Assembly: GCF_032362555.1 (NCBI RefSeq)
Contig: NC_083515.1
Location: 9,645,001-9,709,000 of the forward strand
Length of the DNA: 64,000 nucleotides
Direction of reading: 5' to 3'
Origin: Amyelois transitella
Taxonomy: Eukaryota; Arthropoda; Insecta; Lepidoptera; Pyralidae
Of this stretch, positions 1 through 64,000 are shown one piece after another; the stretch's first letter is position 1; every line of letters starts with the position of its first letter. Below the pieces are notes generated by a model. That model worked only from the letters and a program-made list of their open reading frames with translations. It was not told the DNA's origin and searched no databases. Position numbers and translations under genes: made by a program.

Positions 1-3000
1 GCAACAGAAAGCAAAATCATAGTGGACATTTCGAATCGCTCGCGAGCATGCTCGACGAGCGTGTTGGACGTGCTCGGATCATACGTACTAGCAGTATGTT
101 CAGATTTGAACACACCAGCACAGGTAAGGTTCTTACATTTTATTTATGCCTAATAACGGCCTATTGACGGCCTCTGTAGCGCAGCGGTAGTGCGCTTGTC
201 TGTGTCACTGAAGGTCCTGGGTTCGAATCCCGGCCAGGGCATGATGAGAAACGAACTTTCTCTGGCTGGCCTGGGTCGTGGATGTTTATCTATATAAGTA
301 TTTATTATAAAATATAGTAGGATCGTTGAGTTAGTATCTCGTAACACAAGTTTCGAACTTACTTCGAGGCTAACTCAATCTGTGTAATTTGTCCCGTATA
401 TATTTATTTATTTATTTATAACTAAAGAATCTCTGTTTTATGATAACTAGCTATATTTATTAGGTACTTATCAGGGAATTTTCAGACGACGAAATTCGTT
501 CCAGCTCAACGTAATCGTCAAATTTCAGTAAATCTAAGTACTTTTTCAGTGGATTCATGTGTGTGCAGTTGAGATTATGGGCATATCATTAGTTTGACAG
601 GCATTAATAGGTTTAAAATTACATACATACAATCAGGTCTATATCCCTTGCGGGGTAGACAGAGCCAACAGTCTTGTAAAGACTGATGAACGCCTACGTT
701 CAGCTATTTGGCTTTAGGATAGAATTGAGATTCAAATAGTGACAGGTTGCTAGCCCATCGATAAAAAAAAACTCAGTATATAAGCCTTAAAAAATACATT
801 TAGTAAAAGTCGACTAAGGTATATGCTTACAAACTTGGGATTCTTTTTTTAAGCGATGGGTTAGCAACCTGTCAATATTTAGATCTCAATTCTATCATTA
901 AGCCAATAAGCTGAACGTGACCGATCAGTCTTTTCAAGACTGTTGGCTCTGTCTTCCCCACAAGGGATATAGACGTGACCATATGTATGTATGTATGTAT
1001 GTATTCAAAAAATTCAAAATTTTTTATTCATTATTATAGGATATTATTATATCGCTTAATAATTGTCGGTTTAACAACTTGGTTGACGTCAAATATATTA
1101 CTTAAAAACTAAGTTTACTGCCGCTTCCACGGCGTCAGTGCAGAAGAAGCGGTAACAAACTGCACTGCAGCATTTTCTTCAACAACGTCAACTTCACAAT
1201 ATTAAATTACACTTAGAATAGAATGTGGACGGGAGAATACATTGTTCACGGGAGATTTATATATTTATGAGATTTAATATTGAAAAAAGAAAAAAAATAT
1301 ATATATATATTTTATGGATTGCCAATTTTAAAAAGATTTATGTACAGAGTGTACTGAAATTTTGATTTAAGTTCAAATTAAACTACAATTAATTACGAGG
1401 TTCCTGTGTCAAGCTCGAGCCAGATGTTTTTATCATTAAGGTAATCATCAGTCCTATAATAAGCCTTCTCACAAAGTACTTTCTTTACATACTCTTTGAA
1501 TTTTCGGTTGGGCATATCAAGAACAGACTCCGGCAACCTATTATAAAATCGTATACAGTTCCCCATAAATGATTTACTGACTTTGCTAAGCCTATGAAAC
1601 GGCATGACTAATTTATGTTTATTACGTAAATTTCTATCAGTTGTGGCACTAACTTTTTGAAAAAAAAGAGGTATTTTTCCTAACATACATTATAAGATCA
1701 AAAATGTACTGGGACGCTACTGTAGGTATGTTAATTTTCTTAAAGAGTTGTCTTAACGAGTCTCTTGGTCCTAAGCCGTAAATTGCGCGAACGGCCCTTT
1801 TCTGAATTATAAAAATAGTTTGTATATCAGCCGCGCTACCCCATAAAAGTAAACCATAAGATAACAAGCTATGAAAATAGCTGAAATAAACAAGCCTAGC
1901 TGTAGCTACATCTGTCAATTGTCGGATCCTCCTAACAGCATAAGCGGCAGAGCTAAGTCTATTGGATAGTTTAGAAATATGAGCACCCCACTGTAGCTTT
2001 GCATCAATTATAATTCCTAAAAACTTTGTATTTTCAACAAATTCTAATTTCTGGCCTTCCAGTATTATGTCAGTATTGGCCTGCCTTACGTTTGGAAGGG
2101 TAAATTTAATGCATTGGGTCTTATTAGCATTTAAAAGAAGATTGTTGGTTGAGAACCAGATAGATATGGCCGACAGTATATTATTAACCGAACTTACATT
2201 TTCGCTATGGCGATCTAATTTAAATATTAAAGAAGTGTCATCGGCAAACAGCACTATACCCGCCTGTTTTTCCACCATAAAAGGCAGGTCATTGACATAT
2301 ACCAAGAAGAGGAATGGTCCTAAAATTGAGCCCTGAGGAACACCCATTGAGACGCTTGATCCGCTATATCCGTATGTATCCGTATGTACATGTATCCAAA
2401 ATTAAAGTTAAGACTTTTTCTGATTTTCATTTCTGATGATCTATATATTTTGTTGGTGTAGACCAACAAAATATACCTATATCCTATAATCTATACATAT
2501 AATAAAATAGTAAAAATATTTTGTCTGTACATTTAGTGATTTTGACTGAAATGGATAGAGGGACACTTAGAATGAATAATAGAAAGCAAAAATATTTTTT
2601 TTTAATTTCTTGTCTGTCTGTATGTATGATCACGATTATCTCCGAAAGTACTGAACCGATTTACTTCAAACTTTCACCAATTGCTTTGTTTTAACTCAGA
2701 AGAACATTTAAAGTTTGTTTCATCAAAATCGGTTCACTAAAAAAAAAGTTATCGACATTTGAATGAACTCAAGGCATGAGTTTGCCTGCAAAGTTACGAA
2801 ATTTAAAATTCAAGGTCATTTATCATTATACGACAGCATTATACCTATAACATATAAATATAAGTGAAAGGCGACTAAGGGATATGCTTATAAACTTGGG
2901 ATTCGTTTTTAAGCGATGGGCGAGCAACCTATCACTATTTGGATCTCAATTCTATACATACATAAAATCACGCCTCTTTCCCGGAGGGGTAGGCAGAGAC

Positions 3001-6000
3001 TACCTCTTTCCACTTGCCACGATCTCTGCATATTTCCTTCGCTTCATCCACATTCATAACTCTCTTCATGCAAGCTCGGCGGTTTCGAGTACTTTTGACC
3101 TGACCCTTTACCAGGACGTCCTTAATTTCATCAAGATATGTTCGTCTAGGTCTTCCCACTCCGACCTTTCCCTCCACACCCTCCATGTATATCTGCTTAG
3201 TCAACCTGTTTTCAATCTCAATTCTATCATTAAGCCAAATAGCTGAACGAGGCCATTCAGTCTTTTCAAGCCTGTTGGCTCTGTCTACCCCGCAAGGATA
3301 TAGACGTGACCATATGTATGTAGTCTACTGTAATTTCGACACCACTGCAACGGCTTCGATGGTACAGTGGTAAGCGCATGAGACGAAGTGAAGTTGACGG
3401 TTCAAGTTCGAATCCCAAAAAAAACAAGAGGTGTTTTTTTTTATTAAAAACATTTTTTATGTGTTTTTTGAGTATTTTATTTTAAAAAACCGAAAATCAA
3501 AGAGAGGAGTTATGAATGTGGATGAAGCGAAGGAAATATGCAGAGATGGTGGCAAGTGGAAAGAGGTAGTCTCTGCCTACTCCTCCGGGAAAGAGGCGTG
3601 ATTTTATGTATGTATGTATGTAAACCGAAAATCAAAATACTACATATAATAAAACGGTAAAAATATTTTGTCTGTATATTAAATATTTTGACTGAAACGG
3701 ATAGATAATTTTTTTTTACATTTTTTGTCTGTCTGTCTGTATCCGACTGTATGATTAAGATTCAACTCGAACTTTACGCGGACGAAGTCGCGGGCAACAG
3801 CTAGTCCTATCTATAAATAAATCGATAAATTACAGTTGTACATAGCGAAGTTACCCGAATCCGGTCGGGAAGCTGAAATACAATGGATAAGAATCAGCGA
3901 TCCTATTGAAGCGCCGACCAGTGTTGCCACATCCAAAGTGGAGTATTTGCAATTGGAGCATAAGGACTCGAAAGATGACGTCAGTGAGTAGTAGCTTTAT
4001 GTGTTAACAACTTAAATTTATACAAATAGCTATCTTTGGGTACCAAATTTGGCTTTTCTTTACAATAAAGTTTTTGAATTTGAATTTGAATTTGAAAATT
4101 TGAATTTGAATTTGGGTGCCGTGTGGCTTCCGGCACCAATAGAAAAAAGAATAGGACCATGGACCATTACATCTCCTTCCTATGGAAGTTGTAAAAGGCG
4201 ACTGAGGGATTGGCTTATAAGCCAAATTTGGTATTTGGTTCCGTTCCGGTACGTTAATGTAGGTGATAATCACCACTTGTACGATTTCCATGAAGGAGAT
4301 ACAATTTCAATGTAACTTACATTTTATTAACGAGCATAAAAATCCATACTAATATGATGGCGAAAAGATTTGTATGTTTGGTCGTAACTTACATTCTTAA
4401 AAAGTACTCGACCGAATTTGACGAAATTTGAAATTTTTTAACATCATTAAGGTTAACGGACTAACCTAATTTTCCAGTTTTTATTAATATAAGTGTGGTT
4501 AATAATGTATGGTTATTTCAGAATCATTCACCGCGATATATTTTGCGCCCGTGTCTGACAAGAAATTACCACTAATTGTGTGGCCGCACGGAGGGCCACA
4601 TTCAGGCTTCGTGAACGCGTTCTCCATAGAAGCAGCTCTGCATAGTATGTTGGGTGAGTGTCAGCTTCTATTGCTATACTAGCTGCGCCCCGGGGTATCA
4701 CTTCTGTGGGAATTTGGAGATTAAAAGTATTGATCATGTTATTCCAGTGTAATTCATGTTAGACAAGTGTTGGCGATCGATAGTTCATTGATAGTCGATA
4801 GATCAACGCTATCGATAATATTGATCGTAATTACTATTATTATTATTTAAGTTTTTTATACTTTTGTACCAAACTAAGTTATCGATATTATAGATGATTT
4901 CCAAGGTCAAGTATCAATAGTTATACTATCGATAGTCCGGCAACAAAAAAGTATTGATCATGTTATTCCAGATAACAGGTTATGAGGTACAAAAGAAATT
5001 TATTGCTTCAGAAATCGCTTCTTAAGGTTCACTGCAACTTTATGGTGACGGAAACTAAAGAATAGAAACGTGATTAAGGAGATATAATTCGCCTGGGTGA
5101 TATCACAAGTTACCTTATTTTTACCCAGCATATCTCTCTGATACGATTCTGAAAAATTTGCTTGATAGTTAAATTCCTACTGTACAGTCAGGGGTAAATA
5201 AGCCTGACCCTTTCTCCATATTCAACCAGAAGAACAAATAATAATTTAAAAATTGATAACATAAAGTATTAGTTAATGGCTTCTATATAAGTATACATAT
5301 TACACACTAACACGTATGTGTATATATATAACATATATGTATTTAAGTATAATCAAATCTACTCTGTTATGGGCCAGATTTATATGTCCCAAACGTCACC
5401 ATTGGAATGTAAATTCTATATTTCAGTAATATATTTTCTGTTCAATGAAGAACAAAAAATCAAACGAACAAATCTTGCAGGCTTCGCGTCCCTCCAAATA
5501 AACTACCGCGGTTCATCAGGCGCGGGTCAGGCCTCCATTTTATGCCTTCTCAAGAATCCCGGAGATTTCGACGTCAAAGACTGCAAGCTGGCCACAGACG
5601 TGGCCCTAACTCGGTACCCGTTGGACCCCAATCGCGTCGGCCTCACTGGCGGGTCCCACGGAGGGTTCCTAGTCACCCACCTGAGCGGCCAGTATCCGGA
5701 TACTTATAGAGCGGTCGTAACGAGAAATCCAGTTATAGATGTCGCTAGCATGTTCAATTCAACGGATATAGCTGATTGGTAAGTTACACGTATTATGAAA
5801 CTAATGACCCGATAAGACTTCGCACGGGTAGAATTTTACTATGACTAGATACGCAGCACATTAAAGCAGCTAAAGAAAATAGATATGGTTGGTAAGTTTA
5901 TTTTTATGTGTTTAGATTTCTCATGCTGAGAAACTTCATGTGATACCCGAGAAATACTGAGAAACAAGGTCCCTCAGGTAAATATTTTTTATATTATGGT

Positions 6001-8641
6001 TATAAAATAATAAATAATGCGATGATTACAATAACTATTTTCTTCTACGGAGGCCTAACCTTAGCTACAATTTATTTTTTGATTATTTTGTTTATAATTA
6101 TTACATTTGAAACACAATTTACCTTACGTTTATGTTTAATTCACAAATCAAATGACTGGTTGATTCCTATAGTCTGATTCAATGTTCTTATCCATCCCAT
6201 CCTAACATGATAAATACTAAACATTTTATTTATTTGTTTGTTTCCTTTCACGCTTTATTAAAATGTAGACTAATGTCTTTAAAAGAAGGACCATGGGCTC
6301 CCTGAGGTTTAATACCGGGGCCAGTATAAATGAGTTTGTGACAAGTGTTGGCGATCGATAGTTTATTTATAGTCGATAGATCAACGCTATCGATAATATT
6401 GATCGTAATTACTATTATTATTATTTAAGTTTTTTATACTTTTGTACCAAACTAAGTTATCGATATTATAGATGATTTCCAAATCAAGTATCGATAGTAA
6501 AACTATCGATAGACCGGCAACGCTTTTGTTACTATTAAAAAAAACCATTTTTATTTAACAATTTTGCCTCAGGTATGGCCTCCGTCAGAATAAATTACCG
6601 AGGCTCTGTGGGGCAAGGAGAACGTTTCTTAAGAAGTTTACTCGGCAAATGTGGATCTATAGACATTGACGATTGTCTATTGGCACTAACCTCTTTGGAA
6701 GATACCATAGACAAGACCAATGTGTTCCTCTATGGTGGGAGTTATGGCGGATTCGTAAACGCCCTTTTGGCGGGGAGATACCCGGATCGGTTTAAAGCTG
6801 TAGTGTTGAGGAATCCGCTGATAGATTTAGCAACGAAGGGGCATTACGCTGATAATTCGGATGGGTAAGTACCCAGAGTATATTATGGAAACATAAATTC
6901 ATATTACAATTACGTCTGGTTTCCTGGGTTAGGGTACGAAGAGACTACATCTTTCCACTTGTCATGAACCCTTAATACGTCTTCATATTATATTCGAAAC
7001 AATAATTTTTTTTTCAATATCGGATGTCGAAATCGCTCGTACCTCAGCTGGTTATCAGTCACCGAAGTAGAAAATAAATACCTAACAAGATTCTTAACGG
7101 AATTTACGATTACAATGACTTCATGAACGGTCACCACAAAGGCAAATTAAGTTTCTGATTTATAAAACATTCATTTATTCATAAAACACGTCTGTATCCC
7201 TTCCGGGTAGACAATGCCAGCAGTCTTTTCAAAGACTGATAGGCCACGTTCACCTGATAAGCTTAATGATAAAATCGAGATTTAAATATAAATACAAAAA
7301 AGAATAGGACCACTTCATCTCTCTCCCATGGATGTCGTAAAAGGCGACTAAGGGATAGGCCTACAAACATGGGATTCTTTTTTTGGCGATGGGCTAGCAA
7401 CCTGTCACTATTTGAATCATTAAGCCAAATAGCTGAATGTGGCCATTCAGTCTTTTCAAGACTGTTGGCACTGTCTGTCTCACAAGGGATATAGACGTGA
7501 CCATATGTATATGTATGTATGAGATTAAAATAGTGACAGGTTGCTAGCCCATCGCCTAAAAGAAGAATCCCAAGTTTATAAGCCTATCCTTTATAAAACA
7601 TAAGTACAGAAAAGCTGCAAAAAGTGTGCAGTACAAAGAAAAGAGTAGTTGTTAAATGAAGGTATTATATCTCAGGTGTGCAGTGGAAGCCGGCTTCGAA
7701 TTCAAAGAGTCCGGGGCGGTTTCCGAAGTGGAACTGCTGGCGATGAGGCGGTGCTCGCCGCTGGTCCACGTGCACAAGGTCAAAGCCCCGACCGCGCTCA
7801 TGCTGGGCTCCGGGGACAAGAGGGTACCACATTACCAGGGGCTCGAGTACGCCAGGAGGTTGAAGGCTAACGGAGTGGAAACCAGGTGGGGTATTACAAC
7901 GACTGAACATAAAAAAAATCCTTTAGTGAAAATTTCCAAAGTGGATTAATAAAAATGTAAACTATTTCTTTACATACATACATATATATGGTCACGTCTA
8001 TATCCCTTGCGGGGTAGACAGAGCTAACAGTCTTGAAAAGACTGAATGGTGACCATTCAGTCTTTTCAAGACTCAGCTAGCAGCATTTTCAGCTATTTGG
8101 CTTAATGATAGAATTGAGATTCAAATAGCGACAGGTTGCTAGGCCATCGCCTAAAAAAGAATTTCTTTACTTCCTAACTAATATTATATGTGTGAAAGTA
8201 AGTTTGATGTTTTCTTTTCACGCGTTATCAACTAAACTTTTAGGATACATAGTTACACGATCACTTCGAAATATGTATACATATATGTAAATGGTTATGT
8301 GTGCAATAAATATGTAACAAATTAGCTTAGCGTGTTTACTGTGATAAAGTATAGGTAATTTATATAACAATGCTTTTACCTACATATGTAAAATTACATA
8401 TAAAAAATCACGCCTCCGTCCCGGAGGGGTAGTAAAGAAACTATATCCCTCCATACGTCATAAGCTTTTTTCACATTCATACTTATGTACATACATATAG
8501 TCACGTCATTCATAAGTCTCTAATAATGTGTTTGTCTTCAGGATATACATGTACGATGACAACCACTCTCTCTCGTCGCCAGCAGCTGAGATGGACAACT
8601 TGATCAACGGCAATCTATGGCTTCTCACACATTTATCATGA
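1..8641 (+). CDS. APEH: Acylaminoacyl-peptidase (APEH), 3' part of gene
   Basis: APEH is a serine peptidase of the prolyl oligopeptidase family that removes N-acylated residues from blocked peptides, normally in the cytosol. Exons with matching phases are 1-123 (5' end outside the window), 3836-3983, 4522-4653, 5481-5778, 7676-7885 and 8542-8641 (TGA). All introns are GT-AG. The first two exons cover the end of the beta-propeller and the linker (SDLNTPAQ then LYIAKLPESG). The next gives the oxyanion region (WPHGGPHSGF). Exon 5481-5778 holds the nucleophile motif GGSHGGF (Ser codon 5654-5656), exon 7676-7885 the Asp (LMLGSGDKRVP, codon 7815-7817) and the last exon the His (DDNHSLSS, codon 8564-8566). 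The catalytic triad and C-terminus therefore look intact. A homologous exon with the same phases lies at 6573-6864 and is listed separately. A possible AATAAA signal lies at 8896-8901. The family call is secure; the upstream part of the gene is not visible. Confidence 0.93.
168..420 (+). repeat. tRNA-headed SINE family 1, near full length
   Basis: The head resembles a tRNA, with an A-box-like TAGCGCAGCGGTAGTGCGC and a B box GGTTCGAATCC near 217-228. A family-specific body containing GAGTTAGTATCTCGTAACAC follows, ending in a (TTTA)n tail. The element lies 45 bp downstream of the APEH donor at 124. Other copies lie near 23.2, 26.9, 31.1, 51.6-52.4 and 60.4-60.7 kb. Confidence 0.8.
421..623. other. 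APEH intron, nothing recognised
   Basis: AT-rich intronic sequence between two repeats. I see no exon, RNA or repeat signature here. Confidence 0.5.
624..1003. repeat. Two TATG-tailed SINE-like copies in inverted orientation
   Basis: A minus-strand copy (624-768, beginning with the CATA tail) faces a plus-strand copy (about 812-1003, ending in (TATG)n), with about 45 bp between them. Both lack the 5' hairpin head. Together they form an imperfect palindrome inside the APEH intron. Confidence 0.75.
1004..2395 (-). mobile_element. Jockey-type LINE, 5'-truncated 3' half with broken reverse transcriptase
   Basis: On the minus strand, 2347-1649 encodes the reverse-transcriptase core, with MGVPQGSILGP, the catalytic VLFADDTSL motif and the downstream NKTQCIKF/TKFLGI region. 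A second frame, 1686-1393, continues the C-terminus (RFYNRLPES...). The two overlap in different frames near 1649-1686, so the ORF is frameshifted. The 3' untranslated region runs to about 1010. It recurs on its own near 9.3, 24.8-25.0, 25.45 and 46.8-47.0 kb. The 5' portion of RT, the endonuclease and ORF1 are missing, so this is a dead copy. Confidence 0.88.
2490..2800 (+). mobile_element. Helitron-like element, 3' truncated
   Basis: It begins A|TCTATACATATAATAAAA and carries the internal text shared with 56569-56945 (TGACTGAAATGGATAGAGG, CTGAACCGATTTACTTC). The CTAG terminus seen in the 56.6 kb copy is lost here. Confidence 0.65.
2871..3322 (+). repeat. TATG-tailed SINE-like copy split by a LINE insertion
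   Basis: The left part 2871-2955 and right part 3215-3322 are one element interrupted by the LINE 3' end at 2956-3214. The 13-bp sequence ATCTCAATTCTAT occurs at both junctions (2943-2955 and 3215-3227), as a target-site duplication would. Confidence 0.8.
2956..3214 (-). mobile_element. TATG-tailed LINE, 3'-end fragment
   Basis: On the minus strand this encodes the C-terminus of a non-LTR retrotransposon protein ([34 protein letters not shown], stop after YPSGKEA), followed by a TATG tail. It is 5'-truncated and flanked by a 13-bp duplication, so it arrived by target-primed reverse transcription. Related 3' ends lie near 3.5, 8.4, 13.0, 16.3, 38.1, 45.1, 48.3, 57.6 and 57.8 kb. Confidence 0.82.
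3343..3425 (+). repeat. tRNA-like SINE head fragment
   Basis: GATGGTACAGTGGTAAGCGC resembles an A box and GTTCGAATCCC a B box, followed by a poly-A run. There is no complete tRNA cloverleaf, so I read it as a SINE head, not a functional tRNA gene. Confidence 0.4.
3505..3622 (+). mobile_element. TATG-tailed LINE 3'-end fragment
   Basis: Plus-strand copy of the family C-terminus ([14 protein letters not shown].. to the stop in GGCGTGA) and its (TATG)n tail. Confidence 0.7.
3638..3804 (+). mobile_element. Helitron-like element, internally deleted
   Basis: It shares its start (CATATAATAAAACGGTAAAA) with the 2.5 and 56.6 kb copies and ends GCGGGCAACAGCTAG|T, the CTAG terminus expected of a Helitron. 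It stops 31 bp before the APEH exon at 3836. Confidence 0.65.
4069..4240 (+). repeat. TTGAAT microsatellite fused to a SINE-like 5' part
   Basis: A (GAATTT)n run at about 4072-4113 is followed by the head of the TATG-tailed SINE-like element (GTGCCGTGTGG..CCGGCACC at about 4117). The element decays after about 4240. Confidence 0.6.
4769..4944. repeat. TATCGAT-rich MITE, copy 1 (APEH intron before the catalytic exon)
   Basis: This 176-bp element has imperfect terminal inverted repeats (GTTGGCGATCGATAGT at one end, ACTATCGATAGTCCGGCAAC at the other) and several internal TATCGAT palindromes. It is almost identical to 6347-6521. The two copies sit in the introns on either side of exon 5481-5778. 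Confidence 0.8.
4945..5480. other. APEH intron, nothing recognised
   Basis: AT-rich intronic sequence running to the acceptor CTTGCAG at 5480. I see no other signal. Confidence 0.5.
5779..6346. other. APEH intron between the two alternative exons, unique part
   Basis: AT-rich, with no recognised repeat until the MITE at 6347. If the exons are mutually exclusive, selector or branch-point elements would be sought here. Confidence 0.45.
6347..6521. repeat. TATCGAT-rich MITE, copy 2 (between the two APEH exons)
   Basis: Direct-orientation copy of 4769-4944 with only a few differences. It ends 51 bp before the alternative exon 6573-6864. Its inverted ends could pair with those of copy 1 in the transcript, looping out exon 5481-5778. 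Confidence 0.8.
6573..6864 (+). CDS. APEH: Alternative (duplicated) catalytic-serine exon of APEH
   Basis: This is an open exon with a clean acceptor (TTGCCTCAG) and donor (GTAAGT). It encodes a diverged version of the exon at 5481-5778: GMASVRINYRG, GSIDIDDC, LYGGSYGGF (Ser codon 6740-6742), then RYPDRFKAVVLRNPLID. By eye it is about 45% identical to that exon, with one two-codon gap. It enters in phase 1 and leaves in phase 2, exactly like 5481-5778, so either exon can join 4653 to 7676 in frame. Including both would shift the frame, because 298 + 292 nt is not a multiple of three. That arithmetic suggests mutually exclusive splicing. The nucleophile Ser is kept but His after it becomes Tyr, and the terminal Trp (split codon) becomes Gly. 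Alternatively it is the surviving exon of a collapsed tandem APEH paralogue. Confidence 0.75.
7170..7600. repeat. Three TATG-tailed SINE-like copies (-, +, -)
   Basis: A degraded minus copy (about 7172-7280), a plus copy (7285-7528, ending in TATG repeats) and a truncated minus copy (7530-7595) stand back to back, 76 bp or more before the APEH exon at 7676. Confidence 0.75.
7970..8165 (-). repeat. TATG-tailed SINE-like copy
   Basis: It begins with the CATA tail, then TATATCCCTTGCGGGGTAGA. The hairpin arm CAGTCTTGAAAAGACTG is partly duplicated around 8045-8075, and the 5' head is missing. Confidence 0.75.
8400..8480 (-). mobile_element. TATG-tailed LINE 3' end, short relic
   Basis: AAAATCACGCCTC..CCGGAGGGGTAG is the reverse complement of the LINE's last codons and tail. 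The rest has decayed. Confidence 0.55.
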
Positions 8642-9300
8642 TTTCATCATATTTTGCACAATTGAAAATATGTACGAACACTGCAATATTGTAAAAAAAA
8701 TACTATTTTTTTTTATTAGAAAATGATGCAATTTTTTTATACTCCTAAAAATCTATTATGGTTAAGCTACAGTGTGAGTTGTGAATGCGAAAAATTGTTA
8801 TATCGTATTTACTTTATATATTGTTTTTTATTTTAATATTAATAAGCGTAAGTTTTGATTTCATAAAGTAAATTGTTATTTTTTTAATAATTAGTAATAA
8901 ATCATAACGGTTTAAATTTTGTGATTTTATTTACCATCAACATCGGCGTTAATTCCGGTCGCGTCTGGAGATCCTTAATTTTAATTATTCTACGATACCC
9001 AAGTATAAATTTAATCATAGACAAAATCAATCAATTTTGCGTAAGCAACCTCCGATTTACGGTACAAAATGACAACGTAATATCTTAATGGGCAATGGAG
9101 ATCATAAATTATATAATTTGGAACAAGCGGTATAGAGGGTGCCACTACAGGTGGGGCGACATGTGTACCAACTTTCACATTGATAGCAATAGTAATAGAG
9201 AAACGACGAAAAAATATACATCGAATCATATTCTTTTTGGTAGGTAATACACAATATTTCGCTGTCAGACCAGTATATAGTATTTAGTTTTAATTGTAAT
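8642..9300. other. APEH 3' UTR and AT-rich spacer
   Basis: The stretch after the APEH stop probably contains the 3' UTR; AATAAA at 8896-8901 is a candidate polyadenylation signal. No further gene is seen. Confidence 0.5.
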
Positions 9301-9324
9301 GTTTTGGTAAGTAGACTTAGAAAA

Positions 9325-9410
9325 AAATTAAAATTCAAAATTTTTATTCATTATTATGGGACACAATAATTGTTAATCTTTTGGTTTCACAAGATTGATT
9401 GTGAAAAGGT
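9325..9410 (-). repeat. Jockey-type LINE 3' UTR relic
   Basis: AAATTCAAAATTTTTATTCATTATTATGGGA followed by ACAATAATTGTTAATCTTTTGG matches the reverse-complement end of the element at 1.0-2.4 kb. Confidence 0.5.
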
Positions 9411-9443
9411 TAAACTTTTTTTTATTGTAAAACATGCTAAACA

Positions 9444-9488
9444 TACGGCGAACGAAGTCGCGGGCAACCCGTGACTTCGTTCGCCGTA
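9444..9488. repeat. Hairpin of two facing Helitron-like termini
   Basis: TACGGCGAACGAAGTC and its reverse complement flank a centre GCGGGCAACCCGT that itself pairs. This gives about 21 bp of stem (one G-T pair) with a 3-nt loop. The arm is the AACGAAGTCGCGGGC word found at Helitron-like 3' ends elsewhere in the window. Confidence 0.7.
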
Positions 9489-9489
9489 A

Positions 9490-11560
9490 AAGTTCACTTT
9501 CTCCTCCTTTTATCGCAATAAAAAGGATCGTAGGTTTTTCTTTCTGTTCCAATTCACCAAAATTGGTTCAGTGGTTGAATGAAAGCGTATCAGACAGACA
9601 GTTACTTTCGCATTTATAATGGATACTTGACTATGTAATGACAAGTTACAAAATACAAATTTTACGAATTAATAAGAATTATTTGTGCGAAAATACTATT
9701 TCTACAATTTTTCTACCGACAAGTCATAGGTATCACACTGACCAAAACGGATCGCTTCAAAGTTGGTCTAATGGGAATATTTGTTCATCTATTAGAATAT
9801 TGGTCAATACCCCTTGACCGATACCTACCCTTAGAGTGTCACCTGGACAATTGTTTCAACAATTAATTAGGAGCGAAGTGGAACTTTTTATTGAGTGCAC
9901 TTGAGGGAATTGGAAGCAATATGGTGTACGGTTACAGGCTGTCGTGTCTTGCAAGGGCGATTACACGCACCGTTTGATAGATAATTAGTTTTTTTTATTA
10001 ACCCACGTCAAAAATAGGACTAAATATTTTACGTACTTATATCGTCTTAGTTTTTGAATTGAGTCCATTTTGAATTTTTTTATAGCGAATATACGGAGTA
10101 ACCTACACATTGAATTGTATAAATGACAAGTCAAATGGCGCAACCTTTTGGTCCGACCACAAATGCACTTGGAAAAATCACGGAAAAAGAAGACATAAAG
10201 GTGACAAAAGAAGAGTTTCATTCAACGACGATAAATGAGGTACACGATTTCATTTGATTCAAATCAAACCAGTAACATCACGTAAAATGGACAATAAAGT
10301 TCAATATTTAATCACCAAATAAAAACCAAAACATTTCCGGCAATGTCATCTTTTTTCTAAAAAACTATAAAATTTTCCCGCGTTTTTACGTGGTTGCGTG
10401 GGCATCGTGGCGAAACGGCTAGTGCCAGGCGGTCCTTTCCCGACTCCCAATTCGATGCAGGGACCCTTGTTATTACTATTCTAATTTCAAAATTGATGAA
10501 CGGCTATGGTTGTTTTTTTTTACTGCAGCTGTTTTATTGACAGCGTTGGAACATAGGGTTGAATTTTTATTTTATTCAGTGCTACAATAGGTGAACTTAT
10601 ACTTTTAGCCTTTCATCTGCGTTCTTTGCCTATAAATAGGTTCTAAACAAGCTTTACATGATCCTTAAACCCTCATTTTTATCGGTTCACACAAACTTAG
10701 GTAGTTCGAAGTATGTAAATTATCTACCAACTACATTATGTCAAAATTCGTATAAAAGAAAGGACTAGGGAAGTAGGCATTATTCTAAGGTATTTTTATA
10801 GATAAGAAAAACTTCCTAGCTGGGGGAGAATTTATACAAAAGCAGTGAAGGGTCGACCACCCCTTCCATAGTAGGTACCTGTTAGCAAGTTGACTCATTA
10901 ATTCAAAGGTCGTTGGGCGATTTCGGTAAAAAAAAACATGTAGCGACTGAGCCTTTGTATTATTCATATACCTACATATATATAATAGTCTATAAATTAA
11001 TATATCCGCCTTTTTTCTTTTTATTATTTTTGCAAATGTATTTGTCAATCTATTCAGAATGTCCGTAAGTAGTTGGTTCTTTTTCCAAATTAATTGAAGT
11101 TGCGCCAGACGTCTTGTACAAATAAAGGGGAGGTGGAAAAACATGGACTGTGTAAACTATCCCTTAGGAGTGCTTTGCGAACAAGTGCACTTGTTATTTT
11201 GTCTCTAAAATAAAATGCGTGGTGTTATTTTTAACTTGCGATCATGCTATTTGCAAACACTCTTGAGACTTTTGTATACGATAGTACACAACTAAGGTTA
11301 AAGAAACTTTTTAATTTTGAAATGCAAAATACCTACTTTATTAACAACGATATGAAGAAACCCATGAAGGGATTAGGTATATTTTATACCTACAGACCTA
11401 CGATATTTTTTTAATAACTTAACAAAATACTAAAAATAATTTAGAAAACACATATTTTAAAGCCCGAATATAAGCTTTTAACCAATTTTAAAAAATCAGT
11501 AGCAGTTAATATCAATTTCGCAATATGAAAGTCCAGACAATGCGCAAAGCTAGCAAGAAA
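9490..11560. other. Intergenic spacer APEH-FoxJ1
   Basis: About 2 kb of AT-rich sequence with no convincing exon. A Helitron-like tail resemblance near 9540-9620 (AAATTGGTTCAGTGGTTGAA) is the only repeat I recognise. Confidence 0.45.
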
Positions 11561-11569
11561 TATCAAAGC

Positions 11570-11953
11570 TCATGGTTAACTCTGCAAGATCTTCGCACCC
11601 ATCTCCGCCTATCAACCGCGGAAGCCCGCACTTCGATAAGCGTGTCTAATCGTCCGGAGCTATCGGCTCTTGTATGCGGGCCAGCTCCTTGCGGGCGGAA
11701 AAATATCGATCGCGTACAGCGTACAGAACAGGTGTGTCGGGACAAAGGGGGGCTCTGAGTCGGCCGACACCTGCCCAATAGGCTGGTGGCCGCCGCCACG
11801 CGCGCACATACGCAGCACCGCTCCGCGCCACCACCGCCACCCGTTCGACCCGTGGGTCGGCGTTGACCGCCACGACGTCACTGCGCCGATCGATTCGCGT
11901 CCGGCATCTTGGACGGCACCACTGACGCCGATAAGACCACCACTCTTTCTTTG
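11570..11953 (+). promoter_or_regulatory. GC-rich island with probable FoxJ1 5' UTR exon
   Basis: This is the most GC- and CpG-rich stretch between the first two genes. It ends in a good donor (TTCTTTG|GTAAGT at 11953/11954), and an acceptor (ATTTTCAG|GAGG at 12298/12299) opens the exon carrying the FoxJ1 start codon. I infer a promoter with an untranslated first exon. The long open frames here do not join the FoxJ1 frame after splicing, so they are unlikely to be coding. The start site was not determined. Confidence 0.5.
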
Positions 11954-12321
11954 GTAAGTTTGAAGTGTTACTGGTAATGGTGTGTATGTTAGTTAAGCTA
12001 CTAGTTGCTTGGTGAGTTCGGGATGAGAGGCACAATTTGGACTTAGAGCAACTTTAACGTGTGAATTGAAGACATTAAAGTCGCGATGATCTCACTTTGT
12101 TCCATACTGCAGCAGCGGTTGACCCATTACTTCTTTAGATTATTTTTTAGGTGTTAAATATCTAGGACGACTAGTCCAAACTTAAGTTTTGGGCAATGAT
12201 ATCATTTCACCTCGACTAGTGAAAAAAATCGAACCGAACATGACATTAAAGTAATGAATCATAGAATCGTGACTCATCCGTTTCATCATAATTTTCAGGA
12301 GGTCGAGCTATGTAGAACAAG

Positions 12322-14065
<1,744 letters not shown>

Positions 14066-15850
14066 GATCGTGTTAAGTTTGTTTTACTTTAAACCGATTA
14101 GGCTGATTTCTCATTTTGTATAGGTGTTGCCCGTTACAATTAAGTTTTATCAAGATATCTTTTGATTGACAAGAAGTAGGTGGCTTTTAGGACTTTATAC
14201 TTTATAATACTGTAAAACTCGTCTAGTCAAGGCTCATGCGAAAGAGTGGCATTCTCTCTTGTAGAAGAAAATGTATATATAATATGTATTGATATAGTAA
14301 TTGTAATTAGATTACGTAGTGGATCTTGCACAATTTATTTTATTTAGAAATGAAAAAAAGCTTGTGAATACACAAAGAGTATTAAATACTTCAAGCTCAA
14401 ATCACTATTAAAATGGTTTTGCTCAAAATGAAAATTTCAGTATTAATGATAAATCATTTGAAACGGCAGTAATGTCAAAAGAAAATAAAGATAATATTTT
14501 ACATTTTTATAAAGGTTTCATATGGGATGGTAATGAAGAAAAGAATTACTTTAAAATTACTTCATTACCTAAATTATACGGAGGTTTTAATAATAACATT
14601 ACAAAAAAATACATATTTAACAAATTACGCTATGTTTCCGTCCGAAATAAAAATATTTAGCTTTAAATTTATTGAAAGAAATTGTATATTAATGGCTCTT
14701 ATGACGTATTTACCGCTCAGTATTATTACAATATTTATGTATTAAAAGTTTTTTGTAGGTAACTAAGTGTGGCAATATGTGTTAAAAAAATATATATAAA
14801 AATTATTTACGTCGAATTATCAGGCATCCGTCCAGTATTAATAATTAGTGCATCTAATCAGTAGCTGCATTGTGGGTAAATTTTGCTCAGCACAAAGTGT
14901 CTTTTGTCTCAATTTAAATTTATATGTATATTTAACATTTTTTTAAATGTTTTTAGTGTAATGTGTATAACTTTTGCAAAAGCACAAAACTCGATTTAGA
15001 AAATCGTAAAAAATTATGTGTAGGCAAAATAAGTTAATGGTAAACAAATAAATCTTCCGTCCAAGAGTGTCTTGAAATTGAAACAAGCAATGGAGTAAGT
15101 AGTATGATAAAAATATAATTATTTGATAACATTCAAAGTATCTGCGTGTATTATGAAACCAAATTGCATGTAATAAGTAGCAATAATTGAGGATTGCAAT
15201 GCATCTTTTAGTATATCAGTCTGTTAGGATTTCGTTACATGTTTTTGTTGTAATTTAATTTAATTAATTTAATTTAAATAATAAGTGATTCGTTATAGTT
15301 AAGTCAACATTAAATTAAAACTCTAGTCCTCAAGACTTTATAATTGAGTAAGGTTGTATGTAATAAATACAACAATAATACTTTTTATTATCAAAATCAG
15401 AATTAAATTATTAACTTTTTTTTATAACTTTTGGAATTAAAGCAAATTAAATAATCTATCTAAATGTATTGAATGTAATATCGCTGGTATGTACCTATTG
15501 ATGTACGCGACTGTACCTACATAAAAAAGCTAATGTTAAAGTGGAGGTTTTTTTTACATTGAACGAAATTTTTTAATATAAAATATGTTCCATTTATTTT
15601 CAACTTATACGTAATTTTTTAGTTCTTACAACAAAAATATTGATTGGTGAATGATCTCAGCTCTTTTTTCCACAGTTTTTACTACCTACAATGAGTGATT
15701 TTAAAATTGTAAATATATACACGTGCATACGATTGTACTTATTTAGTGATTCATGAAATGGTTGTTTGAAAACAAGGCTCAAAAATGTCCTGTGCGCAAT
15801 ATTTCATGTTTAGAAGTGTCCTTACTACTTTCAATAAAGTGTTAAATAAG
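14066..15850 (+). other. FoxJ1 3' UTR candidate and AT-rich spacer
   Basis: No repeat family is recognised over about 1.8 kb, unusual for this window. That fits a long 3' UTR. Several AATAAA words occur, the last near 15834 (TCAATAAAGTG). Short open frames near 14.5 kb have no protein-like features. Confidence 0.4.
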
Positions 15851-15954
15851 TACTTAATTGCGTTTTTATATTACTTACTGTCAAATTACAATACAACCAA
15901 AATGGATTAACGTGCTTCCTGATATCAGACCCCGTAAGCTTAAGATATGTTACG

Positions 15955-16135
15955 GCTTAAATAGGAAGACCTTTTCCTCTTCCTCGCGTTATGTCTCTGT
16001 CACGTCCTTACTTCTCTCTCTCTCTTCTACTCTGGAGGAGAGCTCGGAGTGCGCATATTAACACGTCCCTAGTCTTACCCAATCCAGTCAGGTTCCTAAA
16101 TAAAGCGAGTCCCATCGAATCTCTGTAATCTTTGG
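15955..16135 (-). repeat. SINE family 2, 3' part, diverged
   Basis: CTCTGGAGGAGAGCTCGGAG..CCCAATCCAGTCAGG..AAGCGAGTCCCATC is the reverse complement of the body of the family at 28.3, 60.7 and 63.5 kb. Confidence 0.55.
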
Positions 16136-16184
16136 CGACTTTAGATGTCACCGTCTTCCGCCATTAATTAATCACAGTGAATAA

Positions 16185-16411
16185 TACGACAGGAAGTGGG
16201 AAAGCCTAGACGAACGTAAGTATATTGATCAAATTAAGGACGTCCTGGCAAAGGGTCAGGTCAAGAGTACCCGAATCCGCCGAGCTTGCATGAAGAGAGT
16301 TATGAATGTGGATAAAGCGAAGAAAGTATGCAGAGATCGTGGCAAGTGGAAAGATGTAGTCTCTGCCTACCCCTCTGGGAGAGAGGCGTGATTTTATGTA
16401 TGTATGTATGA
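16185..16411 (+). mobile_element. TATG-tailed LINE 3'-end fragment
   Basis: The plus-strand copy encodes ..[38 protein letters not shown].. to the stop in GGCGTGA, then (TATG)n. It is 5' truncated near 16190. Confidence 0.75.
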
Positions 16412-16745
16412 AATAATGCGACGCGCTGAGTCAATAGCAGCGTAGAGTCTTATAAACCTGACGGAAGATCTTCCCTTTGTGGCACGAAGCAGCCGCTCCC
16501 GGTACACTGGTAGACTATTGTTATCGAAGGGGAAATCCTTTATACGGACAACCTCCCGGGAGAGTATAGGGCTCCCGGCACCTAATGTTTCAGCTTACCC
16601 ACTAAAACCCCTCCGTGTGCCCTTCTTGCCATTCTGAGGGCATCACGGGATCGCAGGCAATAAGATCATGGTAACAGATCGAGTTGCCTGAACGCGCATG
16701 TTTCCTCGCGATTTTTCGGACCGTTAGAGCAACGGTTATCTATAT
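16412..16745. other. Unrecognised GC-richer segment
   Basis: A 330-bp block with clearly higher GC than its surroundings and no open frame of note. It directly follows the LINE tail. It could be part of an unrelated mobile element; I cannot assign it. Confidence 0.35.
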
Positions 16746-16899
16746 AATTAAAATAATGATCGAACTCTGAATAGAGTCAGGTTGCGTTAGGATTTTAGCC
16801 TGTGTGACAAATAAAAAAAGGGATTCACAAATAAAAAAAAAAGCTTACAAAAATTATATAATAAAAAATATTCTATGATTTGTACTTATTTTTATGTGC

Positions 16900-17090
16900 A
16901 ACTAGTTTTACCCGCGGCTTCGCCCGCGTGGCATCCCATGGAAACAGTTTTTTCTCCATATTCGAATGGGATTGGGATAATTGGATTAGCTTTTTGTTAT
17001 GCGAGTATAAGTTCAATGATTTTCTAAAAGAGACATTATACCGGTGACAAAAAAGGGGCTAACCCTCAATGAAATCTTTGTAAATATACC
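16900..17090 (-). mobile_element. Helitron-like terminus
   Basis: AACTAGTTTTACCCGCGGCTTCGCCCGCG is the reverse complement of a CTAGT-ended Helitron-like 3' end. The rest has decayed. Confidence 0.5.
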
Positions 17091-17264
17091 CATGTAAGTT
17101 AGTATTCCATAAAACAACGAAACTTAATTAAATACCAGTGGTTTCTCTTTAAATTTAACAATAAAATCAAAATAAGTATTAATTTTGTACTTAAATAATA
17201 AAAAGAAAGAATTACAACAACACATTGTACCTACTAACAATCACCTTAACACTAATATCACAAT

Positions 17265-20108
17265 TCACTTGAAAATACAAATTTTAAACAGAAGCTCATC
17301 AAGATAATCCTTCTTATTACAAACATGCTCAGGACGCGGCAACTTTGACTTTGATAAAAAATTCGCTTCAAAAAACACACTGGCCATCATAGCTATTGCA
17401 GCATTAATATTACCACTAGGTAGCGTCGGCAAAACAGAACCATCAGCAACATACAAACTACTGATTCCAAAAACTTGAAATGAAGTATCCACAACACTGT
17501 CTTCTGCCGACAAACCCATAGCACAAGTACCTACAGGATGGTAGCTCGTTAAGGTCAAATGGCGAATGTAACATTCCCAATACTGATCTGAAAATATTAA
17601 GTACCTCTCACAGCCGGGAAAAGGCATAGGGTTAATGTAAGCCCCAATTTTCCTCATAGCATGAGTATCAATAAAATTAACAATTAATTTGAGACCTCTT
17701 ATCAACGTATCAACATCGTTCCTTTTCGATAAATACTTTGGATCAATCAGAGGTGCTGATTTAGGATCTTTATTTCTTATTCTAACATCACCTTTACTTT
17801 TCGGATGCAATATCAATGGCAGTATAGTCGCTGTGTGCTTCTCAAACGACTTTGCAAAATAATTGTACCACGTCAAGTCGCTTATAGCTAAACTTGTTCT
17901 CAAGCGAGTGCCTCTATCTGAAGATATTCCTACTGGTAACACCATGAATTGAAGATCGGGTGTGGATTCATTTTTAGTGGAAATAAAACCAACAACTTCA
18001 CATCCGGGTGTTGTGAAAGGTCCTTTACCGTGTACAAAATATTGTGTGGCGTAATACACGTTCAACATATCTATAGCGCTAATTGAGAGAGACTTGTTAA
18101 ACATGATCAGATCTAATCCTGTGCCTATATGATCTTGCAAATTTTTACCCACTGGTAAATCTTTCACAACACGAATATCTAGAGGTTTTAATAATTCCGA
18201 TGGACCAATACCAGAGAGCTGTAGGATTTTTGGAGTATTTAATGACCCTGCTGATAGAATAACACCTTTCCTTGCATATATATTTTTCTCTTTATCCGAT
18301 ACAATAACACTAACACCATAAGCCTTATTATTCGTAACTAAAACTTTTTGGACTAGAGCATCAATTTTGATATATTTAGAATCTAAACTATTACTAGCTG
18401 ACCATCTTTTGCCATTCTTTTGAGACACTTTACTTTTCCTGAAACCCTGTTCAAATTCAACGTTGATAGTGTGGTAACCTAATTCCTCGGCAGCTTCCAA
18501 TATAGCATCAGCAAGTTCGCTTTGAAATCGAATTTCGTCTAGATTCAAAATATTATCTTCGACGAATTCAAAATGTCTGCGGATGAATTCCTCGTCGTAT
18601 TCGCCGTGAAACCAGTCGAGATAGTGGGATATGTTACCTCGCACATGTATCATGTTGTTCAGCTTGGACGAACCACCAATTATTTTCCCTTGAAACAGCT
18701 GACATTTCTGAAACAATCAAATAGTTGTTTATGTAATAATAGCAAACAATATGGTTAACTATACATATTGCAGATAAAGGACATTTTTTACTTGACTTGT
18801 TAATGATATTTTTTTCAATTAATGCAATTTTTTCTTTCGTCCCAGCATTTTTCCTAATCAAAATCGAAAATTTGTATCAATTCAAATTTTAAAAACTAAT
18901 AAAGTACCGTTTGTAAACAATAAACAAAATTGTAATTGTGTAAGGGTATTTTAGATTTTTAAAGTTGAAATTTTAAAGAATTACATAAACCGTTTTTAGG
19001 TGAGTATCCACTTTTCTGCTAGCTAACTTAAAATTAAGCTTTATGAAAAGATGGAAGTTCCTAAAATGAAATGCAGTAATGTGTGCGTATTTGAATACCT
19101 TTCTGCTCGCACTACTATTTATATCTTTTGTACCCGCACAATTACTCCACACCTCAAAGCTTATACAAGATGTCTCCGCCTCATTCCATCCAAGCTCGTT
19201 CACCAGGTACCTTAATGTAGCAGGATAGACCCTTAAGGCATGATAGAACCCCTTTTATAAGTATTCCAATAGCTCGCAAGTTTATATTGCTTGCATTGGT
19301 AAAAGGTAAAGAATTATGACAAATAATGTCACATTTGCACATAGACATATACATAGTGTGAAAAAAAAAACACCCACCCATTATATATTCCATCTAAAAT
19401 CCACTATACAATCCAATAGACTGTACCTTATTTTCCATAGCATAACATGCATTCTCCTGTGGCACAGTCTCATATTGCCAATCATACACAGAGCCATGCA
19501 GCAGTGGCCCAAGAACTGGTACATCAAAAAGGAAGTTGCTGCTACCTCCCGCTTCTAGAACCACGAAGGTGTGGTTCGTTTCGCTCACAAGCCTTTGGGC
19601 TATCACGGATCCTGCCGTTCCTGAACCAACTAAAATGGAAATGAAAGAAAGAAATTATTTAAGTATAAAAAAGTTAATAAATTCATACTGGTCAAATCAC
19701 ATAGATTGAGTTAATTGATAAAAATGTAAGTTGACAGTATTAACTTAAAAATGACACCTGCAGAAGTTCCAAGACTATGGAGAAAATAATCTTTAGGGTA
19801 CCAAGGTAAAACTTTGGTAAGTACTTTTGGGTACCAATACCATTAATTATTATTTAAAAAGAAAATTAACATTAGTGAATAATTTTTTTTCTTAGCAAAT
19901 GCCATTACCCGGTATTATTTAGTCTCGAAACGGTTTAAACGTATTAAATTTAAGTGTGTTTACCGATAATATAGTCGTATTCCTCTTCAACACTTTGATT
20001 GTATGAAGTCCATAGTAAATCACCATGATAAATAACATACATGAATATTGTAAACGAATTGATGCAGACGCTAAGTAAGAAAAATTGGAAACAATGAACA
20101 AGTGCCAT
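17265..20108 (-). CDS. GMC-family FAD oxidoreductase (glucose dehydrogenase-like)
   Basis: Minus-strand exons 20108-19964, 19629-19427 and 18707-17265 join (145 + 203 + 1443 nt) into a 596-aa protein, the usual size for insect GMC enzymes. The N-terminus is hydrophobic and looks like a signal peptide (MALVHCFQFFLLSVC). The FAD dinucleotide fold follows: EEEYDYIIVGSGTAGSVIAQRL, ending VVLEAGG. GGSSKLNNMIHVRGN is the GMC signature. Near the C-terminus SYHPVGTCAMG (His about 506) and LPSGNINAA (Asn about 549) supply the expected His/Asn catalytic pair. Members oxidise sugars, alcohols or, for some moth enzymes, ecdysone; the substrate cannot be read from sequence. It probably acts extracellularly or in the secretory route. 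It is convergent with FoxJ1 and in tandem with RABGGTB. Confidence 0.93.
18708..19426. other. GMC intron 2
   Basis: AT-rich intron between ..AMENK and KCQLFQGK. The junction is a GT-AG pair in phase 0. No repeat recognised. Confidence 0.6.
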
Positions 20109-20612
20109 TGTTATTTATTTAATATCTGCATTGAATATAAGAAATCGAATAACAACCCATAACTGAGGTTATGTTTACATTTGATAACAAGTTTACTGTT
20201 TAGTGACATTGACAAGTACTTCATGTCGAATGTTGACGTTTTTATCTTTAGGTTGCAGAATCACAGGTACAGCAGAGCTTACTTATACAGCTTATATTTC
20301 ACAGATCATCCAATTCAAATAACAAATCATGATCATCATGAATATCGAGAGCCTATTTTAACCGTTATATATTTTCAGAGAAAAAAGATCGGCAGCTGTA
20401 GGTACCTATTATTCTTTCTGTAATATTTTTAAAAGACAAATCAAAGAATACAAATACTACGAGAGGAACGGTGTAATGAATGCATGCATTGCGTGATTTG
20501 TATCTATGTAAGACGACTTTAGGGGTTTATATCAGCTAAAATTTAAAAGTACCTATAAGGATTTTCGTTCTTAAAATATAATAAACCATTTACTTTGTAT
20601 GGTGATAAAATT
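20109..20612. promoter_or_regulatory. GMC upstream region / RABGGTB downstream spacer
   Basis: About 540 bp separate the GMC start codon from the RABGGTB stop on the same strand, so the GMC promoter must lie here. I cannot point to a TATA box or initiator with confidence. Confidence 0.35.
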
Positions 20613-20618
20613 TTTATT
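20613..20618 (-). terminator. RABGGTB polyadenylation signal (AATAAA)
   Basis: TTTATT on the plus strand reads AATAAA on the minus strand about 35 nt after the stop codon. Confidence 0.6.
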
Positions 20619-20651
20619 TACATAAATAAACTATACAAAATAAACAATTTC

Positions 20652-23600
20652 TTAAACATTTAATATTTGCGGTTTCAATCTTAGCCTATCAATGGTTTCC
20701 TGCGGTAAGCAATATGTAGGATTTACTAGTTTAATGCTTGTGTTGCCTAGTAAAGAAAGGCCTGCCAAGCCAAATAAGGTATGGAATGGGTCGGGGATGT
20801 CCCCGGGCCGGTCGCTGAATCCACCCGTTTCTGCGTCCTGGCAGGCTAGGATGAATTGTTCTAGATTTTTCTTGTCCACCCAGTGTATCCTGTTTAACAT
20901 TGAGAGGGATGACATCACCCACCTGAAAAAAATATTATCAATTCAATACGGGTTAGGTTCTCCTTCAAACGAGGTCAGTCAGACGGGAGTAGCTTTGTGT
21001 AAAAACCTGACCCCCCAAGTCCAGGTCACAAGGTTTACCCGGGGTTTCTCTTCAGAGTGGTGAGGATGGAACCGGGACTAAAACCAGGAGAAAGAGCAGG
21101 AGTGGGTAAGTCAAGTAATTATACAAACAGACTCTTTTCATAGAGGAGAACATAAAGTATGTACTTCTTATCTTAATTGTCTGATACTGTAATAATATTA
21201 CTAAATATTTACTAATATAAGGAGGTATAAAGCCACCCAATCATGTATTTCTCACAGTTTCTCAGGTATGTAAAAGTCACACATAGACCATTTCTCACCA
21301 GGAATAACAGAGATCCGGCAGTTTCTCCGGTCGGCCGTTGAGACCACCGCTCGGGAGTTGACGCTCGCACAGCCACCAGGCGAGGTCATCGCCGCGGAGA
21401 GCGTCCATGCGGTTGCAAATTGACAGGGTGCCCACACAGCAGTAGATAAGACCTGCATTTAAATACACAATTAAATATTTTAACAACTGATGACTATTTA
21501 TTTAAATTGTATTCAGCCTTAAAGCTACAACAGCGGGGCTAGTATGGCGCGCGTGACGCTGTTTATATCGCGCGATAAACTATCGCCGCCAAAAATAACA
21601 CACAGATAATATTCTTTCTTTTCTCTGTAATTTTATACATACATACATACATATGATCACGTCTATATCCCTTGCGGGGTAGACAGAGCCAACAGTCTTG
21701 AAAAGACTGAATGGCCACGTTCAGCTATTTGGCTTAATGATAGAACCGAGATTCAAATAGTGACAGGTTGCTAGCCCATCGCCTAAAAGAGGAGTCCTAA
21801 GTTTATAAGCCTATCCCTTAGTCGCCTTTTACGACATCCATGGGAAAGAGATGGAGTGGTCCTATTCTTTTTTGCAATAGTGCCGGGAACCACACGGCAC
21901 ATAATTTTATATATATATGTATATGCTTGGTATGTTGGTACTAGTGATGTTCCGCATATCCGTATCCGTATCCGCGGATATCCTAGGGACAATTAAGATC
22001 CGTATTCGTATCTGTATCCGTTATTTTTCTCACGGATATTTTACGGATCTTTTATATTATTAATTTTATTTAGGTAGAATTAAAAAAACGATTAAATTCC
22101 ACAAACCAATAAAATTATAATTTATAGCATAACTTTAATAACTATATGATGAGAAAACCAAAAATAAACTCTAATTGAATGACTGTTCTAATAAAGAAAA
22201 TTAATACTGCTTGCTATATGAAGTGTAAATATTGGCATGTGAAATTAGTGATGTCGCCAAAAACTAATGCCCGCTGAATAGGTATTTCTGAACTTGCCTG
22301 CATGACTCTCAGAGCCAGGTTTTGACCCGAAACCTCCATCGAAATTCATACAACTCAGAACAAATTCAACAGCTTTATTCACATTGATTGCTTCCATACG
22401 CTGTAGAAGGGACAGGCACATAACCGCGCAGAACGAGAACCGAGTGTCCACCTCGCCCCATTTGTCTCCTGTTAAAGTAAAGGGTAGGTTACACACTAGG
22501 AAATGTGATTAAGCTGGCTTAGGCCTAGTTTATACAGTGTAAGTTAGTTTAACAGTCAGCCTGTCGAAAATATATCTTAAGTCACATAGGTACTATTTAA
22601 CCTATAGGTATGTTATAATTTACAGACTTACACACAAAAAAAAATATTTTCTCCCCAAGTTAATTTGTAGATTTCACTTGCTTTTATAAGTCCCACATTC
22701 AGTTTTTAGAGGAAAAATACTTGGAAGTGAACTAATAAATTATTCTAAAAAAGATAAATTACAAGAGACTAATGTCTCTCCTTGAGAAATAAATAAAAAG
22801 TCAGGTTTACCAAAAAAGCTGCCATCTCCTTGTTGAAGTGATGACACAAATCTAACAATGCCTTCAACGTCAACAGCATCCAAGCGGTCATACATTGCCA
22901 GCACCTATAAATAAATATAAATATACATACATATAGTCACGTCTATATCCCTTGCGGGGTAGGCAGAGCCAACAGAAAATCCAAGACTGATAGGCTACCT
23001 TCGGCTTTTTGTTTTTTGATACACATTGCTAGCCGGTTACCTACAATAGGAATCCCAAGTTTATTAGCCTATCCCTCACTCGCCTTTTACAACAACCCTG
23101 GGGAAGAGGTGGAGTGATTCTATTCCTTCTTTCCGGAAACCAGATGATTTAAATATATATGGGACAAATTAGACAGATTGAGTAAGTCTTGAATTAAGTT
23201 CATGACTAGTGTTACTTACGACATACAATATAAATATTTATAGATAAACATCCATGACCCAGATCAATCAGAGAAAGTTTTTTGTCATCATGCCCTGCTT
23301 GCAAAATGGTATGGACACCCTTTAAAGGGCGAGGAAAATGATGATTATAGTTAGTAGTCTCACCTGAACAGCACTGAGCGTGTACAGCATGTGAGGGTCA
23401 TGTCCGATGCTGGCGGAGATTCCCCCACTCTCACTATCCTGACACGATGTGATGAATTCTATTATTTCTTCTTTTTGCATTCTAGAAACATTCAGAAGTA
23501 TAATTACCATTACCTGATTATGGCAATAGGTAGGCCTCAATCTCCACCCTAGAGAACATTATTTGAAGTAGATATGAGGTGAATTGTAATTTTCTGATTG

Positions 23601-23882
23601 AAAACACAAAAACAGACAAGTATTGCTTCAGTTCCAAAAAAGTATACTGTGTTTACCAAGATGGAAACAAAAACTTTTGGATCCATACCTTGACGATTGT
23701 CCCATTAGTTCCATCGCTGTTAAACTCCAGTATATTCCAGACATCCTCAGATATTCAGTCATACAAAATTCATAGTCATCTTTGTTTAGTCCATACTGTG
23801 CTAAGTAGTCAGAGTGTTTTTGCAAAAGTAATGTTTTCGGCCTATCCTCTTTGAGGACGACATCTTTAGTATTGAAAGACAT
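20652..23882 (-). CDS. RABGGTB: Rab geranylgeranyltransferase beta subunit
   Basis: Six minus-strand exons, 23882-23689, 23481-23364, 22904-22811, 22468-22298, 21452-21299 and 20922-20652, total 1002 nt and encode 333 aa (human protein 331). The enzyme, with its alpha subunit and the Rab escort protein, attaches geranylgeranyl groups to Rab C-terminal cysteines in the cytosol. Prenyltransferase repeats run through the protein, with [53 protein letters not shown] and [15 protein letters not shown]. The zinc ligands are present: Asp239 and Cys241 in PDLCYSW and His291 in DPFHTLFG. All phases agree. Introns are GT-AG except the one after exon 4, which starts GC (CATGCAG|GCAAGT). The start ATG at 23882-23880 gives [20 protein letters not shown], matching the family N-terminus. 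Confidence 0.96.
20940..21100 (+). repeat. SINE family 2 fragment in RABGGTB intron 5
   Basis: GGGTTAGGTTC..AAACCTGACCCCCCAAGTCCAGG..CAGAGTGGTGAGGATG..AGGACT matches the body of the 28.3 and 60.7 kb copies, antisense to the host gene. Confidence 0.65.
21638..21902 (-). repeat. TATG-tailed SINE-like element, near full length (RABGGTB intron 4)
   Basis: Runs from the CATACATACATA tail to the complete 5' hairpin (GTGCCGGGAACCACACGGCAC) at 21879-21900, in the same orientation as the host gene. Confidence 0.85.
21945..22040. repeat. CCGTAT-rich simple repeat
   Basis: Degenerate CCGTAT/CGGATA units, including TATCCGTATCCGTATCCGCG and the reverse TCCGCGGATATCC. Intronic. Confidence 0.6.
22921..23145 (-). 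repeat. TATG-tailed SINE-like copy, diverged
   Basis: Tail plus body (CCCTTGCGGGGTAGGCAGAGCC, CCTATCCCTCACTCGCC), with the hairpin head degraded. It lies in RABGGTB intron 2. Confidence 0.7.
23150..23290 (-). repeat. SINE family 1 fragment
   Basis: ATATGGGACAAATTAGACAGATTGAGT..CATCCATGACCCAGATCAATCAGAGAAAGTT is the body of family 1 without the tRNA-like head. It directly abuts the preceding repeat. Confidence 0.65.
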
Positions 23883-24148
23883 TATATTGATGATTTATTG
23901 TTGAATCTAGTGAATATATTTTGATTAATTTATTGTAAATAAATACCAAAATCTCATTCATAAAACAGAATTATTAACCACTGTTGCCAACTGCCTGTTT
24001 AAAAAGTGCGTTAGATAGAACCCAAAAAACGTGAGATTGTCATGATTTTGAAGAGAGTGCTTGTAAATATTTTATTACATTTATAACAATATCGGCCAGC
24101 CAGAAAAGGGTTTAAATTATTAATTTTAGAAATACTTTGTCACTGACC

Positions 24149-24209
24149 TTTTTTATGATTGCCTATTCCATAGTTTTAAATAAACTATGGAATAGGCAAT
24201 CATAAAAAA
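24149..24209. repeat. Perfect 28-bp fold-back hairpin
   Basis: The arms 24149-24176 and 24182-24209 are exact reverse complements (core GATTGCCTATTCCATAGTTT) around a 5-nt loop, TAAAT. Confidence 0.9.
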
Positions 24210-24396
24210 TCATAGTCAAGTCATAAATTTAAACACGGAAAAAAGTGTCCAGCGCATTACCCCGAATTTTATCCGCTGACATAGCTTAAAAATGCTAGTT
24301 TAAGCATTGATAGCATTAAGTTGGCAACATTGATATTTATACGAATTGACATTAGATAATGTTTGCCAATGACTTTGATATTTTTTAAAGAATGCA

Positions 24397-25123
24397 TTAA
24401 CACTTTGCGGCGCGGAACTGTTATAGCAGTACTCGCTAAAATTCGAAAATTGACAGTACGGCATATGCCATCTCTAAAAAAGATGGTATATACGGAGCTA
24501 CGGTGATAACCGAGCCATGCCTATGGAATCATCGTATAGGCCAAGATTTACTGGCAATCTGTGATCTACTCAACTTTCGCTACCGTCAAATTTTAGTATT
24601 AAAAAAAATACTCAAAACATACCTAAACGCAAACATCGGAGTGTCATACACGTGACAGTACGGCGTTGTGTTTATATAGGGAATCCAGTCAGGCTATAGC
24701 CGTAGTTGTTCGAGGTAGAGTACAATATTTGTACTATTATAACAATACGGTTATTTCCGTGATGAAATTTGTATGGAATTTTTGGCGTTATTTCATGAAA
24801 TTGTTAGAATAGAATAGATTTATTTTCAAAATTGGATACAAGGTATCACTTATTGACGTCACATCACTTAAATCTAATTATAACTACTACTGCTTCCAAA
24901 GCGCATGTGTAGAAGAAGCGGCGGAACAAACTACACTGCAGCATTTTCATCGGACGTCAATGTACAAATATAGATCTCTTAAATCTAAATCATGGACGAA
25001 TACACATTGTCTACATTAAAAAACATGAATGAATGTAGATTTTTTGCAGATTAAAAAACATGAATGATGTAAAAAACGTGAATGAATGTAGTTAAGTCGA
25101 GCTTCCGCGTCGCAAAGTGTTAA
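24397..25123. mobile_element. piggyBac-like TTAA element (non-autonomous), copy A
   Basis: The ends are TTAACACTTTGCGGCGCGGAA and its inverse, matching over 21 bp with one mismatch. TTAA at both limits (24397-24400 and 25120-25123) fits a piggyBac-type target duplication. It has no transposase frame. A jockey-type LINE 3' UTR (about 24806-25025) has inserted inside it. Confidence 0.8.
24806..25025 (-). repeat. Jockey-type LINE 3' UTR, nested in the piggyBac-like element
   Basis: The reverse complement of TTGACGTC..GCAGTGTAGTTTG..GCGCTTTGGAAGCAG matches the 3' UTR of the 1.0-2.4 kb LINE and the 46.8 kb copy. Confidence 0.65.
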
Positions 25124-26107
25124 TTGGTAGGAAACTGTAACAATGTAAAATGTTAACAAGGTTCAAAAGATAGATATATTTAATTTTTGTGTTTCTTTAT
25201 CATTACTAACAACTTTTAAATAGTTAATAATTAATTACTAGAAAGACCATTTTTTTCTTCTTTATTTTGATGTTAATCTCGGTTACATCACATTCTCACC
25301 TCTCTGGAAAGTAGCCCGGAGTGCGCCTTTGAATATGTTAAATAATAATTTTCTTAATCTTTTCAGTAGAAACCTAACCCATTCTAAGTAGTATTTACAG
25401 TTACGTACCTAAACGTTTCTTTACATTTGCTTGATGATCAATTAGGTCTTCAAAGTCAAATTTAAAATTTTTATTCATTATTATTAAGAAGCGATATAAC
25501 AAACTGCACGGCAGCAGTTTCTTCAATACTTAATAATAGAAATTTGGACGTGAGAATGACTTAAAACTAAAGTACATAATATCTACTATAAAACTAAAGT
25601 CCTACATAAGTAACTCAGAAAAGAATCATTCGTACAAACATAATGTAGGTGTCTGAAACTTCACAAGAAAATGAAACATTCACACGTGTTGGGATAAAAA
25701 TATCAAACCCAATAAAAACTTTTTCCACTTGCACCAACTTTGTGTTATAGGGAAAATTCAAATTCTGTTTACCAATGGTGACAATAAATAAACACTTACC
25801 CTTGCAATATTTATTTACCTGTTTATCCCACTCGCTTCGTAATATTACGGCTATTCGTTGCGTAGTTGGTAGATTGTTATCCGTGGGTGAAACCTTAGTT
25901 TGTCAATATTTTTACAACCCTTTTTTTACGGCTCTGTCTGGGAAAATAACTTAGGTTAGTTGGGCTAAATATTTACGTAGGTATTTATGGCACAGCGTCG
26001 GCGGACTCGTATAAGTACCTAAGTACGTTATAACATACCATTTTAGGTACCTATCGAAGTATTTAGAGTTTGATTTGAACTCCACTGCGGCAATTTATCA
26101 AATACAC
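25124..26107. other. Spacer with small repeat relics
   Basis: A SINE family 2-like scrap (CTCTGGAAAGTAGCCCGGAGTGCGCC, about 25300) and a jockey 3' UTR scrap (about 25450-25550). Nothing gene-like. Confidence 0.45.
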
Positions 26108-26355
26108 AGCTAGGTGCCCGCGACTTCGTCCGCGTGGATTAGTTATTATGGGCATCATTGGAGCCCTGAAGGATGAATAATTTTCCCCGCTTTTTTCACA
26201 TTTTCCATTATTTCTTTGCTCCTTATAGGTAGTTGCAGCGTGATGTTATATAGCCTAAAGCCTTCCTCGATAAATATTCTATTCGACGCAGTAGTTCCTG
26301 AGATAAGCGCGTTCAAACAAACAAACTCTTCAGCTTTATAATATTAGTATAGATT
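26108..26355 (-). mobile_element. Helitron-like element
   Basis: Read on the minus strand it runs from TCTATACTAATATTATAAAG to GTCGCGGGCAC..CTAG. It shares its middle (ATTATTCATCC, GGCTTTAGGCTATATAACATCAC) with 33859-34127 and 53250-53490. Confidence 0.75.
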
Positions 26356-26871
26356 TTTTTAGAGTTGCGTACGCAAGTAAATCAATTTGAAATCTGATCA
26401 ACATAACATTGATAACACTCGTAAATTTTTATGGTTTGAGAAATGTGAAAGAAAACATCGTTATACTTCTTCTGCTTTAGTTGTTCTTTTCAATTGTTAT
26501 TTATCTACTGTACCTAATTAAGCTTAGGTAAAGGGCGAAAAATTCAAGGAAAAAATACTGTTATAATAAAATATGTAAGGAAACCTAGGTTAACCTAACC
26601 TAACTTAAAAATTTATCATACGAACCAATGACATAGACTGAGCCGGCCAATCAGAGATATTCATGTTGTCATAAACGTATCATGTTAACGTTTATGAATA
26701 AAGATAGAGCATGGGTGCTATAATAATTGTTCTAATGCGTTGATCCCTTGAAACGCAGTGACAATTCACCCGCTAATCTCTAAATGCGAGGGTTAATCCC
26801 ACGCAAAATATGAGCGATGTTTGGCGATTATGGGAAAGACATAAACTGTCCTCAATTAAAGAAAAATATAA

Positions 26872-27090
26872 ATATATACGGGACAAATTACACTGATTGA
26901 GTTAGCCTCGAAGTAAGTTCGAGACTTGTGTTACGAGATACTAACTCAACGATACTATATTTATAATAAATACTTATATAGATAAACATCCAAGACCCAG
27001 GACAATTAGAGAAAGTTCGTTTCTCATCATGATTGATCATTGCCCTGGCCGGGATTCGAACCCAGGACCTCCGATGTCACAGATGGATTT
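26872..27090 (-). repeat. SINE family 1, minus strand
   Basis: Body plus part of the tRNA-like head (GGATTCGAACCCAGGACCTCC = B box on the minus strand). It breaks off in the head after GATGTCACAGA. Confidence 0.75.
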
Positions 27091-27164
27091 TCAGGAAGGA
27101 TTAGAGGAATCATGTGCTGAAATCCCGGTTATTGACTGTGGCTACAACGTTGACTTTTATTACA

Positions 27165-27325
27165 AACATACAGTGTCTCTATCCCTTGCGGGGTAGACAG
27201 AGCCAATAGTCTTAAAAGGACTGATAGGCCACGTTCAGGTGTTTGCCTTAATGTTAGAATTGAGATTTAAATAGTGACAGATTGCTAGCCTGTCGACTAA
27301 AAGAAGAATCCCAAGTTTCAAGAGT
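27165..27325 (-). repeat. TATG-tailed SINE-like copy, truncated
   Basis: From TATCCCTTGCGGGGTAGACA to AGAAGAATCCCAAGTTT. No hairpin head. Confidence 0.7.
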
Positions 27326-27639
27326 TTTATTGGTCGATAGATACCTACAGGATTTTTAAAAAATTATTTTCTGACAAGGATTTGTGTGAAGTTCAGTCAA
27401 TCAATTTTCTCAGAAATTTACCTCCATAAAGTGTTGCCGGAAAGGTTAAAAATAATTTTCTTAAAATTTTCCAAAGTAGTTAATAAGATTCCATTGATAT
27501 AAACCACCTCGCTTAACGTCGACTTCCAATCTTGTGAAGTGACCATCCGGTCATTATAAAAACGTGTAGGTATGTTTGTGAGTGGCCATGAAGTTGATAA
27601 ATGATAAGAGAGGAATACATACAACCATATATCCAATCA

Positions 27640-27795
27640 CCTTTCCATCTCATAGGGGGTAGACAAAGCCAACAGTCTCGCAAAGTCTGTACGGCTCATC
27701 GATGGAATTGAGATTCAAATAGTGACATGTTGTTAGCCCATCGCCTAAAACAATCACAAGTTTATTAGCTTATCCCTTAGTCGGCTTAAAGAAAT
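27640..27795 (-). repeat. TATG-tailed SINE-like copy, strongly diverged
   Basis: CATAGGGGGTAGACAAAGCCAACAGTC..GATTCAAATAGTGACATGTTG..CCCATCGCC shows the family outline with many changes. Confidence 0.55.
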
Positions 27796-28030
27796 TAATG
27801 TAAAGAAAAACATAACCTCTATCTTGCTGTTAGAGGTTATTAAACATCAATTCAATAACCCGCTTACCAGCCCCTTCATTTTGTCAGACAGATTATGCAC
27901 ATCGATTTTCTTTGAATGCACAGCGGTTCAACGGACGATCAAAGAGTAGGTATTTTTATATCATTTGCATTGTATGCTATTGACTTTGAGAGAAAAGCCC
28001 TGGAAATCTGAATAATTGATTAACGTTGCC

Positions 28031-28289
28031 GTGTGGTTCCCGGCACCAATACAAAAAAGAATAGGACCACTCCATCTCTTTCCCATGGATGTCGTAAAAG
28101 GCGACTAAGGGATAGGCTTACAAACTTGGGATTCTTTTCTAGGCGATGGGCTAGCAACCTGTCACTATTTGAATCTCAATTCTATCATTAAGCCAAATAG
28201 CTGAACGTGGCCATTCAGTCTTTTCAAGACTGTTGGCTCTGTCTACCCCGCAAGGGATATAGACGTGACCATATGTATGTATGTATGTT
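28031..28289 (+). repeat. TATG-tailed SINE-like element, reference full-length copy
   Basis: Complete copy: 5' hairpin GCCGTGTGGTTCCCGGC, a second small stem (GTCGTAAAAGGCGAC), a third (CAGTCTTTTCAAGACTG), then CCGCAAGGGATATAGACGTG and a (TATG)n tail. The 13-bp word TTGATTAACGTTG occurs on both sides, as a target-site duplication. It lies directly upstream of a family 2 SINE. Confidence 0.9.
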
Positions 28290-28295
28290 GATTAA

Positions 28296-28665
28296 CGTTG
28301 TAAGAGCGTCGGTGGTCGAATCGGTAAGATGCGTAGAAAGGCACAGGTTCTAATCCCGCCTCGGCCATGAACCGCAAGAACTATTTTAAAGTTATGTACA
28401 TTAGTTTAATTTCTAACCAATGCTCTTACGGTGAGGGAAAACATCATGAGAAAACCAGTACATTCAGGCAACTGGATGTGTAACAATGATAGATCCAATA
28501 TCTTTTAGGTTAACCTGAAGAAGGTTGTGGAGGTCAAACGGAAGTCGCTTCGTGTAAAAATCTGACACACCCAATCCAGGATCCATGGTCAAAGGCATAC
28601 CCCGGGGTCCTCTCCAGAGTAGTGAGGATGTAACCAGGACTAAAACAAGGAGGTGTTGTGAGTAG
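28296..28665 (+). repeat. SINE family 2 (tRNA-like head), near full length
   Basis: Head GAGCGTCGGTGGTCGAATCGG with a B-box-like GGTTCTAATCCCG, then a body with GGCAACTGGATGTG, GGAGGTCAAACGGAAGTCGC and CTCTCCAGAGTAGTGAGGA. Other copies lie at 60.4-61.0 and 63.5-63.9 kb. Confidence 0.75.
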
Positions 28666-28732
28666 AAAACTAGACAGATATTCATTGTTTAAATCGGGGT
28701 TGCCCTGGCGATAGGTCAGGTCAGGCGATAGC

Positions 28733-28815
28733 TGAACGTGGCCATTCAGTCTTTTCAAGACTGTTGACTCTGGCTACCCCGCAAGGGATATAGACGTGAC
28801 CATATGTATGTAATG
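28733..28815 (+). repeat. TATG-tailed SINE-like 3' end
   Basis: 5'-truncated copy starting at ATAGCTGAACGTGGCC and ending in the TATG tail. Confidence 0.7.
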
Positions 28816-29317
28816 TAAAAGGTGTTCGGTTTGATGTAAATATGTTTGCAGGTTTCGGATCTCTAGGTAATTAGGACATCGCAGCTGGAGTCAACACAGA
28901 ATGTTTTCTCTTCCTACAAGATGGCGTTAGGAGAATTGTTTTTAGGAAACATACAAATATACATCAGGTCGTATTCCCGCAGGGGTAAGCTGAATCTTTC
29001 AGTCCTGTATTCAGTCTGCAGTCATTATATTTTTTTGGTTGGAGTCCCTTTTTATTATACTTAGTCATTGTACTTATCGATATAATTTATGAGCACGACG
29101 ACTCTGTAACTTGAAAAATTCAACTGAAATTCAACAATTCACTAGCTAATCTAGTTATAATATTATCTTTAGACAGAGACTGGTTTGAGTTACACTTTAA
29201 AACATTCAAACCTTTCAGTTGGATTAAAAAGGGTTTGTCATGTGTATTAGTGTTTTTTTGTTAAAAAGAAAAAGTCACTGGATTAATCGCGCGATAGTAT
29301 TCAAACTTGTACATTTA

Positions 29318-29392
29318 CCAAATAGCTGAACGTGGCCATTCAGGCTTTTCAAGATTGTTGGCTCTGTCTACTACTATATGTATGTATGTACA
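29318..29392 (+). repeat. TATG-tailed SINE-like 3' end
   Basis: 5'-truncated copy from AAATAGCTGAACGTGGCC to TATGTATGTA, with a small deletion before the tail. Confidence 0.65.
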
Positions 29393-29604
29393 TTTTGGAC
29401 GGCATACGCTATTTCAATTACCTCGTATGATAAAAACTAGAGTATGCCCGCGATGCCATCCACATAAAACGAAAAGTGCCATTGATTTCCGTTTTCGCGG
29501 AAATAACGGGGAATCCTTTCTTAGTGCAGCCCAAGTTTCAAATCTCTAGACCCAGCGGTTTGAGCTGGAAATTGAATACATATGTAAGTGTTCTTATCTC
29601 GCGC

Positions 29605-29665
29605 TCTCATAAGAAAGAAAGAAAGAAAAATCTTTATTTGGCGCAATATGTTAACATTACATTTT
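29605..29665. repeat. (GAAA)n microsatellite with adjoining LINE-like end
   Basis: (GAAA)n is followed by AATCTTTATTTGGCGC, whose reverse complement contains AATAAAGATT, a possible LINE 3' end with polyadenylation signal. Confidence 0.4.
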
Positions 29666-29939
29666 CATTCATAAACCTAGAAATAAAAAAAAAAATACAT
29701 GATGCGACCAAAAGGGTTTCCACTCAGCATATGCATGTGTATGATGATACAATGCGCTGATTTTCAGTGGAACCTAGTAGGTACGGAGGCTTTGCCATTC
29801 AATATGAAGGATACATATTAAAAATATCAACACAAAATAATAATAAGACAGCAGTGCTAGGGAGTTTATGTATGTTGAGTATGAGCGTGAGTGTAACTAT
29901 GTTCTTATTGTCGCAGCAAAGTAGACAAAAGGTAGGCAG

Positions 29940-30130
29940 AAAGAAACAAAATAAGTTTGTTTTCCTTTCACGCGTTATCTACTGAACCGAACTTCTTCAA
30001 ATTTTGCGTATAGTATATTTAAGAGTCTGGAGGACATAGGGTTTTACCGTTAAAAACTATAGCTCCCGTGGAATTGGCGAAAACCCTGTATTCTTTTGAA
30101 GGAGGGGCCAAATTCGCGTGGGTAAAAGCA
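29940..30130 (+). mobile_element. Helitron-like relic
   Basis: TTTCACGCGTTATCTACTGAACC..TTAAGAGTCTGGAG..GGAGGGGCCAAATTCGCGTGGGTAAAAGC resembles 40555-40800, without the final CTAG. Confidence 0.45.
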
Positions 30131-30221
30131 ATTATATCATTAAGCCAAACAGCTAAGCGTGGCCTAGAAGTATTTTCAAGACGGTTGGCCCTGTCTACCT
30201 CACAAGGGCTACATACATGAT

Positions 30222-31030
30222 TATATGTACATACATACATATGGTCACGTCTATATCCATTTTGCGGGGTAGACAGAGCCAACAGTCTTGAAAAGACTGA
30301 ATGGCCACGTTCAGCTATTTGGCTTAATGATAGAATTGAGATTCAAATAGTGACAGGCTAGCCCATCGCTTAAAAAAGAATCCCAAGTTTGTAAGCCTAT
30401 CCCTTAGTCGCCTTTTACGATATCCATGGGAAAAAGATGGAGTGGTACTATTTCTTTTTGTATTGGTGCCGGGAATCACACGGCAATACAATATTATACG
30501 TATTTATGTAAAAGCAATTTTTTATATTTAAAAGATAGGTACGTAAGTAGATTTTTTTTATGAACAGAAAAAGATAGGGAAGTATACCTAAGTAGATAGT
30601 TTTGTGTTACATGTTGTTTTACAATTTAGATAACGTATCAACAGGAGTCAATAAACATTTATTAGTTGACCGATTGATAACATTTACTACTTCGTACTTA
30701 GGCTGTGTGTACACCGTAAATCTCCACTTCTGATATATCCATCTCTTTCACACTACTTACGGACCTATCTTTTAAATATAAAAAAATAGCTTTTACATAA
30801 ATACATATATTATTGTATTGCCGTGTGGTTCCCGGCACCAATACAAAAAAGAATAGGACCACTCCATCTTTTTCCCATAAATATCGTAAAATACGACTAA
30901 GGGATAGGCTGATAAACTTGGGATTCTTCTTTAAAGCGATGGGTTAGCTGTCACTATTTGAATCGCAATTCTATCTAACAGCTAAACGTAGTCTATCAGT
31001 TTTTCAAGACTGCTGGCTCTGTCTACCCCA
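30222..31030. repeat. Large inverted repeat containing two SINE-like copies
   Basis: The left arm (minus SINE-like copy plus flank, about 30235-30550) and right arm (30753 to about 31030, flank plus plus-strand copy) are reverse complements. They match through the SINE body and on through about 70 bp of non-SINE flank (TAAAAGATAGGT, TTTATGTAAAAGC). The spacer is about 200 bp. Confidence 0.75.
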
Positions 31031-31032
31031 TA

Positions 31033-31160
31033 TATATATATTAGCCTACAAGTAAGTCCGAGACTTATGTTACGAGATACTAACTCAACGATACTATATT
31101 TTGTAATAAATAGATAGAAAACCATCCAAGACCCAGGCCAATCAGAAATAGTTCTTCAAA
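31033..31160 (-). repeat. SINE family 1 fragment
   Basis: TTAGCCTACAAGTAAGTCCGAGAC..AACCATCCAAGACCCAGGCCAATCAGA, body only. Confidence 0.65.
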
Positions 31161-31496
31161 ATATATGGGTACCATCGAAGTTTCTTTTATGAGACTTTGG
31201 GGTGACTTTAGGCAAATAATTAAATTATAGTTATATTATGAGAGCCAGTTTCTTAAAAGTTTTTGTTTTTATTACTCACACATAACACTAAAACACATTA
31301 TATAAATTGATACTACCTACTCGTAAATAACACTAACTTTTACTAATAAGACTGATGAATGAGGTGAGGTACCTTCTTTATTTTATTTATTTCATTTGCC
31401 AACAGATGTTGCAAAAATCATCACTATAAAAAAATAATTGCACAACCTTTAACTTACAAATATATCATATGCACATTATAAAGTGAAGAAAATACA

Positions 31497-31770
31497 ATAC
31501 CGTGTAGTTCCCGGCACCAATAGAAAAAAGAATAAGACCACTCCGTCTCCTTCGCAAGAATGTCGTAAATGCGACTAAGGGATGGGCATAAAAACTAGGG
31601 ATTCTTCTTTTAGGCTTGCAACCTGTCACTTTTATGTGAATCTCATTTCTATCAGTAAGCCAAACAGCTGATCGTGGCCTATCAATATATTCTAGAGTGT
31701 TGGCTCTGTCTTCCCCACAAGGAATATAGACGTGATTATCTATCATCTATTATATGTATGTATTTATGTA
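31497..31770 (+). repeat. TATG-tailed SINE-like element, diverged
   Basis: From the head (CCGTGTAGTTCCCGGCACC) to ATAGACGTGATTATC and a TATG tail, with many substitutions. Confidence 0.75.
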
Positions 31771-31871
31771 AATACAAAACAATACCTTTTTAAATTATAC
31801 ATACAATAAACTCAAACAAATTGTCTTAAATTGTGTTCTGTGCAAAAAAAGCACCCTTTTTACATACATTA

Positions 31872-32050
31872 CTAGCGACCCGCCCCGGCTTCGCACGGGT
31901 GCAAAATTATAAATGTTATTATACATAAAAACCTTCCTCTTGAATCACTCTACCTGTTACAAAAAACCGCATCAAAATCCGTTGCGTAATTTTAAAGATT
32001 TAAGCATACAGACAAACAGGCTAAAATAGCGACTTTGTTTTATACTATGT
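31872..32050 (-). mobile_element. Helitron-like terminus
   Basis: ACTAGCGACCCGCCCCGGCTTCGCACGGG, reverse complement of a CTAGT-type end. A matching plus-strand end lies at about 33145-33175 (GCGAAGCCGGGGCGGGTCGCTAGT). Confidence 0.6.
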
Positions 32051-32141
32051 AGTGATGCAACGTCGTCCAGCCTTCAATACTTACTGATGCTTCTCAGTAC
32101 AACTTCTGTATCTTAGTTAGCAATTCTTTTAATTACGACTC

Positions 32142-32318
32142 AGTCAGATTATTTGTCGTCGCATCGTGAACACTCGGCCTAATGAAGATAAATTGTGGCC
32201 AACTCGAGCGCTCACCAGTTCTAACTGTACCTACTGTTCCGCGCGTTTGTGTTTTGTTCTTTGGTGGGAAATAAGTGTGTGTGTGCCATTTATTCTGTGT
32301 AAAACAGCTGTTTCGAAG
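32142..32318 (+). promoter_or_regulatory. Candidate untranslated first exon (possibly galactokinase)
   Basis: A unique, repeat-free, GC-richer segment that starts at an arthropod-type initiator (TCAGTC, A at 32142) and ends in a good donor (TTTCGAAG|GTAAAT). The next suitable acceptor on this strand is CAACAG at 35086, directly before the galactokinase ATG. That fits a 5' UTR exon, but nothing in the sequence proves the pairing. Confidence 0.4.
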
Positions 32319-32526
32319 GTAAATGCCCGCGTCTGATTTGATCAAGCTATGATTGAGAACTGTGGTTTCTTGTTATATGAGAAATATACTATCGCAGTGG
32401 GTAGGAAAGTAAATAGTTGAGAATGCATTCAGTGCGTCTTCTTTTTTTCTGTAATTGTTTAAAATAAATAGATTCTATTCATTCAATGTGGCTGTTTGTA
32501 ATTGTGTACGTTTACATATGAAGCTG

Positions 32527-33000
32527 TATATATACATACATATAGTCACGTCTATATCCCTTGCGGGGTAGACAGAGCCAACAGTCTTGAAAAGACTGAT
32601 AGGCCACGTTCAGCCTTTTGGCTTAATGATAGAATTGAGATTCAAATAGTGACAGGTTGCTAGCCCATCGCCTACAAGAAGAATCCCAAATTTATAAGCT
32701 CATCCCTTAGTCGCCTTTTACGACATCCATGGGAAAGAGTAGGAGTGGTCATATTCTTTTTTCTAATGGTGCCTGGAACCATACGGCTCTTCACTTCTTC
32801 TTTCACTCCTTCGCTTTCCCATGGATGTAGTAAAGGCGACTAAGGGATAGGCTTACAAACTTGGGATTCTTTTTTAGGCGATGGGCTAGCAACCATTCAC
32901 TATTTGAATCTCAATTCTATCATTAAGCCAAATAGCTGAACGTGGCCATTCAGTCTTTTCACGACTGTCGGCTCTGTCTACCCCGCAAGGGATATATTAT
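32527..33000. repeat. Two TATG-tailed SINE-like copies, head to head
   Basis: A near full-length minus copy (32527-32790) meets a plus copy lacking its head (about 32812-32997). Confidence 0.8.
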
Positions 33001-33342
33001 AAGTGTCTATAAATATCTAAATATCTAAGTCCTTTACAGCATGTAATTTAAATGAATATTTTTGAAGATATGGCAGATTTAAAAAGTAAAGTAAAGACAT
33101 CGCTGTTTCGGCGGTACCGGCCGGCCGGCGGCGCAGAGATTTGCACCGCGCGAAGCCGGGGCGGGTCGCTAGTTTATATTATATTCTCTGTTCCCTAATA
33201 CCAATTTTTAAGACAAAAGTGATAAGCATTATATTTGATCAAATCTTGCTTACCATCAGGGTAAAGAGTCATTTGCGTCGACCTAAAATGCCTCATTATA
33301 TATACAAAATAAATAAAAATAACACAGACTAGTTTTACCTAC

Positions 33343-33535
33343 TAAAGGCGACTGAGGGGTAGGCTTATAAACTTGGGATTTTTCTTTTAGGCGATGGGCT
33401 AGCAACCTGTCACTATTTGAATCTCAATTCTATCTTAAAGCCAAATAGTTGAACGTAGCCTATCCGTCTTTTCGAGACTGTTGGCTCTGTCTACCCCGCA
33501 AGGGATATAGACGTGATTATATGTATGTATGTGTG
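33343..33535 (+). repeat. TATG-tailed SINE-like copy, 5' truncated
   Basis: Starts at AAAGGCGACTGAGGGG and runs to ATAGACGTGATTATATGTATG. It uses the GATTATATG variant of the 3' end. Confidence 0.8.
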
Positions 33536-33858
33536 TAGTTTTACCTACGTAGATACACGGCGTTATCTACTGTGATATGATAACATAGGCCGCGCTTCAC
33601 GAATCTGAAGAGCTTACACATAATAATATCTGGGAATAGTTAACAATCAAATCTTTGCTAAGCCCCGTCGCAAAATGGAAAGGTGTTATTAATATAGTTA
33701 AATAGGGATATACCAAATTAAAAAAAAATTGTGGCAGTGAATTCCCTTGGTGGTAACAAATGTAATTCTAAATAATGATAATGCCAAAACCAATTAGCCA
33801 ACGTGGTCCAAAATTGACCCAAATAATTTACACTTAATTTTTGAACATTTTTTATCTT

Positions 33859-34127
33859 TTCTAATATTATAAAGTTGAAGAGTTTGTTTGTTTGAACGCG
33901 CTAATCTCAGGAACTTCTGGTTCGAAAACTGGTTAGAAAAATTCTTTTTGCGTTAAATAGACCATTAATCGAGGAAGGCTTTAGGCTATATAACATCACG
34001 TTGCAACTATAAGGAGCAAAGAAATAATGGAATATGTGAAAAAAACGGGGAAAATTATTCATCCTTGAGGGCTTCAATGATGCCCAAAATAACTATTCCA
34101 CGCGGACAAAGTCGCGGGCACAGCTAG
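33859..34127 (+). mobile_element. Helitron-like element, complete ends
   Basis: TCTAATATTATAAAGTTGAAG at the 5' end, CGCGGACAAAGTCGCGGGC near the 3' end and terminal CTAG followed by T. It has no coding capacity, so it is non-autonomous. Confidence 0.75.
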
Positions 34128-34257
34128 TTAAATTATATGTTTTTCAAGCACGTATTCATATAATATGTAACATGTATGACCGCTAACGAGCTCGTTTATG
34201 GGTAACTTTAGATGTAACCTTCTATAATTAAACCGTACAACACCCTCATTTAAACAA

Positions 34258-34515
34258 ACATACATACATACGGTCACGTCTATATCCCTTCTGGACTAGA
34301 CAGAGCCAACAGTCTTGAAAAGACTGAATGACCACGTTCAGCTATTTGGCTTAATGATAGAATTGAGATTCAAATAGTGATAGGTTGCTAGCCCATCGCC
34401 TAAAAAAGAATCCCAAGTTTGTAAGCCTATCCCTTAGTCGCCTTTTACGACATCCATGGGAAAGAGATGGAGTGGTCCCATTATTTTTGTATTGGTGCCG
34501 GGAACCACACGGCAC
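34258..34515 (-). repeat. TATG-tailed SINE-like element, full length
   Basis: Complete from the CATACATACA tail to the hairpin head GTGCCGGGAACCACACGGCAC at 34494-34514. A fold-back hairpin starts 13 bp further on. Confidence 0.85.
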
Positions 34516-34527
34516 CTTATTTAAACA

Positions 34528-34585
34528 GTGGGTGCAATGAAGCTAAAATAAGAGTTCACTCTTATTTTAGTTTCATTGCACCCAC
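34528..34585. repeat. 28-bp fold-back hairpin with 2-nt loop
   Basis: The arms 34528-34555 and 34558-34585 pair with a single mismatch (core GTGGGTGCAATGAA / TTTCATTGCACCCAC) around TC. Confidence 0.88.
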
Positions 34586-35086
34586 CGCCTTCTCACATTG
34601 TTTATAAGATTCATCAAGGAAACTCTGGTGATTCTTCTTTTAGACGATGGACTAGCAACCTATAATTATTTGAACCTTAATTTTAAGGTAAGGGTTAGTT
34701 ATAAAGACTTGCAGTTTGCTGCGTCGACAGCTTGTAATTTTCAGCAACGACACGATGCTACTCGTACGTGTAAATGGTGCCTTAGAGTGAAGTAAGTTGT
34801 ATTGTACTGACGCATTGCAAACTTTGAAGAAGCATATAAGGTTGCCAGCTCATGGCCTTAAAAAATAATTCCAAGTTTTTAGTCTTTCCTTTGATTGACG
34901 TTAACAATCTGCAAGGGAAGAGAAGCAGCTTGCACATAATATGTCGGTGAGCACTCAAACTATTGTACATAACTTAGAAAAATACGAACCCGTGACGTAA
35001 ACGTGATACGCGAGCCAAGGTCGATGTGGGATTTGTGTTCTTTTTGTATGATAAAATTCATTCATTCAATCATCTTATTTCAACAG

Positions 35087-38000
35087 ATGAGTCACGACGC
35101 TGTACCAATCGGCGAAGCGACTTTGATGCGACAAGCGTGCGACAAATACCGGTCGACGTTTGGTCGCCAGCCTGTCGTAGCGTCGCGCGCTCCCGGTCGC
35201 GTCAACCTTTTAGGGGACCATGTGGACTATTGCGAGGGTTATGTCTTGCCATGTGTAAGTATAACATAACATATAATCACGACTATATCCTTTGCAGTGT
35301 AGACAGAACAGTAATCAAAAGGCCACGTTCAGCTGTTTGGTTTAATGATATAATTGAGATTCAAATAGTGACAGGTTGGTAGCCCATCGCCTAAAAGAGG
35401 AATCTCAAGTTTGTAAGCCTATCCCTTAGTCGCCTTTTGCGACATCCATGGGAAAGAGATGGAGTTGTCCTATTTTTTTTTTCCGTTGGTCCCGGAAACC
35501 ACACGGCACATTATATGCAAGTATAACATTTGCATAAAGTAAATACGTTGACTGATTCCTGTAATGTTAAAACTGAAAATAAATCAAGAGGAATCAAGTA
35601 AAATAAAGCGACGGTGCTGACAGAGGCGCGTCACAAAATAATATAGCTTGACGCTTTGAATGCGCCGATGGTCGCGGCAACCTGTTAGTGGACCATTTGG
35701 ACTACGAGTTTTGCGAAGTATATGTCTTGCCTAAGTCTTTTCTGTTGACTTTGCGATAACGTTTATATTTACAAGTAACCCTTTTAACGTGTATCGGCGG
35801 ACTAGAATAGGGGGTGAGTAACACACAACTAAAAGACACTAATAAGATTTTGTGGTGTTTAATATATTTTGTGATGTGCAACCTCTTTTTTGTTTTTTTC
35901 AGAATGTGTCGTAACTGGCCATTTATAAAAAAAAAAGAAAAAGAAAATTTTTAAGTGTGCATTTGATTCTTTTTTTACAATTTGGTATGTTATGTATGTA
36001 AACCAACTTGTTTTAAAACTATTGTATCAATAAGTTCAGCGGTTTATTACAGTGCATATTTAGAGTTAAATCAAAGTCCATTTGCACTTCATCACAAGAT
36101 CATCCCCAGTTTATTTCCATATCCAAGTTTTACTTTTTATGGAGTGCTTTACCGCCTTCAAAATGTGGTAACCGCGAATTTGTATGTGATTTAATCAGCG
36201 CCATCTAGTGGTAAAGCGATGGCACTAATGCAGTTCCAATGATACATAGTATCTATATTTAGTTTGTGCCAATGATACCTTGTTCGATAACTTAATAATC
36301 GTTGATTGGTAACCGGAAGGTTGATAGAGCTTTGGAGGGTGATGGGATAGTAAGTAACCTTTTTACATCAGGCCAGTATACTAAATTACGTTTTCGATTG
36401 TAGGTATATATAAGTGGCAAACATATTTTAATCTTTTCGATGTTGCTTTTCGAAACTGGATCTATATACATATGTATGGTTTTGTAAGATACTAGCTAAC
36501 GATAAAAGGTCGTAATTTATGAGACAAAGCCGGATGAGAACTTAATAATGAATTCCCTATTGTTGCGAGTACTCAAATCTGATTAGTGTAAGTCCTTTTC
36601 CAATAAAAGTGAGTTTAGACGAAATTAATTATGCTGAACATGTACAAAAGTTAACGTTACTATACAAAGTGAATTGATGATTTTATGCAACCGTCCTTAA
36701 GGTATTTTTTTTTAAATGTAAGTCGATTTTTTTATGTAACGTCTAGAGATTTGAGCTTTGGTATGTACTAGGTTCGTTTTATAGTCTAGGGGTGCACTAA
36801 GAGTGGAATTCCCGAAATTCCCGCGGAATTTTTTTTCATGTGACGTCGCATTACCGATTTAGAACGACGAAAAGTTCAGTAAGTATCGTTGAATCTGATG
36901 TTCCCAAAATAACGTTTCATGAATAATACTTAATGGAACAGATTTAAAAGTGATTAAATATTGAGAGGATTTTGATCGAATTTATGATTTAAAACTCTGG
37001 CTTTCTCCCAAATGACAATTTAATTAAATTTACACCACCAACACTTATTGAAATTGATGACGTCAAAAAAGTCTGATGAGTTTTGGTAATTATTGGATAG
37101 GTATTGTAACATTATCAAATTTGTCAATGGAATTTTACATAATTCAATTTGATCGAATGGATTAGTTAAAATTCTTATTACTTTATTAGCTAGTAAATTC
37201 ATTACTTTTAGGCTGCGTTTATTTTATTTTTATTTATTTATATATTTATGTGCATCACGGAAAATAAGAATAAAACTTAAAATAAATAGAAATTCAAAAG
37301 AAATTCAGTACAAGGGCCCAACTTATTTCTAGATAATTTCTTCCAGCAGGCCCACGACAGGAAAGTGTAAAGAAAGCGTTTGCGTTTCCACCATAAATGT
37401 GAGAGAAATCATATTAGATACACAATCTAGTAATCAAACTATAAAACATACAGCTGAAGTTGGTCATAGCCTTAAAAGGCTCTGTCCATACCGTAAGATA
37501 CAAAGACGTGATTATATGCATGTTATATATTGAACAAAAGCAAACGATACCTACAATGTGGTCAAGCGATATAAACAGACACACAATGTTCTCCTTTTTA
37601 TATAAAATCGTGTAGAATTACGACGCAATACGGCTAAACAGCGTAGTTTATTCTGGTTCCTGGAAATTCCTAATTTTACCCTACTTATCTTCATTTCCAT
37701 TCTTTGTTTTTATTAAAGGGTCTTTCCAGCCCACGAATCTACGGTTGAGGAAAAATAACCAGTGAATCAGATTTCAAAAAATACATTTCGTTTTATAAGA
37801 AAAAACAACTTTAAAAGATTCATTCGGTTGATGGCGAACTTATAGATTCTTTCCTGTAGGGAAAGGCAGAGACTAAATATTTGTACTTGCCGCCGATTCC
37901 TTCATACTTCGCTTCGTTCAAGATCATGCAAATTCGCGTTTACTTGCTAGACTCTTTTGATCGAGTACGGCACGTACTGAATCCACTGATCGAAAATATC

Positions 38001-41000
38001 TAAATATATATAAAGAAAATATATAAATCTTAAGTTATGAATGTGGATGAAGCGAAGGAAATATGCAGAGATCGTGGCAAGTGGAAAGAGGTAGTCTCTG
38101 CCTACCCCTCCGGGAAAAAGGCGTGATTTTATGTATGTATGTATAAATCTTAAGACGAGAAAGTTCACATCCGGCGCGGCATGGGACAGCAATCTCCTGT
38201 CTCTCTCTTTCAATAAAGCGTCAATAGAAAAAGTGCCGTGTGGTTCCCGGCAACAATACCAAAAAAGAATAGGACCACTTCACCTCTTTCCCATGGATGT
38301 CGTAAAAGGCGACTAATAGAAGGGCTTACAAACTTGGGATTCTTTTTTGAGGCGATAGGCTAGCAACCTGTCACTATTTGAATCTCAATTCTATCATTAA
38401 GCCAAACAGCTGAATGTGGCCATTCAGTTTTTTCAAGACTGTTGGCTCTGTCTGCCCCGCCAGGGATATAGACGTGACCATATGTATGTATGTAGAAAAA
38501 ATGCACACACACATAAAATAGTTTAATTAATATTCTTTCACTTCACTGTCAAAGTGTAGTAGCCTGTTGCCTTTTTTCAGTTTTTTCAAGACTGTTGGCT
38601 CTGTCTGCCCCGCCAGGGATATAGACGTGACCATATGTATGTATGTAACGTTGCCTTTTTTACAGGCTCTCCCCTTCATGACGATAATAGTTGGAGGCTA
38701 CAACGACACAGACGTGTGCCACGTGGTGTCCACCCTGGCCAATGGTGAGACGGTGACCACCAGTTTCCCTTCCACCACCACCACCGAGCTGACCCCGGGA
38801 CCACCGGCTTGGTCCAACTATGTGAAGGGAACAGTCGCCAAATTTCCAAGTAAGTTTATCCATTATGCCGTGTGGTTCCCGGCACCTATTTTGTGGTTGC
38901 GGCATCTATTTCCCATGGATGTAGTAATAGGCGACTAAGGGGTGGGCTTGGGACTTGGGATTCTTCTTTTTGGTGACAGGCTAGCAACGTATCACTATTT
39001 GAATCATTAAGACAAACAGTATTAATATTACTATAACGAGCATAGAAGTGTGATTTTTAATAAAAAAAAAAATGGAATCTCCATTCTATCATATTAATAT
39101 TACTATAACGAGCATAGAAGTGTGATTTTTAATTTAAAATAAAATGGAATCTCCATTCTATCATATTAATATTACTATAACGAGCATAGAAGTGTGATTT
39201 TTAATTAAAAAAAAAATGGAATCTCCATTCTATCATTAAGCCAAACAGTATTAATATTACTATAACGAGGATAGATGTGTGATTTTTAATTTAAAAAAAA
39301 TGGATTAATCTTCCATTTTCGTGAATAATTTATGCTTAAACTTGAAGTAAGTCTTACAGACGGCCTTTTTTTTTATAAAAGTTTGACCACAATCTGCCTT
39401 GTGGTAAGCGAGATGAGGCCTAGGCTAACGCAAGTTCAAATAATGCCTATTCACTCTTACCTTGAAAATCCCCAAGTTTTATGTTTCGAGGGAGAGAGAT
39501 GCGAGGTACAGTCCAGATCACAGCGGTTCGTATGATGCTACAAAATCTTTAACTCCTTCTGCAGAACCAGTGGCTGGGTTCAACGCGGCGATAGTCTCCG
39601 ATGTTCCCATGGGATCAGGCCTGTCCAGCAGTGCGTCTCTGGAGGTGGGAGTCTTCACTTTCCTGGAGCAGCTGACAGGACTCTCAGTCGAGTGAGTGTA
39701 TGATCTTTTGATTGTCATTACAAGTTTCCGTAACCTATACAGGTGAATGACGTGTTCAGTGATTCATTTATATAATCACGTATCTCATATATATTGTCGG
39801 AATCATTATTGTTCTATTGTGGAGAGGTAACGTAAACAAATAAAGTTACTTTCGCAAATAATATAAAATTTTATGATATTGGTTGTAATGAGATACAAAA
39901 AACACATTTCATACATACATACATATGGTCACGTCTATATCTCTTGCGGGGTAGACAGAGCCAGCAGTCTTGAAAGACATACAGGCCACGTTCAGCTGTT
40001 GGGTTTTTTCAGTTCAGCCGTTAGGCAACGGATATACATGATTTGTGAAAATTTCAGCTTTCTTGCTATTACGGTTTACGAGATACAGCCTGGTGATGGC
40101 GATAGAAGAACGGACGGAGAGACAGACAGACAACGGAGGTCTAGTAAAAGGTTTTTACCTTTAAAGCACGGAACCCCATAAAAATAGTAGAAGATCATAT
40201 CAGAGCTTCGATAAGACATAATTAAAAAAAGAACATAATGTCAATGGTCACGTCTCTCTATTCCCGCCAAAAGTATTTTCTTAAAATCCGTCAAAACTCT
40301 GTCAAACACGATGTTTTTTTTTAAATTAGTTTGACATTCGCCGGCAAGTACCAACAAACAAATCGTTTAAGCCCTTCGTTCCTTTTGCCGATAAATCAAT
40401 CTGGTTGACATGTAATCAATTGGGAACGATGTGTGTAATTTGCTGATATTTTCAAGCTGGTCTAGTCACTGATATTGGCTATGTCCGTTGTCCACCCCGT
40501 CAGGTATAAAGACGCGTTGTATTTATGTTATCCCATCCCAACTATTTATGAATATGCGAAAGTAAGTTTATTTGTTTATTAACTCTTCACGAGTTACTCG
40601 TATCAACTGAACTAGATAGAAGATTCTTGAAATTTTGCGTATATATAATTAAGAGTCTGGAGAAGGACATAGGTTACTTTTCAGCCCGGTAAAAACTTTT
40701 TTCTTTGGTAGCGAAAATTCTGTTTTCTTTGGTCGGTGCCGCTATATTCATTCGAGGGCGCTGAATTCGTGCGAGCAAAGCTGCTGGTAAAAGCTAGTAT
40801 ATGTACATATATATAAGAGGGGAGACTGATTGATTCACTGACTGGCCTATTAAAACACAGGCCAAACTGTTTGACCTAGTTGTTTGAAATTTGACATGTA
40901 CGTTCTATAAGAGATGATTTTGTGAAATTTTTATGGAGACATATATACATACATTCATAAACACATATAATCACGTTTATATCCCTTGCTGGGTAGACAG

Positions 41001-44000
41001 AGCCAACAGTCTTATCGATAGTGGACTATCGATCGGCAACACTGACAACGATACAAAAAGTTTATATTATTTATATCATAAAAACGATGGTTTTTCTTAA
41101 TATAAATAAAATAATAAATACAACTCATACCTCTGCGAACTGTAAAAATGGCAATAAACATATTTTTACTTCTCATATTAAAACTGATCAGCATTTATCT
41201 TAAAGCATACGCCCCCGGTTGTAACTATTTCCTCTTAATTTCAAAGAAATGTGTCTAGACTTTTAATCTTCAATGTTTTCAAGCTTAAATTCTATACATA
41301 ATTTTCAATATTCATGACTTCAACAAGTTTCCATTTAAAATGTGTTATATTTGTAACTGATAATAAGGCTTAAATATTCTTGATACTGATTTCTTAGAAC
41401 TTAATCAGTGATCTAAACATTAGACTTGAAGCGTGGTTAGTAATTAATTAATGTTGTGTTGTTTTAAAATATGGGCTGTCATAAAACTGTCTTGAAATCC
41501 AGCAGAAATTATTTTTGCGTTGAATAGAACCTTTATCAAGAAAGTCTTTAGGCTACCTATACAACATCAGGCTGCAACTATAAGGAGCAAACAAATAATG
41601 GAATATGTGAAAGAAAAAACGGGGAAAATTATTCATCCTTGAGGGCTTCAATGATGCTCAAAATAACTAGTCCACGCGGTCGTTTTCGCGGGCATAGCTA
41701 GTATTAAAAAATATTCTAAAGTATTTAAATTTAGACCACTAGAATATACATATATTTTCTCTCTTCTTCATCATTATCTTTTCCCTTACAGCCCAGTGGA
41801 GAAAGCGAGACTGTGTCAGAGTGCTGAACACGAATTCCCCGGCGTACCCTGCGGCATCATGGACCAGTACATTGTGGCTATGGGTCAGGAGGACCACGCT
41901 CTCCTTATTGACTGCCGGTGAATGAAGGGTTCTTTATCTATTAGCATAAAATTTTGTGTCATAATTTTACATGTCATACCTTTGTTTAGCCTAATAATTG
42001 TTGCGCATAATATTATTTGGCATAACTTTTTAGGCATATTTCCTAACCTAACCTAATCTGGGCAAAAAAATTATCTAAACTATATTTATGCCCATTGAAA
42101 TAGTATGCCAAAACCAATTATGCCAAAAAACTAGTATGCCAAAAAAAATATGCGTAACTCGTTAAACTAAAATAGGACAAAAAAAATTGTCGAATGAAAG
42201 GGATCCCGAGTCAAGACAATAGGCTATGACTTGTATTGTCGAAATTATAGGAATTGGAACAATATATCTGATATCTTACCTTTGGTTGGGACCCACAGCT
42301 AACAAACGATCAAAGTATCTAAGATTTTATTCTAAAAATGTTATAAACTTTACTTCTTTATAATAAATACAAGGAGTTACACGCTGACGGAGTCGCGGGC
42401 ACAGCTATTCATAATAATATTCTGCGGTTCCTTATATTTTGTTTATACAAAAGTATTGGGGATTGACATATTATATTGCCCTACTAATATAAAAAAGATA
42501 ATCTGCCTGTTAAATTAAAAACGTGAGGAAGGACGTTTTGCAATTTTTTCACGAAAAACGACGGAAGCGCGGACGAAGTCGTGGGCAAAAGCTAGTAATA
42601 AATATAAAAATAATCACGTCTATATCAATTAAGGGGTAGACATTACGTAACTACATGTATGTAGGAATCCCAATGTAATGACTATATGCGCAGATGAAGC
42701 TACTGCCAATAGCTTGTCAATTATCATTTCATTTTTGATAATGGGGCTCCCTTAATGCTTTCTAAATGCTTCTTATCAGGCCGGAGATGCGCAAAAAGAC
42801 GCAACACCATATTACCCCTAATTGAAGGAGAAAAGGCAAATGTTGATGGTAATGGTGTTACTTTCTATGTAATGTACATAGCTAGGCATATTTTTTGTTT
42901 TACTAAAGTTAATCACATCAATGTAGGTACCTAATAATTACAATATTAATAATAATTATTAAACACTAGCTGTGCCCGCGTGGAAAATTTATTTTGGGCA
43001 CTATTGAAACCCTCAAGGATGAATATTTTTCCCCGTTTTTTTTTTCTCATTTTCCATTATTTCTTCGCTCCTATTTGAACCTTTTTTCCCAATTTGAACC
43101 AGTGTTTACCTATATATTATTGTTAAAAGATATATATACTAGCAAACTAACCAGAAGGCTGGAGAATTATTCAAAAACACTAGTGACCAAAATGCCGGTT
43201 GCTAAAACAAATAATAAAATAATAATAATAAAAAAAGTCTTTCACATCCATTTCGGCGCAACTTAAATAAGTACGTTTTCAATTCAGTTCTTAGAAAAAC
43301 AAATCTGAAAGAACTTTGAATTTCCCTAATTAGTATTATTAATATCCCCTATTACGAAAGCTTGTTAGTAAAAAATAAAGTCCCGAGCCTTCAGAATGTC
43401 GCATAGATAGAAGTTTAATATTTATAACAGTGTTTTACATAAAGTTAATTATTCATCCAAAGCTTTGACATTCCGTGTCTTCTAGACATATGTATAATAA
43501 AACAATAAAAAATGTTTGTCTGTACGTTGAGTATATTTTCAAAAAAATAATTTAAAATCATTTAACGATAGAGACCAAGCATGAATTTGAAAAAAGTGTC
43601 TGTTTGTATGTTTGTTTGTACACGCTAATTTCCGGAATTACTGAACGGATTTGAATGAAACTTTTTTTGTTGCATAGCCCTTATGCCTAACCAACTTATA
43701 GGGTATAATTTATTTTGGAATCAGGTACAGCTGATATCGAACCATAACAACTCAGTTAAACTATAGGAAAATATTGAAATGACGTCTAAACAAAAGTTGT
43801 TGAACCTGATGAGCATTTTCTTTTGGCGAAAAAAAATTGAAGATCTGGATCATGTGATGCAGAAGCCAAAGTAACCAGCTATTCTGTAATATGTATCAAA
43901 CTTTAATTTAACACGCAAACGGAGTTGCGAGCGTCAACTAGTATATAATAAAAGCGAGTGATTATTGTATGGGTGACAAATTACGAATCAAGAGATTTGA

Positions 44001-47000
44001 GAGGGAATTTGATTTAAAAGTCATATTTGAGGCTTGTCTTTAATCCTCCTGTCTGACCTCTGTGACTTTATAATTGGTGACCCTTTAGGAGTGATATTTC
44101 GGTCTCGACAACCCCAAAGGTAAGATCTTCCGGCATATTCCGGCTGGTATGGACCAGGCTAGGTGTTATGCCTGAGGAACCGCGGCTCCGACGATGTTTA
44201 GTCGGAGGTTGTATTTATGCTCCAATCCGTAGAAATTTTGCTTGCGCGATTTAGTTTTCATATTAAGACGTCGCAACAAATGTCAGGTCATGAATTTTTG
44301 GCAAAAAGTATGGATTTTGTTTTCCTTAAGGACTCTATAGCTTTAGCATAGAATTGAAATCATTCTTCTATAATTCAGTTTTCTATGAGCTTACATCCAC
44401 TAGAGAGAACCACACGGCATACAGCTACGAAAATACGACTTCTCAACCATACATACCCTGGGCTCCATTTCAAAAAGGCGAGGACTAAATCGAGTATAAC
44501 ATCAGAAGGATGATCAATCTACCCCGCAAGAGATATAGACGTGACTATATGTATTAATGTGGGATGATCAATATGATTTCTTAATTAATATTTGTTAATA
44601 ACATATTTATAACGTACAACAGATTGCCCTGAATAAGGTACATTTCTGAGTGTCAGGTTACCAGCTCTGTTATCTGAAATGTTGTACTTATCTAGATCAA
44701 ATGACAATCGATTAGGTTTGTAGTAACTTGGTGTACAAAAATTATAGATGGAGAAAAATAATTCAGTTGTAGTTTTATGAATGAAAATCGAAAAAAGAAG
44801 AAAAGAAATTTTGTTTTAAATTAAAATGTTTTCATGTAAAAAAAAACAAACATTTTATAAAAAGAATGTGTCATTAATCTGCAGTAATCCCTTACTTTGA
44901 CATAATACCATGTACGATTAAATTTAAATTATCCTAATCTAAATTTCTCAAAGATAAACTGCTCTTCAATAAATTCTCAGGGTGACCTCTTGTTAACCCC
45001 GAATAATACGTCAGCCTTCTATAAAATTCAGTATTAAGATTTATGTAAATTTACAAAAATGAAGAGAGTTATGAATGTGGATGAAGCGAACGAATGTGCA
45101 GGAATAGTAGCAAGTGGAAAGTTGTAGTCTCTGCCTACCTCTCCGGGAAAGAGGCGTGATTTTATTTATGTAAAAAACGTGTAAGTTTGCTTCTCAATAA
45201 GTTGTTTTTAAGCGTTCAAAATACATATGTAGGCATATAAGCCTACATATTTCGAACACACCTTTGAAATAAATTCAATTTGAAACGAAATGAAATCTTA
45301 TATTGATTATATTATATCGAGAACGTTTGTAGATTGACTTTAATTAAATTAAATATCGTAATAAGCTCTCTTTGGTGTAATATTCATTTTTTCTCCTTTT
45401 TTTCAAAGCCATACCAGCAATTTCTCAAAAGAGTTTTGATGCAAAGATATTTAATACTCTATTGCCCTAGTTCTTGTTCTGTTTTTTTACGGGGCTGCCA
45501 GTATATTTGTATTAAATTTTCTTAAATAGGGAAGGAATATTCCACGCTGAAGAAGGTTCGGGTCATTGGCCTCATAAAGAGCTTGATATAAATATTAATT
45601 AACTTTTCTTGGGTTCTGTAACAAAGTGTAAAAAGCCTTTTTTTTTAAATATAGGTAGGTATTTGAAATTACCAAGTGCATAATTTTGAGTATTTTTTTT
45701 TTCAATATATATACATGTTGAAGTTTAATGGTTACAATTACCGTTCAATATCTATTAATGTTCAACGCCTGTTAGCTATTAAGCTAAGTTAGCTACGATT
45801 ATTAATTGTTATATTTTGCATTCATATTTCCCCCTTAAATTCTTAGCCAAGTTCCTTACTTGCTAGTAAATTTTAAATAAGGCTTGTTCAATTATATAGT
45901 GTATTATTATATTTAAATTTATAAATGTAAATGTAAATATTAAATAAGGCTTGTTCAATTATATAGTGTATTATTATATTTAAATTTATTAATGTGAATG
46001 TAAATTTTAAATAATGCTTGTTCAATTATAGATTCTCGTATTTGTAAAACACATTTTTTTTAAATTTGGTAATAAATTAAAACCATTTTTTTAAGTTTTT
46101 TAAATACATAGCTATTTTTTAGTTATTATGTTATTCTACTGGTAGAACCTAGAAAGAAGTAGGGAATGTAGTTGTAGGGTTGTTGTTAGGTCAGCTGTTA
46201 CCGGCTAATGAATCAAGCTTTAGATGAGAAATGGCTGCAATGTAGATGCGTTTGTTCACTCTGTTGCAAATAACTTTGTCTTTTTAAAACGACTTCGCAA
46301 ATAATTAAGTAACAAATAACGATCTCATTTATCAGTGTTACTGTATTTAAATTAAAACATTTTAATCTGTACTTATTATTTAATTATTAATTAGTTAGTT
46401 TTTTTTTACTGAAACGAATCTGTACTTTTATTAATTTCATTTTTACGTACATATTTTTCTATTAGTGGTTTTGGTTTTGTTTAGACTGCTTTATCTTTGC
46501 GTGCATTCTAAATGGTGAAATGATGAAACTGACTTCGAAGTACTTCACTTGAGGAGTGTATGGGATTCTTCTAACGTAAGAAAAAGAAAATAGACTTCAA
46601 ACAGTACAAAGAAATGCACATATAAATAAAATATATGCACATGCAAATAAAAATAATTATTTCGATTTTAGTAAAACAGAAAAAGATAAAGTATTTTATA
46701 ATTTTGAGCCAATTTTTTACATGTTTATTCCAACTTTTTTACAATAATTATTTGGTTCATTAACTATTCTAAGTTTGGATGGTTGTGAAGTTGACGTTGT
46801 TGAAGAAAATGCTGAAGTGTAGTTTGTTACCGCTTTTTCTGCACTGACGCCTTGGAAGCGGCAGTAAACTTAGTTTTAAGTAATTTATTTGACGTCAACC
46901 ATTGTTGTGAAACCAAAAGATTTGAAAATTATTAAGCGATATAAAGTATCCTACAGTAACATGAATAAAAATTTTGAATTTTGAATTTAAGTAAGGATGT

Positions 47001-50000
47001 ATTCACAAAAAAACCTTTCAAATTAGAAACATCCCCAAATTATCCTTTTCTACGTTCTCTTGTTAAATTCATGAGTATATGAATATTTTACCCAAAGATA
47101 TCAAACAGCTACGCAAGAAAAATAATATAAAGTAAACAGTACACTCTTAATGAAAAATAAGCGACGTCGAGGTTAAACTTGTCTTACATACATACATATA
47201 ATCACGTCTTTATCCTTTGCGGGGTAGACAGAGCCAACAGTCTTGAAAAGACTGATAGACATCGTTCAGCTGTGTGTTGACATTTCTCTTTTTTGTTTCA
47301 ATTAAATAATGTTAATAAGTATGACTATATTGTTTATGTCTATTTTGTCTGTTGCTTTGCGAAATACGATCAAAATCGTTACAGTAATTTTTGTGTGATA
47401 ACATTGCAAACACACGTACAAAACAAATGCTTTCTTCATAATAAAATTTGTATAGAAGTATATATAATTATTATGTATTTATGTCTATTAAAATTGATAT
47501 TATTTAATATACATACATACATATGGTCACGTCTATATCCCATGCGGGGTAGACAGAGCCAACAGTCTTGAAGACTAAATGGCCACGTTCAGCTATTTGG
47601 CTTAATGATAGAATTGAGACTCAAATAGTGACAGGTTGCTAGCCCATCGCCTAAAAGAAGAATCCCAAGTTTATAAGCATATCCCTTAGTCGCCTTTTAC
47701 GACATCCATGGGAAAGAGATGGAGCGGTCCTATTCTTTTTTGTATTGGTGCCGGGAACCACACGGCACCTATTTAACACTTATTTAACAACCGATTTAAA
47801 ATCTGTTTGCCATTTTCAAAAGCTTTGCTTTAAGCAATTAATTCACCTGTTCAACAGCTGTTTAATAAAGTTTTTTAATAAAAAAAAGACATGTCTGTAT
47901 TTGACAGGTCGCTCGCCTCCACTCAGATTCCAATAAACACTGGCGATACGGCGATCCTGGTGACAAATTCTAATGTGAAGCACAAATTGACTGGCAGTGA
48001 ATACCCTCAGAGGCGGGCGCAGTGCGAGGAAGCAGCCGCTAAACTTCGTATACCATCGTTGAGGAGTGCAAAAATCACAGATTTAGATAGTAAGTTAAAA
48101 AGTCAGTAACAGATATCTTTAGGTATTTAGGAACAGAATCGAGTGATAAAGCTTTTGTCATATCCTTTATATCTTGATTTGATGAAAGTTGGTTGTTAGA
48201 TGAAGAGGAAATACCCAGTTTTATTTTCAAAACTCGTTATAGCCCTTATCATACATACATAAAATTACGCCTCTTTCTCGGAGCGGTAGGCAGAGACTAC
48301 CTCTTTCCACTTGCCACGATCTCTGCATACTTCCTTCGCTTCATCCACATTCATATCCACCCCTTATCAAAAGCAAATAAAGATTCTATTCTATAATTTA
48401 TAAGTGCCGTGTGGTACCCGGCACCAATAGAAAAAAGAATAGGACCACTCCAACTCTTTTCCACGGGTGTCGTAAAAGGCGACTAAGGGCTAGGCTTATA
48501 AACTTGAGATTCTTCTTTTAGGCGATAGGCTAGCAACCTGTCACTTTATATGAATCTCAATTCTATCAGTAAGCCAAACAGCTGGACTATCAGTATTTTC
48601 AAGCCTGTTGGCTCTATCTACCCCGCAAGGTTATAGACGTGATTATATAATTTATAAATTGTGCCCATTTGCCCATGGTAACGTGCCCAGAAGGTGGCGT
48701 TGCAATGATGATTGAAAATGTTTAATCTTTGACGATATAGTTTCCAGTCTCTGATCACGGGATACCTCGATCAGTCACTAAGAAAGAAAATTTAAAAGTT
48801 GTATGATATATATACATATGTATTTATTTCCATCTCATGTACACACAAAATGTATGGGCATGATAAACACAAGAAACAATAATATCTAAATTTTATTATG
48901 TTTTAAACACACACTCAGTAAGAGAATTAACAAAGATACCTATGTGGCTGAATTCTAATAATTGCTTTCAGGATTAAGACAGATGAAATGTGATGAATTG
49001 GTGTTGAAAAGGGCGCAGCATGTAATTGGGGAGATCGCGAGAACAGAGGAAGTTGCCAAAAGATTGCGGGAAAATGACCTGGAAAGGGTAAGAAGGCTTA
49101 TTTTCTTTTTGACGTGACAACGTCTTATAATTCGATTGAGCCGGCTGCACGCACGAAAAAACATGACTCATGCGGCGTTACCTCGCTCTGAGGCGTTCCA
49201 TGTAAGTGCTTGAAGTGCAAGCGAGAGCGCGGAACGTGCGACAAAGAGGCATAATCGGCCTTCGCGTTCGGCAGCGTTCGACATCCGTCTCTCTCCTATT
49301 TGAGTGAGAGATGCGTCTGCGTGGACAACTGCTATACTATAGTACATTTACATACATACTTTCATTGTGATTTCCAATTACCTCCTTCTCTATATATATG
49401 TACATACAAATCTATTAAACATATGAAATTAAAATTTTCTTTTGATAAATGCTACCATTCCATCATTATTTTCTTAAGACGTTGTCACGTTCAACTATCG
49501 TCAGTAAATCGACTCTTTGAAATCGACTTTACTGACAATCGATTTTTAGCCAATTTTATGGAGGGTGTTGTATACGTTATAATTATTTCATCGGTTGCAG
49601 GACGCAGTTCCACTGTTTAAGGTCCTGCGTATGTAACTCTTTTCCTATCATACTACTAGATATTTATTTCTTTAAAACGTTATTGCACAAAAAAAAATGT
49701 ACAAAAGGCGGACTTAATGCCGTTTGGCATTCACTACCAGTCAACCAGTTGACCAAACAGAAAAACTTTAAGTTGGTGGTGCGATACTTTATCGCACATG
49801 CATACTGCAAAATTTTGACATTACAAAAAAATGCATAAATACATACAAGATACAAAAAATACATTATGTATACATACATAAAATATCAAATTGGGATTTA
49901 CTATCGTAAATGCGAAAGTTTGTAAGTATTTATGAACTAGCTTTTGCTCCCGTGGAATTAAAAAAAAATATGTAACTTGAGGTCTATTCTATGTCTGTGT

Positions 50001-52910
50001 CAAAATAGGTACAATATAGTTTTCGAGTTTATTCGTTACAAACAAAAATAAAAATCTTTTCTTCATGAGGATGTCGTGAGTGGCGATTATGGGAATAAGA
50101 ATTCTTAACTATTACAATCATGTTTCAACGTTGGTTTTCATATACCTACTTATTTTTTCTGATGACCCAATTTGGATTCGATTTTTTATTAATTTTATTG
50201 GAATAAGAATCCAAATTAGGCAAATATTAATTTTATTAAAATATGAGTTTGATGTTTCTTTTGAAGAAGAAACCTAATGACTTTTATTACAGAAAGCTGT
50301 CTTTCTGTAATAAAAGTCTTCTAAATATGTCTGTACATATTTAGGTCAATTGAGGTACGCGTTTAATTTGACAGCAAATTTTAATATTCCTTTTGCAATT
50401 CGTAAAGGCGATTGCAACGTAAAAGGCACTTATCAGAAACTCGTTTCGGGTCTTTTAATAAATTTAAGCTGGTAGACAGATATTGCATTCAATTGCTTTT
50501 CAAAATGAATGTAATTTTATTATTAAATGGGGAACTTTACAAAGCTAATGAAACGATATGACATGAAAATGTTATTAAGTTTTGCTAAGGCTCTTTGAAT
50601 GATATTTTGTGCGTACGAGGAATACATAGGTACAAAACTTGAAGATAATATTGAAATACAGTCTGAGACTCAGTTCATAAATGTTTTTTTTTGTTATTTT
50701 TTTTTGGTAAATACCTGGTACACGGCAATTGTTCTAAAATTAAATAAAAAAATAAAACTGGCTGCATACAACAACGAACCTCGGTATTTTTAATGCGTTA
50801 TATAGTTTTTTTTTATGAAGAGAATTCTGTTGTGTTTGTGGCGTATAAATTTAAATTTGGAGCCTTCCTGGCAACACTAATACTTTTGTTTTATCTGTGA
50901 CAACTTACTTCCGTTCTCTGTATAGTTTTGTTTTGTCCGGTCATAGTAAAAGCTTATTCTAATAAATCCATTTATAATAATAACTTAGTGCATTATTTAT
51001 ATCAGGAGCAGAGTGGCGCAGTGGAAGCGTGCGCGTCCATAACCTGATATAAATAATGCACTAAGTTATTATTGAATTTTAGTTCGATATTATTAAAAAT
51101 TGTGCCGTGTGGTTCCCGGCACCAATACAAAAAAGAATAGGACCACTCCATCTCTTTCCCATGGATGTCGTAAAAGGCGACTAAGGGATAGGCTTACAAA
51201 CTTGGGATTCTTTTGTAGGCGATGGGCTAGCAACCTGCCACTATTTGAATCTCAATTCTATCATTAAGCCAAATAGCTGAACGTGGCCATTCAGTCTATT
51301 CAAGACAATTGGCTCTGTCTACCCCGCAAGGGATATAGACGTGACCATATGTATGTATGTATGTGTATGTATAATGTTAAGTTAATTCGTTTAGACAGAT
51401 TTCTATGTTCTGCATTGCAAGAAACCTTTTTTTTTCAGGTCGGCCAGTTGTTCTATGAATCCCACGAATCCCTCAGCGAGCTGATGGAGGTGTCATGCCC
51501 TGAGCTGGACCAGCTGGTGGACATCACGAGGGGAGCCCCTGGGGTGCTTGGAGCCAGGATGACTGGGGGAGGGTTCGCGGGATGTGTTATTACTTTGGTG
51601 AGAGATTTAATGAAAGGAAATTTGTTGTCTATATAAATAAATATATACGGGATAGATTACACACATTGAGTTAGCGTCGAAGTAACTTCGAAACTTTGTG
51701 TTATGAGATATTGACACAATGATGCTATATTTTATAATAAATACTTATAAGCCGTGTGGTTCCCGGCACCAATTCCAAAAAGAATAGGACCACTCCATCT
51801 CTTTCCCATGGATGTCGTAAAAGGCGACTAAGGGATAGGCTTACAAACTTGAGATTCTTTTTTTAGGCGATAGGCTAGCAACTTGTCACTATTCGAATCT
51901 CAATTCTATCTTAAAGCCAAATAGCTGAACGTGGCCTATCAGTCCGCTCAGGACTGTTGGCTCTGTCTACCCCGCAAGGGATATAGACGTGATTATATGT
52001 ATGTATGTATGTATGTACTTATAAAGATTAACATCCAAGACCCAGTTAAATCAGAGAAAGTGCCGTGTGGCTCCCGGCACCAATACAAAAAAGAATAGGA
52101 CCACTCCATATCTTTCCCATGGATGTCGTAAAAGGCGACTAAGGGATAGGCTTACAAACTTGGGATTCTTTTTTAGGCGATGGGCTAGCAACCTGTCACT
52201 AGTTGAATCTCAATTCTATCGTTAAGCCGAATAGCTGAACGTGGCCATTCAGTCTTTTCAAGACTGTTGGCTCTGTCTACCCCGCAAGGGATATAGACGT
52301 GACCATATGTATGTATGTATGTAAAGTGCGTTTCTCATCATGCCCTGGCCGGGATTCGAACCCGGGATTTCCGGTGTCACAGACAAGCGTACTGCCGCTG
52401 CGCCACTGACACCGGCAAATATAAAACTAACTCATTAACTGATACATCAACACACTGACAACTGCTGGGCGAAGAGATTTTAAATTAGATATGTAGGCTT
52501 AATATGTGATCTAGGGGTGATCAAACAAAAGATAACCCAGAAAAAAATTCGCGGGAACGGAAATTTTAACGGTATAATTCGATTTTCGCGGACGAATTTG
52601 CGGACAAAAATATATAGTAAATACTTTTTAAATTCTTCTTTTTCTTCCTGTCGTTAAGCCTGGATACATCCACACCTCTTTTGAGAGGAGTGCGAGTTCG
52701 CCTTTTCAAAATTACCCAATGAACCACACGGTAATGCGTTTTTTATTTTTATAATTATTTGCATACATATGATTCTTATCATACATTATGTTTCAGGTAA
52801 AAAAAGACCAAGTGGATAATTTGAAGAAGCTGATTTTGTCGAAATATAAAGGGACACCAGTGTTCTTCATCTGCCAACCCAGTGATGGTGCCAAAGGGTA
52901 CAAATTGTAA
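35087..52910 (+). CDS. Galk: Galactokinase
   Basis: Galactokinase phosphorylates galactose with ATP, the entry step of the Leloir pathway in the cytosol. Eight exons are consistent in phase: 35087-35254, 38666-38849, 39565-39691, 41792-41917, 47908-48089, 48972-49087, 51439-51597 and 52797-52910. They total 1176 nt and encode 391 aa (human GALK1 392). The signature [12 protein letters not shown] lies at residues 37-48; the usual Glu of GEHTDY is Asp, which the family pattern allows, and Thr is Val. The ATP-binding glycine loop [15 protein letters not shown] is at about 131-145, the catalytic Asp in CGIMDQYI at 184, and the third motif MTGGGFAGC at 342-350. The start ATG directly follows a good acceptor (TTTCAACAG), so a 5' UTR intron is likely. 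AATAAA at 53086-53091 may be the poly-A signal. The introns are long and repeat-filled. GALK1 is preferred over GALK2 from length and overall text. Confidence 0.95.
35270..35515 (-). repeat. TATG-tailed SINE-like element in Galk intron 1
   Basis: Near full length. The hairpin region is altered and the tail shortened to CATAACATATAATCACG. It starts only about 15 bp after the exon 1 donor. Confidence 0.8.
35605..35736 (+). pseudogene. Decayed duplicate of galactokinase exon 1
   Basis: Lies in intron 1, about 350 bp after the real exon. The reading frame gives [12 protein letters not shown] then VYVLPK, against [12 protein letters not shown] and GYVLPC in exon 1. Weaker nucleotide similarity extends upstream (AAGCGAC.., GTCACAAAAT.., TTGACGCTTTG). 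A two-codon shift occurs near YEFCEVY. The donor GTAAGT has become CTAAGT, and the conserved Gly of LLGDH is Val. I read it as a non-functional tandem exon copy. Confidence 0.72.
35737..38030. other. Galk intron 1, mostly unique
   Basis: AT-rich intron with one short SINE-like trace (about 37450-37515, GTAAGATACAAAGACGTGATTATATG). No exon was found between the two ends. Confidence 0.5.
38032..38145 (+). mobile_element. TATG-tailed LINE 3'-end fragment
   Basis: [30 protein letters not shown] then stop and TATG tail, 5' truncated. Confidence 0.75.
38234..38492 (+). repeat. TATG-tailed SINE-like element, full length
   Basis: Head GTGCCGTGTGGTTCCCGGC to tail ATATGTATGTATG. A short 3' copy with the same unusual CCGCCAGGGATATAG sequence follows at 38570-38648, suggesting local duplication of this copy. 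Confidence 0.85.
38570..38648 (+). repeat. Duplicated SINE-like 3' end just before Galk exon 2
   Basis: TTTTTTCAAGACTGTTGG..CCCCGCCAGGG..TATGTATGTA repeats the end of 38234-38492, including its private change. It stops 17 bp before the exon 2 start and may supply part of the polypyrimidine region. Confidence 0.7.
38865..39320 (+). repeat. SINE-like copy with internal tandem amplification
   Basis: A SINE-like head (38865-39015) breaks off at GAATCATTAAGACAAACAG. Four copies of a unit starting ATTAATATTACTATAACGAG follow (39021, 39093, 39164, 39250), spaced 72, 71 and 86 bp. Each carries TGGAATCTCCATTCTATCA, derived from the SINE body. Confidence 0.75.
39908..40010 (-). repeat. TATG-tailed SINE-like 3' part
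   Basis: CATACATACATACATATGGTCACGTC..CACGTTCAGCTGTTGG, truncated. Confidence 0.7.
40555..40800 (+). mobile_element. Helitron-like element
   Basis: GCGAAAGTAAGTTTATTTG..TTAAGAGTCTGGAG..GCGAGCAAAGCTGCTGGTAAAAGCTAG|T. Ends in CTAG before T. Confidence 0.55.
40955..41036. repeat. SINE-like 3' end abutting a TATCGAT MITE end
   Basis: The minus SINE-like scrap (40955-41010) runs into TTATCGATAGTGGACTATCGATCGGCAAC, the terminal text of the MITE at 4.8 and 6.3 kb. Confidence 0.5.
41504..41703 (+). mobile_element. Helitron-like element, 5' truncated
   Basis: TTTTGCGTTGAATAGACC..GGCTTCAATGATGC..GGGCATAGCTAG|T, same family as 33859-34127. It ends 89 bp before Galk exon 4. Confidence 0.65.
41935..42165. 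repeat. TATGCC/GGCATA-rich segment
   Basis: Words such as GGCATAA, TATGCCAAA and GTATGCCAAAA recur in both orientations over 230 bp. A diverged internally repetitive element is likely; I cannot name it. Confidence 0.4.
42484..42597 (+). mobile_element. Short Helitron-like element
   Basis: CTACTAATATAAAAAAGATAATC..GCGGACGAAGTCGTGGGCAAAAGCTAG|T. A second end (ACGGAGTCGCGGGCACAGCTA) lies just upstream at 42378-42405. Confidence 0.55.
42966..43080 (-). mobile_element. Helitron-like 3' end, reverse
   Basis: ACTAGCTGTGCCCGCGTGG..GGGCACTATTGAAACCCTCAAGGATGAATA, minus-strand end of the 33.9 kb family. Confidence 0.6.
43490..43941 (+). mobile_element. Helitron-like element, diverged
   Basis: CATATGTATAATAAAACAATAAAAAATG..GAATTACTGAACGGATTTG..GGAGTTGCGAGCGTCAACTAG|T. 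CTAG end with the related internal layout. Confidence 0.5.
43945..45055. other. Galk intron 4, mostly unassigned
   Basis: Includes a GC-richer block at about 44090-44250 with a small hairpin (CTCCGACGATGTTTAGTCGGAG) and a SINE-like tail scrap near 44518-44560. Nothing gene-like recognised. Confidence 0.4.
45058..45172 (+). mobile_element. TATG-tailed LINE 3'-end relic
   Basis: AAGAGAGTTATGAATGTGGATGAAGCGAA..TCTCCGGGAAAGAGGCGTGATTTTAT, with frame damage. Confidence 0.65.
45874..46035. repeat. 67-bp tandem repeat, 2.4 copies
   Basis: The word TAAATAAGGCTTGTTC (third copy TAAATAATGC..) starts at 45874, 45941 and 46008, a constant 67-bp period. The first two units are nearly identical. Confidence 0.88.
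46790..46990 (+). repeat. Jockey-type LINE 3' UTR
   Basis: GTTGACGTTGTTGAAGAAAATGC..CTGCACTGACGCC.. to AATGAATAAAAATTTTGAATTT-like end. A plus-strand twin of the 1.0-1.2 kb 3' UTR. Confidence 0.7.
47187..47282 (-). repeat. TATG-tailed SINE-like 3' part
   Basis: CATACATACATATAATCACGTC..AAGACTGATAGACATCG, truncated. Confidence 0.7.
47512..47768 (-). repeat. TATG-tailed SINE-like element, full length
   Basis: Complete from CATACATACATATGG to the hairpin head; 140 bp before Galk exon 5. Confidence 0.85.
48248..48362 (-). mobile_element. TATG-tailed LINE 3'-end fragment
   Basis: CATACATACATAAAATTACGCCTC..CTGCATACTTCCTTCGCTTCATCC, reverse complement of the C-terminus. Confidence 0.72.
48403..48645 (+). 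repeat. TATG-tailed SINE-like element
   Basis: Head GTGCCGTGTGGTACCCGGCACC to ATAGACGTGATTATATAA; tail nearly lost. Confidence 0.78.
49112..49490. mobile_element. 379-bp TIR element in Galk intron 6
   Basis: Perfect 16-bp terminal inverted repeats ACGTGACAACGTCTTA (49112-49127 and 49475-49490). The 5' half is unusually GC-rich (about 49135-49300). No coding capacity. It starts 24 bp after the exon 6 donor. Confidence 0.75.
49491..50275. other. Galk intron 6, unassigned part
   Basis: AT-rich, with a small inverted word at about 49498-49538 (GTCAGTAAA..TTTACTGAC) and a Helitron-like scrap near 49937 (AACTAGCTTTTGCTCCCG). No exon. Confidence 0.45.
50279..50318. repeat. Perfect 18-bp fold-back hairpin
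   Basis: GACTTTTATTACAGAAAG and its exact reverse complement around the loop CTGT. Confidence 0.88.
50976..51073. repeat. 31-bp perfect inverted repeat with a tRNA-iMet 5' half as loop
   Basis: The arms 50976-51006 and 51043-51073 are exact reverse complements (TTAGTGCATTATTTATATCA core). The 36-nt loop 51007-51042 starts AGCAGAGTGGCGCAGTGG and ends TCCATAA. That is the 5' half of initiator tRNA-Met up to and just past the CAT anticodon, with a small change in the anticodon stem. No 3' half is present, so it is not a tRNA gene. Confidence 0.85.
51102..51367 (+). repeat. TATG-tailed SINE-like element, full length
   Basis: Head GTGCCGTGTGGTTCCCGGCACC to (TATG)n, 72 bp before Galk exon 7. Confidence 0.87.
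51750..52015 (+). repeat. TATG-tailed SINE-like element, full length (nested 1)
   Basis: GCCGTGTGGTTCCCGGCACC to (TATG)n; target duplication TACTTATAA. Confidence 0.88.
52062..52322 (+). repeat. TATG-tailed SINE-like element, full length (nested 2)
   Basis: TGCCGTGTGGCTCCCGGCACC to (TATG)n; probable target duplication AAAGTGC. Confidence 0.87.
52420..52796. other. Galk intron 7, remainder
   Basis: Holds a Helitron-like end scrap (about 52575-52620) and a SINE family 2-like scrap (TTTGAGAGGAGTGCGAGTTCGCC, about 52680). Otherwise nothing. Confidence 0.45.
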
Positions 52911-53085
52911 TTTTCTACCCACTTTTCATATAATTAAGTAAACGAACTAGTGAAGAAAAAGGACATTTGATTTTCAACCTTCCAAAGATGTCACATAAGC
53001 AACAAAATTAAAGTTAAATTTTTGGGATATAATGTCTTGTATGTATTTAGTTTAAAAAAAAAAAACTATTGTACTTTTTTATAAA

Positions 53086-53091
53086 AATAAA
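53086..53091 (+). terminator. Galk candidate polyadenylation signal (AATAAA)
   Basis: AATAAA about 176 nt after the stop codon, the first good match downstream. Confidence 0.5.
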
Positions 53092-53249
53092 ATTACGAAT
53101 AATGCGATCTTGATTTGAAACTTGATTAAAATGAAGTATGTAATTTTAAAACTAAAAATAAAAATAATGTAAAAAAAGAAAGTAAAAGTTTTGTTTAATT
53201 TTTTTCTAAATCACTAACGCTTGCATTATATATACAAAGAATTAATAAA

Positions 53250-53490
53250 TCTATACTAATATTATAAAGTTGAAGAGTTTGTTTGAACGCGCTAATCTCA
53301 GGAACTACTGGTTTGAACTGAAAAAGTGTGTTGAATAGACCATTTATCGAGGAAGGCTTTAGGCTATATAATATCACGCTGTAACTACGAGTATTAGGCG
53401 CGGAGAAATAATGGAAAATTTTAGTCCTTGAGGGCTTCAATGATGCCCAAAATAACTGTTCCCCGCGGACAAAGTCGCAGGCACAGCCAG
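53250..53490 (+). mobile_element. Helitron-like element
   Basis: A|TCTATACTAATATTATAAAG start, CGCGGACAAAGTCGCAGGC near the end; terminal CTAG mutated to CCAG. Confidence 0.72.
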
Positions 53491-53610
53491 TACATCATAA
53501 ACTGTCTCAGATTTGATATGGGTTACTTACTTAGGCAATAAAGATGGGCCCGTATAGTGTGACGCCAACTATTACCGACCGACGACCAGCGGTCGGTGGC
53601 ACGCTGCATT

Positions 53611-53870
53611 ACGTTTATATCCCTTGCGGGGTAGACAGAACCAACATACAGTCTTGAAAAGACTGTTAGGCCACCTTCAGCTGTTTGGCTTAATAATAGA
53701 ATTAAGATTGAAATAGTGACAGGTTGCTAGCCCATCGCGTAAAAGAAGTATCCCAAGTTTGTAAACCTATCCTTTAGTCGCATTTTACGACGTCCATAGG
53801 CAAGAGATGGAGTGGTCCTATTCTTTTTTCCATCTGTGCCGGGACGGGAACCACACGGCAACGGCGTAGC
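53611..53870 (-). repeat. TATG-tailed SINE-like element
   Basis: From ATATCCCTTGCGGGGTAGAC to GTGCCGGGACGGGAACCACACGGCA. The head hairpin has a small internal duplication; the tail is missing. Confidence 0.78.
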
Positions 53871-53916
53871 TTTTAAAGCTGAAACCGAGCGAGCTTTCAG
53901 TTGATAACGGGCTGCC

Positions 53917-54099
53917 GGAGCGGACGCACGTGTCTACTTGAACCGAAACTATTCAGTGGTACTCGCGAGTCACTCGAAATTAAAGAACTTTGAACGTGAT
54001 GTTTGTTAAATGAATAAGTTTAAACTAGTTTTAGTGGAAAAAATGTAACTTTAAGTGTTTGTGCAGTGAACGGTTTGAGGATAACAGATTTTTGAACAG
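53917..54099 (+). promoter_or_regulatory. Candidate untranslated first exon of a downstream gene
   Basis: A unique, repeat-free, GC-richer segment with initiator-like TTTCAGTTG (A about 53917) and a DPE-like GGACG about 25 nt further. A second initiator-like word TTCAGTG lies at about 53955. It ends in a donor, TTTGAACAG|GTAAAT at 54099. No ATG opens a long frame. No acceptor-plus-coding exon is seen to 64000, so the gene body would lie beyond the window. Confidence 0.35.
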
Positions 54100-54147
54100 G
54101 TAAATACTTGAAATATTGGTTTGTAAATTTGGTATGAATATAAAATG

Positions 54148-54402
54148 GTGCCGTGCGATTCCTGGTACCAATAAAAAAATAAACTAATAGGACCAGTCCA
54201 TATCGTTCCTATGGATGTCGTAATAGGAGGCTAAGGGACGGGCTTATTAACTTTGAATTCTTCTTTTGGCGATGGGCTAGCAACCTGTCACTATTTGAAT
54301 TTCATTTCTATCACTCAGAAAAATAACATGGCCTATCATTCTTTTCAAGACTGTTTGGCTCTGTCTACCCCGCAAGGGATATAGACGTGATTATATAATG
54401 GG
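54148..54402 (+). repeat. TATG-tailed SINE-like element, diverged
   Basis: GTGCCGTGCGATTCCTGGTACC head to ATAGACGTGATTATATAA; many substitutions. Confidence 0.75.
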
Positions 54403-54904
54403 GGTCACGCATTTTCAATACCTTATTATTATCGATACCGTACAATAGAAATTGAATTGTACATATTTTTTTAAATCCAATGATTGTTTTGTAATTTGTT
54501 ATATTTTTATGTAAAATAAAAAGTTTACAAAGTTAAATAATAGGTATCTACTTGTGTTAAAATTTTCACACTAGAATAATAATTTTATAAGTATTTCTTT
54601 AAATTGGACAGTGCCGATATTAAATGGCAAATCAAAATGGTGGAACTACACTTAAATTTCTACTTATTAAAAATAAATATTTATATTCTTCTTTGAATTC
54701 ATGAAGTAGGACTCTTTAAACAAATATAATAAATACTTACATAGGTACCTATAATAAATAATATTTTACGATTAACTAGTAACAGTGACGTCGAAGTTTT
54801 GTAGAAATTTATCAGTGGTTACCCAGTAATTTCGTAAATTATGTGAAATTACAGACAGGGTTAATTTTAAGTTAAGGGGAAATTTCATTATTGAAATAAT
54901 ACTA
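54403..54904. other. AT-rich spacer, nothing recognised
   Basis: No exon, RNA or repeat signature that I can support. Confidence 0.45.
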
Positions 54905-56396
54905 AGCCGTGTGGTTCTTGGCACCAATAGAAAAAAAAGGACCACTCTGTCTCTTTCCCATGGATGTCGTAAAAGGCGGCTAAGGGATAGGCTTATAAAC
55001 TTGGGATTCTTCTTTTAGGCGATGAGCTAGCAACCTGTCACTATTTGAATCTCAATTCTATCTTAAAGCCAAATAGCTGAGCGTGGCTTCCCAACAAACA
55101 TTTAGGCGACGATTAGAGCTTATTTTGTTACTTAGTGGGCTACAAAGGCATTACAGTAGCAACACTTATGACTATTGGCGATAAAGTGGCGTACCAAGTA
55201 ACGTATATCACTTCTACTTATAATACAGAGTTACAAGCGCGACAATTAGGCGAGCTTAAAGGTTATGGATGTATTATGGCAAATCTTAACACTGTTGTAC
55301 ATGCACAGCATTTTGTGTTATAGCTTTAAGTGAATCTTAGAACTCTAAGATCTAAATAAGAATAAGAATTAGCCACTACCTCCAAAAGTGCTATGCAGGT
55401 GATAATAAACTCTTTACAAGAACCTAAAGTTGCACAATAGCGTTAATAAGCGCTACCAGCCTTACAATAGTGTTTATTTAATCTTATATAGAACCAAATG
55501 CTTGAAGTTATACAAAACTCTCTTGCATTACCTTAAGTCAAATAGGAGTATAATTTTTCGCTATAACAGATCCTATAGCGTCTATTGTTACTTTTTTGTG
55601 ACTAAAGGTAAAGTAATAGCGCTTAAGGTCACTACTGTATTTCTTATATTGACTACTTGTTTTTGACAATGGCGTCGCAACCAAAATAAACAAAAATTGT
55701 TGTAAATACGTGGAAAAGTTTTCAGTAAATAGACAACATACATCGGGCGCTCGAATTATTTGCCAATAAATATGTAACATATTCACAGTGTACTTCCCTT
55801 CGCAGCAAAAATATGCTTCCTTTCTCACCATACAATATCACTTTTTTTTGTTTAATATAAAAATCATTAGTCGTAAACTTATAGCCATTGAAAATAAAAT
55901 TATTTATTATTAGATCACAAAATTAGTTTAATTATCTTGAATAGCGTTCAGACCGTTACAAAACACCTATTTACCTCCCTTTTAGCGCTTGAAAATATAA
56001 TTAACGCCTTTGTATCTCTACTGTACCGCTTAAGGAGTCAGTTGACGCTTATTTACCCCTCTTGTATCGCTAAGAGATCCTGTTACCGCTATAATAACTT
56101 TCTTATAGCACTAATTGTACCTCTTAGCCAATTACCATAACTCTTGTATACCGTCATTATACAACCTTAAGTAATATAAAAATTGTGCCCAATTCGGGGG
56201 TAAAGTAGGGTTAGAGCGCGCTCTAACACTAATTTGTTACACCCATAAACCACTTTAGAATCTAGTTAGCGCTTTTATAGACTTATTATAAATCTTACTT
56301 TAGCGCCTAATTGTTACTTGGGTTATCAGTATTTTCAAGACTGCTGGCTCTGTCTACCCCGCAAGGGATATAGACGTGATTATATATATGTATGTA
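54905..56396 (+). repeat. TATG-tailed SINE-like copy split by a 1.2-kb TIR element
   Basis: The left part 54905-55089 stops at AGCGTGGC and the right part 56323-56396 resumes TTATCAGTATTTTCAAGACTG and ends in TATG repeats. Together they make one collinear copy. Confidence 0.82.
55090..56322. mobile_element. 1233-bp TIR element with dispersed AGCGCT words
   Basis: The termini begin CCCAACAAACATTTAGGCG and, inverted, CCCAAGTAACAATTAGGCG, flanked by TT on both sides. The palindrome AGCGCT recurs at about 55449, 55616, 55982 and 56267, with GAGCGCGCTC at about 56213. No frame encodes a recognisable transposase. The superfamily is unassigned. Confidence 0.65.
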
Positions 56397-56568
56397 TAGT
56401 ATCCTATTACCATGCTGGTCCGCGAGTGCCATCTGCTTCTCTTTTCGCGTAGATTGTAAAAGCCTTTCAAAGGAAGAGTAAAATTTGATATTCTTTTTTT
56501 TTCGGTTAGGATTTGAATCTCGAATCCATCATAAAGGTATCCAGCATTTATTTATTTAGAGTTTATAA

Positions 56569-56945
56569 TCTATACATATAATAAAACAGTAAAAATATTT
56601 TGTCTGTACATTTAGTATTTTTGACTGAAATGGATAGAGGGACACATAGAATGAATATTAGAAAGCGAACAAAAAAATTCTTTTTACTTTTTGTCTATCT
56701 GTCTGTCTGTCTATCTGTATGTATGATCACGCTTATCTCCGAAAGTACTGAACCGATTTACTTTAAACTTCCACCAATTGCTTTGTTTTAACTCAGAAAA
56801 ACATTTAAAGTTTGTTTCATCAAAATCGGTTCACAAAAAAAACGATATCGTCATTTTAATGAACTCAAGGCATGAGTTTGCCTGCAAATAAGTTTACGCG
56901 GAAAAATTCGAAATTTACGTGAACGAAGTCGCGGGCAACGGCTAG
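56569..56945 (+). mobile_element. Helitron-like element, complete ends
   Basis: A|TCTATACATATAATAAAACAG start; AACGAAGTCGCGGGCAACGG and terminal CTAG|T. Insertion between A and T, as Helitrons do. Non-autonomous; copies at 2490 and 3638. Confidence 0.78.
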
Positions 56946-57510
56946 TACAAAATAAAAATGTATAGGCGGACGGAATATTACAAGTATAACGTGACTTTCG
57001 AGATTGTCTGCTCTGTGTACCCCGTAGCGAAATAAGATGTAGGTATGTATGAAAAGATATAAAATTTATCAATCACATACACATGTCAAATAAAAATCAT
57101 ACAGAAAATATACCTATTAAATGATATATAATAAGTACGTATCCGGGTAATAACATAAATGATGTAAGTACTTCATGTTTAAGACAAGCTTAACCTAAAT
57201 GTTTATTTTTACTTTGACTACGACAAAAGCCTATCAATTCAATTGAATAAAATAGCCTGCCAATCACATACAGACAGACTGACAGATAAACTCTTTGATT
57301 TCTTATTTGTATTCCTTTGATATTATCAATTTTTGACATAATAATCCTCCGGGTATTTATCATTGATTTTTGACTAAGTCGATACTCTTCGGAATGCGTG
57401 GGGAGGAGATGAGTGAGGGTTCACATATGAGGGGTGTAGTTTCAAAACCCACTATAATGAATATCGATACATTTTTATATTTCTGTACCGAAAGAAAGTT
57501 TTTAACATAC
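56946..57510. other. Spacer, nothing recognised
   Basis: AT-rich, with one faint SINE-like scrap near 57000-57050 (GTCTGCTCTGTGTACCCCG). Confidence 0.45.
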
Positions 57511-57511
57511 A

Positions 57512-57695
57512 TACATACATAAAATCACGCCTCTTTCCCGGAGGGGTAGGCAGAGACTACCTCTTTCCACTCGCCACGATCTCTGCATACTTCCTTCGCT
57601 TCATCCACATTCATAACTCTCTTCATGCAAGCTTGGCGGTTTCGGGTACTTTTGACCTGACCCTTTACCAGGACGTCCTTAATTTGATCAAGTTT
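57512..57695 (-). mobile_element. TATG-tailed LINE 3'-end fragment
   Basis: (CATA)n then AAAATCACGCCTCTTTCCCG.., reverse complement of the conserved C-terminus through KDVLVKG. A second shorter copy follows at 57778-57860. Confidence 0.78.
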
Positions 57696-57777
57696 TTAAA
57701 GTTTTTAAATTTTCTCATAAATATATTAAATACTTTTATTTTCATAACCCACTAAGATTTGAAAATTAAGTTACAAA

Positions 57778-57862
57778 CATAAATCACGCCTCTTCCCCGG
57801 AGGGGTAGGCAGATACTACATTTTTACATTGGCCACGATCTCTACATACTTCTTTCGCTTAG
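57778..57862 (-). mobile_element. TATG-tailed LINE 3'-end relic
   Basis: AAATCACGCCTCTTCCCCGGAGGGGTAGGCAG..CTTCTTTCGCTT; tail lost. Confidence 0.65.
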
Positions 57863-58217
57863 TTAAGTATTTATGTACATTAAAAAAAACAAACGCAAAA
57901 TAAAACAAGATCTTAGAAAATACAAAAAACAAAATGAACAACTGTTATTATTTGATAAACAAATGGTTTCAATTTACTTTGAGGATATCAGAAATCTCCG
58001 TAACGTCCTTGAGAATATAAATCTATTCCGAGAAAGCGATCTCAGGGAAATGTACCTCACCTCATACATACACACATAAAATTAAACGTTCAGAATCGTC
58101 AGAATAAGGTCTATTGTTAAAGTCCTCTGTCTACCCCGTAATGGACATAGACCTGATTATATATGAATGAATGAATTAATGTTACGGACAAAAGTATATT
58201 TTTCTTTCTTATAAGTA

Positions 58218-58468
58218 CATACATACATATGGTCACGTCTATATCCCTTGCGGGGTAGACAGAGCCAACAGTCTTCAAAAGACTGAATGGCCACGTTCAG
58301 CTATTTGGCTTAATGATAGAATTGAGATTTAAATAGGAACAGGTTGCTAGCCCATCGCCTAAAAAAGAAAGTTTGGAAGCCTATCCCTTAGTCACCTTTT
58401 ACGACATCTATGGGAAAGAGATGGAGTCCTATTCGTTTTTGTATTGGTATCAGGAACCTCATGGCACT
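58218..58468 (-). repeat. TATG-tailed SINE-like element
   Basis: CATACATACATATGG to GGTATCAGGAACCTCATGGCAC; head hairpin eroded. Confidence 0.8.
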
Positions 58469-58565
58469 TACAAGTAGTTTATTGAAATGGGAAAATGTGC
58501 GATAATTAAGCTAAAATGGGAGTCTTATATTTTCATCATGGCTGTTCGTATTTTTATATTATTTT

Positions 58566-59621
58566 TAACACGTTGAACGCCAGACGGCACACCGGTGGGC
58601 CCACTGACATAATCCGTTCGGGCCGTAGTGAAATTGCGTTTTCCGTAATTTTTGGCCATTTCGTTTTATTGCACCAAACGATTACAAATACGTTATTTCG
58701 TAATGTAGGCTATTTATTTTCTTGAATTATTACCAAAAAAGTGGAAATATTGAACTAGGCACACCGGTGACCCCCGCGGCCCGAACGGCAGGAATTTCGT
58801 AAATCCTTCTCCGCTGGCCACGGGGTCACGCAGCGGCCCACCCCGCGCCCCGCTACCGCTACCTTTGCTGGGAAAAGATCTCCTTATAGGATATAATATT
58901 GAAAGGTTTTTTGTGTGTTTTGATAATTTTTTAGCATTTCTTGAACTAGTAATGTCCCATTGCTGGGTAAATATCTCTCATGTTTCGTATTTTCTCTACA
59001 AGATGTTATAATTGCATTTAAGTTAAAAATATCGTGTGTTTTGTATTAACGCCTGTTTAAGTTGGTTTTGATTTTGTTTTTATTAGGTACATTTTATTTT
59101 ATAGTTAAAAGTGAAGCTACAAACTGAAAAGTACCATATTGTTGCTCAATTTATCATTAGGATACCTACAAGCAAAATTCCTGTTTTCAGTTTTTTTTTT
59201 GCGTTTTTTTGGTATATTTCTAATAAAACATTTAACCTAATAATTGGTTTTTGCATTTTAATATTACCTTTCTAATGATAAGTATCTAAATTAATAATTA
59301 TTTTACTTTAAATATACTTTTGATATGGCAGTTCAGTACAGCCCTAATAATTTGACAAAAATTGGAAAAAAATCTAAGTGTTTACCCGTACAAAAGAACC
59401 AAGCCGAATCTTATATTCTACAGGGCCAAGCGGCCCACCTTAGTAACGTTATTGCATAGTATCTTTGCGTTTCGGCCAGTAAATTGCGTTTGAAGTGAAG
59501 CTCTCCGATGGCACACCGGTGACCACCAAAGCCTGAACGGAACAACACCCTTTGGCTCACCGGTAACCCCCGTGGCCTAAACGGAACAACATGCTTTTTC
59601 CTTCGGCGTTCAACGTGTTAA
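58566..59621. mobile_element. piggyBac-like TTAA element (non-autonomous), copy B
   Basis: Perfect 17-bp inverted ends TTAACACGTTGAACGCC (58566-58582 and 59605-59621) including the TTAA target. Subterminal direct repeats read GGCACACCGGTG..CC..GAACGG: two near the left end (about 58588 and 58760) and two near the right (about 59511 and 59554). About 1056 bp, no transposase frame. Confidence 0.82.
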
Positions 59622-60067
59622 ACGATAATAAGATAAGTACTGAGTGCCACCTATCAATATGTAAATCTATTTACCAGACACCCTGTATATAATGAAATTA
59701 AGTACATCTAAACCTTTACTACAGAGAGCGACAAACTAATGACAAACTCCTTTACAAGTTGCTCAACTTAAGTCAAATGTTTTGCTCCAAGTGCAACATA
59801 ATGTTTGCAATACGAAGTCATTGCATGCACATTTGCAAATCAGCGATTCAATTTGCATTCCCTGTTCCTGCAACACGAATTGCATTCCCTATTACTGCAC
59901 TTCAAATGCTATTCTGAAAGGGCCTTGCCCCAAATACCTTAGTTTCCGCGTTACGTGGACAAAGGGTATGTTCAAATGAGTCCATTAAGGATAAAGTGTG
60001 GCTACAAATGAATGACTATTTCTGTCCACTATTTCGTCCTAGATTCAGATCTGCGGTAGTTAGTTGA

Positions 60068-60347
60068 TTTGTACATACATACATACATATAATCACGTCT
60101 ATATAGAAGGGATATCCCTTGCGGGGTAGACAGAGCCAACAGTCTTTTCAAAACTGAATGGCCACGTTCAGCTATTTGGCTTAATGATACAATTGAGATT
60201 CAAATAGTGACAGGTTGCTAACCCATTGCCTAAAAAAGAATCCCAAGTTTGTAAGCCTATCCCTTTGTCGGCTTTTACGACATCCATGGGAAAGAGATGG
60301 AGTGGTCCTATTCTTTTTTGTATTGGTGCCGGGAACCACACGGCACA
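60068..60347 (-). repeat. TATG-tailed SINE-like element, full length
   Basis: CATACATACATACATATAATCACG to the hairpin head. A small duplication (AAGGGATATCCCTTGCGGG) forms a palindrome near 60108-60125. Confidence 0.83.
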
Positions 60348-60360
60348 AACATTGCAATAA

Positions 60361-60965
60361 AATACAAATTATCTTTGGAGAGCCAGAGCTTCGGTGGTCG
60401 AATAAATATATAAAAAAAATATATACCGGACAAATTACACTGATTGAGTTAGCCTCGAAGTAAATTCGAGACTTGTGTTACGAGATACTAACTCAACGAT
60501 ACTATATTTTATAATAAAATCTTATATAAATAAACATCCAAGACCCAGGCCAATCAAAAAAAGTTCTTTTCTCAGCAGGGCATAAGCCCTGGCCGGGATT
60601 CGAACCTGGGACCTCCGGTGTCAAAGTCAAGCGTACTACCGCTGCGCCATAGACGCCTCAAATCGGTAAGGTGCCCGGTTAAAATGCGTGTGGTGCAAAA
60701 AGGTACAGGTTCGAATCCCACCTCGGCCATGTACCAATCACTATTTTTACGGTGAGGGAAAACATGGTAAGGAATTCTGTACATTCAGGCAACTGGATTT
60801 GTAACCATGGATCCAATGCGGGTTAGGTTTACCAGCAAAGGTTGCGGAGGTCAGATGGGAGTCGCTTCGTGTAAAAACCTGAATCACATCTAGGATCCAT
60901 GATCAAAGGGGGAATTGAAGAGAGGTGAGGCTGCGACCGGGACTTAAGCCAGGAGGAGGGAGGTG
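60361..60965 (+). repeat. SINE family 2 copy interrupted by SINE family 1
   Basis: The family 2 head GAGCTTCGGTGGTCGA stops at 60400 and resumes AATCGGTAAGGTGC..GGTTCGAATCCC at about 60660. In between lies a full family 1 SINE on the minus strand (about 60405-60659). Confidence 0.8.
60405..60659 (-). repeat. SINE family 1, full length, nested in family 2
   Basis: TAAATATATA tail, body, then B box (GGGATTCGAACC on the plus strand) and A-box-like GTACTACCGCTGCGCCA at the right end. Confidence 0.82.
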
Positions 60966-61588
60966 TTTTTACCCAAATAACTAAGCTTCCTTATCAAATA
61001 AACTAAGGGTTTGGTCAACTAAAAACCTTAATTAAGCCTTCAGTTTTTTCAGTCTTTGGAAACCTTAAAACTTTTTATTTCAAAGCTCATTTTTTAGAAG
61101 ATATTATTTATTATTCATGAAAACTCATCATCTCGTTTAGATATTAGTTATACAGACTTTATGTACCTTGAAACTCTAACTAACCGCTATTCAGCGGAAC
61201 ACTTTCAAGGTTAGATGAATCCTGTGTCGGAGAAATGGGAAGTTTATCAGTTAATAAATCTTGTTCATATAATGAACTAGCTTATACCGGCAGCTTCTCC
61301 CGCGTGAGTTTAGCGCCACTTACAAATTAAACGTACGTCTACAACTAATGAATGATATAAGCACTACCTACAAAAAGTGACGAAGGGAACTATAGTTTTT
61401 ACCGTGATAAAAGGGTCTACCTATGTCTTTCTCGACATCGGATTTTCCAAAAAAATAATACTGAAAAGCTAAAAGATTTGTGATCATATGATTTGTGAAA
61501 ATAATTGAATTAAATACACTTAAATTTCCTACTCCAATTGCGCCATAAAATGTTGACCTTAAATATATAGATTGTTATAATCTGAATA
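60966..61588. other. Spacer with Helitron-like scraps
   Basis: A reverse CTAG end near 61275 (AACTAGCTTATACCGGCAGCTTCTCCCGCG). Nothing gene-like. Confidence 0.45.
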
Positions 61589-61589
61589 T

Positions 61590-61790
61590 TTATACATACA
61601 TATAATCACGTATCGCATCGTATATATATCCTTTGCGGGGCAGACAGAGACAACAGTCTTGAAAAGACTGATAGGCCACGTTTAGCTGTTTGGCTAAATG
61701 ATAGAATTGAGATTCAAACAGTGACAGGTTGCTAGCCCATCGCCTATAAGAAGAATCCCAAGTTTAAAAGCCCTTAATCGCCTTAGTAAT
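61590..61790 (-). repeat. TATG-tailed SINE-like copy, truncated
   Basis: CATACATATAATCACG..CCTTTGCGGGGCAGACAGAG..AAGAAGAATCCCAAG; head missing. Confidence 0.72.
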
Positions 61791-62144
61791 CTGAATATAT
61801 AAGGGGAGTATACTGGAAAACAAATGAGAATTCAATTTTTTTTTTAAAGACAAATGTGCGCGACTGTACAGCCTATTATTGTCACAATGTATGAGTCCCG
61901 TTGAATGACGGGATCAATAAATTTTGGAGGGTAAAAGAAATCTTGAACGGAATTACATTCAGGATCGTATTTCGAAATCGAGGTTATGGGTATTCAGGAA
62001 AACAATGAAGAAAACCCTGTTATATTTATAGGAAGCATAGTTATAAAGTTATTAATTCCTACAGAAGATAGAAGGAGAAAAGATGAGAAAATAATCAGTT
62101 AAAATTACTATATTAATGAACAAAAAAAAAAAATAAGTTAGCAA

Positions 62145-62240
62145 GCAAAGGTTGCGGAGGTCAGTCGTCAAAGGCGTAACTCGGGCTCCTCTCCAGAGTG
62201 CTGAGATTGCCACCAGGACTAAAGCCAGGAGGAAGAAGAT
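62145..62240 (+). repeat. SINE family 2 fragment
   Basis: AAGGTTGCGGAGGTCAGTCGTC..CTCCTCTCCAGAGTGCTGAG..ACCAGGACTAAAGCC. Confidence 0.65.
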
Positions 62241-62255
62241 TCATCTAGTAAATAA

Positions 62256-62506
62256 CATACATACATACATACGTCACGTCTATATCCCTTGCGGGGTAGA
62301 CAGAGCCAACAGTCTTGAAAAGACTGATAGGCCACGTTCAACTTTTTGGCTTGATGATAGAATTGAGATTCGAATAGTGACAGGTTGCTAGCCCATTGCC
62401 TAAAAATGAATCTCAAGTTTGTAAGCCTATCCCTAAGTCCATCCATGAGAAAGAGATGGAGTGGTCCTATTCTTTTTTGTATTGGTGCCGGGAACCACAC
62501 GGCACT
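62256..62506 (-). repeat. TATG-tailed SINE-like element
   Basis: (CATA)n tail to complete hairpin head, with a 22-bp internal deletion around CCTAAGTCCATCC. Confidence 0.83.
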
Positions 62507-62593
62507 AACTTTACTGTTTTCTGTTACTCTTAAGAGTATTGCCTTAACTCTTATATTTACTACTTATTTATATTTGTACTTTAAAATAACAGC

Positions 62594-62672
62594 ATAACGT
62601 GGCCTGTCGGTCTTTCGAGACTGCTGGCTTTGTCTACCCCGCAAGCGACATAGACGTCATTATATGAATAAA
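62594..62672 (+). repeat. TATG-tailed SINE-like 3' end
   Basis: AACGTGGCCTGTCGGTCTTTCGAGACTGC to ATAGACGTCATTATATGAA; truncated. Confidence 0.65.
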
Positions 62673-62927
62673 TGAATGAACTAGTAAAAATACAAGCATA
62701 TAATACAACCGAAGAAACCAAATTTTTAGAAGTCCACGAAATACTCGTCTAACCGTACTTGAGAAAACATTATTACATTTCTAAACAAATGGTTGCCAAT
62801 ATTTTTGCCAGCAAATTGTTATACAGTTTGGCGATGAAATGAAATGTATAAATAATAAGTTTAAAAAAGCTGTCTTGTAAAAGGTGAGAGAGATTTTTTT
62901 GGCACGAGTTAATTGATTTTAACAATT

Positions 62928-63385
62928 GGATGAGAAAGAGATGGAGTGGTCCTATTCTTTCTTGTCTTGGTGCCGGGAACCACACGGCATCTCTTTCCCA
63001 TGGATGTCGTAAAAGGCGACTAAGGGATAGGCTTACAAACTTGGGATTCTTTTTTAGGCGATGGGCTAGCAACCTGTCACTATTTGAATCTCAATTCTAT
63101 CATTAAGCCAAATAACTGAACATGGCCATTCAGTCTTTTCAAGACTGTTGGCTCTGTCTACCCCGCAAGGGATATAGACGTGACCATATGTATGTGTATG
63201 TATGTACAATTGGATTACAAACTTGGGATTCTTTTTTTTGGCGATGGGCTAGCGACCTGTCACTATTTGAATCTCAATTTTATCATTAAGCCAAATAGCT
63301 GAACGTGGCCATTCAGTCTTCAAGACTGTTGGCTCTGTCTACCCCGCAAGGGATATAGACGTGACCATACGTATGTATGTAGGTA
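62928..63385. repeat. Cluster of three TATG-tailed SINE-like copies
   Basis: A minus 5' end (62928-62990), a plus copy joined to it head to head (62990-63208) and a second plus copy (63215-63382). The last two are each 5' truncated and end in TATG repeats. Confidence 0.8.
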
Positions 63386-63540
63386 CTTTGTGTGGAAAAA
63401 ATCAGTGTTGCAATAAATTTTCGTCTAGGTAAGCTTAGGGGCATGGGCGTCACACCTGCGGCCTACCCGCTACCCATGCAATTTCTTTTCGTAAATGTTT
63501 TGTTCATTAAATTTAATGAAAACCATTTCCTACAATAATT

Positions 63541-63860
63541 TAGGCCGAATCGGAAAGGTGTAAGGGCACAGGTTCAAATCCCAACTCGGCCATGCAATGA
63601 CTATTTTCGAAGTTAAGTAAATTAGTTTGAATGCTATACGACGCTCTTACTGTCAGGGAAAACATCGCGAGGAAACCTGCACATTCAGGCAACTGGATGT
63701 GTTACCATGATCTTTCTCTGTTTCGCAGGGAATCGCGACAATTGTGTAGGTAAGATGGAAGTCGTTTCGTGTAAAAACCTGACTCACCCAAGCCAGGATC
63801 CATGTTCAAAAGGTATAACCTGGTTTCTTACCAGAGTGGCTAAAGGTAGGAAGACGATAG
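63541..63860 (+). repeat. SINE family 2, near full length
   Basis: Head GGCCGAATCGGAAAGGTG with B-box-like GGTTCAAATCCC, body with GGCAACTGGATGTG and CTGACTCACCCAAGCCAGG. Confidence 0.7.
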
Positions 63861-64000
63861 AAATTTACCAATAATCTTACTTCAATCACTACCTACATAA
63901 ATAAAATCTCCCTATTTTCTCTGTGTGTTCTCGCTAATCTCGGAAAGTTGTGGACGGATTTAGTTCCTGTTTGAAATGTAAGAAAGAAGGGTCTCTGAGG

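Follow-up and report, generated by a model that had tools for sequence, protein, structure and literature searches.

Alternative exons for the nucleophile segment of acylpeptide hydrolase (APEH) in ditrysian Lepidoptera, probably used one at a time

The APEH gene of Amyelois transitella (navel orangeworm) contains two neighboring homologous exons, D1 and D2, that encode alternative versions of the segment bearing the catalytic serine. We propose that these are mutually exclusive exons of one gene, that both have persisted since one tandem duplication gave rise to them, that the nucleophile segment of the enzyme is swapped between them, and that the substrate preference of the D2 form has changed; we give this reading as a whole a probability of about 0.8. 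The proposal builds on the observed anatomy of the gene, the reading-frame logic of the exon pair, the conservation of D2, and isoform pairs that are identical everywhere but in this exon.

The APEH gene and its alternative exons

The gene was assembled exon by exon from a 64-kb stretch of the A. transitella genome (the window) and the 20 kb upstream of it (two 10-kb stretches). Positions of zero or below are counted back from the first base of the window, and residues are given in porcine numbering. Of the coding exons located, seven lie before the start of the window, and the gene ends within it.

-6275..-6064, APEH coding exon, upstream of the window
-5901..-5735, APEH coding exon, upstream of the window
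-5336..-5182, APEH coding exon, upstream of the window, with an apparent GC donor at -5182
-4373..-4236, APEH coding exon, upstream of the window
-3513..-3384, APEH coding exon, upstream of the window
-2666..-2542, APEH coding exon, upstream of the window
-1728..-1557, APEH coding exon, upstream of the window
8..123, plus strand, exon common to both forms, end of the propeller (placed by frame and letter identity with P0001)
3836..3983, plus strand, exon common to both forms (end at 3983 set by letter identity with P0001)
4522..4653, plus strand, exon common to both forms, with PHGGP (oxyanion-loop glycine, residue 509), joining D1 or D2 (letter identity with P0001)
5481..5778, plus strand, exon D1, ordinary APEH nucleophile segment, GGSHGGF ... 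STDIADW
6573..6864, plus strand, exon D2, alternative nucleophile segment, GGSYGGF ... KGHYADNSDG (letter identity with P0001)
7676..7885, plus strand, exon common to both forms, catalytic Asp and Arg677 (GDKRVP) (letter identity with P0001)
8542..8641, plus strand, last coding exon, catalytic His (DNHSLS) and the stop ending at 8641 (letter identity with P0001)

Apart from four N-terminal residues, encoded on an additional exon outside the located set, the database protein P0001 ('acylamino-acid-releasing enzyme isoform X2 [Amyelois transitella]') is letter-identical to the spliced D2 form. This protein contains both the APEH_N propeller (PF19283) and the Peptidase_S9 domain (PF00326) above cut-off. 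Downstream of APEH lies a forkhead-domain gene (PF00250) with two exons at 12316-14062.

D1 is bordered by ttgcag and gtaagt and D2 by cctcag and gtaagt, so that both have canonical AG/GT borders. The exons are 298 and 292 nt long, each one base more than a multiple of three, and have equal phases. Placed between 4522-4653 and 7676-7885, either exon keeps the frame to the stop ending at 8641, whereas translation ends early if both are included (407 nt before the last junction) or both are omitted (141 nt before it). Messages with such premature stops are usually open to nonsense-mediated decay. An earlier note on this DNA, made from the letters alone, had given these exon coordinates and phases, had described the splice sites and frames of both exons as intact, and had argued that either exon joins its neighbors in frame while the two together break it; each of these points was borne out by the borders in the assembled gene and by its spliced translation. 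The note's estimate by eye of about 45% identity was likewise correct, as 44 of 98 aligned residues are the same, and the D1-form protein matched D2 at E = 3e-18 (tblastn). The D2 frame stayed open in only 0.3% of 5000 single-base shuffles.

We infer from the annotation and the frame that splicing takes one exon at a time. Either choice would then yield a complete protein, with the propeller, the oxyanion Gly, Asp, Arg677 and His common to both forms. D1 would supply the ordinary APEH segment and D2 an alternative piece of about 98 residues of the alpha/beta-hydrolase domain. This piece contains the nucleophile serine and the oxyanion residue that comes after that serine, as well as the helix and loop next in sequence, which lie on the substrate side. 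Messages with both exons or neither would run into the premature stops and probably decay.

D2 lies in a single gene

When the 84 kb made up of the 20 kb upstream and the window were searched by tblastn, every located APEH exon was matched and only the D1/D2 exon was matched twice. No second copy of any other APEH exon was found at E < 0.1 in the 84 kb, the remaining matches having E >= 0.36. A six-frame search of the 327-Mb genome returned two matches at E <= 0.001, D1 itself and D2, a genome-wide statement that rests on D1 as the query. Acquisition of D2 from another S9 gene is not favored, since the best solved relative of D2 is porcine APEH (59.7 bits, the next at 39.4) and since the borders of D2 match those of D1.

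Conservation and isoform records in Lepidoptera

Protein database searches identified D2 segments in 26 species including A. transitella, which we assign to ten ditrysian families, Psychidae (Eumeta) branching deepest; a third search with D2 brought no additional species. Both exons are recorded in 11 species: Amyelois, Choristoneura, Cydia pomonella, Pieris brassicae, Vanessa atalanta, Loxostege, Spodoptera exigua, S. frugiperda, Iphiclides, Eumeta and Leptidea. In four of the six isoform pairs compared (Choristoneura, Cydia pomonella, Pieris brassicae and Vanessa atalanta), the two proteins are 100% identical outside D1/D2, with identical flanks of 528+102, 510+102, 508+103 and 539+104 residues, and both members of each pair lie on equally long contigs. 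The Loxostege pair agrees at 501 of 506 residues upstream and 103 of 103 downstream, and its gene names suggest two assemblies; the Maniola pair, which comes from two species, agrees at 496 of 521 and 100 of 103. Isoform names in these records are predictions; NCBI isoform models are usually backed by reads. Several models fuse parts of both exons (P0002, P0003, P0004 and P0006, with P0104 and P0023 also noted as such) and are probably misannotations to which the exon pair gave rise; the first four have the same order, D1 and then D2.

The D2 motif varies to GASYGGF in P0018 (Loxostege) and SGSYGGF in P0060 (Galleria), and D1 rows read GGSHGGF almost throughout. D2 was not seen in the Plutella or Heliconius records, those examined holding D1 only, and one Danaus chrysippus model includes no more of a D2 than its final 36 residues. 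The short-contig source 'lgn' (perhaps transcript assemblies), from which several D1 proteins come, was absent from the 27 matches of the D2 search in a database clustered at 90%. Because the D1 and D2 forms are more than 90% alike over their full length, a D1 entry in such a database can stand for a D2 form as well, which then goes unlisted.

A tree of 67 exon segments over 101 columns, in which many forks do not resolve, placed all D2 segments in one clade (support 100/100) on a stem of 0.73 changes per site. Among lepidopteran D1 rows, 31 of 32 form one clade with a stem of 0.13, and the Eumeta D1 was placed outside the other D1 rows; the fork parting lepidopteran and caddisfly rows from those of other insects is weak (56/91). 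Eumeta has both exons, which places the duplication before Eumeta parted from the other sampled species. Two D2 queries retrieved no caddisfly D2 in a search that needs shared five-residue words, and the one named caddisfly protein identified, P0067, is of the D1 type. D1 and D2 would be accounted for if one exon was duplicated in tandem, once, in early ditrysian Lepidoptera or before them. Averaged over 14 entries, of which nine are single species and five are pairs of close relatives, identity was 68.5% between D1 segments, 62% between D2 segments, and 46% between D1 and D2 within an entry. Thus, after its long stem, D2 has been held almost as tightly as D1. One D2 clade in 26 species, together with four isoform pairs identical elsewhere, supports the earlier proposal of long-term selection on alternative serine-bearing exons.

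Residues kept and replaced in D2

Residues were counted in 26 D2 segments and 82 D1 rows. Ser587 and Asp624 are kept in every D2 segment, while several neighboring sites differ consistently from D1. Position 588 is Tyr in 24 and Phe in 2 D2 segments versus His588 in 82/82 D1 rows; position 613 is Leu in 24/26 versus Val613 in 82/82; and position 619 is Lys in 26/26 versus Met619 in 80/82. Asn replaces Ile625 (26/26 versus 81/82) and Gly replaces Trp628 (25/26 versus 81/82), one of the D1 rows being cut short. Position 597 is Ala in 25/26 D2 segments, Ser in 81/82 D1 rows and Ile in porcine APEH, and D2 also carries Tyr622 and Ala623 (25/26 each). On the shared exons, DKRVP (Asp675 and Arg677) and DNH (His707) are present in 23 of 23 D2-bearing proteins checked, and PHGGP (Gly509) in 22 of 23, the exception being a shortened model. 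The D2 form therefore has the catalytic Ser, Asp and His and the Arg677-Asp624 pair, and we infer that the enzyme is active. D1 has both the GGSHGGF motif of animal APEH and the DIPDW-type end, whereas D2 has neither (Tyr/Phe588, Asn625, Gly628), which makes D2 an APEH isoform by gene and fold in which this segment has departed.

The residues that line the S1 pocket of DPP4 are Tyr631, Val656, Trp659, Tyr662, Tyr666 and Val711 (PMC4915685, PMC11049645). Our alignment to DPP4 sets Tyr631 on residue 588 and Val656 on residue 613, so that these two D2-fixed residues are, as judged by homology, substrate-pocket positions. The hhalign alignment has a gap after Val656; an ungapped continuation would set Tyr662 on residue 619, which is likely to be a pocket position as well. 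The lysine there suggests that the pocket would suit an acidic P1 residue, although Lys619 could instead bind a free C-terminal carboxylate, 7ep9 being called a carboxypeptidase. Going by the alignment, the replaced pocket residues probably alter which N-acetylated residue is released. We advance more tentatively, and as an idea with the odds against it, that ditrysian Lepidoptera gained by splicing alone a second acyl-aminoacyl peptidase whose rebuilt S1 side (Tyr588, Leu613, Lys619) would serve residues that ordinary APEH handles poorly, such as acetyl-Asp and acetyl-Glu, and that mixed D1/D2 tetramers would form an N-terminal peptidase tuned by splicing.

Alternative explanations

The same replacements could be read as loss of function, with D2 expressed as an inactive or regulatory subunit that joins and tunes the APEH tetramer. 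Several sites near-invariant in D1 are replaced in D2, and mammalian APEH is a tetramer (PMC12514842), so mixed tetramers are possible. However, D2 has Ser587 in all 26 segments, and the Asp, Arg677 and His on the shared exons are intact in all 23 proteins, which makes this explanation unlikely. Much less probable still is the idea that D2 serves as a switch that turns the gene down, double inclusion or skipping leading to stops and decay while the D2 protein itself matters little. The premature stops before the last junction (by 407 and 141 nt) would provide for such a switch, but it needs neither a full D2 frame, nor a D2 protein conserved at a mean of 62% over 14 entries, nor residues fixed in D2 itself.

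Gene pieces can outlast a tandem duplication, and the earlier note had named as its alternative the remnant of a tandem paralogue, in which case the remaining exons of that APEH copy would have been lost. This possibility is contradicted by the searches of the locus and the genome: because no other APEH exon is duplicated at E < 0.1 in the 84 kb, D2 does not appear to be a remnant paralogue, and the genome has only the two D1 matches at E <= 0.001. The four species with isoform pairs identical outside the exon, and the intact D2 in 26 species, also stand against it, and we consider it the least credible of the explanations. We favor mutually exclusive exons of one gene.

Exon choice and intron sequences

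How one exon might be selected was considered from the introns. Duplex energies for intron-intron RNA pairing as a selector were within the shuffled range, in a weak test of whole introns with 20 shuffles per pair in two-base blocks. Steric blocking is not favored, as the intron between D1 and D2, at 794 nt, is long for simple steric exclusion; nor are incompatible U12 sites, given the GT-AG borders.

A 183-nt element occurs in the introns to the left of D1 and of D2 as copies that are 96% identical (4762-4944 and 6340-6521). It has inverted termini by eye and only two full copies in the 84 kb, and it may be a mobile element or a splicing element. The first copy is flanked by an exact 25-nt direct repeat (4723-4747 and 4947-4971). 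Elsewhere in APEH introns are a tRNA-His-like sequence at 170-241 (ARAGORN), possibly, as a guess, the head of a tRNA-derived SINE, and a reverse-transcriptase fragment (PF00078) on the minus strand at 1652-2401.

Comparison with known systems

D1 and D2 isoforms are already in automated annotation. We found no published account, in the open-licence literature, of alternative APEH exons or of a second version of the nucleophile segment, and to our knowledge no earlier exon pair is known to exchange a peptidase's nucleophile segment. Because the difference between the two forms is confined to about 98 residues, they offer a clean natural test of what determines acyl-peptidase specificity. APEH is described as regulating protein metabolism and binding organophosphates (PMC12514842); a second isoform in pest moths therefore bears on protein turnover and on the action of such compounds.

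Mutually exclusive exons are an established class, exemplified by Dscam, Mhc and 14-3-3zeta (PMC6071210). Like those pairs, D1 and D2 are adjacent homologous exons of similar length and equal phase, in a two-exon cluster of probable tandem-duplication origin. The APEH pair differs in that a peptidase nucleophile segment is swapped, and in that no docking/selector pairing emerged from the intron duplex energies.

Compared with porcine APEH/AAP (7px8, 9gne), the D2 form has the same APEH_N and Peptidase_S9 domains, catalytic Ser/Asp/His, Arg677-Asp624 pair and overall fold, but it carries Tyr/Phe588, Leu613, Lys619, Asn625 and Gly628. The bacterial S9 enzymes 8wt1, 5yzm and 7ep9 share with D2 the GGSYGG nucleophile motif and thus Tyr588; by HMMER alignment, residue 619 is Phe in 8wt1 and 5yzm and Lys, as in D2, in 7ep9. 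In contrast, residues 624-625 are Asp-Ile in the bacterial enzymes, with Ile as in D1, and Asp-Asn in D2, and the bacterial enzymes come from separate genes with no alternative exon. His588Tyr thus returns to the general state of the family and Lys619 has one bacterial parallel, while Asn625 departs from all of these.

In PKM, CYP4F3 and KHK, exclusive exons alter substrate or regulation, so that one gene gives two catalytic proteins that are alike except in a stretch the size of one exon; we know of no catalytic nucleophile on the swapped exon in these cases. The APEH gene, too, probably makes two enzymes that differ in substrate preference, and a splicing swap of the nucleophile-bearing segment, long kept in moths and butterflies, would be an unusual route to two enzymes per gene.
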